Shown here piece by piece: positions 1 to 64,000 of a stretch of 64,000 bases of DNA (positions are counted from its first letter, which is position 1; each line of letters begins with the position of its first letter). The stretch is from assembly GCA_011390935.1 (NCBI GenBank), contig JAABRL010000001.1:141940-205939 (forward strand), given 5' to 3'. The notes under the pieces were generated by a model. That model made no database searches, had not been told where the DNA came from, and saw nothing but the letters and a program-made list of their open reading frames with translations. Source of the DNA: Gemmatimonas sp. GTDB lineage: Bacteria; Gemmatimonadota; Gemmatimonadetes; Gemmatimonadales; Gemmatimonadaceae. A program made the position numbers and the translations under genes.

Positions 1-2
1 GT

Positions 3-2009
3 GACGGCCAGAAGAACACGTCGGTCACGTGGCGCCACAATCAGAACTTCAGCAAGGACACGCGGCTCGCGGCCAACATCAACTGGGTGCAGAGCACCAC
101 GGTGCAGCGGCAGACCACGTTCAACCCGCAGGCGGCGATGGCCACCATCGTGTCGCAGCTCAACTACCAGACGCGCGTGGGACCGGCACGACTGAGTGTG
201 GGTGGCACGCGCAAGCAGTATCCCGGGCGACAGCAGACCGATATGGACCTGCCCAACCTCAACCTCACAGCCGGGACGCTGGCGCTGGGACCGGTGGAGT
301 GGACGCCGAGCGTGCGATTCAATCAGTCACGCACGGACAACATCGATCAGGGCATTCAGTTCGGCTATGTGTTTCGGCCCGGGCCGAATGGCGGATTGGA
401 CAGCACGCGTGTGAATGCCTCCCGTCGGAACACGAACTTCGGCTTTGATACGCCGCTCAAGATCTTCGACTTTCAGCTCGGCAACAGCTTTACCATCACC
501 GAGCGATTCGACGACTATCCCGAACAGCGCATCGTGCGTGACGTGCGTGACACGTCGATCACGAGTACTCGCGTCTTCGCGCAGCGCTTCTATACGAGCA
601 TCGACTGGAATCCGTCGTTCAACCTGCCGCGCTTCCTGCAGGGGACGTGGAACGTCTCGCCCAACGCGAGACTGGTGAACGTCGATCCAGCGGCTGGCCT
701 GATCGTGCGCTCCGAACTCAGTGGCGGGCGATACGTCTCGCAGCGCAAGCGCATCGAGTACGGGCTGTCGGCAGCGCCCACGATCTACGGTCTCATTCCC
801 GGCTTCGGGCCAGTGGAAACGTTCCGGCACTCCATCAGCCCCGGTTTCACGTACAGTCTCTCGCCCGCGGCGGAGGTCAGTGATGACTTTCTGCAGGCGA
901 CGGGGCGAACTCGCGTGGGGTATCTCGGCGCGCTGCCTCGCAATGCGGTGTCGCTGTCGTTGTCGACCACCCTCGAAGGCAAGCTCAAGGTGCGGCAGAC
1001 CGAGGAGGACGACGACGCCAGCGGTGCACTGCCCGACTCGACGGCTGACGCCGAGGATGGCGAGCCGCGGGTGGAAGGCGAAGTCGGGCCTCGTCGTCCG
1101 GTTGCCGCCGAGCAAGGCCAGAAGATCCGTCTGCTCGCGCTCAACTTCTCGTCGCTCAGCTACGACTTCATTCGGGCGGACACGGCGGCCACCGGATTGG
1201 TGGAGCAGAACTTCACCATTTCGGCGCGTACCGATCTGCTGCCGAACCTGGACTTCCGCATGGGCTACGAACTCTTTCAGGGAGATCCGCTCAGCGACAC
1301 GGCGCTGTTCAGTCCATTCCGCAGCGACCTCGGGGTGAACTTCTCGCTCGATGGCAAGTCGGGGCTGGTCGCGCTGATCGGACGGCTGTTCGGTCGCCGA
1401 GGGGCGATCGAGGCCGCAGGCGCGGCGGACTCCCTCACCACGGCGCGCCGCAGCGACTTCACGCAGCGCGGTGGCGGTGCGCTCTCGGCCGCGGGCTCTC
1501 AGGCGCGCGGTGCGCCGCTGGCGTTGCCTGCGGGACAGGGTTGGCAGCTCTCGCTGACGTACAACGCGACCCGACAGCGGCCGCCCACCGGCGGTGAGCA
1601 GATTGCCCCTGATCCGGCGGCGCAGTGCCGCAATGTGTTCGTGGAGAACTCATTCGAGTTCGACAACTGCGTGCTCACCGCGAACACGTCACCGCCTCCC
1701 GGATTCGACGCCGGTGGCTTTACCACGCCCGGCGGTCCGATCTTCCTGCGGCCACCGAACGAGAACCTGAGCGGCAATCTGTCGTTCGGCCTCACGCCGA
1801 ACTGGAGTACGTCGATGACCGCGCAGTACGACATGGTGCGTCGCGACTTCGGCTCGCTGCAGGTGGGGCTGCAGCGCGAGTTGCACGACTGGAACGCCGT
1901 GTTCTCGTTCACGCGCGCCCCGAACGGCAACTTCGCGTTCAACTTCTTCATCGCGCTGAAGGCCTCGCCCGAAATCAAGTTCAACTACGATCGGCGGTCC
2001 GTGCGATGA
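3..2009 (+). CDS. Outer-membrane beta-barrel protein, LptD-like (5'-truncated by window start)
   Basis: Frame 3 is open from the first base (DGQKNTSVTWRHNQNFSKDTRLAANINW...) to TGA at 2007-2009. Repeated amphipathic beta-strand style sequence ending ...[20 protein letters not shown] resembles LptD/OstA-like proteins. Confidence 0.55.
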   Translation, partial: DGQKNTSVTWRHNQNFSKDTRLAANINWVQSTTVQRQTTFNPQAAMATIVSQLNYQTRVGPARLSVGGTRKQYPGRQQTDMDLPNLNLTAGTLALGPVEWTPSVRFNQSRTDNIDQGIQFGYVFRPGPNGGLDSTRVNASRRNTNFGFDTPLKIFDFQLGNSFTITERFDDYPEQRIVRDVRDTSITSTRVFAQRFYTSIDWNPSFNLPRFLQGTWNVSPNARLVNVDPAAGLIVRSELSGGRYVSQRKRIEYGLSAAPTIYGLIPGFGPVETFRHSISPGFTYSLSPAAEVSDDFLQATGRTRVGYLGALPRNAVSLSLSTTLEGKLKVRQTEEDDDASGALPDSTADAEDGEPRVEGEVGPRRPVAAEQGQKIRLLALNFSSLSYDFIRADTAATGLVEQNFTISARTDLLPNLDFRMGYELFQGDPLSDTALFSPFRSDLGVNFSLDGKSGLVALIGRLFGRRGAIEAAGAADSLTTARRSDFTQRGGGALSAAGSQARGAPLALPAGQGWQLSLTYNATRQRPPTGGEQIAPDPAAQCRNVFVENSFEFDNCVLTANTSPPPGFDAGGFTTPGGPIFLRPPNENLSGNLSFGLTPNWSTSMTAQYDMVRRDFGSLQVGLQRELHDWNAVFSFTRAPNGNFAFNFFIALKASPEIKFNYDRRSVR

Positions 2010-3537
2010 AGACGCCTGCGACGTGGGCGCTCGACGGACGCACGCTGTCGCTGGAGGTGCTCGAAGCGGTCGCGCACGGTCGCTGCGTGCTCACGCTGTG
2101 CGCCGAGACCGAGGCACGCATGCACCGCACGCGGGCGGTCGTGGATCGGGCAGTCGCGCTCGGCGAGCCGGTGTACGGTGTGAACACCGGCTTCGGCAAG
2201 CTGTCGGAAGTTGCGATTCCGCGCGTGGACCTGGCCACACTGCAGCGCAATCTGGTGCGCAGTCACGCGGCGGGCGTCGGGGCCCCGCTGCCGGAGCGCG
2301 AAGTACGTGCCATGATGCTGTTACGGGCCAATGTGCTGGCGAGTGGCTTCGCCGGCGCGCGCCCGCAGCTCGTGCACCTGCTCCTCGCCATGCTCTCCGC
2401 GGGAGTGATTCCCGTCATCCCGGAGCAGGGGAGTGTGGGCGCGAGCGGCGACCTTGCCCCGCTCGCGCATCTCGCGCTGGTGCTCATCGGCGAAGGGCGG
2501 GCGCGATACGCCGGCGCAGAAGGCGACGGCGCGACGATGCTGGCGCGTGCGGGGCTCACCCCCGTGGTGCTCGAGGCCAAGGAGGGGCTCGCGCTGATCA
2601 ATGGCACGCAAGCGCACACGGCAGTCGCGGCGCTTGCGGCGGCCGAGCTGCTCCGGTTGTGGCGGCAGGCGCACGTGATCGGCGCCATGACGCTCGACGC
2701 GCTGCTCGGCACTCCCGACGCCTTCGATGCGCGCATCCAGGACGCGCGCGGACAGCAGGGGCAAAAGACATCGGCGGCGCTGCTGCGATCGCTGCTGGCG
2801 GACAGCGCACTGCGCGAGTCGCACCGTGTGGGCGATCCCCGGGTGCAGGATGCGTATGCACTGCGATGCATGCCGCAGGTGCACGGGCCGGCGCTCGATG
2901 CCTGGCAGTTTGCGGCCGACGTGATCGGTCGTGAACTCAACGCGGCCACCGATAACCCGCTGGTGCTCGACAGCGGCGAGCTGCTCAGCGGCGGCAACTT
3001 TCATGGACAGGCGGTTGCCATGGCTGCCGATGTGCTGGCCATCGTGTGTGCGAATCTCGCGGTGATCAGCGAGCGGCGCACGGATCGATTGGTGCACCCC
3101 GACTTCAATCATGGCCTGCCGGCGTTTCTCGCCGGACAGCCGGGGCTCGAGTCCGGGCTCATGATGGCGCAGGTCACGGCCGCGGCACTGGCAAGTGACC
3201 TCAAGCGATTGGCGATGCCGGCAAGCGTGGACTCCATTCCGACCGACGGCAACAAGGAGGATGTCGTGCCGATGGCGATGGGGGCAGCGCTCAAGCTGCG
3301 CCAGAGTGTGCACGCGCTGCGACATGTGCTTGCGGTGGAGCTGCTGTGTGCCGCTGATGCGCTCGATTTCCGCCGTCCGCTGCAGAGCAGTCCGGCCGTG
3401 GAGCGTGCTCATGCGATCGTGCGTTCGCTGGTGCCACCGCGCAGTGGCGATCGCCCGCCGTCCCCCGATCTGCATGTGTTGGCCACCGCATTGGCCGACG
3501 GCGCCTTCGATCCCGACCTGACCCCGGAGCCCGGCGT

Positions 3538-3541
<4 letters not shown>
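2006..3541 (+). CDS. hutH: Histidine ammonia-lyase
   Basis: [14 protein letters not shown], the MIO-forming ASG motif in [14 protein letters not shown], and [13 protein letters not shown] overlap with the upstream CDS. Confidence 0.96.
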
Positions 3542-5210
<1,669 letters not shown>

Positions 5211-5217
<7 letters not shown>

Positions 5218-6200
5218 GTTCGCGGTACCGCCCCTGGCACGTGCCACTGTTCATGGCCAAGTACGCGTTGTTGCGGGTGCGACGTCGTCCCGTGCTGCTC
5301 AACCTCGAAGTCACCATGCGCTGCAACGCGAAGTGCGGCTTCTGCGACTACTGGAAGACGCCCGCGCAGGCGAAAGCGGAAGAGTTGCGCGAGTTCGCCG
5401 ACATCGCGCGTCGCTTCAATCCCATGATGATCACATTCACAGGTGGCGAGCCCACGCTGCGGCGCGACCTGGAAGACATCGTGGCCTCGGTGCGCGCCGC
5501 CACCTCGCTGTCGTACCTCACCATGATCACGCACGGTGGCATGCTCACCCTCGATCGTGCGCAGTCGCTGTGGGACGCGGGGCTCGATCAGTTCAATATT
5601 TCGCTCGATTATCTCGATGGCCGCCACGACGATGCACGCGGCATCCCGGGACTGACCGGCAAGATCATGGACACGGTACCGCGCATGAAGGCCGCGGGTA
5701 TCGGCAGCGTGCGCTTCAACACCGTGATCAAGAACGACAATCTCGATCAGCTGCTGCCGATCGTGCACACGGCCGCGCGCATGGGCGCAGGTGTGAACTT
5801 CTCCGTGTACACGGATGCGAAGAACGGCAACGGCGAGCATCTGCTCAATGATGCGCAGCATCGTGCGCTCGACGACGCGATTGCCGCACTGCTCGACTAC
5901 AAGCGAAAGCACCGCGGCGTGATCACCAACTCCGACCACTACCTCGCGGAGATTCCGCGCTGGGTGCGTGGGCAACTCACCGAACCGTGTCCGAGTGGCA
6001 CCACCACGGTGCATGTGGACCCGAAGGGCACGGTACGGCGCTGCCCTGACTTTCCTCCCGATGTGGATTGGAAGCAGTGGAAGCCGTATGAGCCCATCGC
6101 ATGCGATGATTGTTTCTACGCCTGCCGCGGTGAGGCGCAGGCGCCCATGCGCTGGTCACGCGTGCTTGATGTCATGGCGCGTCCCTCGGCGACCGAGTGA
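5211..6200 (+). CDS. Radical SAM protein with SPASM-like C-terminal Cys cluster
   Basis: [19 protein letters not shown] gives CxxxCxxC (C38, C42, C45); [14 protein letters not shown]-terminal [21 protein letters not shown]...[11 protein letters not shown]. Overlaps the hutU stop and the hutI start. Confidence 0.9.
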
Positions 6201-7477
6201 GCGTCGTGCCCACCACGCTCTTCGTGAACGCGGCGCAGACCGTTACCTGTTCGGGGCCGGCGCGTGCGCGTCGCGGCCCGGAGATGCAGGATGCCGGCGT
6301 GCGTGACGGGGTGGGCGTGGCCGTGCAGGGGGAGCGCATCGTCATGGTGGACACCGACGATATGCTACGACGCGCATATCCCGACGCGCACGAAGTCGAC
6401 TGCAATCGCGGGCTGCTCGCGCCGGGTTTTGTGGACTCGCACACGCACGCGGTGTTCGGGGCCGCGCGCTTCGCCGAACATGAGCTGCGCGCCACCGGCG
6501 TGCCCTATCTCGAAATTGCGCACCGCGGCGGTGGGATTCATTCGTCGGTGCGCAGTCTGCGCGACACGCCGAGCGGTGTGCTGTTCGACCTCGCCGTGCC
6601 CCGTATGGCGCGACTGCTTGCCGGCGGGGTGACCACGGTCGAGATCAAGTCGGGATACGGCCTGTCGGTGGCCGAGGAGCTGCGCACGTTGCGCGTGATT
6701 CGCCAACTTGCCGAGGCGTTGCCGGCACGCGTGGTGGCCACGTGTCTCGGCGCCCATGAAGTACCGCTGGAGTATCGCGAGGCATCCGGCGGTCGCGAGG
6801 CGTGGCTGGTCGCGCTCGAAGAGGAGTTGCATCCGGCGGTCGCGCGTGAGGGGCTCGCGCACTTCGCCGACATCTTCTGCGAGCCGGGCGTCTTCACGCG
6901 CGACGAGTCGCGCCGTGTACTCGCCGGCGCTCGCGCCGCCGGGCTCGCCCTCAAGCTGCACGCCGATGAACTGCACGACGGCGACGGGGCGTCGCTCGCC
7001 GTGGAACTCGGCGCGACCTCGGCCGATCACCTCGCCGCGATCTCGGATGCCGGAATCACAGCGCTCGCGGCCAGCGAGACCGTGGCCACGTTGCTGCCCG
7101 CCACCATGCTCTTTCTTGGCACCGGTCGGCAGGCGCCGGCGCGCCGGCTCCTCGAGGCCGGGGCGGCGGTGGCATTGGCCACCGATTTCAACCCCGGCAC
7201 ATCGCCGCTCACCAGTTTTCCGCTCCTGCTGACGCTCGCGGTCAGCGAGCTGCGCATGTCGGCGGCCGAGGCCTGGCTTGCCACGACCGTCAACGGCGCC
7301 GCAGCGCTTGGGCTCGCCGGCGAGACCGGCCAGCTCGCGGCGGGATTCTCCGCGGATCTCGCGGTGCACGCCGTCGACGACTACCGGGCGTTGCCTTACT
7401 GGTTCGGCGAGCGTCTTTGCGACGTGGCGTGGTGCCGCGGCCGCGCTTGTCACTCATCCCGCGCTGTCGTAGCTTGA
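6197..7477 (+). CDS. hutI: Imidazolonepropionase
   Basis: GLLAPGFVDSHTHAVFGAARFAEHELRATGVPYLEIAHRGGGIHSSVRSLR; LHADELHDG; ATDFNPGTSP. GTG start. Confidence 0.96.
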   Translation: MSVVPTTLFVNAAQTVTCSGPARARRGPEMQDAGVRDGVGVAVQGERIVMVDTDDMLRRAYPDAHEVDCNRGLLAPGFVDSHTHAVFGAARFAEHELRATGVPYLEIAHRGGGIHSSVRSLRDTPSGVLFDLAVPRMARLLAGGVTTVEIKSGYGLSVAEELRTLRVIRQLAEALPARVVATCLGAHEVPLEYREASGGREAWLVALEEELHPAVAREGLAHFADIFCEPGVFTRDESRRVLAGARAAGLALKLHADELHDGDGASLAVELGATSADHLAAISDAGITALAASETVATLLPATMLFLGTGRQAPARRLLEAGAAVALATDFNPGTSPLTSFPLLLTLAVSELRMSAAEAWLATTVNGAAALGLAGETGQLAAGFSADLAVHAVDDYRALPYWFGERLCDVAWCRGRACHSSRAVVA

Positions 7478-7546
7478 CGTTCCTGCGGCCATCGGCCGTC
7501 GGAGGAGTCTCACCGCCTGCCCCCTACGGGAGAACGCCCCGAGCCG

Positions 7547-10500
7547 ATGTCGAACGCCGCCAAGTACAAGAAAAAAGCGGCCGAACTCGAGTTGCAGAAG
7601 CAGTTCGACAAGGCGGTCGCGATGTACGTGCGCGCGATCGAAGCTGGGGATGCCGAGGGGGCCGAGGTTGATGTCACCGTCCTGAACAAGGTTGGTGACC
7701 TCACGCTCCGCCTTGGGCGCGTTGGCGAAGCGGTCACGTCGTACGAGCGGGCGGTCGAGCACTACACCACCGTCGGCCTCTTCAACAACGCGATCGCGCT
7801 CTGCAACAAGATTCTGCGCCACGCTCCAGGCCGTGCCGGGATCTATCTCACGCTCGGCCGCGTGTGCGCGAAAAAGGGCATGCGCGGCGACGCGACACGC
7901 AACTTCCTCGAGTACGCGTCGCGCATGAAGCAGGAAGGGCGCACCGACGAGGCCATGCGCTCGCTGGCGGAAGTGGCCGGTCTCATGCCGGAGCTCGATG
8001 AGGTGCGTCGGCTGGTCGAGGAGCACGCTGAGCGGGTGGGGATTGCCCTGCCGGCTGCGGCGGCGCCCGAGGACGGGGACGCCGGCGGTGCCGCACGTCG
8101 TGACAGTCTCGTGTTCCTGGACATCGACTACGATGCGCCAGTTGCGCCGACGCCACCGATCGGCGCGTTGCCGATTCCCGCTCGTCCGACGCCGCTCGCG
8201 TCACCCGCTGTGCCGCCGGCCGATGCGCCTCGCACGAGCTCTCTCGACGATCTGCTGATCTTCGACCCGTTGTCGGACGACGGGGGGCCAGAGGAGGCGG
8301 CATCGCTCGAAGGGCTCGACACGCTGCCTGATGCCGAGGACGCTCACGATGTGCCGTCCTTGCTGACGCCCGCGGAGTCCATCGTGGTGGATCCGTCGCT
8401 GACGGTCGCGGATGGGTTGACGGATGCGCTCGGCTTCGATGTCGAGGCGCCGTCGCAGGGTGACGCTCCCCCGGTCGAAGGGCTGGTCAGTGATGTCGAC
8501 GACTACGCCGCCGATTCGCCGAGCGCGCCCGAGCACGCTGCGGCCGTCGAGGACATCGACACGCCCGTCGACGACACACCAACGCTCGACACCTCGGCTC
8601 TCGACACCTCGGCTCTCGACACCTCGGCTCTCGACACCTCGGCTGTCGACACCGCGGCTGATGAAACACCGGAGACCGCGCCCGTTTCCCCAGACGATGA
8701 CGCGGAGGCACTCGAGGAGGTGGAGCACGAGCTCGAGACGCTCACCCCGTACATGGGCGTCGCGGCCATCACGCCCCCGTCCGAGGAGGCGCTGCCGCCG
8801 GTTGCGCTCGATACGCTGTCGCCATACGATGGCGTTGAGACGGTGCCCGTATCTCCGTCGGAACCGCTGCATGAGCTCGACACGCTGTCGCCCTACGATG
8901 GTGTTGACGCCGTCACACCTGCGTCGGTGGAGACGGTGTCGTCGAACGAAGCGGGTACGGCGCACGAGGTGATGTCGGAAGCGAGCCTGCACCATGACGG
9001 CGCTGCCGACGCGATCGAGACGGTCGAGAACGCGGGGCAGCCCGTTGCGCCCGAGTTTGAGCTCTCGCTCGAGGCGATCGATGCACTCGACGTGTCCCGT
9101 GAGGCGACCGATGCACTCGACGTGTCCCGTGAGGCGACCGAGGCGCTGGAGGTGCCGGTTGAGACGACCGATGTACCCGACGGATCAGTCGAAGCGACCG
9201 AGGTGCTCGAGATGCCGGGTGCGGAGGCCGAGCGACCTGACGTGTCGCGTGACGCCACCGACGCAGACGAGGCCTCACGCAGCGCGGCTGATGACCTCGA
9301 GATCGCGTACGACGCGGCACTGTCGCCCGAGTTGATGGACGAGGTTGAAGTGTCACGTGAGGTGATGGACGAGGTTGACGTGTCACGTGAGGTGATGGGT
9401 GACGTCGAGCGGTGGCCCGCGATGATCGACGACGTCGAACTGTCGCCTGAGCTCTTGGACGGCATCGAACCGTCGCGTGAGGTATGGGACGACGTTGCGC
9501 TGTCGCCTGAGGAACTGGGTGAGGTCGAACTGTCGCCCGAGGCAGTCAACGAGGTTGAGATCTCGCCAAATGCGGACGGCGATGCGGTTGGCGACGCGGA
9601 GGTCCCGTTTGCGGTGGCAGGTGAGCTCGACGTGTGGCCTGAGGCGCTTGCCGAGGACGAGACCCCGCTGAATGAGCGTGACGAGCTCGAGGTGGCGCAC
9701 GAGGGGCATGTTGAGAACGAGGATGTTCCACAGGTGGTGATCGCCGACCTGCTGATGAGTGAGCCGCTTCCGCCGGCGCACTCCACGAGGCCGGCGCGCG
9801 TGATTCCGCGTTTGGATCCCCACGATTTCATCCTGCCCGGCGAGCTGCCGCCGATCGTGCTCCCCGACGAATGGCTGGGCGCCGCGGTGTCGGTGCCGAT
9901 CCCCTCTTCGGAGTCGCCCGCGGCGTTGGTGGATGCGCCCCTTGCCGACGAGGTCAACCTCGCCACGGACGAGCCGGCGATGGTGGACGAGCCGGCGATG
10001 GTGGACGAGCCGGCGATGGTGGACGAGCCGGCGATGGTGCCTGAGACGTCGGCGGCGGTCGAGCCGCTGATGGAGGCACCAGCTGATACGTTCGACGCGC
10101 CGATGGCAAACGGTCTCGTCCAAACGCCCACGGACTCGCTGGAGGGTAAGCCGCCGGCGAGCGCGCTCACCCCGGTCGACGAGGCGGAGACGCCCGCTGA
10201 TGCGGCGAGCACGGTCGATGATCTCGACGAACTGGACGCGGCGTTCACGCCCAGCGCGTCGGCCGCGGCGTTCAACCTCATGCTCGAACGGTGCGCACGG
10301 CTGCGCGACGAAGTCGACGCACACCCGGGTGACTGGGCGCGTCGTCGGCGTCTGGCCGAAGCACTGATCGAGGCGGGAGAGCGTGCGAGCGGTCTCGATG
10401 AGCTGGCGGCCACGGCGCTCGGACTGGAGCTCGAAGGCGCGCTGCCTGACGCGGTTCGCGTGCTGGACGATCTGGTACGCGTGGCGCCGGAGCAGGTGGC

Positions 10501-11263
10501 GTATCACCAGAAGCGGGTCGAACTGGCGGTGCGCCTCGGCGATCGCGATCGGCTCCGTGAGAGCTACCTCGACCTGGCCGATGCGCTGGTGCGCTCGGGG
10601 TATGCGGTGCGCGCGGAGCCGGTCTACGTGCGCGTGCTCGAACTCGACCCGTGGGATGACCGCGCGCGCGCCGCACTCGGTGACGCGGCGCCTCCGCCGC
10701 CCTCGCCCAAACCATCTGCGGCGCCGGCCGACGACGGCTACGTGAATCTGGCCGACTGGCTGGCCGATGACGCCGCGCCGCGGGATACCCGCATGCGCGT
10801 CAAGGAACCGACCGTCACGGGGGACGAGGACGCCGATTTCGATCAGCTGCTCCAGAACTTCCGCGAGGGGGTCGCACGGAGTCTCGGCGAGGATGACTAC
10901 GAGAGCCACTACGATCTCGGAGTGGCGTACAAGGAGATGGGGCTGCTGGACGACGCCATCGCCGAGTTCCAGCGGGCCCTGCGCAGTCCGACGCATCGGC
11001 TGCCTGCCTACGAGGCGCTGGGCCAGTGTTTCCTTGAACAAGGGAGCTTTCCAGTCGCCGTCACCGTTCTATCTCGAGCATTGCATGAGCCGGGGCTCGA
11101 TGACGAACAGCGAGTCGGTGTGCTCTACCTGCTGGGCTATGCGTGCGAAGCCCTGCAGCGCCGAGACGAGGCACGGAGCTATTATCAACGCGTGTACGCC
11201 ACTGACATTCATTTCCGAGACGTCGCCGAGCGACTGACTGCCCTCGACGGGAGCGCGCGATGA
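7547..11263 (+). CDS. Large TPR protein with acidic repeat-rich central region
   Basis: N-terminal TPR-like helices (YKKKAAELELQKQFDKAVAMYVRAIEAGD...), C-terminal TPRs (ESHYDLGVAYKEMGLLDDAIAEFQRAL...), long D/E/V-rich low-complexity middle with tandem repeats. Confidence 0.8.
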   Translation: MSNAAKYKKKAAELELQKQFDKAVAMYVRAIEAGDAEGAEVDVTVLNKVGDLTLRLGRVGEAVTSYERAVEHYTTVGLFNNAIALCNKILRHAPGRAGIYLTLGRVCAKKGMRGDATRNFLEYASRMKQEGRTDEAMRSLAEVAGLMPELDEVRRLVEEHAERVGIALPAAAAPEDGDAGGAARRDSLVFLDIDYDAPVAPTPPIGALPIPARPTPLASPAVPPADAPRTSSLDDLLIFDPLSDDGGPEEAASLEGLDTLPDAEDAHDVPSLLTPAESIVVDPSLTVADGLTDALGFDVEAPSQGDAPPVEGLVSDVDDYAADSPSAPEHAAAVEDIDTPVDDTPTLDTSALDTSALDTSALDTSAVDTAADETPETAPVSPDDDAEALEEVEHELETLTPYMGVAAITPPSEEALPPVALDTLSPYDGVETVPVSPSEPLHELDTLSPYDGVDAVTPASVETVSSNEAGTAHEVMSEASLHHDGAADAIETVENAGQPVAPEFELSLEAIDALDVSREATDALDVSREATEALEVPVETTDVPDGSVEATEVLEMPGAEAERPDVSRDATDADEASRSAADDLEIAYDAALSPELMDEVEVSREVMDEVDVSREVMGDVERWPAMIDDVELSPELLDGIEPSREVWDDVALSPEELGEVELSPEAVNEVEISPNADGDAVGDAEVPFAVAGELDVWPEALAEDETPLNERDELEVAHEGHVENEDVPQVVIADLLMSEPLPPAHSTRPARVIPRLDPHDFILPGELPPIVLPDEWLGAAVSVPIPSSESPAALVDAPLADEVNLATDEPAMVDEPAMVDEPAMVDEPAMVPETSAAVEPLMEAPADTFDAPMANGLVQTPTDSLEGKPPASALTPVDEAETPADAASTVDDLDELDAAFTPSASAAAFNLMLERCARLRDEVDAHPGDWARRRRLAEALIEAGERASGLDELAATALGLELEGALPDAVRVLDDLVRVAPEQVAYHQKRVELAVRLGDRDRLRESYLDLADALVRSGYAVRAEPVYVRVLELDPWDDRARAALGDAAPPPPSPKPSAAPADDGYVNLADWLADDAAPRDTRMRVKEPTVTGDEDADFDQLLQNFREGVARSLGEDDYESHYDLGVAYKEMGLLDDAIAEFQRALRSPTHRLPAYEALGQCFLEQGSFPVAVTVLSRALHEPGLDDEQRVGVLYLLGYACEALQRRDEARSYYQRVYATDIHFRDVAERLTALDGSAR
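8585..8659 (+). repeat. 15-bp in-frame tandem repeat (LDTSA), 4 exact copies plus 1 degenerate
   Basis: ctcgacacctcggct x4 (8585-8644), then gtcgacaccgcggct. Confidence 0.97.
9081..9140 (+). repeat. 30-bp direct repeat, 2 identical copies
   Basis: atgcactcgacgtgtcccgtgaggcgaccg at 9081-9110 and 9111-9140. Confidence 0.95.
9341..9400 (+). repeat. 30-bp direct repeat, 2 near-identical copies
   Basis: gaggttga(a/c)gtgtcacgtgaggtgatgg(ac/gt) twice. Confidence 0.93.
9968..10039 (+). repeat. 18-bp in-frame tandem repeat (DEPAMV), 4 copies
   Basis: gacgagccggcgatggtg repeated four times without interruption. Confidence 0.97.
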
Positions 11264-12267
11264 CCGTATCCACGCGCACCCCGTCGGCGTTGGCGGCGGC
11301 GCTGCGCGACATTCAAGCGCCCGTCCAGCGGGAGCTCGAGCTGGTGCCGGGCGAGATCCGGCGCATCGTCACCGCCGACGTTCCGCTCGTGCAGGAGGTG
11401 GGAGACCATCTGCTGAGCATGAAAGGCAAGTTGCTGCGCCCCACGCTCGTGCTGCTGGCCGGCTCCGTCGAGGAGCGGCTCGATCCGGCGCGAGCGATCA
11501 CCTGCGCCGCCGTGGTCGAGCTGCTGCATCTGGCCACGCTCATTCACGATGACGCCGTGGACCATTCCGTGTTGCGACGCGGGATGCCCACGGTGAACTC
11601 GCTGTTCAGTCACCAGGTCTCGGTGATCATGGGCGACTTCCTGTACTCGCGCGTGATGCGGGAGCTGGTGGCGCTCGAGGACATCGAGGTGATGCGCGTG
11701 GTGTCCAACGCTTCCGATGCGATGACGCTTGGCGAAATGCGGCAGCTCGCCGCGTTCGATGCGCTCGCGTTCACCGAGGCTGACTACGAGCGGCTGATCC
11801 GTGCCAAGACGTCGGCGCTCTTTGTGGCAGCGTGTGCGGTCGGCGCGCTCAGCGGCGCCCCGTCGCACATGCAAGCGCTCGCGCGCTATGGCGAGCGGCT
11901 GGGCATGGCGTTTCAGGTGGCGGACGACCTGCTCGACTACACCGAAACGGCGGCCATGACGGGCAAGCCGAGCGGGCTGGATCTGCGGGAGCACAAAGTC
12001 ACGTTGCCGCTGATCGCGGCGCTACGCACGATGTCCCCCGCGGCTCGCGTTCAGGTCGAGGCGTTGTTTGCCACGTCGGAACCAAGCGAAGCGTCGGTGA
12101 ACGAGGTGATTGCGCTGGTGCGTGACGCGGGTGGGCTGGACTACGCTCGGCGTCGGGCGGAGCAGTTCGCGCAGGAAGCCGAGGAGGCGATCGCCGAGCT
12201 GCCCCACGGCGCTGCCCGGAACGCGTTGTACGACGCGATCGGGTACGCCGTTGATCGGCGCTGGTGA
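11260..12267 (+). CDS. Polyprenyl synthetase family protein
   Basis: KGKLLRPTLVLLA, LLHLATLIHDDAVDHSVLRRGMPTVN (first Asp-rich motif), VADDLLDYTETAAMTGKPSGLDLREHKVTLPLI. Confidence 0.93.
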   Translation: MTVSTRTPSALAAALRDIQAPVQRELELVPGEIRRIVTADVPLVQEVGDHLLSMKGKLLRPTLVLLAGSVEERLDPARAITCAAVVELLHLATLIHDDAVDHSVLRRGMPTVNSLFSHQVSVIMGDFLYSRVMRELVALEDIEVMRVVSNASDAMTLGEMRQLAAFDALAFTEADYERLIRAKTSALFVAACAVGALSGAPSHMQALARYGERLGMAFQVADDLLDYTETAAMTGKPSGLDLREHKVTLPLIAALRTMSPAARVQVEALFATSEPSEASVNEVIALVRDAGGLDYARRRAEQFAQEAEEAIAELPHGAARNALYDAIGYAVDRRW

Positions 12268-12545
12268 TGGCCAAAGGACCTTCAAAGCACCGGCCGGTGT
12301 TCCATCTGTTGGTACTTGGCTCCGGGTTCGTAGCCGGGGGGCTGATGGCGCAGGTGGCGCGGAAGTTTCTGCCGTCGGGCGCGGTGAAGGAGTTCCTCAC
12401 CACGGGGGTCCAGCCATCGGTTGGCCCGCTGCCCATTGATTTGATTATATTGAAGTTTGCGGTCGGTCCGATCGCACTCGACGTGTCATTGCTGAGCTTG
12501 GTGGGCGTGCTGGTTGCCTACCTCATTGCACGCTCCCTGTTCTAG
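12267..12545 (+). CDS. Small membrane protein, DUF4321-like
   Basis: 92 aa; two hydrophobic segments flanking VARKFLPSGAVKEFLTTGVQPSVGPLPIDLIILKFAVGPIALDVSLLSLVGVLVAYLIARSLF. GTGATG start region. Confidence 0.65.
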   Translation: MAKGPSKHRPVFHLLVLGSGFVAGGLMAQVARKFLPSGAVKEFLTTGVQPSVGPLPIDLIILKFAVGPIALDVSLLSLVGVLVAYLIARSLF

Positions 12546-12560
12546 GAGTCAGGAGTCACC

Positions 12561-12824
12561 ATGGGCCTTCAAGGCATCGGATTTACCGAAATCCTCATCC
12601 TGTTGGTGGTGGTGCTGCTGCTCTTCGGGGCCAAGCGCATCCCCGAGATCGCCGGGTCGTTCGGCAAGGGCATCACCGAATTCAAGCGCAATCTGAACGA
12701 TGCGCAGAAGGCGATCACCGAGACGCCGCCGCCTCGCGCGGATCGAGCGGTTGGTGCGGCTCCGCCGGCCGAGTCCGTGGCCCGCGAAGAAGAGCGTCCC
12801 GAACCGAAGCGACTGCTCAACTGA
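12561..12824 (+). CDS. tatA: Sec-independent protein translocase TatA/E
   Basis: MGLQGIGFTEILILLVVVLLLFGAKRIPEIAGSFGKGITEFKRNL; SD-like aggagtcaggag upstream. Confidence 0.93.
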   Translation: MGLQGIGFTEILILLVVVLLLFGAKRIPEIAGSFGKGITEFKRNLNDAQKAITETPPPRADRAVGAAPPAESVAREEERPEPKRLLN

Positions 12825-12880
12825 TTGCCATTGGCCGGCAGGTGCGACGATCGCGTCGAGCTGCCGGCGGTGCCAAAAGG

Positions 12881-12916
12881 AAACGCCCCCGACATCGCGT
12901 GATGTCGGGGGCGTTT
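12881..12916. terminator. Bidirectional intrinsic terminator between convergent tatA and ppiD-like genes
   Basis: Perfect inverted repeat aaacgcccccgacatc-GCGT-gatgtcgggggcgttt; A-rich left side, T-rich right side. Confidence 0.93.
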
Positions 12917-12938
12917 TGTTGGCGCTATCCGAGTGGAA

Positions 12939-14780
12939 TCAGAGCAGCATGTCGGCCTGTCGGCGCAGCGAGGCCTGAATCTTCTTGCGATCATCCTCGA
13001 TCTTGGCCGCATCACGAAGCCCGGCCACGTACTGCTGGACGCGCTCGGACTTGAGGGACTGCACGATCTGGAGCTTGAAGACCGGCTTCATGAGCTCGAA
13101 ATCGGCGCTGTCGGCCGGCGTGAACGCATCGAGGCGCAGTACGTAGACCCCGTCGCGCGTGATCACCGGCGCGCTGACATCGCCAACGGTTTGCAAGCCA
13201 AAGGCGGCACCCACGGCCTCGGTGAACTGCCCGAGGCCCGGAACGAGCGCAGAGCGGGTGAAGGGGCCTGCATTCTCCACCGACTGCCCAGCGGCGGCAG
13301 CGGCGGCCGCGAAGTCACCAGCCCGTGCGGCGGTCGCGAACGACCGTGCCGTGGGCTCCAGCGCCTTGATCTGCGCCTCACGCTCGAGACGGCGCCGAAT
13401 GTCGTCCTTGACATCGGCGAGCGGGGCGACACCGCCGTCGCGCAGCGAGTCAAGGCGGGCGACGTAGTACGCTTCCGGCGCGTCCTGCAGATCACTCGAC
13501 TCGCCCACCGAGACGCCGCTGAACGACCAGGCGCTGATGCCCGGCACGTAGCGTCCCGCGAAGCTGAGCGGCTCGTACTCGTTCACGACCAACGACGAGA
13601 TGGGCAGTCCGAGCTCCGTGGCGGCATCGTCGAACGCAGCCGGCTCGCTGGATCCCGCAGCGACAGCCGCGAGCCGATCGGCGATGCGATCGGTAGCCGC
13701 GGCCGACGAATCGCTCTGCTGCACGCGCAGCAGGATGTGACGGAGGTCGAGCGTATCGGCGCGCTTGCGGTCGACCTTGATCAGGTGCCAGCCGAACGGC
13801 GAGAGCACCGGCTGCGACAGCTGGCCTTCACTCAACGCGTAGGCGGCCGTCTCGAACTCCGGGACGAATCGACCGCGCGTGCCACGTCCCAGTTCACCGC
13901 CCATGGCACCCGACCCGGAATCTTCGGAGGCGCGCATGGCGACCTCGGCGAAGTCGGCACCGGCTACGATCTCGGCGCGGAGCGCCTCGATGCGGGTGAG
14001 CGTGGCGGCGGAGTCGGCCGCCGTGATCGCACGCTCGACGGCGACGAGCGACACCACTGCGCGGCCCGGACGCTCGAACAGCGCCTTGTTCTTGTTGTAG
14101 AAGGCGGAGATGTCCGCGTCCGTGACCGACGACGTCGCGCTGGCCGCCGCCTCGGGGCGGAACGCCACGAAGCTCACGGAGGCCGAGTCATTCCGGTCCT
14201 TGAACAGCTGCCAGAGGCGTGCGTCGGAGACCCAGACGTCGGACGCGATCTGGTCGTAGAGCTTCTGCTTGGGGATTTCCGAGCGATAGAACGACTCGAG
14301 GCCGAGCAGCAGCCCCTGCTGTCGCGCGATCGGGCTGGTGAGGAAGCGCTGGTACTTGGAGAGGTCGAACTGCCCCTCGGTCTGGAACTCCGGATTCTCT
14401 TCCACACCCGGGGGCGGGCTGACGCGGGCGGCGTCGCGAATCTCGTCATCCGTGACCGAGATGCCCCGCCGCTCGTACTCCTGACGGAGGAGAATCTCAT
14501 TGACCAGTTCATCGAAGGCGCGGTCTTCGAGTTCGCGGCGCTCATCGAGCGTGAGTCCGCGTCCGAGACGCTGCGACTCCTGCTGATCGAGGTTGGCGAC
14601 CGCACTCTCCCACGTCAGGTACAGGATGTCCTCACCATTGACCGTGGCCACGACCGTATTGGTGGTCACGGGGGCACGTCCGAGCAGTCCCGAGCTGTCG
14701 ACCAGCAGGAAACCACCGACGAACGCGATGATGAGCACGATCCAAACGTATTTCGCAGCGCTCCGCATGGATTGCAGCAC
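12939..14780 (-). CDS. Membrane-anchored peptidylprolyl isomerase (PpiD/SurA-like, rotamase domain)
   Basis: VLQSMRSAAKYVWIVLIIAFVGGFLLVDSSGLLG anchor; GAMGGELGRGTRGRFVPEFETAAYALSEGQLSQPVLSPFGWHLIKVDRKR parvulin motif. GTG at 14780 with AAGGAG upstream is the preferred start; ATG 14768 is the alternative. Confidence 0.88.
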   Translation of the reverse strand: MLQSMRSAAKYVWIVLIIAFVGGFLLVDSSGLLGRAPVTTNTVVATVNGEDILYLTWESAVANLDQQESQRLGRGLTLDERRELEDRAFDELVNEILLRQEYERRGISVTDDEIRDAARVSPPPGVEENPEFQTEGQFDLSKYQRFLTSPIARQQGLLLGLESFYRSEIPKQKLYDQIASDVWVSDARLWQLFKDRNDSASVSFVAFRPEAAASATSSVTDADISAFYNKNKALFERPGRAVVSLVAVERAITAADSAATLTRIEALRAEIVAGADFAEVAMRASEDSGSGAMGGELGRGTRGRFVPEFETAAYALSEGQLSQPVLSPFGWHLIKVDRKRADTLDLRHILLRVQQSDSSAAATDRIADRLAAVAAGSSEPAAFDDAATELGLPISSLVVNEYEPLSFAGRYVPGISAWSFSGVSVGESSDLQDAPEAYYVARLDSLRDGGVAPLADVKDDIRRRLEREAQIKALEPTARSFATAARAGDFAAAAAAAGQSVENAGPFTRSALVPGLGQFTEAVGAAFGLQTVGDVSAPVITRDGVYVLRLDAFTPADSADFELMKPVFKLQIVQSLKSERVQQYVAGLRDAAKIEDDRKKIQASLRRQADMLL

Positions 14781-14944
14781 GGGGCGGGACTCCTTCGAAC
14801 GGGGAGGTTGGTAACGCGCCCGGCCGGACTCACGTACGCAACGCCATGTGCGCCGCGTATGGTCCGTCGGGGACAAGCTGGGAAAAGTAGGGGGCGCGAG
14901 AGTGTAAAGGCAAGTGACGCCAACACTTCACCAGTCGTTTGCAA

Positions 14945-14974
14945 TTGACTTCCTGAGACGGCGCGAGGTACGTT
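14945..14974 (+). promoter_or_regulatory. Candidate sigma70-type promoter TTGACT-N18-TACGTT
   Basis: -35 at 14945-14950, -10 at 14969-14974; sits between divergent ppiD-like and TPR genes. Confidence 0.55.
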
Positions 14975-14979
14975 CCGCA

Positions 14980-15024
14980 ATGAATCGCGCCGGGAACACC
15001 ACCCCATGGGGATTGACCGGATGA
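14980..15024 (+). CDS. Putative 14-aa leader peptide MNRAGNTTPWGLTG
   Basis: ATG 5 nt downstream of the candidate -10; stop TGA 15022-15024 overlaps ATG 15021-15023 of the TPR CDS. Confidence 0.3.
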   Translation: MNRAGNTTPWGLTG

Positions 15025-17753
15025 GCACCGCCGCCCGGATTGACGAACTGCTGAGCAAGTTCGATGAAAACCCGCGTCGTTATTTTGCGCCGCTTGCGAA
15101 CGAATACCGCAAAGCGGGCGACCTGACGCAGGCCATCGCACTCTGTCGCGAGCACTTGCCCAAGCAGCCGGGCCATATGAGCGGGCACATCGTGTTCGGT
15201 CAGGCCCTGTACGAGTACGGAGACCTCGTCGAGGCCCAGACGGTGTTCGAAGCCGCGTTGGCGCTCGACCCGGAGAACCTGATCGCGCTGCGCCATCTCG
15301 GCGATATCGCGCGCGGCCGTGGCGACAGCGTCTCCGCGCGCCGGTGGTACGGGCGCGTGCTCGAGGCGGATCCACGCAACGATGATATTGCGGCGCTGCT
15401 GGCGTCACTGCCGTCGCGTGCGACGCCGATTGCCACGCCCGTCGTGCCGTCGCAGCCCTCGCCCGTGGTGGAGGAGCCGTCGTCGCAGGCACGGTCGTTC
15501 ATCGATGAACCCGCGTGGCACACGCCGGCGATCCTGGGCGCGCCGGTGGAGCCCGTGCATCAGGAGATCGAGGCGCGCCCCGAACCCGATCTGCTCGATC
15601 TCGACAGCCCGGGCGAGCCCATGATCGAGGTGCCTGCGTTTTTGGGCGACGGAGCGATCGTGGCCGAGACGGTTGACACCGAGCCGTTGGACGAGGCGTT
15701 TGGTGCCGAGCCGGAGATGAGCGCCGTCTTCGATGCGCGCGACCCGGAGGCACAGGAGCGCGCGCCGGTTGAGGAGGTCGCGTTCGAAGAGCTGCAGATC
15801 GAGGAGGTTGACAACGTCGCGGTGCCGTTTGGCAACGCCTCCGTTTCGCCTGACGACGAGCTCTTGAGCGTCTCGCCGCACGATTCCCTGTCCGATGCGA
15901 TCGGTGCGTTCGCCACGCACGATCCGCTCGATAGCGTCTCGGCGCCGGTTGGAGATGCCGATCAGTTCGTGTCGCCCGTCGAACCGGTGGAGGCGGAGCG
16001 CTCGGCGACTGCGGAGCCCACGCCCGCGCCGTCCGAGCGCGTGGCCGAGTATGGTGATGGGCTCGAGGATCTCGAGTGGCCCGACGCAAGCCAGCTCGCC
16101 GTGCGCCCACCCTCACCGGCCCGGTCGGTGACGCCGATTGACGCCTGGCCCGCGATTGCCGCGCAGCCTGCGTTCGACGAGATCGAGTCGTTGGTGGATG
16201 TGCCCGCGGATATGGATGATGCGCCGCTGCAGATCGAGTCGCTGGTGGAGGCGCCTCTCGAGGAGTTCGAGGAGCCGACGACGGCGGTGGAGTCGCTGGT
16301 GGAGGCGCCTGTCGAGGAGTTCGAGGAGCCGACGACGGCGGTGGAGTCGCTGGTGGAGGCGCCTGTCGAGGAGTTCGAGGAGCCGACGATGGCGGTGGAG
16401 TCGCTGGTGGAGGCGCCTGTCGAGGAGTTCGAGGAGCCGACGACGGCGGTGGAGTCGCTGGTGGAGGCGCCTGTCGAGGAGTTCGAGGAGCCGACGATGG
16501 CGGTGGAGTCGTTGGTGGAGGCGCCTGTCGAGGAGTTCGAGGAGCCGACGACGGCGGTGGAGTCGTTGGTGGAGGCGCCTGTCGAGGAGTTCGAGGAGCC
16601 GACGACGGCGGTGGAGTCGTTGTTGGACGCATCGGTCGAACTCGACGAGCCGCCTGCCGTCGCGACAGCGTCGCTGCTCGAAGCGTTTGGCGAGGACACC
16701 GAGGTGTCCGTCGAGGCGGAGCTCACGGCTGACGCGCTGCTCGATGCGCCCGTCGCCCCTGAGTTCCTCGAGGAGCCGGCGGTGGAGGCGGTGGCGGAGG
16801 AGGTCACGCAGTCCGACGTGGTGCTCGTGCACGGTGAGCCGTCGGCGCCCATCGATGAAGACCCGCCGTTCAGCGCCGGCGAGATGCCGTGGCTCATGGC
16901 GACCGAGGAGGAGCGGGAAGCGGAGGAGGCCGACGTGTACGAGGTCTCGTCGGAGCTTCCGGAAAGCCCCGCCTTCGTCACGGAGACGATGGCGGAGTTG
17001 TTCGTGGCGCAGGGCTTCGTCGCGCGTGCCATCGGTGTGTACGAGGAGCTCGTGGTCCGACGTCCCGATGACATGGCGCTCGCCAGCCGACTGGCCGCGC
17101 TTCAGGCAAGCCTCGACGCGGAGCCGGTGGCATCGGCGTTGTCCGTGACGGCGCCCGACGATGAGGCGCCCGCGGAGCAGCCGTTCTCGTCGACGCCGTC
17201 TGCGCCACTGGCCGCCTTCACACCGGCACGCAGCAGCACGCCCCGGGCGGTCCCGTTCATCGCGCCGGCCCCCCGACGCACGGCGCGCGAGTGGCTGTCG
17301 CTGCTGGCGGCCATGCAGGTGGCGCGCCGGACACCAGTGGCCGGCCACGTCGTGGTCTCCATGCCGACTCCGGCGGACGGGCTGGCGAGCCTCTTTGGTT
17401 CGGCACCGCTTCCGATCGATGACGTCGCGGCGCGTTCGCTCGCGACGGCATACGGTGGCGCGGTGCCGCTCGATAGCAGCACACCGCTCTTCGCGAGCGG
17501 TGAGTTCACGCTGCCCACCGAGTCGCCGCGCGAGCCGGTGTCCGCGGCACCGACGGAGCCAGCGAGCGGCTCCGGGGTGTACTCGTTCGACCGCTTTTTC
17601 CCGGACCCGGCCACCACGGCCAATGGTCCTTCTGCTTCGTCGGATGCGCCGACGGCGACTTCGCCGAGCAGTGCAGCGCCCGACGATCCCACCAGCCCCG
17701 GCGCTGACCTGGCGCAGTTTTCGCACTGGCTCAAGGGGCTGTCCAACTCGTGA
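15021..17753 (+). CDS. Large TPR protein with acidic tandem-repeat linker
   Basis: RIDELLSKFDENPRRYFAPLANEYRKAGDLTQAIALCREHL... (N-terminal TPR), TMAELFVAQGFVARAIGVYEELVVRRPDD (C-terminal TPR-like). ATG 15006 is an alternative start. Confidence 0.8.
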   Translation: MSTAARIDELLSKFDENPRRYFAPLANEYRKAGDLTQAIALCREHLPKQPGHMSGHIVFGQALYEYGDLVEAQTVFEAALALDPENLIALRHLGDIARGRGDSVSARRWYGRVLEADPRNDDIAALLASLPSRATPIATPVVPSQPSPVVEEPSSQARSFIDEPAWHTPAILGAPVEPVHQEIEARPEPDLLDLDSPGEPMIEVPAFLGDGAIVAETVDTEPLDEAFGAEPEMSAVFDARDPEAQERAPVEEVAFEELQIEEVDNVAVPFGNASVSPDDELLSVSPHDSLSDAIGAFATHDPLDSVSAPVGDADQFVSPVEPVEAERSATAEPTPAPSERVAEYGDGLEDLEWPDASQLAVRPPSPARSVTPIDAWPAIAAQPAFDEIESLVDVPADMDDAPLQIESLVEAPLEEFEEPTTAVESLVEAPVEEFEEPTTAVESLVEAPVEEFEEPTMAVESLVEAPVEEFEEPTTAVESLVEAPVEEFEEPTMAVESLVEAPVEEFEEPTTAVESLVEAPVEEFEEPTTAVESLLDASVELDEPPAVATASLLEAFGEDTEVSVEAELTADALLDAPVAPEFLEEPAVEAVAEEVTQSDVVLVHGEPSAPIDEDPPFSAGEMPWLMATEEEREAEEADVYEVSSELPESPAFVTETMAELFVAQGFVARAIGVYEELVVRRPDDMALASRLAALQASLDAEPVASALSVTAPDDEAPAEQPFSSTPSAPLAAFTPARSSTPRAVPFIAPAPRRTAREWLSLLAAMQVARRTPVAGHVVVSMPTPADGLASLFGSAPLPIDDVAARSLATAYGGAVPLDSSTPLFASGEFTLPTESPREPVSAAPTEPASGSGVYSFDRFFPDPATTANGPSASSDAPTATSPSSAAPDDPTSPGADLAQFSHWLKGLSNS
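16236..16613 (+). repeat. 54-bp (18-codon) tandem repeat, 7 full copies plus a degenerate 8th
   Basis: gagtcg(c/t)tggtggaggcgcct(c/g)tcgaggagttcgaggagccgacga(c/t)ggcggtg = ESLVEAP(L/V)EEFEEPT(T/M)AV at 16236, 16290, 16344, 16398, 16452, 16506, 16560. Confidence 0.98.
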
Positions 17754-17760
17754 GCCTCTG

Positions 17761-18210
17761 GTGCGCATCGGCATCCTGAACGGTCCCAATCTGAACTTGC
17801 TCGGCACGCGTGAGCCCGATCTCTATGGTCGGACCACGCTGGCTGAGATCGAGCACCGGCTCGAGGAGCTCGGCCGCGAGCTGGGGGTCGAGGTGCGTTG
17901 CGCCCAGCACAACGGGGAAGGGGAGCTGATCGATGTGCTCCATCGCTGGCGAGGGGCGGTCGATGGGGTCGTGGTGAATGCCGGCGCCTACACGCACACC
18001 AGTTTGGCGCTGCGCGACGCGCTGTCCGCGATTGCGACGCCGTTTGTTGAGGTTCACCTCACGAACGTGTATGCGCGCGAGCCCGAGCGTCGGCACTCGA
18101 TGCTCGCCTCGGCAGCCCTCGGCTCGATCTGTGGCCTTGGTGCCGACGGCTATGAATACGCCGTACGTGGACTCGTGACGCGTCTGCGCCAGTCAGCACC
18201 GTCGGTGTGA
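17761..18210 (+). CDS. aroQ: 3-dehydroquinate dehydratase, type II
   Basis: ILNGPNLNLLGTREPDLYG, CAQHNGEGELID, NAGAYTHTSLALRDAL, EVHLTNVYARE. GTG start. Confidence 0.96.
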   Translation: MRIGILNGPNLNLLGTREPDLYGRTTLAEIEHRLEELGRELGVEVRCAQHNGEGELIDVLHRWRGAVDGVVVNAGAYTHTSLALRDALSAIATPFVEVHLTNVYAREPERRHSMLASAALGSICGLGADGYEYAVRGLVTRLRQSAPSV

Positions 18211-19319
18211 GCGCGGACGATCGTGTGACAGCGCCGGATCCGCGCGCTGCCCGACTGTCGGCGCTGCGCGACGTGCTGGCCACGCAGGATCTCGATGCGC
18301 TATTGGTCTCGAGTCTGGCCAGCGTCCGGTGGCTCACGGGGTTCTCGGGGAGCAGCGGACTGGTGGTGGCCACCGCGCGCGAGCTGGTGTTGCTCACCGA
18401 TTTTCGGTACGCGACGCAGGTGGAGGAGGAGGTGGGGACGGCGGCTCGTGTGGTCATCGTCCCGCAGAGTCTCTGGAGCGGCCTCTGGGACGCGCTGGGG
18501 GGCATGCTGACCGTGCAGCGCATCGGGTTCGAGTCGATGCACCTCATGCACCGCGATTTCCAGCGCTTGCTCGAGCAGGGCGGACGCTGGCAGTGGCGCC
18601 CCACGACCGAGCTCGTGGAGACGCTGCGTGAGCGGAAGGACGCCATGGAGGTCGCCGCGATCCGTCGCGCCATCGGGATGGCGGAGCGGGCACTGGATGC
18701 GGTCCTGGCGGCCTTGGCGCCTGGCCTGACCGAGACGCAAGTGGCGGGCGCGCTGGAGCAGGCGCTGCGCAATGAGGGCAGCGACGGATTTCCGTTCCCG
18801 TCGATCGTGGCCAGTGGCGAGCGCTCGGCGCTGCCGCACGCGCGCGCGGGGAGTCGCCGGCTCCAGCTGGGCGACTTCGTGCTGCTCGATTTTGGCGCGA
18901 TCGCGGACGGGTACTGCTCCGACATCACCCGGACGGTGGTGCTGGGGCGAGCGAGCGAGGAGCAGCGGGCGGTGTACGAGATTGTGCGTGAGGCGAACGC
19001 CCGGGCTTCGGCGGCCGTTCGCCCTGGAATGCGGGGGATGGATGCCGATGCGGTCGCGCGCGAGTACATTCACGACCGCGGCTTTGGTGAGGCGTTCGGT
19101 CACAGCCTCGGGCACGGGATCGGGCTCGAGGTGCACGAGGGACCCCGACTCGCCAAGACCGCGGACGGTGTGCTGCCACCAGGCGCCGTCGTGACCATTG
19201 AACCCGGGATCTACCGGGCAGGGTGGGGTGGCATCCGCATCGAGGACGACGTGCTCCTGACGGAGGACGGTCCGGTGGTGCTGACCGGGTACCGCCGCGA
19301 CCTGCTGGAGATCGCGTAA
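18207..19319 (+). CDS. Xaa-Pro aminopeptidase / M24 family metallopeptidase
   Basis: LLDFGAIADGYCSDITRTVVLG, GHSLGHGIGLEVHEGPRL, TIEPGIYRAGWGGIRIEDDVLLTEDG. Confidence 0.95.
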   Translation: MSADDRVTAPDPRAARLSALRDVLATQDLDALLVSSLASVRWLTGFSGSSGLVVATARELVLLTDFRYATQVEEEVGTAARVVIVPQSLWSGLWDALGGMLTVQRIGFESMHLMHRDFQRLLEQGGRWQWRPTTELVETLRERKDAMEVAAIRRAIGMAERALDAVLAALAPGLTETQVAGALEQALRNEGSDGFPFPSIVASGERSALPHARAGSRRLQLGDFVLLDFGAIADGYCSDITRTVVLGRASEEQRAVYEIVREANARASAAVRPGMRGMDADAVAREYIHDRGFGEAFGHSLGHGIGLEVHEGPRLAKTADGVLPPGAVVTIEPGIYRAGWGGIRIEDDVLLTEDGPVVLTGYRRDLLEIA

Positions 19320-19389
19320 CCGCTGGGGTGATGTCGGCACGAAGGTGCCCGCGTCGTTCCGCCCGACCGCGTCGTCGAGACCGCCAGAC

Positions 19390-19884
19390 ATGATTGATCT
19401 TCGCTACGTGAAGAAACTCATCGAGATGCTTGATGCGTCCACCGTGGACTCCATCGAGATTTCGTCCGACAAGGGGATGAAGCTCCGCATCTCGAAGAGT
19501 GCGCCGCAGCGAGCGGCCGCCGTTCAGATGGCTGCGCCCCTGCCCGCACCGGCCGCCGTGTTGCCTCCGGTGGCGGCAGCGCGTCCAGCCGAAGACGGGG
19601 GGCGCGCCGAAGCCGTGAAGGCGGAAGCACCCAAGTCCTCCCTGCTCGAGATCAAGTCGCCGATGGTGGGGACGTACTACCAGTCACCCGAACCGAGTGC
19701 CAAGGCCTATGTGGCCGTTGGCGACCGGATCGCGAAGGGGCAGATCGTCTGCATCATCGAAGCAATGAAGATCATGAACGAGCTCGAGTCCGAAGTCGAC
19801 GGCGTGGTGCGCGAAATCAACGTGACGGATGCGCATCCGGTCGAATACGGGCAGGTGCTCTTCCGCGTGGACCCGAACGGCTGA
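19390..19884 (+). CDS. accB: Acetyl-CoA carboxylase biotin carboxyl carrier protein
   Basis: SPMVGTYYQSPEPSAKAYVAVGDRIAKGQIVCIIEAMKIMNELESEVDGVV. Confidence 0.96.
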   Translation: MIDLRYVKKLIEMLDASTVDSIEISSDKGMKLRISKSAPQRAAAVQMAAPLPAPAAVLPPVAAARPAEDGGRAEAVKAEAPKSSLLEIKSPMVGTYYQSPEPSAKAYVAVGDRIAKGQIVCIIEAMKIMNELESEVDGVVREINVTDAHPVEYGQVLFRVDPNG

Positions 19885-19894
19885 GAACTTTCCC

Positions 19895-21061
19895 ATGACG
19901 ATGGTCTCCGGCGCACAACCCACTACAACCGCGCCGGCTGGCCTCGATCTGAAGGCCGCCCTGCAGCGCATGGTGATCGAGGGGGCGTCCGACCTGCACC
20001 TCAAGGTGGGTCGTCCCCCAACGCTGCGGCTGCACGGCGACCTCATCGCACTCCCGATGGCGCCGCTGCGCCCTGAGGAGTTGCGCACCCTCGCGGAACA
20101 TCTGCTGCCGCCAGCGCAGCTGCGCGAGTTCGTGGAGATGCGCGAGGCCGACTTCGCCATCAATGTGCCCGGTATCGGGCGCTTCCGCGTGAATGTGTAC
20201 CAGCAGAAGGGCACCGTGGCCTTCGCGATGCGCGCCATCGCGCATGCGGCCAACTCCATTACGGAGCTCAACCTGCCGCCCGTGCTCGAACAGATTGCGC
20301 TCAAGCCACGCGGCCTGGTGCTCGTCACCGGCGTCACGGGCTCGGGCAAGAGCACGGCGCTCGCCGCGATGGTGCACCACATCAACGAGCGTCGCGCGGC
20401 GAACATCATCACGATCGAAGATCCGATCGAGTTCGTGCACCGCGATGTGAAGAGTCACATCAACCAGCGCGAAGTCGGGACGGATACGGCCACGTTCGCG
20501 CAGGCACTGCGCCGCGTGCTGCGTCAGGACCCGGATGTGGTCATGATCGGTGAAATCCGCGACCTCGAGACGCTCGACGTGGCGCTCAAGGCGGCGGGCA
20601 CGGGTCACCTGGTGTTCTCCACGCTGCATACGACAGACGCGACGCTCACGATCAACCGCATCCTGTCGTTCTATCCGCCGCACCAGCAGAACGAGGTGCG
20701 TTTTGCGCTCGCCAACGCGCTCGAGGCGATCGTGTCGCTGCGCCTGGTACCGCGTTCCGATCAGCCGGGTCGTGTGCCGGCGTGCGAGGTGCTGGTGAAT
20801 ACCGGCGCCGTGCGCGACCAGATTCGCGACCTGCAGGCCACGCTGAACATCCCCGATCTCATCCGTGAAGGCAGCGTGGCGTATGGCATGCAGACGTTCG
20901 ACCAGTCGCTGATGACCTGGTACAGCAAGGGCGTCATCTCGTACGACAACGCCCTGTTCTACGCGTCGAGCCCGGCGGAGTTCGCCTTGAAGACGCAGGG
21001 TGTGAGTGCGTCCAGCGAAGCCGAGTTCGACGGGTTCCGCCCGGGGTCGTCGGCGCGCTAG
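19895..21061 (+). CDS. pilT: Type IV pilus twitching motility ATPase PilT
   Basis: ASDLHLKVGRPPTLRLHGDL, Walker A TGVTGSGKSTALAAMV, DPDVVMIGEIRDLET, GHLVFSTLHTTDA. Confidence 0.93.
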   Translation: MTMVSGAQPTTTAPAGLDLKAALQRMVIEGASDLHLKVGRPPTLRLHGDLIALPMAPLRPEELRTLAEHLLPPAQLREFVEMREADFAINVPGIGRFRVNVYQQKGTVAFAMRAIAHAANSITELNLPPVLEQIALKPRGLVLVTGVTGSGKSTALAAMVHHINERRAANIITIEDPIEFVHRDVKSHINQREVGTDTATFAQALRRVLRQDPDVVMIGEIRDLETLDVALKAAGTGHLVFSTLHTTDATLTINRILSFYPPHQQNEVRFALANALEAIVSLRLVPRSDQPGRVPACEVLVNTGAVRDQIRDLQATLNIPDLIREGSVAYGMQTFDQSLMTWYSKGVISYDNALFYASSPAEFALKTQGVSASSEAEFDGFRPGSSAR

Positions 21062-21262
21062 CACGGACTCGGAGGCGCCAGGGCGCGCTCCCGGCGGGAT
21101 TGGCGCGGATTCGACGCCACGACTGGCGGCAACGGGAACGAATCGCCACCATTCGGCGTGCTCCGTCACCGCTGGCTTTCGGGTCGGCACCGCGCCTGGC
21201 GCGGGGCGGGGTATCGCCGGACGACGGTCGTCCTCCGGCGCGTCGGCCCCCTGCCCATCGCC

Positions 21263-22621
21263 ATGTTCAAAAAGGTCCTGATCGCCAATCGTGGTGAGAT
21301 CGCCCTCCGCGTCATTCGGGCGTGCCGCGAGCTCGGCATTCAAACCGTTGCCGTCTATTCCGAAGCGGATCGCGAATCGCTGCACGTGCGCTTCGCCGAT
21401 GACGACGTCTGCATCGGCCCCGCGCCGAGTCGTGATTCCTACCTGCGCATTCCGCGCCTCATTGCGGCCGCGGAAATCACCGGCGCGGATGCCATCCATC
21501 CCGGGTACGGGTTCCTCGCCGAAAACGCGGAGTTCGCGGAAACGTGCGCAGCGTCCGGCATCACGTTCATTGGTCCCACGCCGGAGCAGATCCGTGTGAT
21601 GGGCGACAAGGCCTCGGCCCGTCGCGCCATGAGCGAGGTGGGTGTGCCGATCGTGCCTGGCACGCCCGGCCCGGTGGAAGATGTGGACGAGGCGCTCGGC
21701 TTTGCCCGCGATATCGGCTTTCCGGTCATCATCAAGGCGGCCGCTGGTGGCGGTGGCAAGGGCATGCGCGTCGCGCGTGATCCCGATGACTTTGCGCGCT
21801 CCTTTCAGCTCGCGCGCAGCGAGGCGCTCAGCGCCTTCGGCAATGGCGACGTGTACGTGGAGAAGTTCCTCGAGCGTCCGCGGCATGTGGAGTTCCAGGT
21901 GCTCGGCGACTCGAAGGGCAAGGTGATTCACCTTGGCGAGCGCGACTGTTCGGTGCAGCGTCGTCACCAGAAGCTCATCGAAGAAGCGCCGTGTCCCGTG
22001 ATGACGCCGGAGCTGCGTGCGGCCATGGGCGATGCCGCTGTGCGCGGTGCGCAGGCGATCAACTATGTGGGCGCCGGCACGGTGGAAATGCTGCTCGACA
22101 CCGACGGCTCGTTCTACTTCATGGAGATGAACACGCGCATTCAGGTGGAGCATCCGGTTACGGAAATGCTCACCGGCGTGGACCTCGTGAAGGAACAGAT
22201 TCGTGCCGCGGCCGGCGAGCCCCTCACCGTGAGCGAGCTGCCGATGTTCCGCGGGCATGTGATCGAGTGCCGCGTGAACGCGGAAGATCCGGCGCGCAAC
22301 TTCCAGCCGTCGCCGGGGCTCATTCACACGTTCCATCCGCCTGGTGGCCCCGGGGTGCGTGTGGATACGCACGTCTATGCGGGCTACACCGTGCCGCCGT
22401 TCTACGACTCGCTCCTGGCCAAGCTGATCGTGCAGGGGCGCGATCGTCCCGAAGCGCTGCGTCGCATGCAGATCGCGCTCGAGAGCTTTGTGGTGGAAGG
22501 CGTGACCACGACGATTCCGTTCCTCGCACGCGTGATGCAGCATCCGAACTTCATGCGCGGCGACGTGCACACCAAGTTCCTGGAGTTCGAGGGGGCTGAT
22601 CTGCTCAAGGAGCCGACCTAA
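21263..22621 (+). CDS. accC: Acetyl-CoA carboxylase biotin carboxylase subunit
   Basis: [73 protein letters not shown]. Confidence 0.97.
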
Positions 22622-23368
22622 GTGCGATTGGACGTGCTGCTCGGCGAGTCGCTTCCGACGCCCGCCGACGTGGCGGGTCGCATGGTGGTGGTGATCGATG
22701 TCTTGCGCGCGTCCACCGTCATCGTGGACGCGCTGGCGAACGGCGCGCGCGCGGTGGTGCCCTTTGCGGAGGTTGAGGAGGTGGTCAATGCCGCAAAGCG
22801 CTACGGGCGAGATGAGGTACGACTCACCGGTGAACGGCGCAGTCTGCCGATCCCCGGTTTCGATGCGGGAAACTCGCCGCTCGAGATGCGCCCCGCGTTG
22901 GTTGGCGGGCGCATTGTGCTCATGACGACGACGAACGGCACGTCCGCGCTTGCGGCGACACACGGCGCGTGGCGCGTGTTGGTGGGGGCGTTCACCAACT
23001 TCACCGTGACGGTGCAGGCGGTGGTCACCGCGATGCGCGAGGGGCGCGATGCGCTGCTCGTCTGTGCGGGGCAGGAACGTCGCTTTGCGCTCGAGGACGC
23101 CGCGTGCGCCGGCGCGATGGTTTCGCGAATCGCGCGCGGCTGTCGCACGGCGGAGCTGGGGGACGCGGCTCGTCTCGTCCGTCGAACGGCTTCGCGCTAC
23201 CTTCGGGACGTGTCGGCGCTGGCGCAGGACGCGTCGCATGCACGCGCGTTGGCCGCCGCCGGCTTCACGGACGATGTCGCGGCCTGTCTCGTGTTCGATC
23301 GCGCGCCCGTGGTGGCGACCTACTCTGACCGACAGGTGACCGGTGAGCGGATCCTCGCTCCGGCGTGA
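22622..23368 (+). CDS. comB: 2-phosphosulfolactate phosphatase family protein (ComB-like)
   Basis: VVVIDVLRASTVIVDALANGARAVVPF, LMTTTNGTSAL, LLVCAGQERRFALEDAACAGAMV. Confidence 0.85.
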   Translation: MRLDVLLGESLPTPADVAGRMVVVIDVLRASTVIVDALANGARAVVPFAEVEEVVNAAKRYGRDEVRLTGERRSLPIPGFDAGNSPLEMRPALVGGRIVLMTTTNGTSALAATHGAWRVLVGAFTNFTVTVQAVVTAMREGRDALLVCAGQERRFALEDAACAGAMVSRIARGCRTAELGDAARLVRRTASRYLRDVSALAQDASHARALAAAGFTDDVAACLVFDRAPVVATYSDRQVTGERILAPA

Positions 23369-25679
23369 ACTGAGCAGCGTCGCGCTGGCGCTGCTGGCGC
23401 TGTTTCTGGTGGGTGCGCTGCTCTTCCAGCGTCCGCCCGTGGGCGGTGCCTGCATGGACGCCACCGGCGTGTTCGGGCCGGTGGGTACTTTCGTGCGGTG
23501 CGTGCTGGTGGGCGCGGTCGGTGTGCCGGGGGCCCTGCTGGTGGCGCTGGCGTGCCTGCTGGTGGCGCTGCGGCTGGTGGGGCGCTTCGGCGGGGCGAGT
23601 ACGCAGGATGCGACGCGTGCGGCGCTCCTTGGCGCAGGCGTGGTCCTGCTGGTGCCGATAGCGATCGGGCTGGTGAACGGCGGTGCGCCCTCGGGGACGG
23701 CGAGCTCCGGCCTCTGGGGGGCGTTCATGGCGCACTACCTCCACAAGTTCCTGGGGGCGGTCGGGGCATGGATTGTGTGGTTGTTGGGGCTGAGCGCGCT
23801 CACGGTGCTCACGGTGCGCTGGAATCCGCTCCGCGTGGTGATGGCGCCGGCCAAGCCGCGTGACATCGCGGCGGGGGCACGCCCAGCGCGCCCTACGCTC
23901 GCCGAGCGACTGGCCCCCGAGCCGGAGGAGCTGCCCGCGATCGACCCCTCGCTCGCGCGCGATGTACTGCGGGAGAGCGCGACGGACGCCGCCGAGCGGG
24001 ACTTGGGTGCCAAGGGCGGGCGCAAGTCGCGCAAGCCGGTGCGTGCCGACGCGGTGACCGGCGACCTGTTCGCCGAGTCGGCGGCCGCGGACGCCGAGCG
24101 CATGTTCGAGGCGGGGGATGATGAACTCCCGCCCACGACGCTGCTCTCGCCACCGCCGGCGCGTCGCGAGGATGCCGGACGCGAGGCGCTCGACCAGGCT
24201 GGCATCAAACTCATGGCCACGCTGCGCACGTTCAAGGTGGACGGCGAGCTGGTGGGGCGCACGACCGGCCCCACGGTCACGCAGTTCGAGATCGAGCCGG
24301 CGGCCGGCATTAAAGTGCGCCAGATCGCTGCGCTCGCCGATGATCTCGCGCTCGCCATGCGCGCACCGAGCATTCGCATTGTCGCGCCGATTCCTGGGCG
24401 CGGCGCGGTGGGAGTGGAAGTGCCGAACCCGTCACCTGAAATGGTGGCGCTGCGGGAAGTGCTCGAGTCGCGGGAGTTTCAGAGCGCACGCGCCGCGCTG
24501 CCCATCGCACTCGGCAAGGATCTCGAAGGGCGCGCCGTGATCGCGGATCTGGCCAAGATGCCGCATCTGCTGATTGCCGGCGCCACGGGCAGCGGCAAGT
24601 CGGTGTGCGTGAACACGATCATCACCAGTCTCGTGTACCGACACACGCCGAGCACGCTGCGGTTCCTCATGGTGGACCCGAAGATGGTGGAGCTGAGCGT
24701 GTACAACACGCTCCCGCATTTGCGCCACAAGGTGATCACCGACAACCGCGACGCGGCGGCGGTGCTCAAGTGGGCCGTGATGGAAATGCAGGACCGATAC
24801 CGGCTGCTGGAGGCGAACGGCTGCCGCAACCTGCAGGAGTTCAACAAGCGGGCGCAGGCACACGCGGCGGGTGAGGGAGCGGCGCTGCGCAAACCGCGCT
24901 CTCCCGATGTGGCGTTCGAGGACCTCACGTACACCGGGGGCGCGCTGCCGTACATCGTAGTGGTCATCGACGAAATGGCGGACCTCATGATGACGGTGCA
25001 GGGCGAGGTGGAGACGCCGATCGCGATGCTCGCGCAGAAGGCGCGCGCGATCGGCATTCACCTCATTCTGGCCACGCAGCGGCCCAGCGTGAACGTGATC
25101 ACCGGCCTCATCAAGGCCAACTTCCCGTGTCGGATCGCGTTCCGCGTGGCGTCGCAGGTGGACAGCCGCACCATCATCGACGGGGCCGGCGCAGAGTCGC
25201 TGCTCGGCAACGGCGACATGCTGTTCATTCCGCCGGGCAAGTCGGAGGCGTCGCGATTGCAGGGGGCCTTCCTCTCGAGTGAGGAGACGGAGCAGTTGCT
25301 TGGCTGGTACGTCGCGCAGCGGGAGCGCCGATTGGCGGCCGCGAGCGGCGCAGAACTGCCCGTGCTGGACGAGCCGGACATTCTGGAGACGGTGCGGGCG
25401 CTCGATGGCCGTGACGACGACGGCGACGGTAGCGACAGCGCTGATGGCGATCGTGACAGCCGGTTCCGCGAGGCAGCCGAACTGGTGATTCAGCAGCGGC
25501 AGGGGTCCACCTCGCTGCTGCAACGGCGCATGAAGATCGGCTACGGCCGTGCGGCGCGCATCATCGACCAGCTGGAGGATGCCGGGGTGCTCTCCCCGTC
25601 CGAGGGGGCGTCCAAACCGCGCGACGTGCTGATCGGCGCGGCGGATCTCGACCGGATTTGCGGGCGTCAAGAGCGCTGA
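23343..25679 (+). CDS. ftsK: DNA translocase FtsK/SpoIIIE
   Basis: N-terminal TM segments; GRAVIADLAKMPHLLIAGATGSGKSVCVNTIITSLVYR; ATQRPSVNVITGLIKANFPCRIAFRVASQVDSRTIID; C-terminal gamma-like winged helix. Confidence 0.95.
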   Translation: MSGSSLRRELSSVALALLALFLVGALLFQRPPVGGACMDATGVFGPVGTFVRCVLVGAVGVPGALLVALACLLVALRLVGRFGGASTQDATRAALLGAGVVLLVPIAIGLVNGGAPSGTASSGLWGAFMAHYLHKFLGAVGAWIVWLLGLSALTVLTVRWNPLRVVMAPAKPRDIAAGARPARPTLAERLAPEPEELPAIDPSLARDVLRESATDAAERDLGAKGGRKSRKPVRADAVTGDLFAESAAADAERMFEAGDDELPPTTLLSPPPARREDAGREALDQAGIKLMATLRTFKVDGELVGRTTGPTVTQFEIEPAAGIKVRQIAALADDLALAMRAPSIRIVAPIPGRGAVGVEVPNPSPEMVALREVLESREFQSARAALPIALGKDLEGRAVIADLAKMPHLLIAGATGSGKSVCVNTIITSLVYRHTPSTLRFLMVDPKMVELSVYNTLPHLRHKVITDNRDAAAVLKWAVMEMQDRYRLLEANGCRNLQEFNKRAQAHAAGEGAALRKPRSPDVAFEDLTYTGGALPYIVVVIDEMADLMMTVQGEVETPIAMLAQKARAIGIHLILATQRPSVNVITGLIKANFPCRIAFRVASQVDSRTIIDGAGAESLLGNGDMLFIPPGKSEASRLQGAFLSSEETEQLLGWYVAQRERRLAAASGAELPVLDEPDILETVRALDGRDDDGDGSDSADGDRDSRFREAAELVIQQRQGSTSLLQRRMKIGYGRAARIIDQLEDAGVLSPSEGASKPRDVLIGAADLDRICGRQER

Positions 25680-25869
25680 GTAACGGATCGGCGGTGGTTT
25701 CGCCACGTATTGACGGAACGCCGTCGGATCACGATTGTTTTGCCGAGTGCGGACCGGTGTCGCCTTCTGGCCGGTTTTTACGATACGACTCTGCTTGTCC
25801 CTCCCTGATCGCCGGATCCGCGGCGACGCTCCACTTATCCGTGGTGACTCCCCCTTCTCGAGGTGTGTG

Positions 25870-28836
25870 ATGTCCCTTCGTTTCCTTCGCCGGTGTGTGA
25901 CGGCGCTTTCGATGATCGCCGGCGTGCTGGCGACGGCGTCGAGCCAGGCGCAGGCACAGGCTGGCAGCATCAGCGGACGCGTGACTGATGCCGGCACCGG
26001 TGCGCCCGTCTCGGCCGCGCAGGTCCAGGTCGCGGGTCTGACGCTCGGCACGGTGTCAGACGATGACGGCACCTACCGGATTTCGAATGTGCCGGTGGGT
26101 ACGTACACGCTGATCGTACGCCGCATCGGCTATCTCGAGCGCCGTCAGGCGGGAGTGGTGGTCACCGCGAGCGGCACCGCCACGGCGAACATCAGCATCT
26201 CCGAGAGTTCGAACATTCTCACCGCCGTGGCCGTGACGAGCACGCGCAATCAGCCGGAGAAGGTGCTCGACGCGCCCGCGCAGATCACGGTGATCTCCAG
26301 CGAGCGCATCGCCGAACGTCCCGCGGTGACGGTGACCGACAACCTGCGTGCCACGCCCGGCGTGGACATCAATCGCGGTGGCATTGCACAGGCGAACGTC
26401 GTGGCGCGCGGCTTCAACAACGCGTTCTCGGGCAGCATGCTCATGCTGCAGGACTACCGGTTTGCCGGCGTGCCGTCGCTTCGGGTGAACGTGCCGTTTC
26501 TCTTCACCGGCACGAACGACGACATCGAACGCATGGAAGTCCTGCTCGGCCCCGCCTCGGCGCTGTATGGACCGAACTCGGCCAACGGCGTGCTGCACGT
26601 GATCACGAAGTCACCGTTCACGTCACAGGGGACGACCATGAGCCTCGATGGCGGCGAGCGGTCCGTACTGCGTACCGGCATCCGTCACGCCGGCACCCTG
26701 AACGACAAGGTCGGCTACAAGGTGTCGGGCGAAGTCATGCGCGGCAACGACTGGAACTACACCGATCCGGGCGAGCCGATTCTGTTCTCGCAGTTCGCGC
26801 CGGAGGGACGTCGCGGGGAATCGAACGTGCGCAACTTCAACCTCGAGAAGTTCACCGGTGAAGCCCGCGTTGACGTACGGCCCCGTGATGGTCTCGAACT
26901 GATCTCCACGGTCGGACACACCAACGTGGGCAACGGCATCGAACTCACGGGCGCCAACGGCAGTGCGCAGATCCGCAACTGGACGTACACCAACATCCAG
27001 CAGCGAGTGCGGTGGAATCGACTGTTCGCGCAGGCGTTCATCAACATGAGCGATGCCGGTAACGACAGTGGCATATCCAGCGAGGGCACGTACCTGTTGC
27101 GCTCGGGACAGCCGATCGCCGACAAGTCGCGCGTGGCGGCCTTCCAGCTGCAGCACGGCGTCGACATGGCGGAAAACAAGCAGACGTTCACGTACGGGCT
27201 CGACTACATCTGGACGAACCCGCAGACGCTGAACACGATCAACGGTGCGAACGAGGACATCGACAACGTCACCGAGTACGGCGCCTACGTGCAGTCCACC
27301 ACCCGTCCCACCGACAAGCTCGACATCCTGCTCGCCGGCCGCTTCGACGCCAACAACGTGATCGAGGGGAACTTCTTCTCGCCGCGTGCCGCCCTCGTGT
27401 TCAAGCCGTCGGCGAATCAGAACTTCCGCGTCAGCTACAATCGCGCCTTCAGCACGCCGGCAAACTTCGCCTTCTTCCTCGACCTCATCAACGCGCCGAA
27501 TGTGGGTGGGTCGGGCTACGATGTGCGCGCGCTCGGCAACCGCCCGAAGGAAGGATGGGCGTTCCGGCAGGGATGCAGCGGGAGCGCCTTTGGCGACTAC
27601 TGCATGAAGTCGCCGCTGGTGGGCAACGGGGAGTATGTGGATGCGCGCGCCGGCTCGGCGTTCGGCCCGCTGGTCCAGCGCAACGGTACCGCGATTCAAG
27701 GGAGCATTACGCCGTCGCTGGTGGGTGCGCTGCAGCAGGCCGGTTTCCCGGCGGCGCAGGCGCAGGCCCTTGGGGGGGCCATGGCTCAGGGGCTGGTGCA
27801 GCATCTCGGTTCACGGAATCCGACGAACGCGCAGCTGCAGACGCGCGTCGCACTCCTGACCAGTGCGCTGACCAATCTCACGCCGGGTGACCTCACCAGC
27901 GTGCGTCCGCTCGAGGCCTCGTTCAACAACACGTATGAGGTTGGCTACAAGGGCGTGATCGGCAAGCGCGCCACGCTCGATGTGGCGGTGTGGCGCCAGC
28001 AGCGTGGTGACGTGGGCACGTCGGCCGCCCTCGTGACACCAAGCGTGTTCTTCAACGGACAGAATCTCGGGCAGTACATTGGTGGTGAGGTTGGCGCGTT
28101 CGTGGGACAGTTCCTCGGCCAGAACACGCCGCTTACGCCCGCCCAGATTCAGCAGCTGGCCGGCGGTATCGCCGGCGGACTTGCGCCGGCGCTGGCCGGA
28201 CAGCTCGCCCCGGCTCCGCTCGGCACCGTCACCTTCGACGGCGACATCATTCGTCCGAACGCGGTCTACGCCACGTACTTCTCGGTGGACGAGGACATCT
28301 GGGTCACCGGCATCGATGTGGGCGGCAGCTATTCCGTGACGCCTCGGGTCACGCTCGACGCCACGTTCAGCCACATGAACCGGAACGTGTTCGACGGCAT
28401 TCCGGGCGGTAACGGCCAGCCGCTCATGGCAAACTCGCCGAGGAATCGCGGCACGCTCGGCGTGCGCTTTGAAGACGGCCTGCGCGGACTTAGCGTCGAA
28501 GCGCGCGGTCGCTACTCCGAGGCCCACGAAGTGAACTCGGGCGTGTACGCCACCAACGTGGCGTTCGCGATTCCGCAGGGGAATCCCGGCTTCGTGCCGA
28601 ACGCACAGACTGGCCCCAACTTGTGCAACCCGGTTCCCGCCGGTGCCTACTGCTACGAAGGTGTGCCGGAGATCGCCCAGCTCGACCTGCAGGTCGCCAA
28701 GAAATTCAACATCGGTACGCAGCAGCTGCTCTGGTCGATCAACGCGCAGAACATCTTCGACAAGAAGGTGCGCACCTTCCCCGGAGCGCCGGAGCTGGGA
28801 CGCCTGGTGATGACGCGTCTGCAGTACACGTTCTGA
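25870..28836 (+). CDS. TonB-dependent receptor with carboxypeptidase-regulatory-like N-terminal domain
   Basis: Signal peptide, GRVTDAGTGAPVSAAQVQVAG...GTYRISNVPVGTYTLIVRRIGY, plug (TVTDNLRATPGVDINRGGIAQANVVARGFNN), C-terminal aromatic strand LGRLVMTRLQYTF. Confidence 0.93.
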   Translation: MSLRFLRRCVTALSMIAGVLATASSQAQAQAGSISGRVTDAGTGAPVSAAQVQVAGLTLGTVSDDDGTYRISNVPVGTYTLIVRRIGYLERRQAGVVVTASGTATANISISESSNILTAVAVTSTRNQPEKVLDAPAQITVISSERIAERPAVTVTDNLRATPGVDINRGGIAQANVVARGFNNAFSGSMLMLQDYRFAGVPSLRVNVPFLFTGTNDDIERMEVLLGPASALYGPNSANGVLHVITKSPFTSQGTTMSLDGGERSVLRTGIRHAGTLNDKVGYKVSGEVMRGNDWNYTDPGEPILFSQFAPEGRRGESNVRNFNLEKFTGEARVDVRPRDGLELISTVGHTNVGNGIELTGANGSAQIRNWTYTNIQQRVRWNRLFAQAFINMSDAGNDSGISSEGTYLLRSGQPIADKSRVAAFQLQHGVDMAENKQTFTYGLDYIWTNPQTLNTINGANEDIDNVTEYGAYVQSTTRPTDKLDILLAGRFDANNVIEGNFFSPRAALVFKPSANQNFRVSYNRAFSTPANFAFFLDLINAPNVGGSGYDVRALGNRPKEGWAFRQGCSGSAFGDYCMKSPLVGNGEYVDARAGSAFGPLVQRNGTAIQGSITPSLVGALQQAGFPAAQAQALGGAMAQGLVQHLGSRNPTNAQLQTRVALLTSALTNLTPGDLTSVRPLEASFNNTYEVGYKGVIGKRATLDVAVWRQQRGDVGTSAALVTPSVFFNGQNLGQYIGGEVGAFVGQFLGQNTPLTPAQIQQLAGGIAGGLAPALAGQLAPAPLGTVTFDGDIIRPNAVYATYFSVDEDIWVTGIDVGGSYSVTPRVTLDATFSHMNRNVFDGIPGGNGQPLMANSPRNRGTLGVRFEDGLRGLSVEARGRYSEAHEVNSGVYATNVAFAIPQGNPGFVPNAQTGPNLCNPVPAGAYCYEGVPEIAQLDLQVAKKFNIGTQQLLWSINAQNIFDKKVRTFPGAPELGRLVMTRLQYTF

Positions 28837-28860
28837 GATTGGCCGGTTGGTCGGCGCGGC

Positions 28861-28898
28861 GACGGGGCGACGTTCCCACAGTGGAGCGTCGCCCCGTC
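28861..28898 (+). terminator. Stem-loop downstream of TonB receptor (12-bp perfect stem, no strong T-tract)
   Basis: gacggggcgacg (28861-28872) / cgtcgccccgtc (28887-28898). Confidence 0.6.
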
Positions 28899-28924
28899 AG
28901 TCGTTCCGCTACTGTTCACGCACC

Positions 28925-29698
28925 ATGACCATCCTGCTCGACCCCCACGCACGCCCCGTCATCGGGCACCGCGGCAATCGTGCGCATTCGCCCGAGGACA
29001 CGCTCGAGTCCCTGCGAGAGGCGGTCGCGCTGGGCGTGGATGCGCTCGAGTTCGATGTGCACGTGACGCGTGACGGGATTCCGGTGCTGCACCACGATCC
29101 CACGCTCGAACGCACCACGAGCGGCCGCGGGGCGATTGCGTCGTACACGCTCGCCGAGCTCGCGCAGGTCGATGCCGGTCACCACTTCACGGCCGACGGC
29201 GGCCGCACGTTTCCGTGGCGCGATCGCGGCGTGCGCATTCCCACGCTCGATGCAGTGCTGGCCGAGTTCCCCACGCTGCCGATGATCGTGGAGTTGAAGA
29301 CACCGGCCGCGACGGAGGCAACGCGCGCGATGATTGCGCGGCATGCGGCCGAGCGGCGCGTGATCGTGGCCGGCTTCAACGCGGCGAGTGTTCGCCCGCT
29401 CGCCGGTGGGCCCATGGCGCTAGGCGCGTGCACTGCCGACCTCGTGCGCATGCTGCCTGCCGCGCTGCTCGGATTGCGAGGACCGGACGCTCCGTTCGTG
29501 GCCGCGTGCATTCCTCCCACGCACAACGGATTCCCGGTCCCGATCGGTGCGTTCGCCCGACTCATGCGCCGTCGCGGCGGGGTGGTGCATGTGTGGACGG
29601 TGAATCACGCGGCCGAGGCCGAGCGCTACTGGGCGCTCGGCGTGCAGGGGATCATCAGCGACGACCCGGCCGTCATCTTGGCCGCGCGCGATCGCTGA
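28925..29698 (+). CDS. Glycerophosphodiester phosphodiesterase
   Basis: VIGHRGNRAHSPEDTLESLREAVALGVDALEFDVHVTRDGIPVLHHDPTLERTTSGRG. Confidence 0.94.
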   Translation: MTILLDPHARPVIGHRGNRAHSPEDTLESLREAVALGVDALEFDVHVTRDGIPVLHHDPTLERTTSGRGAIASYTLAELAQVDAGHHFTADGGRTFPWRDRGVRIPTLDAVLAEFPTLPMIVELKTPAATEATRAMIARHAAERRVIVAGFNAASVRPLAGGPMALGACTADLVRMLPAALLGLRGPDAPFVAACIPPTHNGFPVPIGAFARLMRRRGGVVHVWTVNHAAEAERYWALGVQGIISDDPAVILAARDR

Positions 29699-29735
29699 TC
29701 GCCGAGGCCACGCGCCAGAGCGCCCTGCGCACGCG

Positions 29736-30059
29736 TCAGCGCTCCTCGAGCAGCCGCGCCGCGCTGCCCGAGAGCGCCCCCGCGAACAGCACGGCCACGA
29801 GCAGCAGCACCGGCGTCGGCAACGGAATCGCGGCTCCCGCCGAGGCGGCCAGCCGGCCGAACGCCGGGTGCACCACCTGATACGCCAGCAAGCCAGCCCA
29901 CGCGAGCATGGCGCCCAGCGTCGCTTCGCGCACGACCCCTGCCGAGCCGCGCCGGAGCACCGCGAAGCCCGCGCCGCACAGCGGCACGCTCCACCACCCG
30001 ATGACCCACGTGGCGGCGGCGACCACGCACGCCAGCGCGACGATACGCACGATGCTCAT
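29736..30059 (-). CDS. Hypothetical membrane protein
   Basis: 107 aa, three to four hydrophobic segments (MSIVRIVALACVVAAATWVIGWW...); ATGA overlap with the upstream acylase gene. Confidence 0.6.
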   Translation of the reverse strand: MSIVRIVALACVVAAATWVIGWWSVPLCGAGFAVLRRGSAGVVREATLGAMLAWAGLLAYQVVHPAFGRLAASAGAAIPLPTPVLLLVAVLFAGALSGSAARLLEER

Positions 30060-32548
30060 CGCGCCTCCGGTGTGAGCGTAAGCTGGGCGCGTCGCTGGGC
30101 AAACGGCAGTTCCGCCTGCGTGCGCGGCGTGCGCACCGTGTCGAGCAGTCCCTCTCGCCAACTGCGCAAGCGGTCGTCGTAGCGCACGCTCGCCGGGTGG
30201 CCGGACTGTCCGCCGGGATAGGTCGCCAGGGTGCGGACCTCGTCGCCCAACTCCACCACCATGCGCCAACTCGCGCCGTGCGTACCGGCACCGGTGGACG
30301 GATTGAGCGTGCCGTTGCCTCCCTGCATGGCAACCCCGCTGCGTCCGAGCGAGGGAATGCGCAAGAGGTGATTGATGGTGGCCGTGCGGTGGGACGACCA
30401 CACCCACGCGCCGCTGTCGGGCTCGCCGATGCGCGCGACCAGATCATCGTACGCGGCGGCCAGCGCGTCGGCGAGAATGTCGTCGCGCGTCTCGATTGTA
30501 TTTGTGCCGACTTCGTCCCACCACGGGCTCGTGGGACTGTCGAGCAACATCGCGGTCATCATGTCGGTGGGAATGGGGCCAGACGGCGACCCGGGCTCCG
30601 GTGCGTCGCGCAGCTCATCCCACAGGCGACGGGAGAGCTCCGACATCGCCGCCTCGAAGAGCAGCGCGCGTTGATTGTCTCGTGTGTAGCGACGATCCCA
30701 ATCGGCGAGCAGCTGACCACCGCGCACCAGCGACGGCTTCGGCGGGCCGGTGCGCGCGGCCTGCACGAACGCGGGCACGAACGCATCGGCACGGGCGCTG
30801 CGCGGTTCGGTCTGCCACTCGCGCAGGTCGTTCACGGTGGCGAGGTCGGTGCTGCGCATGAGTTCGTTGATGCGAATCGCCCGCCAGGGTCGCTCCCAAT
30901 CGGTCCCCATGTAGCGCGGCTCGACGCGCGGGTCCATCGGCTGCTGATTCGCCGACGCCAGATACCCCTGCGCGGGGGAAAACGATTGTGGGTACTCCGA
31001 CACGGCCCAATCGCCCAGCCAGTCGCTGCGACGTGTCGACCCATCGCGCAGCACGTCGCCGCGCCCGCTGTCGGGACGAATGGGGTAGCGACCGGTGGAC
31101 CGAATGGCGATCACGCCCTGGCGATCGGCGGCGAGCATGTTCTGCGCCGGCGCGAGGAAGTGTGCGGCCAGGCCATCGAGCAGCTGCTTCGCGGATGTCG
31201 CGCGCGCCGCTCGGTCGAAGACTTCGATTTCTCGACCGTCTCCTTCGAGCACGGTCCACCGATGCGAGATCCAGCGGTCGTTGATGCGGCGCAGCGGACC
31301 GCGATGCGTGAACCGCAACGTGTCTTCGACCAGCAGATCGCCGTTGCCATCGAGATAGCGTTCCACTCGGCGTTCAAGCCGCTGCCACTCGCCATCGAGC
31401 CGATACTGCGTGGGGCTGATCGGATCGTCCACCTCTTCGAGGTAGAAGTCCATGACATCGGCGCCCACGTTCGTGAAAGTCCACGCGACATCGCGTGTGA
31501 AGCCGATCACGATGCCGGGCAGACCGGGAATGGTCACCCCGGAGACATCGAGCGAATCGGGCACCACGAGGTGCGCTTCGTACCAGATGGACGGCAGCGT
31601 GAGTTCGAGGTGCGGATCACCAGCGAGCAGCGCATGTCCGGTGGCGGATTTCGATGGCGCAACCGCCCAGTTGTTGCTGCCCACGGCGTCCGGACCGCGT
31701 TCAGGAAGCCCGAGGGCGACTTGCACGTTGGCGTCACCGAGCGCATTGAGGAGGGCGAGCGCCGTGGAGTCCGGCGCGCCGGGTGCCGGCAGCGTGATCG
31801 GATCTCGGCGTGGCGCCTTCTGGCCGTTCGGCTGAATCGGCTCGACGATGGGGGAGTGCGGTGTGAACAGCGCGAGCGCTGCAGCCGACCCGATACGGGC
31901 CGCGGCGCGCAGATGACGCAACTCGTCTTCCGACGAGGAGAGCGTGTAGCCCATGCGATTCATCATGTGCATCACGTCCACCGGACCGATCAGGCGCGGT
32001 TCACGGCCGAGCAGTTTGTACTCCACCGGCATGTCGCGCGCGGCGAGCCCGCGTGTCCATGCATTCACCCCGTCGGTGTAGGCCGCGGCCATGCGCCACG
32101 TGTGTGTGGTGGTATCGGCGCCGAGTACGCGCTGTTCAGCCGCGCGCGGCATGCCCAGCGCGCGGGTGCTCTGGTCGAGCGGCAGCGCGCGCTCGCCAAC
32201 GAGCTCGGTAAGCGTGCCCCCGCCAGCGCGCGTCTGCAGGTCGATCTGAAAGAGCCGATCGCGAGCCACGACGTATCCGAGCGCGCGATACGCGTCGAGC
32301 GTGTTGGTGGCGAAGATGTGCGGAACGCCGCGGTCATCGTAGGTGATGGAGACCTCGCCCTGCAGCCCCGGAATCGTGCCGGCCGCGATCGGGGGCAGCT
32401 CGGCGGTGCGCACGGAGGCCCAGAGGCCATTGGCAGGATCGAGCAGGGGACCGAGGGCCGGCAGCGGCCCGATCGGACGTGCACCGACGTAGCCAGCGAC
32501 ACCGAGCAGGAGCAGGGCGCCGACCGACCCGAGCCGGGAACGGGGCAT
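30056..32548 (-). CDS. Penicillin acylase family protein (Ntn hydrolase)
   Basis: GVPHIFATNTLDAYRALGYVVARDRLFQIDLQTRAGGGTLTELVG; predicted autocleavage site GSNNWAVAPSKSATGHALLAGDPHL. Start at ATG 32548 preferred over TTG 32632. Confidence 0.92.
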   Translation of the reverse strand: MPRSRLGSVGALLLLGVAGYVGARPIGPLPALGPLLDPANGLWASVRTAELPPIAAGTIPGLQGEVSITYDDRGVPHIFATNTLDAYRALGYVVARDRLFQIDLQTRAGGGTLTELVGERALPLDQSTRALGMPRAAEQRVLGADTTTHTWRMAAAYTDGVNAWTRGLAARDMPVEYKLLGREPRLIGPVDVMHMMNRMGYTLSSSEDELRHLRAAARIGSAAALALFTPHSPIVEPIQPNGQKAPRRDPITLPAPGAPDSTALALLNALGDANVQVALGLPERGPDAVGSNNWAVAPSKSATGHALLAGDPHLELTLPSIWYEAHLVVPDSLDVSGVTIPGLPGIVIGFTRDVAWTFTNVGADVMDFYLEEVDDPISPTQYRLDGEWQRLERRVERYLDGNGDLLVEDTLRFTHRGPLRRINDRWISHRWTVLEGDGREIEVFDRAARATSAKQLLDGLAAHFLAPAQNMLAADRQGVIAIRSTGRYPIRPDSGRGDVLRDGSTRRSDWLGDWAVSEYPQSFSPAQGYLASANQQPMDPRVEPRYMGTDWERPWRAIRINELMRSTDLATVNDLREWQTEPRSARADAFVPAFVQAARTGPPKPSLVRGGQLLADWDRRYTRDNQRALLFEAAMSELSRRLWDELRDAPEPGSPSGPIPTDMMTAMLLDSPTSPWWDEVGTNTIETRDDILADALAAAYDDLVARIGEPDSGAWVWSSHRTATINHLLRIPSLGRSGVAMQGGNGTLNPSTGAGTHGASWRMVVELGDEVRTLATYPGGQSGHPASVRYDDRLRSWREGLLDTVRTPRTQAELPFAQRRAQLTLTPEAR

Positions 32549-32694
32549 GGCGTGTTGGGCAGAGAGACAGAGAGCACGCGCACTCGGCGCGAAACGTTGC
32601 GTCAAACTGGAGGTGGGACGCGGTGACGGCAATACGATGATGGCGGCGTGCTTTTGGTGATGGCGCTGTCAGAGGGTCGCGCTATGATCTGCCC

Positions 32695-33066
32695 ATGTCG
32701 AAAGCGCGGCAGGCGTTGGGGCTGCAGGGAGAGCGCATCGCGGCGCGCTGGTTGCGCCGCGCGGGGTGGTCGGTGCTGGCGCATCGCTTTCGCAGCGGGC
32801 ACCGCGACGTGGATCTGGTCATGCAGCGCGGGAGCGTGATCGCGTTCGTGGAGGTGAAGACGCGTCAGGGGGGCGGGTTCGGGTCGCCGCTCGAGGCGGT
32901 GCACTGGCGCAAGCGGCGCGAGATGAGTCGATCGGCCCATGTCTGGGTGGATCGGCACGGGGTGCCGGGGGCGACCTACCGGTTCGACGTGGTGGGTGTG
33001 CTCGTGGAGAGGGAGCGGGTTCGGGTCCGGCACGTGGAGGACGCGTTCTCGCTGGCGGATGGGTAG
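32695..33066 (+). CDS. UPF0102 (YraN) family protein
   Basis: GERIAARWLRRAGWSVLAHRFRSGHRDVDLVMQRGSVIAFVEVKTRQGGGFGSPLEAV. Confidence 0.92.
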   Translation: MSKARQALGLQGERIAARWLRRAGWSVLAHRFRSGHRDVDLVMQRGSVIAFVEVKTRQGGGFGSPLEAVHWRKRREMSRSAHVWVDRHGVPGATYRFDVVGVLVERERVRVRHVEDAFSLADG

Positions 33067-33129
33067 GGTGGTATTGTGGAAAAGTCCGGGGTTGTCCACG
33101 GCGGAGTTCTTTCGTAGTTTGTTCGGGTC

Positions 33130-33157
33130 TTGGCCGAGTTCGCACGCGGGGTAGATT
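33130..33157 (+). promoter_or_regulatory. Candidate recA promoter TTGGCC-N16-TAGATT
   Basis: -35-like 33130-33135, -10-like 33152-33157, about 50 nt upstream of recA ATG 33208. Confidence 0.4.
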
Positions 33158-33207
33158 CCGTTTCAGCCAGGGCGTCGCACCTCACCTTCACCAACACGGG
33201 TGGAAAC

Positions 33208-34260
<1,053 letters not shown>

Positions 34261-34302
34261 GCGAGGCATCGAGCGCGTCATGCGCGATGCCGGAAGGCGA
34301 GG

Positions 34303-34378
34303 GCCGAGGGGTCGCTCGCGGTGTGAAGTGGTGCCCGGATCACCACGGCTCATCGTGAGTAGCCCCTCGGCTCTTTTT
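34303..34378 (+). terminator. Candidate terminator/attenuator between recA and recX
   Basis: Long-range stem gccgagggg (34303-34311)/cccctcggc (34363-34371) enclosing gtggtg/caccac hairpin (34328-34346), followed by T5 (34374-34378). Confidence 0.5.
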
Positions 34379-34408
34379 CCGCCCGGAACTCCGGGCGAGT
34401 TGGCCAGT

Positions 34409-35044
34409 GTGAGCGAGCATCCTCGCAAGCCGGGGCGCTATCGCGTGCGCCTGGCCGACGACCGTAAGTGGCTGGTGGACGCCGACACCATCGGCACGCT
34501 ACCCGCGCTGCGCGCCGGCACAGCACTCGAGGGCCACGTAGTGGCGCAGCTCGAGGCATCCCATCGCTTTGTGGCCGTGCTCGATCGCGCGCTGGGGTCG
34601 CTCGCGCGGGCGCGTCGCACTCGTCGCGAACTTGCGAGACGGCTGCAGGCGCATGAGCCCGATGCCGAGATCGTGGAGCAGGCACTCGCACGCCTCGAAT
34701 CGCTCGGCCTCCTCGATGATGCCGCGGTCGCGCGCGCCGAGGCCGCATCGCGCTTTCAGCGAGGCGAGGGGACCGGTCGCGTACGGCAGTCGCTCATGCG
34801 CAAAGGAGTGGACCGGGCCGCGATCGATGCCGCCGTGCAAGCCGTCGCCGGTGAGGAAGAGATCGATGAGGGCGCACTGTGCCGGTCGGCCGCCGAGAAG
34901 CGGCTGCGTGCGCTTCGCAGCTACGCGCCCGAGGTGCAACGTCGCCGGCTCACCGGCTTCCTGCTGCGCCGCGGGTTCAGCGGCAGCCATGTGTCGGATG
35001 CCGTGCGCGCCGTGTTGCGCGGGGCGCGCAGCAGCGAGGACTAG
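34409..35044 (+). CDS. recX: Regulatory protein RecX
   Basis: RTRRELARRLQAHEPDAEIVEQALARLESLGLLDDAAVARAEAASRFQRGEGTGRVRQSLMRKGVDR; immediately downstream of recA. GTG 34409 chosen; GTG 34355 is an alternative. Confidence 0.85.
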   Translation: MSEHPRKPGRYRVRLADDRKWLVDADTIGTLPALRAGTALEGHVVAQLEASHRFVAVLDRALGSLARARRTRRELARRLQAHEPDAEIVEQALARLESLGLLDDAAVARAEAASRFQRGEGTGRVRQSLMRKGVDRAAIDAAVQAVAGEEEIDEGALCRSAAEKRLRALRSYAPEVQRRRLTGFLLRRGFSGSHVSDAVRAVLRGARSSED

Positions 35045-35082
35045 CCCCACATTGCCACTCGGCGGGCATATATTTGCACCCT

Positions 35083-37857
35083 ATGCAATCGTCCGAGATC
35101 CGCTCCCGCTTCCTCGCGTTCTTCGAACGCCACGGCCACGTGATTCGTCCGTCGGCCTCGCTCGTCCCCGGCGACGACCCCACGCTGCTGTTCACCAACG
35201 CCGGCATGGTGCCGTTCAAGAAGGTGTTCCTCGGTCTCGAGGACTCCGGCTTTGGCCGTCGAGCCACCACGTCGCAGAAGTGCGTGCGTGCCGGCGGCAA
35301 GCACAACGATCTCGAGCAGGTGGGGCACACCGCCCGGCATCACACCTTCTTCGAGATGCTCGGCAACTTCTCGTTTGGCGACTACTTCAAGCGCGATGCC
35401 ATTCGGTTCGCGTGGGAGTTCGTGACGCAGGAGTTGGGGCTGCCGGCGGAGCATCTGCGCGTGACGGTGTTCTACGAGGACGATGAAGCGCGGCAGCTGT
35501 GGCGCGAGATCTCGGGCATGCCGGAGCATCGAATCTTCGGACTCGGTCACAAGGACAACTTCTGGCAGATGGCCGACACCGGTCCCTGCGGTCCCTGCTC
35601 CGAGATTTACGTGGACCTCGCAGCGCTGGCGAAGGATTGGGCCGTGCCGCAGGGCGCCGAGGGCGCGTGGACGGACAGCAGTGTCTTCGACTTCTCGCAG
35701 GACGACTTCGTGGAGGGCGCCGAAGCGGGACGCTTTCTCGAGATCTGGAACCTCGTCTTCATGCAGTACGACCGGCAGCCGGATGGCACCCTGGTGCCGC
35801 TGCCGAAGCCGAGCGTGGATACCGGGGCGGGGCTGGAGCGCATTGCGGCGGTGAAGCAGGGCGTGACGAACAACTTTCACACCGATCTCTTCCGGCCGTA
35901 CATCGAGAAGGTCGAGCAGATCGTGGGACTGCCGTATCCCTGGCGTCCCGGCGCAGGTGACGGAACGGCGCGCACGGCTGATGGTCGCGTGGTCGACTCC
36001 GCGTCGTATCGCGTGATTGCGGACCATGCGCGCGCGGTGGCGTTCCTTCTGGCGGACGGCGTCTTCCCGAGCAACGAAGGGCGCGGCTACGTGTTGCGCC
36101 GCATTCTGCGCCGCGCGGTGCGTCACGCGTGGCTGCTGGGGCGCCGCGAGCCCACGCTGGTGCACGTGGTGGAAGCCGTGATCGATGCCATGCGCGACCT
36201 GTACCCCGAGCTGCAGCAGCGTCGCTCGCATCTGCTCGCCACCACGCGAGCCGAAGAGGAGCGATTCTTGGCCACGATCGACGGTGGCATGGCGCGTTTC
36301 GACGAGCTTGCGCCGCTTGGCTCTACGCAGGGATCGCTCGCGATGCGCGGGCAGATCGCGGGTGAGGACGTGTTCCGCCTCTACGACACCTACGGCTTCC
36401 CGGTAGACCTTACGGAGCTGATGGCGCGCGAACGCGGCTATCTCGTGGATATCGCGGGCTTCGAGGCCGCGTTGTCGGCGCAGCGCAAGCAGTCGCAGGA
36501 TGATCGCAAGGCGCGCGGGCTCACGGTCGCGGCCGACGACTTCGCCAATCCCGCCGCGTGGGAGCGGGCCGGGGAGCAGGCACTCGATGGTGCATTCGTG
36601 GGCTATGCAACGACCGAGGTACTCACCGAGGTCACGGCGGTCCGCACCCTCGACGACGGCCGTGTGGCCGTGATGCTGCGCGAGTCGCCGTTCTATGCGG
36701 AGTCGGGTGGCCAGGTCAGCGACCACGGCGAGATCGTGGGCAACGGTTGGCGCGTGGACGTGACCGACGTGAAGAAGGCCGACGGACGCATCGCGGCCAT
36801 CGGGACGGCCACGGGCACGATTGCCTTCGGCTCGGTCTCGGCCACTGTGCCATCCGGGCGACGCAAGGACACCGAGCGCAACCACACGGCCACGCACCTG
36901 CTGCACGCCGTGTTGCGCGAGCAGCTCGGCGAGCATGTGCATCAGGCCGGCTCGCTGGTCGCGCCGGATCGACTGCGCTTCGACTTCACGCACCACGGCC
37001 CGATCGACGCCGCGCAGCTGGCTACGATCGAGCAGCTGGTGAACGAAGGGATCTGGCAGGGTGCTCCGGTCGAGATCACCGAACGCAGCTACGACGACGC
37101 TGTGGCGTCCGGCGCGATGGCGCTGTTCGGGGAGAAGTACGGCGATGTGGTGCGCGTGGTGAACATCGCCGGGCTCAGCATGGAGCTGTGCGGCGGCACG
37201 CACGTGCGGAACACGGCCGAGATCGGGCTCTTCCGGATCGTGAGCGAAGGTGGCGTGGCGGCCGGCGTGCGACGCATCGAGGCGGTGACGGGGCGGCGAG
37301 CCTTCGGTCTGCTCAGCGAACGCGACCGTGCGCTCGTACACGTGGGCCAGAAGCTCAAGGTGAACCTGGGCGGCGGCACGGCGGGGCTCGAGGCGCTCGA
37401 GCGCAAAGTCGATTCGGTGATCGAGGAGCGTCGCTCTCTCGAGAAGCGGCTCGATGAGGCCCAGCGTGGGGGCGGCGCCGGCGGCGGAATCGTGGGCACG
37501 CTGCTCGCCGGCAAGCAGAATGCCGGGGGGCTGGGTCTGGTGTTGTCTCGCGTGGACGCGCCCGACGCGAAGTCGCTGCAGGCCGTGGGCGACGCGATTC
37601 GCGAGGGGCTCGGTTCGGGCGTCGGCGTGCTCGGCGCCGATTTCGGCGATGGTAAGGCGGCGTTGCTGGTGGTCGTGACCGATGACCTGCGCGAGCGCGG
37701 CATTCGGGCCGATGCCCTCGTGCGCGACATCGCCGCGATCGTGGGCGGTCGTGGCGGCGGCAAGCCGCACATGGCACAGGCCGGCCTGCCGGATCCGGCG
37801 CGACTCGACGAGGCGCTCGGCGCTGCGGCCGGCATCGTGGCGGCTGCTGGCGCATGA
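35083..37857 (+). CDS. alaS: Alanyl-tRNA synthetase
   Basis: IRSRFLAFFERHGHVIRPSASLVPGDDPTLLFTNAGMVPFKKVFLG; HxxxH ...RNHTATHLLHAVLRE; MELCGGTHVRNTAEIGLF. Confidence 0.98.
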   Translation: MQSSEIRSRFLAFFERHGHVIRPSASLVPGDDPTLLFTNAGMVPFKKVFLGLEDSGFGRRATTSQKCVRAGGKHNDLEQVGHTARHHTFFEMLGNFSFGDYFKRDAIRFAWEFVTQELGLPAEHLRVTVFYEDDEARQLWREISGMPEHRIFGLGHKDNFWQMADTGPCGPCSEIYVDLAALAKDWAVPQGAEGAWTDSSVFDFSQDDFVEGAEAGRFLEIWNLVFMQYDRQPDGTLVPLPKPSVDTGAGLERIAAVKQGVTNNFHTDLFRPYIEKVEQIVGLPYPWRPGAGDGTARTADGRVVDSASYRVIADHARAVAFLLADGVFPSNEGRGYVLRRILRRAVRHAWLLGRREPTLVHVVEAVIDAMRDLYPELQQRRSHLLATTRAEEERFLATIDGGMARFDELAPLGSTQGSLAMRGQIAGEDVFRLYDTYGFPVDLTELMARERGYLVDIAGFEAALSAQRKQSQDDRKARGLTVAADDFANPAAWERAGEQALDGAFVGYATTEVLTEVTAVRTLDDGRVAVMLRESPFYAESGGQVSDHGEIVGNGWRVDVTDVKKADGRIAAIGTATGTIAFGSVSATVPSGRRKDTERNHTATHLLHAVLREQLGEHVHQAGSLVAPDRLRFDFTHHGPIDAAQLATIEQLVNEGIWQGAPVEITERSYDDAVASGAMALFGEKYGDVVRVVNIAGLSMELCGGTHVRNTAEIGLFRIVSEGGVAAGVRRIEAVTGRRAFGLLSERDRALVHVGQKLKVNLGGGTAGLEALERKVDSVIEERRSLEKRLDEAQRGGGAGGGIVGTLLAGKQNAGGLGLVLSRVDAPDAKSLQAVGDAIREGLGSGVGVLGADFGDGKAALLVVVTDDLRERGIRADALVRDIAAIVGGRGGGKPHMAQAGLPDPARLDEALGAAAGIVAAAGA

Positions 37858-38186
37858 GCGTGAGCCCCGCGACCGTGTCGGCGTGGTTGGATCAGCTCAC
37901 GCCTCCGCCGCCGCCGGCGCTGCATCACCGGCTGCGCGAGTTGCTGTCGGCGGACGCGCATCGTCCCTATGCCGACGTGCCGGCCGTCTGTCTGGCGGCC
38001 GGTGAAGCACGTCTCGCCACCCTGCTTGCCGAGCGCGCGACCAATCGCGCCTCGGCGCTCGACCTGCTCGCGGTTGATGCCCTCGTGACGTACGCGTTCG
38101 AGGCCGCGGCCGATGCGCCGGATACGATGGAGCGGCTGGCAGCTGACTCGATGATCCGAATCGCGGAGATTCCGGAGGCGTCCTGA
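37854..38186 (+). CDS. Hypothetical protein
   Basis: 110 aa; overlaps alaS stop (ATGA) and is followed without gap by the PHP-domain gene. Confidence 0.65.
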   Translation: MSVSPATVSAWLDQLTPPPPPALHHRLRELLSADAHRPYADVPAVCLAAGEARLATLLAERATNRASALDLLAVDALVTYAFEAAADAPDTMERLAADSMIRIAEIPEAS

Positions 38187-38929
38187 TCGACCTGCACACG
38201 CACCTCCTCCCGGGGGTCGATGACGGTTCCCCCTCGCTCGAGGTGAGTGTGCCGATTCTGGAGCGCTTCCGGGACGACGGGGTGACGCTACTGGTGTGCA
38301 CCCCGCACTTGCAGGCGTCGCAGGCTGTAGCCGCACCGATTGCGGCGCACCGCGCGATTCTGGAGACGCTGCGGGCCCACGTGCCCGCGCCGGCGCTGGC
38401 GCTGGGGTGGGAGATCATGCTTGACCAGCCCGGGGTGGATCTCACGCACCCCGACCTCACGCTCGGCGACTCCCGGGCGCTACTGGTGGAGTTCAGCATT
38501 GGCGGTATTCCCCGTGGCGCCCTGAGCGAGCTGAGACGCATTGCGCGTTCTGGTCGCACTCCGATTCTGGCGCACCCGGAGCGGTACTACGGCTGCACCG
38601 TGGAGCTGGTGCGCGAGTTCCGGAAGCTCGGCGTGGTGATTCAGACCGATGTGACGGTGCTGCTCGGGCGCGGCGCGCCGAGTGAGATCGCGCGCGATCT
38701 GCTGGCCGCCGGCCTGGTGGACATTCTCGCGTCGGACAACCATGGGGACCGGCGCTCGCTCGCCGCCGGTCGGGACTGGCTGCTGGAGCAGGGCGCCTCG
38801 GCGGACCAAGTGGCGCTGCTTACGAGCCGCAATGCGGAGCTCGTGCTGGCCGACGAGGACCCCGAGCCGGTACCACCGCTGTCCACTGGTGGGGCGCTGC
38901 AGCGCATCAAACGACTCTTCGGGCGGTAG
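38183..38929 (+). CDS. PHP-domain tyrosine phosphatase, CpsB/CapC-like (near-cognate start proposed)
   Basis: (M)IDLHTHLLPGVDDGSPSLE metal-binding motif; VCTPHLQ; ILAHPERYYG; ILASDNHGDRRS. First ATG/GTG/TTG in frame is only at 38243, after the metal motif. Confidence 0.85.
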   Translation: MIDLHTHLLPGVDDGSPSLEVSVPILERFRDDGVTLLVCTPHLQASQAVAAPIAAHRAILETLRAHVPAPALALGWEIMLDQPGVDLTHPDLTLGDSRALLVEFSIGGIPRGALSELRRIARSGRTPILAHPERYYGCTVELVREFRKLGVVIQTDVTVLLGRGAPSEIARDLLAAGLVDILASDNHGDRRSLAAGRDWLLEQGASADQVALLTSRNAELVLADEDPEPVPPLSTGGALQRIKRLFGR

Positions 38930-39034
38930 GTCGGTAGCTCCGGCGGAGGACGCGGGCTGCCATATTGCGGGGGTCGTGGTGGCGCGCACTGTGGCGCGCT
39001 GCCAGCGCATCTCCCCCCATCCGAAGCCCGCTGC

Positions 39035-39598
39035 ATGTCCGAGTCGATCACCAAGGCGCTGTACGACCTCGCTGAGACCGCCCGTCGAACGGCCGACCAG
39101 TTGGCCCCGCAGATTGCGGAAGCGGCCGCCATGGTGCGCCGCACGTTGGAGGGTGGGGGCACGCTTTTGTTCTGCGGAAACGGCGGATCGGCGGCCGATG
39201 CGCAGCATATGGCCACCGAGTATGTGGTGCGCTACATGAAGAATCGTCGCGCGTATCCGGCGATCGCACTCACGACGGACACGTCGCTGTTGACTGCTGC
39301 AGGCAACGATATCGGCTTCGATCACATATTTTCTCGACAGATCGAAGCGCTCGCAAAGGAATGTGATTTGTTGATAATTCATTCCACATCGGGCAACTCG
39401 CCGAACGTGCTGGAAGCTGCGAAGGCCGCGCGTGCGAAAGGGGTGCCGGTGCTGTCGCTGGCCGCGCGAGACGGAGGTGCGCTGCGCGCGCTGAGTGATC
39501 TCATGCTGATCGTGCCGACCGATCGCACTGATCGCGCTCAAGAGATCCACTTGTGCCTTCAGCACCTCATTTGCGAGTCCATCGAAGGGACGATCTGA
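39035..39598 (+). CDS. gmhA: Phosphoheptose isomerase (sedoheptulose-7-phosphate isomerase)
   Basis: LFCGNGGSAADAQHMATEYVVRY, HSTSGNSPNVLEAAKAARAKGV, DRAQEIHLCLQHLICESIE. Confidence 0.95.
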   Translation: MSESITKALYDLAETARRTADQLAPQIAEAAAMVRRTLEGGGTLLFCGNGGSAADAQHMATEYVVRYMKNRRAYPAIALTTDTSLLTAAGNDIGFDHIFSRQIEALAKECDLLIIHSTSGNSPNVLEAAKAARAKGVPVLSLAARDGGALRALSDLMLIVPTDRTDRAQEIHLCLQHLICESIEGTI

Positions 39599-39674
39599 TG
39601 TGACGTGCTACCGCTATTCTCTAAACAACAGTTTCACATATCTTTATGGTGTACCACCTAATGTCAGTTATCAC

Positions 39675-40442
39675 ATGAGATCCCCTCTGATTTCACTTGA
39701 AGGCAAGCGCGCGATCGTGACCGGCGGATCGCGTGGCATCGGTGCTGCGACGGCCGAGCTGCTCGCGCGTGCCGGCGCCAACGTCGTCATCGGCTATCGC
39801 AGCAGGACGGCCGAGGCGAACGACGTCGCGACCAGGTGCGCCTCCCACGGCGTGCTTGCTTTTCCACATCAAGCGGACTTGTCCACATTACAGGGGAATG
39901 AGGCGCTCTTCGATCACGCCTTCGCCGAGCTCGGTGGTGTGGATATCTTTGTGGGTAACTCCGGTGTTTGGCCCGATTTGCCCGTCGCTGTGGAAAACTT
40001 GGACGACGATCGCTGGCGTTCCACATTGGCGCTGAACGTCGACGGCGTCTTCTATGGATGCCGACTCGCGGCGCGACGGGTCAGCGCGGGGGGTCGGATC
40101 GTGATCGTGTCGAGCACCGCCGGCCAGCGCGGCGAGGCGTTCCACGCCGACTATGCGGCAAGCAAGGGCGCGGTGATTTCGTTCGTGAAGTCGCTCGCCG
40201 TGGAGCTCGCCCCGCGCGATATCACCGTCAATACGGTCGCCCCCGGCTGGGTCGATACCGACGCCGTCAGCCGCCCCTTCGCGGGCGAGGGACGCTCGGC
40301 CATCGAGGCCGCCATTCCGCTCGGCCGCGTCGCTTCGGCGGCCGACATCGCCGGTCCGATCGCCTTCCTCTGCTCAGATCTGGCACGCCACGTGACCGGT
40401 GAAGTGGTCAACGTGAACGGCGGGAGCGTGCTCTGCGGATAG
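39675..40442 (+). CDS. Short-chain dehydrogenase/reductase (FabG-like)
   Basis: GKRAIVTGGSRGIGAATAELLARAGA; YAASKGAVISFVKSLAVELAPRDITVNTVAPGWVDTDAV; HVTGEVVNVNGGSVLCG. Confidence 0.93.
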   Translation: MRSPLISLEGKRAIVTGGSRGIGAATAELLARAGANVVIGYRSRTAEANDVATRCASHGVLAFPHQADLSTLQGNEALFDHAFAELGGVDIFVGNSGVWPDLPVAVENLDDDRWRSTLALNVDGVFYGCRLAARRVSAGGRIVIVSSTAGQRGEAFHADYAASKGAVISFVKSLAVELAPRDITVNTVAPGWVDTDAVSRPFAGEGRSAIEAAIPLGRVASAADIAGPIAFLCSDLARHVTGEVVNVNGGSVLCG

Positions 40443-41749
40443 TCTCCGCCTCCGCCCTGCAGCCCCCCGCGACGGTCCTGGAGATCGCCCGAACGCTCGT
40501 GCACGCCGGTCACGAGACCTGGTGCGTGGGCGGCGCGGTGCGCGATGCCTTGCTCGGCATCGACCATTTGGACTGGGATCTGGCGACCTCCGCGCGGCCA
40601 GAGGTCGTGCGCAAGCTGTTCCGGCGCACGATCCCGGTGGGCATTCAGTTCGGCACGATCGGTGTGCTCGATGCCAATGGGCACATGCACGAGGTCACCA
40701 CCTTTCGCCGAGATGTGCACACCGATGGTCGGCACGCCCAAGTCGAGTTCGGGGTGTCGCTCAACGACGACCTGGCGCGACGGGACTTCACGATCAACGC
40801 GATCGCCTGGGACCCCATCGCAGAGCGATTGCACGACCCGTTCGATGGACAGGGCGACCTCGAGCGTGCGCTCGTTCGCGCGGTCGGCGATGCGGACGCC
40901 CGATTTGAGGAAGATCGGCTGCGGGCGCTGCGCGCCATCCGGTTCGCCGCGCGCTTCGGTTTCCGCATCGAGCCGGCCACATGGCAGGGCATCTGTCGTT
41001 CCGCGCCGCATCTTGGACGCCTGTCGGCGGAGCGGGTGAAACAGGAGCTGGAGAAGACCATGGAGCAGGTACGCCGGCCGTCCACGGCGCTCGCCCTGTG
41101 GCGGGAGAGCGGCGCCTTCGGCACGTTGATCCCGGCGCTGGCCAACGTCCCGGATCGCTACCTGCTCGCTACCGACGCCCTCGCCCTCCCGGGACCGCGC
41201 ACGCGGCCGCTACGCCGATCGCTGCGCATCGCGGCGCTGCTCTGCGCCCTCGATGGCAAAGCGGCTCCCCGCGTGTTGCGCGACCTCAAGTTCTCCAACC
41301 TGGACATCAGTACCGTGGGCGCGTTGGTGAACGCGTGGCGTACCCTCGGTCCGGAGATCACCGACCGCCTGCTCACCGGAGCGCCCATGCCGGACGCCGC
41401 GCTGCGCCGCTGGGCTGCACAGATCGGTCGGCTCCGGGTATCGGCCTTTGGACGCCTCGCGTCCGCGATGTTCTGGGGGGCGGACGCCGCCGGCGAGCCC
41501 GCGCCCTCCGCCTCCCGATGGCGCCGCGTGTATCGCCGCCTGGTGACTATCGCGTTTCGCGACCCACTCGACATCGCCGATCTGGCCGTTGACGGGGACG
41601 ACCTGCGCCGAGCCGGCATTCCGCATGGTCCGATGCTGGGACGCGTGCTGCAGGGACTCGTCGCGTTCGTGCTCGACGATCCGACGCGCAATGTGCCGGA
41701 CGCGCTCACCAGCGAGGCGCTGCGGCTCGCCTCGGCCAAGGAGTCGTGA
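40433..41749 (+). CDS. CCA tRNA nucleotidyltransferase / poly(A) polymerase family (start uncertain; CTG 40433 proposed, GTG 40499 alternative)
   Basis: ETWCVGGAVRDALLGIDHLDWDLATSA, DFTINAIAWDPIAERLHDPFDGQGDLERALVRAVGDADARFEEDRLRALRAIRFAARFGF. Confidence 0.9.
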   Translation: MRIVSASALQPPATVLEIARTLVHAGHETWCVGGAVRDALLGIDHLDWDLATSARPEVVRKLFRRTIPVGIQFGTIGVLDANGHMHEVTTFRRDVHTDGRHAQVEFGVSLNDDLARRDFTINAIAWDPIAERLHDPFDGQGDLERALVRAVGDADARFEEDRLRALRAIRFAARFGFRIEPATWQGICRSAPHLGRLSAERVKQELEKTMEQVRRPSTALALWRESGAFGTLIPALANVPDRYLLATDALALPGPRTRPLRRSLRIAALLCALDGKAAPRVLRDLKFSNLDISTVGALVNAWRTLGPEITDRLLTGAPMPDAALRRWAAQIGRLRVSAFGRLASAMFWGADAAGEPAPSASRWRRVYRRLVTIAFRDPLDIADLAVDGDDLRRAGIPHGPMLGRVLQGLVAFVLDDPTRNVPDALTSEALRLASAKES

Positions 41750-42285
41750 CGGTGTCAAGCAGCGAGTCCGACACCGAGTGGCGCGTGCCGCGCTTCCGAC
41801 CGGCCAACGATTGGTACGTGGTCGGGCAGCGTGGACCGTTGGTGGAGTGTGTCGTGTGGAGCACGGCCGAACGACTGCTGCGGGTGTATTTGAGTCTGCT
41901 CGAGCATCTGGACGGCGAGGTCGATATCGCGATCGAGTCCGCGCGAGACACGCAGAGCTGGCGAGGTGAAATGCGTTCGCTGGCTGACGTACGCGCCGCA
42001 CTGACGCCGCTGCAGCGCCCGCTGGTGCTGCACGGGGGAGTCGAAGTGAGCGTGTACACCGCCGACGAGCAGCTCACCATCACGCCGGCACTTGGCCTCG
42101 TGATCTACGCCCGTTCCGATCGCTGGGTGTATCTGCTGGACGCCATGGGCTTCTCCGAGCGGCCCGAAGCGCCGACGGCGGACTGGCGTCCCGAACGTGC
42201 GCCGATCGCCGATGCGCCAACACTCCGCGCCGCGGTCGCGCAGGTCGTGCAGCTGCTCGCGCTCGAACCGGTTGGGGCGTCGTGA
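41746..42285 (+). CDS. Hypothetical protein
   Basis: 179 aa, coupled by overlap to both neighbours (CCA enzyme and rarA). Confidence 0.7.
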   Translation: MTVSSSESDTEWRVPRFRPANDWYVVGQRGPLVECVVWSTAERLLRVYLSLLEHLDGEVDIAIESARDTQSWRGEMRSLADVRAALTPLQRPLVLHGGVEVSVYTADEQLTITPALGLVIYARSDRWVYLLDAMGFSERPEAPTADWRPERAPIADAPTLRAAVAQVVQLLALEPVGAS

Positions 42286-43661
42286 CCTCGCTCTTTGCCG
42301 CGCAGCTTCCCGAGCCGCTCGCCTCGCGCCTTCGTCCGCGCACGCTCGAGGAGTTCGTGGGGCAGGCGCAGCTGCTGGGGCCGGGGGCACCGCTGCGCGC
42401 CGCCATCGATCGGCGGGTGATCGATTCGATGATTCTCTGGGGGCCGCCGGGCGTCGGCAAGACGACGCTCGCGCGATTGCTCGCGCAGTCCACCGATGCG
42501 GAGTTCGTGGCCTTTTCGGCCGTCACCGACGGTGTGGCGCGCGTTCGTGAAGTGGTGGCCGACGCAGCCAACCGTCGCGCACTCGGACGCTCCACGCTGC
42601 TCTTCGTGGACGAGATTCACCGCTTCAACCGCGCGCAGCAGGACGCGTTCCTGCCGCACGTGGAGGCCGGCACCGTGGTGCTGGTGGGGGCGACCACCGA
42701 GAACCCGTCGTTCGCGCTGACCGGCGCGCTCCTGTCGCGAGCGCGTGTGGTGGTGCTGCAGTCGCTCTCCACGGAGGAGCTGTCCGCCCTCGTGCGTCGT
42801 GCGCTCTCCGACGTGACGCGGGGACTCGGTGCGCGCGCGCTCAGCATGAGTGATGATGTGATCGCGCAGCTTGCCACCATCGCCGACGGCGACGCACGGC
42901 GCACGCTGGGCGTGCTGGAAGCTGCCGCGGCGCTTGTGCCCGACGGCATGCCGATCGAGATCACGCACGTGACGCACGCCGCGCAGCGCCGCATGCCGCG
43001 CTACGATCGGTCTGGCGAGGAGCACTACAATCTCATCTCGGCGCTGCACAAAGCGCTGCGCGGGAGTGATCCGCAGGGCGCGTTGTACTGGCTGGCGCGC
43101 ATGATCGAGGGCGGGGAAGACCCGCGTTTCATTGCGCGCCGCATGATCCGCATGGCGACCGAAGACATTGGACTCGCCGACCCGCAGGCCGTGCCGATTG
43201 CGCTGGCCGCGGCGCAGACCTTTGAGCGGCTCGGTTCGCCCGAGGGCGATCTCGCGCTGGCTGAAGCCGTGGTCTACCTCGCGACGGCTCCGAAATCGAA
43301 CCGGGTGTACGTGGCGTGGAAGGCGGCACTCGAGGCTGCCCGGGCCACCCCGTCCGCGCCGGTGCCGCTCCACCTGCGCAACGCCCCCACCGGTCTCATG
43401 AAGGAACTCGGATACGGGCACGGGTACCAGTACGCATTCGACGCACCGGACGCGTATACGCCGCAGGACTACCTCCCCACGGAGCTCGAGGCGCGTACCT
43501 TCTATGAGCCGGGACCGTACGGGTTCGAGCGCGACATCGGCAAGCGGCTGGCCTGGTGGCAGTCGCTGCGAGCGCGTGCGACCGGGGCGGCCGCTGAAGG
43601 CAGCGGCACGCCAGACACTTCGATAGGAGACGCAGGACATGATGGGACCGAAGCGCGCTGA
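42282..43661 (+). CDS. rarA: Replication-associated recombination protein A (AAA ATPase)
   Basis: RPRTLEEFVGQAQLLGPG, LWGPPGVGKTTLARLLA, FVDEIHRFNRAQQDAFLPHVEAGTVVLVGATTENPSF. Confidence 0.96.
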   Translation: MTSLFAAQLPEPLASRLRPRTLEEFVGQAQLLGPGAPLRAAIDRRVIDSMILWGPPGVGKTTLARLLAQSTDAEFVAFSAVTDGVARVREVVADAANRRALGRSTLLFVDEIHRFNRAQQDAFLPHVEAGTVVLVGATTENPSFALTGALLSRARVVVLQSLSTEELSALVRRALSDVTRGLGARALSMSDDVIAQLATIADGDARRTLGVLEAAAALVPDGMPIEITHVTHAAQRRMPRYDRSGEEHYNLISALHKALRGSDPQGALYWLARMIEGGEDPRFIARRMIRMATEDIGLADPQAVPIALAAAQTFERLGSPEGDLALAEAVVYLATAPKSNRVYVAWKAALEAARATPSAPVPLHLRNAPTGLMKELGYGHGYQYAFDAPDAYTPQDYLPTELEARTFYEPGPYGFERDIGKRLAWWQSLRARATGAAAEGSGTPDTSIGDAGHDGTEAR

Positions 43662-44154
43662 TCCCCGCCGCCCCTTTCGGGGACGCGCCCTTGCCACATG
43701 GGTAGCCGCGGCGCTGTTGACCGTGACCGCCGGGTGTGCGGCGCTGGGGCGCGCCACGTTTGCGGAGCCAATGGTGGAGCTGCGGGATGTGCAGGTGGTC
43801 GGGCTCGGCCTCGATGGGGGCAACCTCGACGTGATCCTGTCCGTCTACAACCCCAATCGTTTCTCGCTCGACGCCTCGCGTCTCACCTATCGCGTGGACA
43901 TCGATTCGACGCAGCTGGGCAACGGGGCGCTCGACTCGCGCTTCGTTGTTCCGCGCGGAGACACGTCACTCGTGCGCATTCCCGTGCGGTTCACGTACCT
44001 GGGGTTGGGCGCCGCCGGTCGCCAGCTGCTCTCCACCGGCAGTGTGAACTACCGTGTGCGCGGCGATTTCAGCGTTGGAACCCCGCTGGGCAACTTCACC
44101 CGTCCGTACGACCGCAGTGGCCGTTTCAATACCGTGGCCAATCCCAATCGCTGA
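43639..44154 (+). CDS. LEA type 2 family protein, putative lipoprotein
   Basis: Hydrophobic N-terminus ending VTAGC; VELRDVQVVGLGLDGGNLDVILSVYNPNRFSLDASRLTYRVDID. Confidence 0.75.
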   Translation: MMGPKRADPRRPFRGRALATWVAAALLTVTAGCAALGRATFAEPMVELRDVQVVGLGLDGGNLDVILSVYNPNRFSLDASRLTYRVDIDSTQLGNGALDSRFVVPRGDTSLVRIPVRFTYLGLGAAGRQLLSTGSVNYRVRGDFSVGTPLGNFTRPYDRSGRFNTVANPNR

Positions 44155-44178
44155 CTGCTCTCACCGAGGAACGCGCAC

Positions 44179-45480
44179 ATCTCCAGGACCCCGATCAACC
44201 TCACCGCGCCCATCGAGAAGGCCATCCTTGTCGGTGCGCCCCGCAAGCGCAGCGCCGCGCGTCTGCATGTCGAGGAACACCTCGACGAACTCGCACGCCT
44301 GGTCGACACGGCCGGCGCCGAAGTGGTGGGCACGCTCACGCAGCTGGTCGATCGTCCCCACCCCGGCACCTATCTGGGCAGTGGCAAACTCGACGAGCTG
44401 TCGCTGCGCATTCAGGAGCTGGGCGCCACGCTGATCGTGTTCGACGACGAGCTGTCACCCGCGCAATCGCGCAACATCGAGGTCGCCACCAATACGCGCG
44501 TCATGGATCGCGCAGAGCTGATCCTCGACATTTTTGCCACGCGCGCCCGCTCGGCAGAGGCGCGCATGCAGGTGGAACTGGCGCAGTTGGAGTACACGCT
44601 GCCGCGCCTCACGCGCATGTGGACCCACCTTGACACCATGAAGGGCGGAATCGGCATGCGAGGCCCCGGTGAAACGCAGCTCGAGACCGACCGGCGTCTC
44701 ATTCAGCATCGCATCAAGGTGATCAAGGAGCGGCTGGTCGATGTGGACCGGGCGCGCGAAGTGCAGCGTCGGCAGCGCAGCGGCCAGTTCAAGGTGGCGC
44801 TCGTTGGATACACCAATGCGGGCAAATCATCGATCCTGCGATCCATGGCGAATGACCGCGAAGTGTTTGTGGAGGACCGGCTGTTCGCCACGCTCGACCC
44901 GCTCACGCGCGAGGTCGATGTGGGGGAGGGCTACACGGTGTTGCTCACCGATACCGTGGGGTTCATTCGCAAGTTGCCTCACCATCTGGTCGCGTCGTTC
45001 CGCGCCACGCTCGCGGAGGCGCGTGAGGCCGACCTGCTGCTGCACGTGGTGGACGCCAGCCACCCGTCGTGGGAGGAGCATCGGGATGTGGTGGACGAGG
45101 TGCTCGCCGATCTCGGGCTGCAGCTCCGACCGTCGCGACTGCTGTGCAACAAGATGGATGCCATTATGGAGCCGGAGCGCGCGGGCGTGGAGGAGCGGGT
45201 GCACAACCTGGTTCCGGACGCGCTGTTTGTGTCCGCGCACGCCCCGGGGGGACTGGAGCCACTGCGCGAGGCGCTCGTGCAGGCGATTCGGCAGCAGCGA
45301 CCGCTGGTGGAGATCCGCGTCGCCGCGCATCAGGGCGCCGTGCTCGCCTCGCTGCATCGGGATGGCGAGGTGGTGGAGCAGACGACGGATGGCTCCGACG
45401 TACTGGTCACGGCGCGCGTCGACGAGAAGCTGGCCGGGCGCCTGCGCCAGGCGGGCGTTGCGGTGAGTCGCGTGAGCTGA
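44179..45480 (+). CDS. hflX: GTPase HflX (near-cognate start proposed)
   Basis: EKAILVGAPRKRSAARLHVEEHLDELARLVDTAGAEVVGTLTQLVDRPHPGTYLGSGKLDEL; GGIGMRGPGETQLETDRR; ALVGYTNAGKSSIL. First canonical start is GTG 44323. Confidence 0.9.
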   Translation: MSRTPINLTAPIEKAILVGAPRKRSAARLHVEEHLDELARLVDTAGAEVVGTLTQLVDRPHPGTYLGSGKLDELSLRIQELGATLIVFDDELSPAQSRNIEVATNTRVMDRAELILDIFATRARSAEARMQVELAQLEYTLPRLTRMWTHLDTMKGGIGMRGPGETQLETDRRLIQHRIKVIKERLVDVDRAREVQRRQRSGQFKVALVGYTNAGKSSILRSMANDREVFVEDRLFATLDPLTREVDVGEGYTVLLTDTVGFIRKLPHHLVASFRATLAEAREADLLLHVVDASHPSWEEHRDVVDEVLADLGLQLRPSRLLCNKMDAIMEPERAGVEERVHNLVPDALFVSAHAPGGLEPLREALVQAIRQQRPLVEIRVAAHQGAVLASLHRDGEVVEQTTDGSDVLVTARVDEKLAGRLRQAGVAVSRVS

Positions 45481-45506
45481 CGCGCAACAGGTCGTCGCAC
45501 AGAAAA

Positions 45507-45541
45507 AACGCGGGCCGATGCTGGTGGCATCGGCCCGCGTT
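45507..45541 (-). terminator. Intrinsic terminator for minus-strand tRNA-Val (also end of hflX)
   Basis: aacgcgggccgatgc (45507-45521) / gcatcggcccgcgtt (45527-45541); on the minus strand followed by a T-run (A-run 45503-45508 on +). Confidence 0.88.
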
Positions 45542-45556
45542 CTGGTACTGATGAGG

Positions 45557-45630
45557 TGGGCGTGCAGGGACTCGAACCCCGGACCTCTGCTGTGTGAAAG
45601 CAGCGCTCTAACCAGCTGAGCTACACGCCC
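45557..45630 (-). tRNA. tRNA-Val (anticodon CAC)
   Basis: GGGCGTGTAGCTCAGCTGGTTAGAGCGCTGCTTTCACACAGCAGAGGTCCGGGGTTCGAGTCCCTGCACGCCCA; anticodon loop TTCACAC; no encoded CCA. Confidence 0.95.
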
Positions 45631-45752
45631 TCGCGCCACGAACAGCTGGCGGAACCGTAGAGTAAACGGCTCGCGTCGCTTGCGCCAGTGGGTACGTCAA
45701 CGGCGCGAGGCCACCGTTGCCGGTAGCCAACGCGCCGGGACGAACCTTCCGG

Positions 45753-48491
45753 CTACTGCCGCGGTGCGCGTATGGCTTCGAGCCGTTCCAGCAGACTGCC
45801 CAGCTCGCGGATCTCCACGCCATAGCGCGCCCAGTCCCCCTCACGCTGCGCGTCGATGGCCGCCTGATAGCGACGGCGCGCGTCGGTGATCATGGCCTGC
45901 ACGTCGGCCGACGGTGCCGCGACCGTTGGCGTATCGGCGACCGCGTCCACGCCCACGGGAATCGGGCGCACCGCGGGCGCGTCCACGTCGCTGCCGAACA
46001 GTGAGGTCAAACCAGCCTCGAGCGTTTCGCGCATCACCACGCGATCGCCGAAGGCGACAACAACGCGCTGCAGCTCGGGGATGCGCCCGCCATCTGCCTG
46101 CAGGTAGATCGGCTGTACGTACAGCAGCGCCTGCTCGATCGGGATCACGAGCAGGTCGCCCTTGATGACCTCCGACCCGCGCTGGTCCCACAGCGAGAGC
46201 TGTCGAGAAATTTCCGGGTTCTGCGCAATGCGGTTCTCGATCTGTCGCGGACCATACACCAGGCTCTGTCTCGGGAACTGGTACACACGCAGGCGCCCGA
46301 GATTGTCGCCGTCATTTCGTGCCACCATCCACGCGGCCAGATTGTCCTTGCCGCGCGGCGTGAACGGCGCCATGTAGATGAACTCGGCCTCCGGCTCGTC
46401 CGGCAGGCGCATGATGATGTGCCGCATGAACGGCACGGAGCCGTCCACTCGGTCCGTTACGGGAATCTGCCACTGATCCTCGCGGCTGTAGAACTCGTCC
46501 GGCGTGTCCATGTGGTACGTGGCATACAGTGCCGTTTGGCGACGGAACAGATCGTCCGGGTAGCGCAGATGCGGCCGCAGGTCCTCCTGCAGTTCGCTCA
46601 ACGGCCGGAGTACGCCTGGGAAGACGCGCGACCACGTGTTCACCAGCGGATCGTTGACGTCGGCGATGAACGCCTGCATGGAACCATGGTACGCGTCGAT
46701 GACGATCTTCACGCTGTTGCGCATGTAGCTGGTGCCGTCCGTGGCGCGGAAGGCGTACGGGTATCGCGTGCTGCTGGTAAACGCGTCCTGAATCCAGTGC
46801 AACGTGCCGTCTTGCGCGATCACCATGTAGGGATCGCGATCGAACGTGAGGAACGGCAGCGCCTTCTGCACGCGACGCACGATCTGACGGTTATACAGCA
46901 CCCGGCTTTCCGACGTGATGTCACCAGAGAGCAGAATGTTGCTCGAGCCGAAGTGAAGTGCCAGCAGGGAGCGCCGGAAGAGTCCGCCCACGGTCACGCC
47001 ACCTGTGCCGGTGTAGGCGCGGAACACGTTGGCCTCTCCCGATGGGTAGTCGAACTCGCGCTGCTTCGTGTTCACGAACACGTGCGATTCCGTCAGTTCG
47101 CCGTAGTAGATCTGCGGGCGTGTCACCTGCAGCGCGCCATTGGTCCGCGGCGGCAGGTCCTGCACGAACAAAATCGGCAAGCCTTCGGGGCTGACTTCGT
47201 TCACGGGGCTGAGCGTGAGGCCCATGCCATGCGTGAAGGTCAGGTGCTCGTTGATGAAGGTGCGGGTGGGGAGCGACGCGGTGTTCAGTTCGCGCGGCGA
47301 CAGCAGCACTTGACGATACTTGCCATCGATCCAGTAGCGGTCGTCGTCCACCGACACGAAGTCGTAGTAGGTGCGGATTTCCTGCAACTGTTTGAACGTG
47401 CGGAGCAGGGGCGCGCGGTCCCACAGTCTCACGTTGTCGATCGTGGGACCGTTGGCGCGGATGTCGGTCAGCGTCAGATTGGACTCGCCCGGCAGGTCCC
47501 GTGCCTCCACGGAATCGAGTCCCCACGCCCGTCGGGTGGCGTCGAGATGGTACGCGAGATACGGCGTTTCGCGGGTGAGCTCCGTCGGCGCCACGACGAA
47601 CTTCTGCACAAGGCCCGGCGCTACGCCGCGTCCGAGTACCGACACCGCGGCATACACTCCCAGCCCGAGAAAGCCGTACCAGCCCAGCTGCGCGCGGGCG
47701 GCACCGATCAGCACGAGCACGGCGCCCACGACGGCGGCGAGCGCCGAGACGCGCAGGGCCGGCAGCATCACGTTGAGGTCGGTGTAGCTCGCGCCGATCA
47801 TCGGGCCGGTGTTGGAGAAGAGCAGATTCGCCGAGTCCACGAACCAGAGCGTGCCCGCGCCAGTGAGAAACCACAGCGCGAGCAGTAGACCCAGATGCCG
47901 GCCCGCCGTGGGCTCGATGCGCAGCCCGCGCGGCAGCAGCACGACATCGCCGCGGAAGAAGTACACGGGCACGAGCACGATCAGACTGAGCGTGATCAGG
48001 CTGCGCACCATGCCCAGGACCGCCGCGAGCGCCGGCAGTGTGAAGACGTACCAGCCGATGTCCCGGTCGAAGATGGGATCGGTACTGCCAAAGGGGGAGC
48101 GCTCGAGGAACTGCAGCACCGTGTCCCACAGCGCCGTGGCACCGAGCCCGATGATCAGCGCCAGTACAATCGTGACCGGCCGAGTGAATCGGCGTAGCAC
48201 ACCCGTGAGGTCCACCTGTTGGGTGGCGTCGCCAAGGCGCACGACCACCGGTTCAGGCACCGCGCCGCGCTGTGCGAAGGCCAGATTGCCGCCGATGACG
48301 AGCGCGGTGAGCGCGGAGACGATCACGAAGAGCAGCAGCTTCGTGAGCAGTGACCGTGTGAACACCACGTCGTACCCGACCTCCTGGAACCACCAGAAAT
48401 CGATGAGCAGCGAGGTGATGGTGGGAATGAGCAGCAGCGCCACGGGAATGGCGAGCAGCAGAAGCGTTCTTGGAAAACGAGCACGCGTCAC
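45753..48491 (-). CDS. UPF0182 family large membrane protein
   Basis: Seven or so N-terminal TM segments then soluble domain; WWFQEVGYDVVFTRSLLTKLLLF, DLPPRTNGALQVTRPQIYYGE, EFIYMAPFTPRGKDNLAAWMVARNDG. Confidence 0.92.
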   Translation of the reverse strand: MTRARFPRTLLLLAIPVALLLIPTITSLLIDFWWFQEVGYDVVFTRSLLTKLLLFVIVSALTALVIGGNLAFAQRGAVPEPVVVRLGDATQQVDLTGVLRRFTRPVTIVLALIIGLGATALWDTVLQFLERSPFGSTDPIFDRDIGWYVFTLPALAAVLGMVRSLITLSLIVLVPVYFFRGDVVLLPRGLRIEPTAGRHLGLLLALWFLTGAGTLWFVDSANLLFSNTGPMIGASYTDLNVMLPALRVSALAAVVGAVLVLIGAARAQLGWYGFLGLGVYAAVSVLGRGVAPGLVQKFVVAPTELTRETPYLAYHLDATRRAWGLDSVEARDLPGESNLTLTDIRANGPTIDNVRLWDRAPLLRTFKQLQEIRTYYDFVSVDDDRYWIDGKYRQVLLSPRELNTASLPTRTFINEHLTFTHGMGLTLSPVNEVSPEGLPILFVQDLPPRTNGALQVTRPQIYYGELTESHVFVNTKQREFDYPSGEANVFRAYTGTGGVTVGGLFRRSLLALHFGSSNILLSGDITSESRVLYNRQIVRRVQKALPFLTFDRDPYMVIAQDGTLHWIQDAFTSSTRYPYAFRATDGTSYMRNSVKIVIDAYHGSMQAFIADVNDPLVNTWSRVFPGVLRPLSELQEDLRPHLRYPDDLFRRQTALYATYHMDTPDEFYSREDQWQIPVTDRVDGSVPFMRHIIMRLPDEPEAEFIYMAPFTPRGKDNLAAWMVARNDGDNLGRLRVYQFPRQSLVYGPRQIENRIAQNPEISRQLSLWDQRGSEVIKGDLLVIPIEQALLYVQPIYLQADGGRIPELQRVVVAFGDRVVMRETLEAGLTSLFGSDVDAPAVRPIPVGVDAVADTPTVAAPSADVQAMITDARRRYQAAIDAQREGDWARYGVEIRELGSLLERLEAIRAPRQ

Positions 48492-48568
48492 GATGGCCTC
48501 GGAGCGGAGCGGAACGAACGGGGCCTGGACCCCTCACCCGGAACGGGCGTCTGCTGCAAATTACCCCC

Positions 48569-49459
48569 ATGCCCCTTCGAAATGTGATTCCGCGACTGTG
48601 TGCTGCACTCATGCTCCTGGCCGCCGCCGTGTCGCCCGCGCAGGCGCAGCGAGGCCCACTCTACATCGTGGGGGGCGGCCCGCAGACTGACGCGATGGTG
48701 CGCGAGTTCGTGGAGTTGGCCGGCGGAGCGCCGCGAGCGCGGATCATCGTGCTCGCCATGGCGTCCGCGTCCGGCGAACGCAGCGGGGAGGCGAAGGCCA
48801 ACGATCTGCGCGCACTCGGCGCTACCGCGATCAACGTCTGGGTCACGCGGGCGCAGGCCGATCTTGATAGTGTGGCGACGCTGCTCGATGGGGCCACCGG
48901 CATCTGGTTCGGTGGCGGGGATCAGAACCGGCTCGCGAAGATTGTGCGAGGCACAGCGCTCGAGCGCGCCATTCGCACGCGACACGAGGCGGGCGCGGTG
49001 GTGGGCGGGACGAGTGCGGGGGCAGCCGTGTTGTCGGCAGTGATGATCACGGGCGATGAACGGCGTCGCGGCGGTTCACGGCCCGGCAGCGACAGCAGTG
49101 CCGTGAACATCACGATCGATCGCGACAATGTGATCACGGACAACGGATTCGCCCTGCTCGACGAGGCGGTGATCGACCAGCACTTCGTGCGGCGACGTCG
49201 GCATAACCGCCTGATCAGTCTGGTGCTGGAGCGACCGCCGCACCTTGGCGCGGGTATTGACGAGTCTACGGCGCTCGTGGTCAGCGCCGATGGCGCGTGG
49301 CGCGTGTCGGGTGAAAGCGTGGTGGTGATTTACGACGCGCGAGATGCCACGCGCAGCACGGCCAGTGCGCCCGTCCTCGGCGCGTCCGGAGTGCGCATGC
49401 ACGTCTTGCCGGCCGGCGCGCGGTTTGTACCGGCCACGGGGGTGGCGACGATGCCGTGA
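48569..49459 (+). CDS. Secreted cyanophycinase-like peptidase (S51 family)
   Basis: Signal peptide LCAALMLLAAAVSPAQAQ; IVGGGPQTDAMVREFVELAGG; IWFGGGDQNRLAKI; GAVVGGTSAGAAVLS catalytic Ser motif. Confidence 0.88.
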   Translation: MPLRNVIPRLCAALMLLAAAVSPAQAQRGPLYIVGGGPQTDAMVREFVELAGGAPRARIIVLAMASASGERSGEAKANDLRALGATAINVWVTRAQADLDSVATLLDGATGIWFGGGDQNRLAKIVRGTALERAIRTRHEAGAVVGGTSAGAAVLSAVMITGDERRRGGSRPGSDSSAVNITIDRDNVITDNGFALLDEAVIDQHFVRRRRHNRLISLVLERPPHLGAGIDESTALVVSADGAWRVSGESVVVIYDARDATRSTASAPVLGASGVRMHVLPAGARFVPATGVATMP

Positions 49460-49537
49460 GTGTCCGACGCGCGTTTGCGAACTGCGCGCTGCGCGCGATG
49501 CGGCCTACCGCGCGTCGCCTGCTGCACGCCGCGCGCC

Positions 49538-50818
49538 TTACAGCGCGTCGCCCACCGCACGTTCCGCGAACACGGCGCACGTGTTGTGTCCGCCAAACCC
49601 GAACGCGTTGCTGATCGCCACGCGAACCGGTCGCGACTCGGCCCGATTGGCCGCGACGCGCACGACACACGCCGGATCAGGATCCTCGAGGTTGATCACC
49701 GGCGGGACCAGATCGTGCACGATGCTGAGCACCGACAGGATCCCCTCCACCGCACCGGCCGCCCCGAGCATGTGGCCCGTCATGCTCTTGGTCGCCGTGG
49801 CCGTGGCCACATCGGCATGATCGCCGAACACCGCACGTACCGCACTGCATTCAGCCACGTCGCCCAGGCCGGTGCTCGTGGCGTGCATGTTGATGGAGTC
49901 GACATCGGTGGGGGCGAGGCGCGCCTCGGTAAACGCCCCCTCCATCGCCAATCGTGCACCCACGCCGTCCGGATGGGGCGCCGTGAGATGGTGCGCATCG
50001 CAGGCTGCGCCAACGGCCAACAGCTCGGCGTAGATCGTGGCGCCGCGCGATTCGGCCGACGCGAGGGACTCGAGCACGAGCACCCCGGCCCCCTCACCAA
50101 TCACGAACCCGTCGCGTCCCGTGTCGAACGGCCGACTGGCGCGCGTGGGCTCGTCGTTGCGCGTGGAGAGGGCGCGTGCCGCCCCGAAGCCGCCCACGCC
50201 GAGCGGTGTGATGGCGCACTCGGCGCCACCCGCGAGAATGATGTCGGCGCGTCCGGCACGGATCGAGTCGAGGGCGCTCATGAGATTGTCATTGCCCGTG
50301 GCGCACGCCGAGACCACGGCATGATTGGGCCCGCGCAGGCCATGTTGCATGGCCACCCACGCGCCGGCGATGTCGCAGATGATCATGGGCACGAAGAACG
50401 GCGACAGGCGACCCGGGCCGCTCGTGTGCCAGGTGACGGCCTGATTCTGGAACGTTTCCATGCCGCCCTGGCCACTCCCGATCATCACGCCAATGCGCGC
50501 GCGCTGGGCGTCGGTCAGCGTCGCCGTATCGAGACCCGCGTGGGCGATCGCCTCGTTCGCCGCCGCCATCGCGTACTGCGCGAACACGTCCATACGCTTG
50601 GCGAGCTTGCGATCGACATAGTTGAGCGGATCAAAGCCCTTGAGCTCACACGCGAACCGGGTGTCATGCCCGGAGGCATCGAAGCGCGTGATCGGGGCTG
50701 CGCCGCTTTGGCCGGCGACGGCGGCCTCCCAGGAGGCGGCGGCCGTCAGGCCAAGGGGGGTCACAGCACCGAAGCCGGTGACGACAACGCGCCGACCGGC
50801 AGGATGGGAAACGGACAT
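49538..50818 (-). CDS. fabF: Beta-ketoacyl-ACP synthase II
   Basis: RRVVVTGFGAVTPLGL, VVSACATGNDNLMSALDSIRAGRADIILAGGAE, NMHATSTGLGDVAE, KSMTGHMLGAAGAVEGI, NAFGFGGHNT. Confidence 0.95.
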   Translation of the reverse strand: MSVSHPAGRRVVVTGFGAVTPLGLTAAASWEAAVAGQSGAAPITRFDASGHDTRFACELKGFDPLNYVDRKLAKRMDVFAQYAMAAANEAIAHAGLDTATLTDAQRARIGVMIGSGQGGMETFQNQAVTWHTSGPGRLSPFFVPMIICDIAGAWVAMQHGLRGPNHAVVSACATGNDNLMSALDSIRAGRADIILAGGAECAITPLGVGGFGAARALSTRNDEPTRASRPFDTGRDGFVIGEGAGVLVLESLASAESRGATIYAELLAVGAACDAHHLTAPHPDGVGARLAMEGAFTEARLAPTDVDSINMHATSTGLGDVAECSAVRAVFGDHADVATATATKSMTGHMLGAAGAVEGILSVLSIVHDLVPPVINLEDPDPACVVRVAANRAESRPVRVAISNAFGFGGHNTCAVFAERAVGDAL

Positions 50819-50902
50819 GAGCTGGGGGGACGCGAAAAGTCAGGACAGGTGCGCGGCCACACGCCCACCGAGCGGGGCGATGCGGACGGACGACACCAGC
50901 GA

Positions 50903-50976
50903 TGGGGGCGGTGGGGCTCGAACCCACGCCTTCCAGTTTATGAGACCGGCGCTCTAACCACCTGAGCTACACCCCC
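50903..50976 (-). tRNA. tRNA-Met (anticodon CAT; elongator Met or Ile2 not distinguishable here)
   Basis: GGGGGTGTAGCTCAGGTGGTTAGAGCGCCGGTCTCATAAACTGGAAGGCGTGGGTTCGAGCCCCACCGCCCCCA; loop CTCATAA; no encoded CCA. Confidence 0.94.
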
Positions 50977-51029
50977 GTACCCCCGCAATTTAGCGCACGC
51001 GCCACGCAGGACCAGAGCGTACCACGCGC

Positions 51030-51689
51030 TCAGTTCCGCGTCAGCGGCAGCGAAAGCTGCAGGACCTGCGCGCGACTGCGGAACGCGTCGCGGTCCTGCG
51101 CCAGATTGCTCAATCCTTCCTGATGGCGGATCACCACCGCGACGCCACGCAGTTGCGGGACGATCAGCCGAAGGCCGGCGCTGACGGAGTGCTCGTATCG
51201 TGCAATGGGCAGCGTCCCGAGCGGGCGCCCGGTGGCATCGTCACGAATGATGGCCTCGCGGTTGCGAGCGAACACCCCGCCGAGATCAATCGACGGGCAC
51301 ACCCTGCCGAGGCAGCGCAGGGCCACATTGATGCCGCCGCCGAGATCCCACCAGTCGGCGCGGACATCCACCACGGTGGGATCGCCAGCCACGCGCACCG
51401 TGGAACCGCGTCCTGAGGTGCCGACTTCGACATAGCCGCTTACCGCGCCCCACAGCAGATAGCTGCCGCGAATGGTGAGGCTGGTGCCGCGTCTCGCACC
51501 GTACGACGTCTCCTCAGACGCGTCACCCGTAAAGCGCGCAAATGTGAACGCAGGCTGAAAGGCGAGCCGGAGCCCCGGCCTTGGGGTGCCGGCATCCTGC
51601 GCGTGCGTGGCAGCGATGGGGAGGAGCAGGGCAGCGACGACCGCCACGCCACGGACGGCGTGACGCAGGACAAAGGAGGGCATGAGCAT
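51030..51689 (-). CDS. Hypothetical exported (probably outer-membrane) protein
   Basis: Signal peptide VAALLLPIAATHAQ; alternating beta-strand pattern; ends QVLQLSLPLTRN. Confidence 0.65.
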   Translation of the reverse strand: MLMPSFVLRHAVRGVAVVAALLLPIAATHAQDAGTPRPGLRLAFQPAFTFARFTGDASEETSYGARRGTSLTIRGSYLLWGAVSGYVEVGTSGRGSTVRVAGDPTVVDVRADWWDLGGGINVALRCLGRVCPSIDLGGVFARNREAIIRDDATGRPLGTLPIARYEHSVSAGLRLIVPQLRGVAVVIRHQEGLSNLAQDRDAFRSRAQVLQLSLPLTRN

Positions 51690-51704
51690 CGGATCGGGGG
51701 AATC

Positions 51705-52724
51705 TCAGCTGTCGCGGACGTGACGATCGTAAGCGTCGAGTACTTCATCAGCCGAGACGGTGGCCGCACCCAGCTTTCCTACCTCCACACCGGCCGCATA
51801 GTTCGCGATGATGGCGGATTCGAGCGCTGACGCACCCGCTCCGAGCATGGCCGCGAGGTACGCAGTCACCGTGTCACCGGCGCCCACCACATCGTACACC
51901 TCGCGCGCGGTCGTAGGCACACGATGCACATCACCGTCGGCGTCGACCAGCGCCATGCCTCGCTCTCCCAGAGTCAGTAGCAGGTACTGCACGCCGAGGC
52001 GGGCGAAGGTCGCGGGAAGCGCCTCAGGGTGCTCGAGGTCCACCGCCGCGCCGAGCGCACTCTCGAGCTCGCGCCGATTGGGCTTGAACACCGTGGCCCC
52101 GCGGTACGCAAAAAAGTTGCGATACTTGGGATCGACCACGATCGGGATCCCCTTCGCACGAGCCATGGCGACGGCGCCTTCGATCACCTCGGGCACGAGC
52201 ACGCCCTTGTTGTAGTCCTCGAACACCAGCGCGGTCGCGTCGGGCATGGCGGCTTCGATCGCCGCGAGCACCCGTGCCACATCGAGGCCGTGCAGGTCTG
52301 CGTCGTCTTCTTCGTCAAAGCGCACCAGCTGCTGCGAGCGCGCCATCACCCGCGTCTTCGTTGTCGTGGGCCGTGTCACGGTGACCAGTGAACGGTCGGC
52401 CATGCCGCCGCCGGCCAGCATGCCGCGCAACGTTTCGCCCGCCCGATCCTCGCCCACCACGGCGACGAGGTCGCATCGTGCGCCAAGCGCGGCGACGTTC
52501 TGCGCCACGTTCGCAGCGCCGCCCAGCGCCTGTCGGCGCTCACGCACGCGTACGACGGGCACGGGCGCTTCGGGTGAGATGCGATCGACATCGCCGCGCA
52601 GATACAGGTCGAGCATCGCGTCGCCCACGATACACACATGTTGCGCGCGTGCGGCCGAGAGCAGCTGGGCGAGTCGATCCCGCGCGATGAGCGGGGCTTG
52701 GGGGGCGGAGTGTTCGGAAACCAT
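51705..52724 (-). CDS. D-glycero-beta-D-manno-heptose-7-phosphate kinase (RfaE domain I, PfkB family)
   Basis: CIVGDAMLDLYLRGDVDRISPEAPVPVVRVRERRQALGGAANVAQNVAALGA; DVVGAGDTVTAYLA. Confidence 0.92.
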   Translation of the reverse strand: MVSEHSAPQAPLIARDRLAQLLSAARAQHVCIVGDAMLDLYLRGDVDRISPEAPVPVVRVRERRQALGGAANVAQNVAALGARCDLVAVVGEDRAGETLRGMLAGGGMADRSLVTVTRPTTTKTRVMARSQQLVRFDEEDDADLHGLDVARVLAAIEAAMPDATALVFEDYNKGVLVPEVIEGAVAMARAKGIPIVVDPKYRNFFAYRGATVFKPNRRELESALGAAVDLEHPEALPATFARLGVQYLLLTLGERGMALVDADGDVHRVPTTAREVYDVVGAGDTVTAYLAAMLGAGASALESAIIANYAAGVEVGKLGAATVSADEVLDAYDRHVRDS

Positions 52725-52731
52725 GGCGCGA

Positions 52732-52737
52732 AAGGTA
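52732..52737 (-). promoter_or_regulatory. Candidate -10 (TACCTT) 7 nt from heptose kinase ATG
   Basis: Minus strand gctacctttcgcgccATG. Confidence 0.35.
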
Positions 52738-52770
52738 GCGCCGCTGCCCGCATCGGCACATCATCCCCGC

Positions 52771-53652
52771 GTGCGCGCACCCTCTCCGATTCTTGTCCTC
52801 GCCGGCTCGCTGTTCGGCATTTCGCTCGCGGCGCCACTCATCCGCCTCAGCGACGCGCATCCGATCGCAATTGCCACGTGGCGACTTGCGATCGCGCTGA
52901 TCCCGATCGCGTTGTTGGCCTGGCGGGCGGGAAGCTGGAAGGCGTATCGATCGCTCGATCCGCGCTTGCTGTGGGCCGCCCTCGGGGCGGGCGTGTTGCT
53001 GGCGCTGCACTTCTGGAGCTGGAATGCTTCGTTGCGCTACACGAGCGTGGCCGCCTCCGTGACGTTGGTGAACCTGCAACCGGCGATCATCGCCGCCGTG
53101 TCTGCCCGGTTTCTCGGTGAACGACCCAGCCGCCGGCAGTGGCTGGGCATTCTGCTGGCCATGGCCGGCGCGATCGGGGTCGCGTGGGTGGATGTGCCGT
53201 CCGGTGACCTCGAGGGCGGCAGCAACGCACTGCTCGGCGACGCGCTGGCCGTGGTGGGGGCGATCACCGCGGCGGGTTACTACCTGCTCGGCCGCGCCGT
53301 GCGACAGGTGCTCGATACCTGGGGGTACGTACTGCTGGCCTACGGCGCCGCACTGATCACCCTGGTCCTGCTGTCGGTGCCAGCGGGCGCGACCCTCTGG
53401 CCGCAGCCTGCGGGTGAGTGGGGGATCTTCATGGGGCTCGCCATCGGCCCCATGTTGTTGGGGCACACCGGCATGAACTACGCGCTGGGGCGACTGCCCG
53501 CCTACCTCGTGAATCTCACGGTACTCGGCGAACCGATCGGCGCCACGCTGCTTGCCGCGCTGCTCCCGTTCATTGGAGAGGTGCCGGGAGCGGGCACCAT
53601 CGTGTGCGGTGCGATCGTGCTGATCGGCGTGGTGATCGCAGCGCGGCGCTGA
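52771..53652 (+). CDS. EamA/DMT family transporter
   Basis: About ten TM segments; [72 protein letters not shown] start. Confidence 0.92.
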
Positions 53653-53872
53653 GCGCGGACGTCGGACGGACACCGTATCTCATGTTTTGACGGGATGCTC
53701 CGACACTCTCCCGCAGCCCCAGACGCCCATCACGCTCCCAGCGACTCCTCGCGAAACCGTTGGCCGCGTGCATCGGGCGTGTTTCCGTGCCCGGTGGTCC
53801 CGACGACGGGACTTCGTGCGCCGCCGCCGTGCCACCGGCCTCCGTTCGTGGTGCACCTCCGAGGAGAGGGTA

Positions 53873-55975
53873 ATGCTGGTCAACGTGAAAATCGGGCCGA
53901 AGCTCATCGGTGGCTTCGGTGCCGTTGCAGTCCTGTGCGCGGCGGTGGGTTTCGCCGGCGTCGTGTCGATGGGGAGTATCAAGGATCGCGTTGACGAGGT
54001 GACCGGCATGACGGTCCCGCAGCTCGACAATCTGGCCATCTATCAGGTGGGGTTGGCCGATGTTCGCCGATTCGAGTTCGGATTGACGCTCGCGAAAGCC
54101 AACAACGACGAATCGCTGTATCAGTCCTATCTGGACGACGCGAATCGTATTCGCGCGAGCCAGGTCGAAGCGCCGCGCGCCGTCTTCGAGGCGATTCCCC
54201 GGCAGCCAGGCACGGACTCGATGTGGGCCGAGGTGAAGCGACTGGAGGCCACCTACCTTGCCGGCTTCGACGAAGCCGTTGCAGCGTTCCTCGCGGAACG
54301 CGACGCGGAAGCTGCCGCGTTGGTCGTCGGTCAGTCGCGCGAGCGCTACAATGCCCTGTCCGAAGCATTCCTGCCGCTGAACGAGCGTCTCACGGAAGTC
54401 GCGAACGCGCGAGAAGCTGAGGTGGCGGCAATCTACGAGTCGCGCAGACTCGCCATCGCTGGTGTGATCGTGGTGGCGTTCGCGATCGCCGTGGGCCTGG
54501 GCCTCGCCATCACACGCTCACTCACAGGGCCGATTCACGAGTTGGCGGAGCGCACCGACCGGCTCAAGTCGGTGTGTGTGACCGGTCTCGATGCAGGACT
54601 GAGCGCGTTGGCGAAGGGCGACGTCACCGTTCCGGTTGTCCCATCCACTCACCCGCTCGAATACACCCGCGCGGACGAAATCGGCGATCTCGCCCGAACC
54701 GTGGACGCCATGATTCTGCGCATGCACGCGGTGACGAAGTCCTACACCACGGTGCGCACGGTCATCGGGGACCTCGTCACGGAATCGCAGACGCTTGCGC
54801 TGGCGGGCCGCGAGGGACGCCTCTCGACGCGCGGTGACGCAAGCCGTTTTGAAGGCAGCTATCAGCAGCTCGTCGTTGGCATCAACGACACACTGGAGGC
54901 CGTGATCGCCCCGGTGACCGACGCGTCGCACGTCCTCGAGCGCGTGGCGGCTCGCGATCTCACCGCACGTGTCACCGCCGAGTACGCCGGTGATCACGCT
55001 TCCCTCAAGCAGTCGCTCAACCGCGCCGTGGCTGACCTCGAAAGCTCGCTGCTCGAAGTCTCCACGGCCGCGGGCCAGGTGGCGTCGGCATCGGATCAGA
55101 TCACCTCGGGCGCGCAATCGCTCGCGCAGGGCGCCTCGGAGCAGGCCAGCTCGATCGAGGAGATCGCGGCCAATCTGCACGAAGTCACGGCGATGGCGCA
55201 GCAGTCCTCGCAGCATGCGCGGCATGCCCAGCAGCTCTCCGAAGCGGCGCAGCAGAGCAGCGAGCAGGGCACCAACACGATGGATTCGCTGAGCCGCGCC
55301 GTGGAGCGCATCAAGGACTCCTCGCAGCGCACGGCCAAGATCATTCGCACCATTGACGAGATCGCCTTCCAGACCAACCTGCTCGCGCTGAACGCCGCAG
55401 TTGAGGCAGCACGCGCTGGTGACGCCGGCAAGGGCTTCGCCGTCGTGGCTGACGAAGTGCGGGCCCTCGCGATTCGAGCCGCCGAGGCCGCGCAGCAGAC
55501 GGCTGGTTTGCTCGAGGAGTCGCAGCAATACGCGGAGCAGGGTGCGTCGCTCACGGGAGACGTCTCACGCAGTCTCGCCGATATCGCGGCGCGGACCACG
55601 GAAGTCACCAGTGTGATGCGCGAAATCGCAGCGGCGACCGACCAGCAGCGCGAGGGTGTGCTGCAGGTCAACACGGCGATCGAACAGATGAATGACGTCA
55701 CGCAGTCGGTCGCGGCAAACGCGGAAGAAGCCGCCGCGTCAGCCGAAGAACTCACGGGCCAGGCCGGATCCATGCGCAGCATGGTCGGACGCTTCACGCT
55801 GACCGCGTCGTCCACACCCTCCGCGCGCCGACACGGCGCTGTCGGGCACGCTCCTGCAGCACGCCGTCCGTCGGCCGCGACGTCCAAGCGGCCGTCGCCA
55901 GCGAGCCGACAGATTCCGTTTGACGCGGATGAGGGTGTCGAGGCAAACGACGAAGCGATCTTCCAGTCGTTCTGA
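53873..55975 (+). CDS. Methyl-accepting chemotaxis protein
   Basis: TM1, periplasmic 4-helix-like sensor, TM2 [23 protein letters not shown]-like segments, signalling hairpin tip [44 protein letters not shown]. Confidence 0.96.
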
Positions 55976-55992
55976 TCCGCTGCGGGGGACGT

Positions 55993-56026
55993 GGAGCGGT
56001 CATCGCAGCAATGCGCTGACCGCTCC
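55993..56026. terminator. Strong stem-loop between MCP and asparaginase genes, GCAA (GNRA) tetraloop
   Basis: ggagcggtca-t-cgca-GCAA-tgcg-c-tgaccgctcc; 10+4 bp with one mismatch; no T-tract. Confidence 0.6.
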
Positions 56027-56067
56027 CGCCCCAGCTTCAGGGTCGGGGAGCCGTTAGCTTTCCCCGC

Positions 56068-57132
56068 ATGACCGCCCTTGATTCCCGCATTGCGCCGACG
56101 GCGGCGCCCCACGCTGTGCACCCGGACCAGCTCTCCCTCGATGTCGTCGTCACGCGAGGCGGGTTGGTGGAGTCCCGCCATCGGGTGCACGCGGCCGTGG
56201 TTCGTCATGATGGTGCGCGACTGGCGAGCGCGCGAGACGGCGATCTGGTGACGTGGTGGCGCTCCTGCGCCAAGCCGTTTCAGGTCATGCCCATGCTGCT
56301 CGATGGCACCTTCGATCGCCTCGGGTGGGGAGACGAGGAACTCGCGCTCGCCTGTGCCTCGCACGGCAGCGAGCCGGAGCACGTGGCGGTCGCGGCCCGC
56401 ATGCTGGCGAGCGTCGGGCTTGCCGAAGACGACCTGGCCTGTGGTCCGCACGATCCGCTCTCCGAGCGCGGTGCGGCGCTCCTGCGTGACGCGGGCGCTG
56501 CTCCCGGGCGACTGCACTCCAACTGCTCGGGCAAGCACGCGGCCATGCTCGCGCGTGCACGTGCGCACGACTGGGCGACGACAGGCTACGAGCAGGCCTC
56601 GCACCCCGTGCAGGAGGCCGCATGGCGCACCGTGGCCGATTGGTCGGGGGTGCCCGCCAGCGACATCCCGCGTGGCACCGATGGATGCGGCGTCACCGTG
56701 TTCGCGCTGCCGCTCCACCATATGGCGCTCGCCTACGCGCGGCTTGCCGAAGCCGCTCGCCACAACGACGCCGTACCGGCGCGCATCGTGCGAGCCATGA
56801 CGGGGAATCCGCACCTGGTCGGCGGCACCGGTCGCTTCGATACCCTCCTCATGGCTGCCGGGGCTGGACGCATCTTCGCGAAAGTTGGCGCCGAGGGCGT
56901 GCACACGGTCGGCCTCGTGGACCGGGGCATCGGCCTGGCCATCAAGGTCGAAGACGGCTCGGCGCGTGCCCAGTACCCCGCCGTCCTTGCCTGCCTGCAG
57001 GCGCTCGGTGCGCTGCCGCCGCGACTGCCGGCTTCGCTCACGGCCGTAGCGCACCACACCATCACGAATACGCTCGGTGACGCGGTCGGGGCGGTGTTCG
57101 TGCCGGGACACGAGCTGGTGCTCGAGGGCTGA
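56068..57132 (+). CDS. Asparaginase II family protein (rhizobial-type)
   Basis: VVVTRGGLVESRHRVHAAVV, WRSCAKPFQVMPML, ACASHGSEPEHV, NCSGKHAAMLA, GTDGCGVTVFALPLHHMA. Confidence 0.92.
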   Translation: MTALDSRIAPTAAPHAVHPDQLSLDVVVTRGGLVESRHRVHAAVVRHDGARLASARDGDLVTWWRSCAKPFQVMPMLLDGTFDRLGWGDEELALACASHGSEPEHVAVAARMLASVGLAEDDLACGPHDPLSERGAALLRDAGAAPGRLHSNCSGKHAAMLARARAHDWATTGYEQASHPVQEAAWRTVADWSGVPASDIPRGTDGCGVTVFALPLHHMALAYARLAEAARHNDAVPARIVRAMTGNPHLVGGTGRFDTLLMAAGAGRIFAKVGAEGVHTVGLVDRGIGLAIKVEDGSARAQYPAVLACLQALGALPPRLPASLTAVAHHTITNTLGDAVGAVFVPGHELVLEG

Positions 57133-57175
57133 GCATGACGCGCGCGGAAATCATGATGGACGCGAGATTCTGGTG

Positions 57176-57838
57176 ATGGACGGCGCGCCGACTTCGAGTA
57201 GTGTGCCATCAACGCTCACGGCACATCCGGAACGACTCGACGAGCCGACGATTCGCCTGGTCCGCCTCGCGGCGATCCTCGCCGGTGGCAGCGAAGCGCT
57301 CGTCCGTCGTGCGCTGGCGGATGTCGTACATGCGGTCGATCCGGTGTGGGTCGAAGAGGTCATTCTGCAAACGTATCTGTTCGCCGGGTTTCCCCGATCG
57401 CTCAACGCGGCGCGCGAGTGGCGCCGCGTGTCCGGGCGGGCGGCGCCAGCGCACGATGAAGGGACGCACTTCGACGCCGATCGGCTCACGGAGCGCGGTG
57501 AGCACACGTGTGAAACGGTGTACGGACCGTTCTACGAGCGGCTTCGGCACAACATTCATGCGTTGCACCCGGCGCTCGATAGCTGGATGATCGTGGAAGG
57601 GTATGGCAAGGTGCTCGGCCGGCCCCAGTTGGATCTGGCAAGGCGCGAGTTGTGTGTGGTGGCGGCGTGTGCGATCGCCCGTCAGGATCGGCAGTTGCAT
57701 TCGCATCTGCATGGGGCGCTGCACGCGGGCGCCTCGGCGGCACAGGTCGATGCCGCACTGCTCGCGGTGGCCGACCTGCTCGAGCCCGATGATGTCAAAC
57801 GATACGTCGGCCTCTGGGCCCGCGTGCAAGGGAAATAG
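57176..57838 (+). CDS. Carboxymuconolactone decarboxylase (CMD/AhpD-like) family protein
   Basis: EEVILQTYLFAGFPRSLNAAREWRRV; LARRELCVVAACAIARQDRQLHSHLHGALHAGASAAQVDAAL. Confidence 0.82.
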   Translation: MDGAPTSSSVPSTLTAHPERLDEPTIRLVRLAAILAGGSEALVRRALADVVHAVDPVWVEEVILQTYLFAGFPRSLNAAREWRRVSGRAAPAHDEGTHFDADRLTERGEHTCETVYGPFYERLRHNIHALHPALDSWMIVEGYGKVLGRPQLDLARRELCVVAACAIARQDRQLHSHLHGALHAGASAAQVDAALLAVADLLEPDDVKRYVGLWARVQGK

Positions 57839-57840
57839 CA

Positions 57841-58869
57841 ATGTTCATTGATCGTGTGGTCGTGAAGGTCGAAGCGGGAACCGGTGGGTCGGGCGCGAGT
57901 TCCTTCCGCCGCGAAAAGTTCTACCCCATGGGTGGCCCGGACGGTGGTGATGGTGGCCGCGGCGGCGACGTCATCGTGCGCGGCGACTCCAACCTCGCCA
58001 CGCTGCTCGACTTCACCTACCGCGACGCGTGGATCGCCGAACGCGGCGAGCATGGCATGGGCTCGAACATGACGGGGCGATCGGGCAAGGACGTGATTCT
58101 GCCCGTGCCGCCGGGCACCATCGTGCGCGACCGCGATACGGGTGACTTCATTTGCGAAGTCATGGCCGACGGCGAGACGCACGTGATCGCGCGGGGAGGC
58201 CGCGGCGGTAAAGGCAACGCCTTCTTCGTCACCGCCACGCAACAGGCTCCGCGCAAGTGGCAGCCCGGTGAAGAAGGCGAGGCGCGCGTGCTCGAGCTCG
58301 AGCTCAAGCTCATCGCCGATATCGGACTCGTAGGCCAGCCCAACGCGGGCAAGAGCACGCTGCTGTCCGTGATCTCCGCTGCACGTCCGAAGATCGCGAA
58401 CTACCCGTTCACCACGCTCTCGCCGAATCTGGGCGTGGTGCCGCTGAGTGATCATCGCACGTTCGTGGTCGCGGACATTCCCGGGATCATCGAGGGCGCG
58501 CACGAGGGCAAGGGACTCGGCCTGCAGTTCCTGCGGCACATCGAGCGTACTCGCATTCTCGCGTTCATGATCTCCATCGAATCGGAAGATTGGCAGGCCG
58601 AGTACGACCAGCTGCGGCATGAAGTCGAGGCCTACTCCGAAACGCTGGCCGCCACGCCGTTCTGCGTGGTGTTCACCAAGTGCGACCTGCTCGGCGAGCT
58701 CTATGCGCCCGAGATCAATGCGCCCGGTGCGTTCGGTCGTTTTGCGATCAGCGCGCCTGGACGTATGGGACTCGATGCGCTGCTCGACGCCTGGTGGCGG
58801 CAGCTGTTGGCGATGCGCAAAGCCGACGAAGACGCACTGCCGGCTCGCCCGGACGCGTTCCTCCCGTGA
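57841..58869 (+). CDS. obgE: GTPase ObgE/CgtA
   Basis: GGTGGSGASSFRREKFYPMGGPDGGDGGRGGDVIVRGD; VGQPNAGKSTLLSVISAARPKIANYPFTTLSPNLGVV. Confidence 0.98.
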   Translation: MFIDRVVVKVEAGTGGSGASSFRREKFYPMGGPDGGDGGRGGDVIVRGDSNLATLLDFTYRDAWIAERGEHGMGSNMTGRSGKDVILPVPPGTIVRDRDTGDFICEVMADGETHVIARGGRGGKGNAFFVTATQQAPRKWQPGEEGEARVLELELKLIADIGLVGQPNAGKSTLLSVISAARPKIANYPFTTLSPNLGVVPLSDHRTFVVADIPGIIEGAHEGKGLGLQFLRHIERTRILAFMISIESEDWQAEYDQLRHEVEAYSETLAATPFCVVFTKCDLLGELYAPEINAPGAFGRFAISAPGRMGLDALLDAWWRQLLAMRKADEDALPARPDAFLP

Positions 58870-59930
58870 GCTCGGCGCCCGTCGCGGTCGCCGAGACGCC
58901 GGACGTGCGCGATGCGCTGGCGCTCTCGCTGCTGCCGGGGGTCGGTCCACTCGAGTACGAGCGTCGGGCGGCGGCGGCGGGCTCCCCCACGAAGGCACTT
59001 GAACAGTATGAGGCCGCTCGCGCTGATGACGCCCGGGCGCGAGCAGAGCGGGCGATCGAGCGCGGCGCGCAAGTCGGCGCGGACTGCGTACCGGCCAGTG
59101 ACCGCCGATACCCTGCCGCGCTTCGTCGCCTCCGTTCGGCGCCTCCGGTGCTGTGGATGCGTGGAACACCGGGGCTCGCCGCGCTGCGAAGCGTCGCGAT
59201 CGTAGGGACCCGCACGGCCTCGAATACGGGGCTCCGTGTGGCCCGATCGCTCGCCACCGCATGCGCGGAATCCGGCATCTGCGTGGTCAGTGGTCTTGCA
59301 CTCGGCATTGACGGTGCGGCACACAGCGCCGTGCTGGAGGCGGGCGGAAGCACGGTCGCGGTGCTCGGCACCGGAGTGGACGTACCCTATCCGCCGCGGC
59401 ATCGTGCGCTGCAGGAGCGCGTGGCGCAGGAGGGGCTGCTCATGAGTGAAGTACTGCCGGGGGAGCGAGGTCACGCCGGCACGTTCCCCCAGCGCAATCG
59501 CCTCATTGCGGCGCTCGCGGAGATCACCGTGGTGGTCGAGGCAGGGCGAGAGAGCGGCGCCCTGATCACGGCACGTGTTGCGCAGGAGCTCGACCACACC
59601 GTGTGTGCGGTGCCTGGGTCCGTGTTGGCGCCGGAGTGTGCGGGATCCAACGCGCTCATTCAGCATGGTGCACAGGTGCTGTGTACCCCCGATGACCTGC
59701 TCGCAGAACTGGGGCTCGAGCGTCGCGTCAGCGCGCCGCCTGCCCTCGAAGGCGACGCCGCGGCGTGTTGGGACGCGCTCCAGTCCGGCACCGCCGACGT
59801 CGCGGCCATTGCCGCCCGCGCCGGCCTCGATCTGCGACGCACCAACGTGGCGTTGTCCGCCTTGGAGCTGCACGGATTGATCGAACTCGATGTGGCAGGG
59901 ACGGTGCGCCCGCTGGTGAGCGCGACCTGA
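58866..59930 (+). CDS. dprA: DNA-processing protein DprA
   Basis: SVAIVGTRTASNTGLRVARSLA, VVSGLALGIDGAAHSAVL, PQRNRLIAALAEITVVVEAGRESGALITA. GTG start. Confidence 0.95.
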   Translation: MSSAPVAVAETPDVRDALALSLLPGVGPLEYERRAAAAGSPTKALEQYEAARADDARARAERAIERGAQVGADCVPASDRRYPAALRRLRSAPPVLWMRGTPGLAALRSVAIVGTRTASNTGLRVARSLATACAESGICVVSGLALGIDGAAHSAVLEAGGSTVAVLGTGVDVPYPPRHRALQERVAQEGLLMSEVLPGERGHAGTFPQRNRLIAALAEITVVVEAGRESGALITARVAQELDHTVCAVPGSVLAPECAGSNALIQHGAQVLCTPDDLLAELGLERRVSAPPALEGDAAACWDALQSGTADVAAIAARAGLDLRRTNVALSALELHGLIELDVAGTVRPLVSAT

Positions 59931-59932
59931 GC

Positions 59933-61045
59933 GTGCCCGCCGCGCACGTTTATGTGCATGTGCCCTTCTGCGCGCGGCGCTGCAGCTACTGCGATTTTTC
60001 GATCGCCGTGCGGCGCACGGTGCCGTGGCGCGCATTCGCCGATCGCATTGCCCAGGAGTTGCAGCAGCGCCACGAGCCGTCGCGCGCGGTACACACGATC
60101 TACCTCGGCGGTGGTACCCCGTCGCGGCTCGGCGGCGATGGGGTGACAGCGGTCCTCGATGCGGTGCGCGCCGTGTGCACGCCACACGCTGACGCCGAGA
60201 TCACCATCGAGGTCAATCCCGAAGACGTGAGCGAGGTCACCGCGCGCGCCTGGGTGGCCGCAGGTGTCAATCGCGTTTCGCTCGGTGTGCAGTCATTTCA
60301 CGATGCCGTGCTGCAGTGGATGCATCGCGTCCACAACGCCGCGGCGGTTCCACGCGCACTCGCCACCCTGCGTGATGCCGGCCTCGTGGATGTGTCAGTC
60401 GATCTCATCTTCGCGGTACCGAAGGCACTCGATCGCGATTGGGCCCGAGACCTCGAGTTGGCGCTCGCGCTCGAGCCCACCCACGTGTCGCTGTACGGGC
60501 TCACGATCGAGGGGGGCACACCGCTCGGACGCTGGACGGCGCGTGGCGAGGTGTTCGAAGCACCGGAGGAATCGTACGAAGCGGAGTTTCTGCGCGCGCA
60601 CGACACGTTCACCGCTGCCGGCTTCGAGCACTATGAGGTGTCCAACTACGCCACGCCGGGTTACCGCGCTCGGCACAACTCGTCGTACTGGCTGGGCGTG
60701 CCGTACCTCGGCCTCGGTCCGTCAGCCCATGGCTTCGATGGTCAGGAACGGCGGTGGAATGTCGCGGCTTATGCCGAATGGGATGCACAGGTGCGCGCAG
60801 GGCTGGACCCGTGCGGCGGTCGAGAGGTGCTCACCCCGGAGAATCGGCTCACGGAGTCCGTGTACCTTGGTCTGCGCACGACCGACGGCCTGCACATCGA
60901 GCCCAGCGAACGCACGCTGGTGGCGCCGTGGGAGCAGGCCGGATGGGTCACGGTGGCCCGCGACGGTCGCCTGCGATGCACGGCGCAGGGGTGGTTACGG
61001 CTCGATGCGCTGGCTGGAGCGTTGACAGCAGGGCGAAGTCGTTAG
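59933..61045 (+). CDS. hemW: Radical SAM family heme chaperone HemW
   Basis: VYVHVPFCARRCSYCDFSIAV, TIYLGGGTPSRL, ITIEVNPEDVSEV, VNRVSLGVQSFHDAVLQWMHRVHN. Confidence 0.95.
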   Translation: MPAAHVYVHVPFCARRCSYCDFSIAVRRTVPWRAFADRIAQELQQRHEPSRAVHTIYLGGGTPSRLGGDGVTAVLDAVRAVCTPHADAEITIEVNPEDVSEVTARAWVAAGVNRVSLGVQSFHDAVLQWMHRVHNAAAVPRALATLRDAGLVDVSVDLIFAVPKALDRDWARDLELALALEPTHVSLYGLTIEGGTPLGRWTARGEVFEAPEESYEAEFLRAHDTFTAAGFEHYEVSNYATPGYRARHNSSYWLGVPYLGLGPSAHGFDGQERRWNVAAYAEWDAQVRAGLDPCGGREVLTPENRLTESVYLGLRTTDGLHIEPSERTLVAPWEQAGWVTVARDGRLRCTAQGWLRLDALAGALTAGRSR

Positions 61046-61051
61046 TACTCT
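61022..61051 (+). promoter_or_regulatory. Candidate hrcA promoter TTGACA-N18-TACTCT, inside the hemW 3' end
   Basis: -35 61022-61027, -10 61046-61051; hrcA ATG begins 7 nt after the -10. Confidence 0.6.
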
Positions 61052-61058
61052 TAAGGTT

Positions 61059-62099
61059 ATGGCATTTCCAGAGCTCACGGAGCGAGAGCGTCAGGTTCTC
61101 GAGGCGGTCATTCAGGCGTACGTGGCCACCGCGGAGCCCGCGGGGTCACGCGTGTTGTCGCGCCGATTCGACCTCGGGGTGTCGCCCGCGACCATCCGGA
61201 ACACCATGAGTGACCTCGAGGAGAAGGGGTTTCTCTACCATCCGCATACGTCCGCGGGGCGCATTCCGACCGACAAGGCGTACCGCGTGTACGTCGATTC
61301 GCTCATGCGACTCGAATCGGTCAGCGATCTGCAGCGCTCGCAACTGGCGGCGCAGATTTCGGCGGGCGGGTCGGCCATCGAAGCGATTCTGCGCTGCGCC
61401 GCGCAGTCGTTGGGCGTCATCACGCAGGAGCTGGGCATCGCACTCGGGCCTCGTCTCGATCGCGCCATCCTGCAGCGTCTCGAACTGGTGCGTGTGTCGT
61501 CGGAACGCCTCCTCATGGTGATCACGCTCGCGGGTGGTTCGGTGCGCACCATCTTCGTGGAAGTGCCCGGCAGCATCGCCGATGAAGCCCTGATCGAAGT
61601 CACCATCGTGCTCAATGAACGGCTGGCGGGGCTCACGCTCGAGCAGGTGCGCAGCTCGCTCGGCGCGCGCTTGCGGGACGTCCCTGGCTCGGTGAACGCC
61701 ACCGCGCTGCTGAACATCTTCGTGCAGGAAGGCGAGCAGGTGTTCGCGCGTGCGGCGGACCCGATCGACAACGTGGTGTTGGGGCAGGCATCCGTGCTTG
61801 CCGACCAGCCGGAGTTCGCCACGGGCGAGCGCATGCGCCAGCTCATCGAACTCACGGAACGTCGGCAGGAGCTCGCCACGTTGTTGCAGACACGCTCCGG
61901 CGCGTCCGGGCTCAGCATCACGATCGGCAACGAGCACGGCGATCCCGGGCTCGATGCCTTCACCGTCGTGACGGCGGAGTATCAGGCTGGCGCGCTCTCC
62001 GGCGTCATCGGGGTCATCGGCCCCACCCGCATGCCGTATCACAAGGTTGTGGCGCTCGTGTCGCACACGTCTCAGCTCGTCTCCGAGCTGCTTAGCTAG
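61059..62099 (+). CDS. hrcA: Heat-inducible transcription repressor HrcA
   Basis: [75 protein letters not shown]. Confidence 0.97.
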
Positions 62100-62116
62100 G
62101 ACCCCAAGGAACACAC

Positions 62117-63256
62117 ATGGCTGATTTTTACGCGACGTTGGGCGTGGCGCGCGATGCGTCCGACGACGACATCAAGAAGGCCTACCGGAAGCTCGCGATG
62201 CAGTGGCATCCCGACCGCAACGGCGGCTCGAAGGACGCCGAAGAGAAGTTCAAGTCGATCACGGAAGCCTACGACGTGCTGCGCGATCCGCAGAAGCGCG
62301 CCGCGTATGACCGCTACGGTGAGGCCGGGTTGCGGGGCGCGGGGGGCGGTGGCGGGTTCGAACACGTCGACCTCTCCGATGCGCTCAACATCTTCATGCG
62401 CGACTTCGGCGGGTTTGGCGATCTCTTCGGGGGCGGTGCCGGCGGCGGTCGCCGCGGTGGCGGCCCGCGTGCGGGCAGCGACATCAAGCTCCCGTTGCCG
62501 CTCACGCTGCAGGAGGTCGCCATCGGCGTCGAAAAGACGGTGGTGATGAAGGTCCTCGACCCCTGCGACAAATGCGAAGGCAGCGGTGCAGAGCCCGGCA
62601 GCAAGCCCACGAGCTGTGGCACGTGCGGCGGGGCAGGTGAGGTGCGTCGCGCGCAGCGGTCGTTCTTCGGCCAGTTCGTGAGCGTCGCGCCGTGTCCGAC
62701 CTGCGCCGGCGAGGGCGTGGTCGTGGCGAGCCCCTGCAAGAGCTGCCGCGGCGAGGGACGCGTTCGCGGCGAAAAGACCGTGCGCATTCAGGTGCCGGCG
62801 GGTGTGGCCACCGGTCAGTACATGACCCTGCGCGGTGCTGGCAACGTCGGACCTCGCAGTGGGCCGCGCGGCGACGTGCTGGTGGTGTTCGATGTGCAGG
62901 AAGACGAACGGTTCGAGCGGGACGGTGAGGATCTCTTCTGCGAGGCGCTCGTCACCTACCCGCAGCTGGTGTTCGGAGCGGATATCACGGTGCCCGGTGT
63001 CACCGGCGATCTGTCGTTGCGCGTGCCCGAGGGTACGCAGAGCGGCACCGTGTTCCATCTGCGCGGGCGCGGTTTGCCGCGCGTGAATGCCAGTGGCGTG
63101 GGCGACCTGCACGTGCGCGTGCAGCTGTGGACGCCGCAGGAGCCGAGTGGTGAGGAGGAATCGCTCATCAAGCAGCTGGGCGCGCTGCAGGGCACCGCGC
63201 CGGAACGTCGCGAGAAGAGCATCTGGTCCAAGATGAAGGAAGCGCTTGGTGCCTGA
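62117..63256 (+). CDS. dnaJ: Chaperone protein DnaJ
   Basis: [33 protein letters not shown]; four CxxCxGxG-type zinc-finger repeats. Confidence 0.97.
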
Positions 63257-64000
63257 GTCGCCGTGGGTGTCGGTGAAGGCGTCACCGAGTTCGGGGGAGC
63301 CGATGAAGCGCGCCGCGCTCATGGAGGCGTTCTTCGAGGCTGGGGCGCAGGGCGTGCACGAGGACGGCGAGCGTCTCGTGACGCACTTCCCCCCCGGCAC
63401 CGATGTCGGCGCGGTCGAGCAGGTGCTGCGCGCGGCGGATCTCGAGGCAACCATCGAGACCGCCGACGTGCCGGCCGTCGATTGGACCGAGGCGTGGAAG
63501 GGCAGTCTCGACGCCCATCAGGTGGGTTCGCTCGTGGTGACGCCCCCCTGGCTCGCCGACCAGTACGATGCGGCCACCACGATCGTGATCGACCCAGGTA
63601 TGGCGTTTGGCACGGGCGAGCATGGCACGACGCGCGGTGTGATGCGCCTGCTTGGCGGTGTCCTCAAGCGCGGCGACACCGTGGCGGATCTCGGCGCGGG
63701 GAGCGCCGTGCTCGCGATCGCCGCCGCCAAGCTGGGCGCGTCGCGTGTGTTCGCGATCGAGCTCGACGAGGAGGCGATCTCGAACGCCGAAGAGAACATC
63801 GTGCGGAACGGCGTGTCGGAGCAGGTGCATCTCTTCCTTGGCGACGCCGGCGCGCTGTTGCCACTCGTGGCCCCGGTGCGCGTGGTCGTGGCCAACATCA
63901 TTTCGAGCGTACTCGAGCTGTTGCTGCCGGGTATCGCCGAGGGGATCACGGCTGACGGCGAGGTCATTCTCAGCGGCATCCTGCTCGAGGAACGCGCACA
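63249..64000 (+). CDS. prmA: Ribosomal protein L11 methyltransferase (3'-truncated by window end; absent from ORF track)
   Basis: GTG 63249 overlapping dnaJ stop; [99 protein letters not shown]. Confidence 0.9.

Follow-up and report, generated by a model that had tools for sequence, protein, structure and literature searches.

The SPASM and Twitch enzymes of the radical SAM superfamily carry, in the first four positions of their C-terminal motif, the pattern CX9-15GX4C-gap-CX2C, and the full SPASM motif comprises seven cysteines, CX9-15GX4C-gap-CX2CX5CX3C-gap-C; it has been cautioned that within this subgroup function is difficult to infer from similarity (PMC6231123). For the auxiliary cluster, uptake of an electron has been proposed in BtrN, and holding of the substrate has been shown in MoaA (PMC9012708). 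Gene neighbourhood is a main clue for guessing the functions of radical SAM proteins. The window analysed here, a stretch of 64,000 nucleotides from a Gemmatimonas sp. genome (assembly GCA_011390935.1, contig JAABRL010000001.1), contains a gene for such a protein, rSAM, amid the genes for histidine utilization (hut), with the following features.

3-2009, + strand: 3' part of an LptD-like gene, anchoring an older block (TonB-TolB-Pal-CpoB-TatC-LptD upstream); homologue of the LptD of locus L069 (PF19838), upstream region seen in L099
2009-3541, + strand: hutH, histidine ammonia-lyase (NCBIfam TIGR01225, 626 bits, cut-off 539)
3538-5217, + strand: hutU, urocanate hydratase (TIGR01228, 951 bits, cut-off 375); its stop overlaps the rSAM start
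5211-6200, + strand: rSAM, radical SAM protein of 329 aa with a Twitch-like C-terminal domain, ATG start (ORF, PF04055, alignment, AlphaFold model)
5322-5345, + strand: CxxxCxxC, C38/C42/C45, predicted ligands of the SAM-binding [4Fe-4S] cluster, invariant in 39 orthologues
5988-6125, + strand: C260-x12-G273-x4-C278 ... C298-x2-C301-x3-C305, then RGE(A)QAP, predicted auxiliary Fe-S cluster site
6197-7477, + strand: hutI, imidazolonepropionase (TIGR01224, 388 bits, cut-off 298); its start overlaps the rSAM stop
7547-11263, + strand: TPR protein, next gene of the older block (synteny; Pfam TPR on the L069 homologue)
11260-12267, + strand: polyprenyl synthetase, block member (PF00348 on the L069 homologue)
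12561-12824, + strand: TatA-like protein, block member (PF02416 on the L069 homologue)

On both sides the reading frames interlock as the earlier note had described: the TGA of hutU (5215-5217) overlaps the start region of rSAM (ATG 5211), and the rSAM TGA (6198-6200) overlaps the GTG of hutI at 6197. These overlaps suggest co-expression of rSAM with hut in many species. In-frame stops flagged inside many of the genome matches were disregarded; the orthologous ORFs taken from the fetched loci are open.

The product was claimed to be a radical SAM protein, and both the core domain (Pfam Radical_SAM, PF04055, 79 bits against a cut-off of 29.5) and the motif of C38, C42 and C45 place it in this superfamily. 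The same domain is matched by 39 of 39 orthologues and is the only one recognised consistently among them, with no peptide-recognition domain found by the Pfam scan. In the alignment of these orthologues (mean column identity 70%), C260, G273, C278, C298, C301 and C305 are invariant. The region following the core displays the Twitch pattern CX9-15GX4C-gap-CX2C with a beta-hairpin and then a helix, the AlphaFold model (mean pLDDT 89.9) having strands at 266-269 and 274-276 and helices at 302-305 and 315-322. Of the SPASM/Twitch C-terminus proposed earlier, the Twitch-like set of five cysteines stands, but the protein does not have the complete SPASM motif of seven cysteines, its C-terminal cysteines being only five, which end in CX2CX3C.

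MoaA, the GTP 3',8-cyclase, likewise consists of a radical SAM core and a Twitch domain, and it is the best match of rSAM among curated families and PDB sequences; identity with MoaA (TIGR02666) was rejected at 88.5 bits against a cut-off of 284, and another gene of the genome encodes the true MoaA, at 356 bits. BlsE, the cytosylglucuronate decarboxylase, is the top Foldseek match (E 3.9e-15) and similar in length, but only 20% identical, and its own family (TIGR04466) gives 45 bits against a cut-off of 400. With the Twitch enzymes BtrN and SkfB, rSAM shares the first four C-terminal cysteines in their order CX9-15GX4C-gap-CX2C (PMC6231123), but it has the additional invariant C305 in C-x2-C-x3-C-R-G-E and is missing the N-terminal peptide-binding domain of SkfB. 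PqqE and the SPASM maturases belong to the same radical SAM subgroup, and the PqqE match extends over rSAM residues 26-278; however, seven SPASM cysteines are needed in these enzymes (PMC6231123) whereas rSAM has five, and the PqqE profile (TIGR02109) reaches 69 bits against a cut-off of 381. The PTO1314 family (TIGR03961), of unknown function, gives a long match to residues 21-275, with 88.6 bits against a cut-off of 306.

Among the NCBIfam profiles, no curated radical SAM family came near its cut-off for rSAM (best 88 bits), and among the NCBIfam, Pfam and PDB profiles nothing except the superfamily domain exceeded it. The fold search on the predicted structure returned generic Twitch/SPASM relatives only, the best solved matches being BlsE, MoaA, SkfB, SuiB and PqqE with TM ~0.6 and 15-21% identity. 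A search of a plasmid collection gave weak matches only, the best ones being PqqE, and in the literature on radical SAM proteins in Gemmatimonas, on histidine utilization and on membrane-spanning lipids I found no account of the protein. Eleven radical SAM frames were classified in the genome of the window (two further matches fell outside the classification), and rSAM is the sole one without a named family; the other ten are MoaA, MiaB, BchE, HemN, HemW, LipA, RimO, an MqnE/MqnC-type protein that lies above the CofH subfamily cut-off, and two RlmN-like frames, one of them partial. By its sequence, rSAM belongs to a known kind of enzyme, the Twitch-like radical SAM proteins, and is an orphan among them. 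The BchE frame of the same genome (810 bits, cut-off 481) lies outside the window on contig C19 (L003:766-2499), right beside HemN, which suggests bacteriochlorophyll synthesis; the organism may be a phototroph.

In a search of 298 Gemmatimonadota genomes, full-length rSAM orthologues of 58-89% identity were found in 99 of the 103 genomes of the Gemmatimonadaceae (f1), the family of the window, whose own genome is included, and a shortened copy in G257 (70% identity over 209 residues) brings the number of rSAM-bearing genomes of this family to 100. The same search found no orthologue in the other Gemmatimonadota families sampled, only proteins of ~25-37% identity. The CxxC..YxCRGE signature, searched as a DNA pattern, matched 99 of the 103 f1 genomes and two others of the 298 (G097 and G178, both f8), with zero matches for the reversed control pattern. 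When 84,980 species genomes were scanned, the best 80 of 159 matches were nearly all titled Gemmatimonadetes or Gemmatimonadaceae; one titled Kuenenia and one titled Vicinamibacterales were taken as mislabelled. Within the phylum the restriction of rSAM to this family has good support; outside it, the restriction is provisional. In the tree very long branches part the family from every other homologue and leave the donor of the gene without a place. Within the Gemmatimonadaceae rSAM is near-universal, single-copy and strongly conserved. In genome G177 the rSAM block occurs three times, each time on another contig (L064, L065, L068), two of these copies lacking hutU and hutI and resembling the G199 locus; the extra copies lie on small contigs, one pair being 92% identical to the G199 copy and the other near identical, and they are likely, though not proven, to be mis-binned sequence.

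The gene hutU adjoins rSAM in 85 of the 100 rSAM-bearing f1 genomes, far beyond chance, so that the order hutU-rSAM-hutI is indeed conserved within the family, and the earlier note's proviso that the insertion might be unique to this strain does not apply, with orthologues in nearly all f1 genomes and an old linkage. Fifteen of the 100 have no adjacent hutU, four of which are unjudgeable through contig breaks (G171, G175, G248, G281). In 11 genomes (G243, G181, G278, G068, G244, G199, G228, G023, G021, G190, G135) rSAM is kept at the place between LptD and TPR without hutU and hutI, downstream of LptD or, in G199, of LptD-hutH. Each full loss of hut removed hutH and hutU upstream and hutI downstream and spared rSAM between them, and on a rapidly built tree from polyprenyl synthetase and SurA-like sequences the hut state of the rSAM locus changes at least six times, one of the six changes being less certain, with L090 on a long branch. 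In the cases examined, genomes with hut-less rSAM loci have their hut genes elsewhere, without rSAM; in G228 (88% complete) no hutU match was found in the genome. The relocated hutU of G181, G243, G244, G135 and G068 shows 63-66% identity to that of the window, against ~73-88% for copies at the block, which suggests that divergent hut copies have replaced the block copies in these genomes. Loci L210, L211, L212, L214 and L271 show a divergent hut set that lies at a different place and stands in for the block copy, and the histidine pathway would seem to have been replaced repeatedly in several lineages of the family.

The reverse situation is found in G102 (100% complete), which has kept TatC-LptD-hutH-hutU-hutI-TPR and has no rSAM, a natural loss useful for comparison; G031 and G258 have assembly gaps at the locus and are uninformative on the absence of the gene. 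The dN/dS of rSAM is 0.08-0.12 in pairs within the genus of the window and within g4, with or without hut in one partner, and 0.05 among hut-less loci, values that are rough at a dS near 1 or above. Purifying selection on rSAM is equal with and without hut neighbours.

Synteny gives the order of the block as TonB-TolB-Pal-CpoB-TatC-LptD-(hutH-hutU)-rSAM-(hutI)-TPR-polyprenyl synthetase-TatA. In the sister family f2, locus L229 shows TonB-TolB-Pal-CpoB-TatC-LptD-hutH-hutU-hutI-TPR without rSAM, hutU and hutI abutting; in further f2 genomes hutU is directly followed by hutI, again without rSAM, and the LptD/TPR place without rSAM is visible in L229, L232, L233, L236 and L238. In two f3 genomes hutU is followed, after a short gap, by hutI, without rSAM. 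The simplest history, drawn from synteny and not from a dated tree, would be a single insertion of rSAM between hutU and hutI, within an older block, in the ancestor of the Gemmatimonadaceae.

In the earlier note rSAM was proposed to modify a Hut enzyme or peptide or to act on an imidazole-pathway metabolite or derivative, which would mean urocanate, imidazolonepropionate or a derived imidazole. The translational overlap on both sides, the adjacent hutU in most orthologue-bearing genomes and the presence of the hut pathway in nearly all of them speak for such a role, and yet I regard it as very improbable. It finds no support in the comparison because the sister families have the same operon with no rSAM in it, rSAM stays behind on each of the at least six departures of hut and is missing wherever relocated or divergent hut loci were examined, G102 has hut without rSAM, and selection on rSAM is not relaxed after hut loss; HutH, HutU and HutI, moreover, are not known to need a radical SAM step in their established pathway. 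An accessory of hut would co-occur and travel with it, and rSAM does not. Against full independence stands the presence of hutU somewhere in 101 of the 103 f1 genomes, and a role in trans with the hut pathway is still conceivable. The linkage hutU-rSAM-hutI is old but does not appear to reflect function, and the operon link, strong as it is, with translational overlap and conservation throughout the family, is here probably misleading; rSAM is probably kept for its own sake, for reasons that have nothing to do with histidine. Could its partners be the envelope genes of the block instead (TatC, LptD, polyprenyl synthetase, TatA), for instance in the modification of a lipid, a lipid carrier or an envelope glycan? 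In hut-less loci rSAM directly follows LptD in the same orientation, but this adjacency is the default remainder of a hutH-hutU deletion, and other families have the LptD/Tat block without rSAM. A distant homologue in G097 adjoins a tetraether-lipid-synthase-like radical SAM protein and a nucleotide-sugar dehydrogenase; however, no full tetraether-synthase-like protein was found in 24 f1 genomes searched, three of which gave partial matches beyond the generic MoaA-type ones, and the lipid reading taken from this neighbour was rejected, as most of the f1 genomes searched are without such a partner. A function with the envelope genes is therefore unlikely. In this G097 locus (L118:4628-7975, f8) the homologue has the signature CWYSCRGE and the tetraether-lipid-synthase-like protein beside it scores 323 bits against a cut-off of 450.

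A peptide or protein maturase of the RiPP type, working on an unlinked precursor, is brought to mind by several of the nearest solved structures, which are peptide maturases (SkfB, SuiB, PqqE). Nevertheless, the radical SAM domain alone is consistently recognised in the 39 members, with no peptide-recognition domain, no maturase model came near its cut-off, and no conserved small ORF occurs at the mostly tight junctions on either side of rSAM, so that I hold a maturase to be quite improbable. As the earlier note had observed for the window, no precursor-peptide gene was found beside rSAM. A small molecule is favoured over a peptide because the searches gave neither a recognition domain nor a precursor nearby, and distant homologues lie near nucleotide-sugar genes: the two that carry the CRGE signature (G097 and G178) adjoin genes for a nucleotide-sugar dehydrogenase, assigned in G178 by eye from the protein start. 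These neighbours are a weak pointer to the class of the substrate.

The explanation that I prefer, and consider rather probable, is that of an orphan Twitch-like enzyme that acts on a small molecule, was inserted once into an older hut-containing block and is kept by selection unrelated to histidine. By analogy with the superfamily, C38, C42 and C45 would ligate a [4Fe-4S] cluster for the reductive cleavage of SAM, and the resulting 5'-deoxyadenosyl radical would abstract a hydrogen from the small molecule. From a weak fold similarity (TM ~0.6) and the neighbours of homologues ~30% identical, I infer that a nucleotide-, sugar- or cofactor-type compound is a more likely substrate than a peptide. 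An auxiliary cluster may be held by C260, C278, C298 and C301, with C305 perhaps as a further ligand, and could either accept an electron, as has been suggested for BtrN, or anchor the substrate, as in MoaA. I give about even chances to the wider proposal that rSAM founds an isofunctional family for a so far undescribed radical reaction that almost all Gemmatimonadaceae require, on a cofactor, a nucleotide sugar or a lipid headgroup, for example, in which case its place among the hut genes would be a historical accident. The comparison singles out this one enzyme of the family, together with its natural loss in G102.

In most loci no conserved ORF separates rSAM from its neighbours. In L074, L082, L093 and L098 there is a gap of ~0.7-1.4 kb between rSAM and hutI, and in the first three of these the gap contains an additional ORF common to them (family F16, with 271 aa in L093). 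A LolA-like gene (84 bits, cut-off 112) follows a further distant radical SAM homologue, that of G003 (f11, L104:6154-7927). The TPR gene downstream of hutI (7547-11263 in the window) differs widely in length from genome to genome, from ~590 to 1238 aa, and in the window has an acidic, repetitive middle with, for instance, repeated VDEPAM and LDTSA units.
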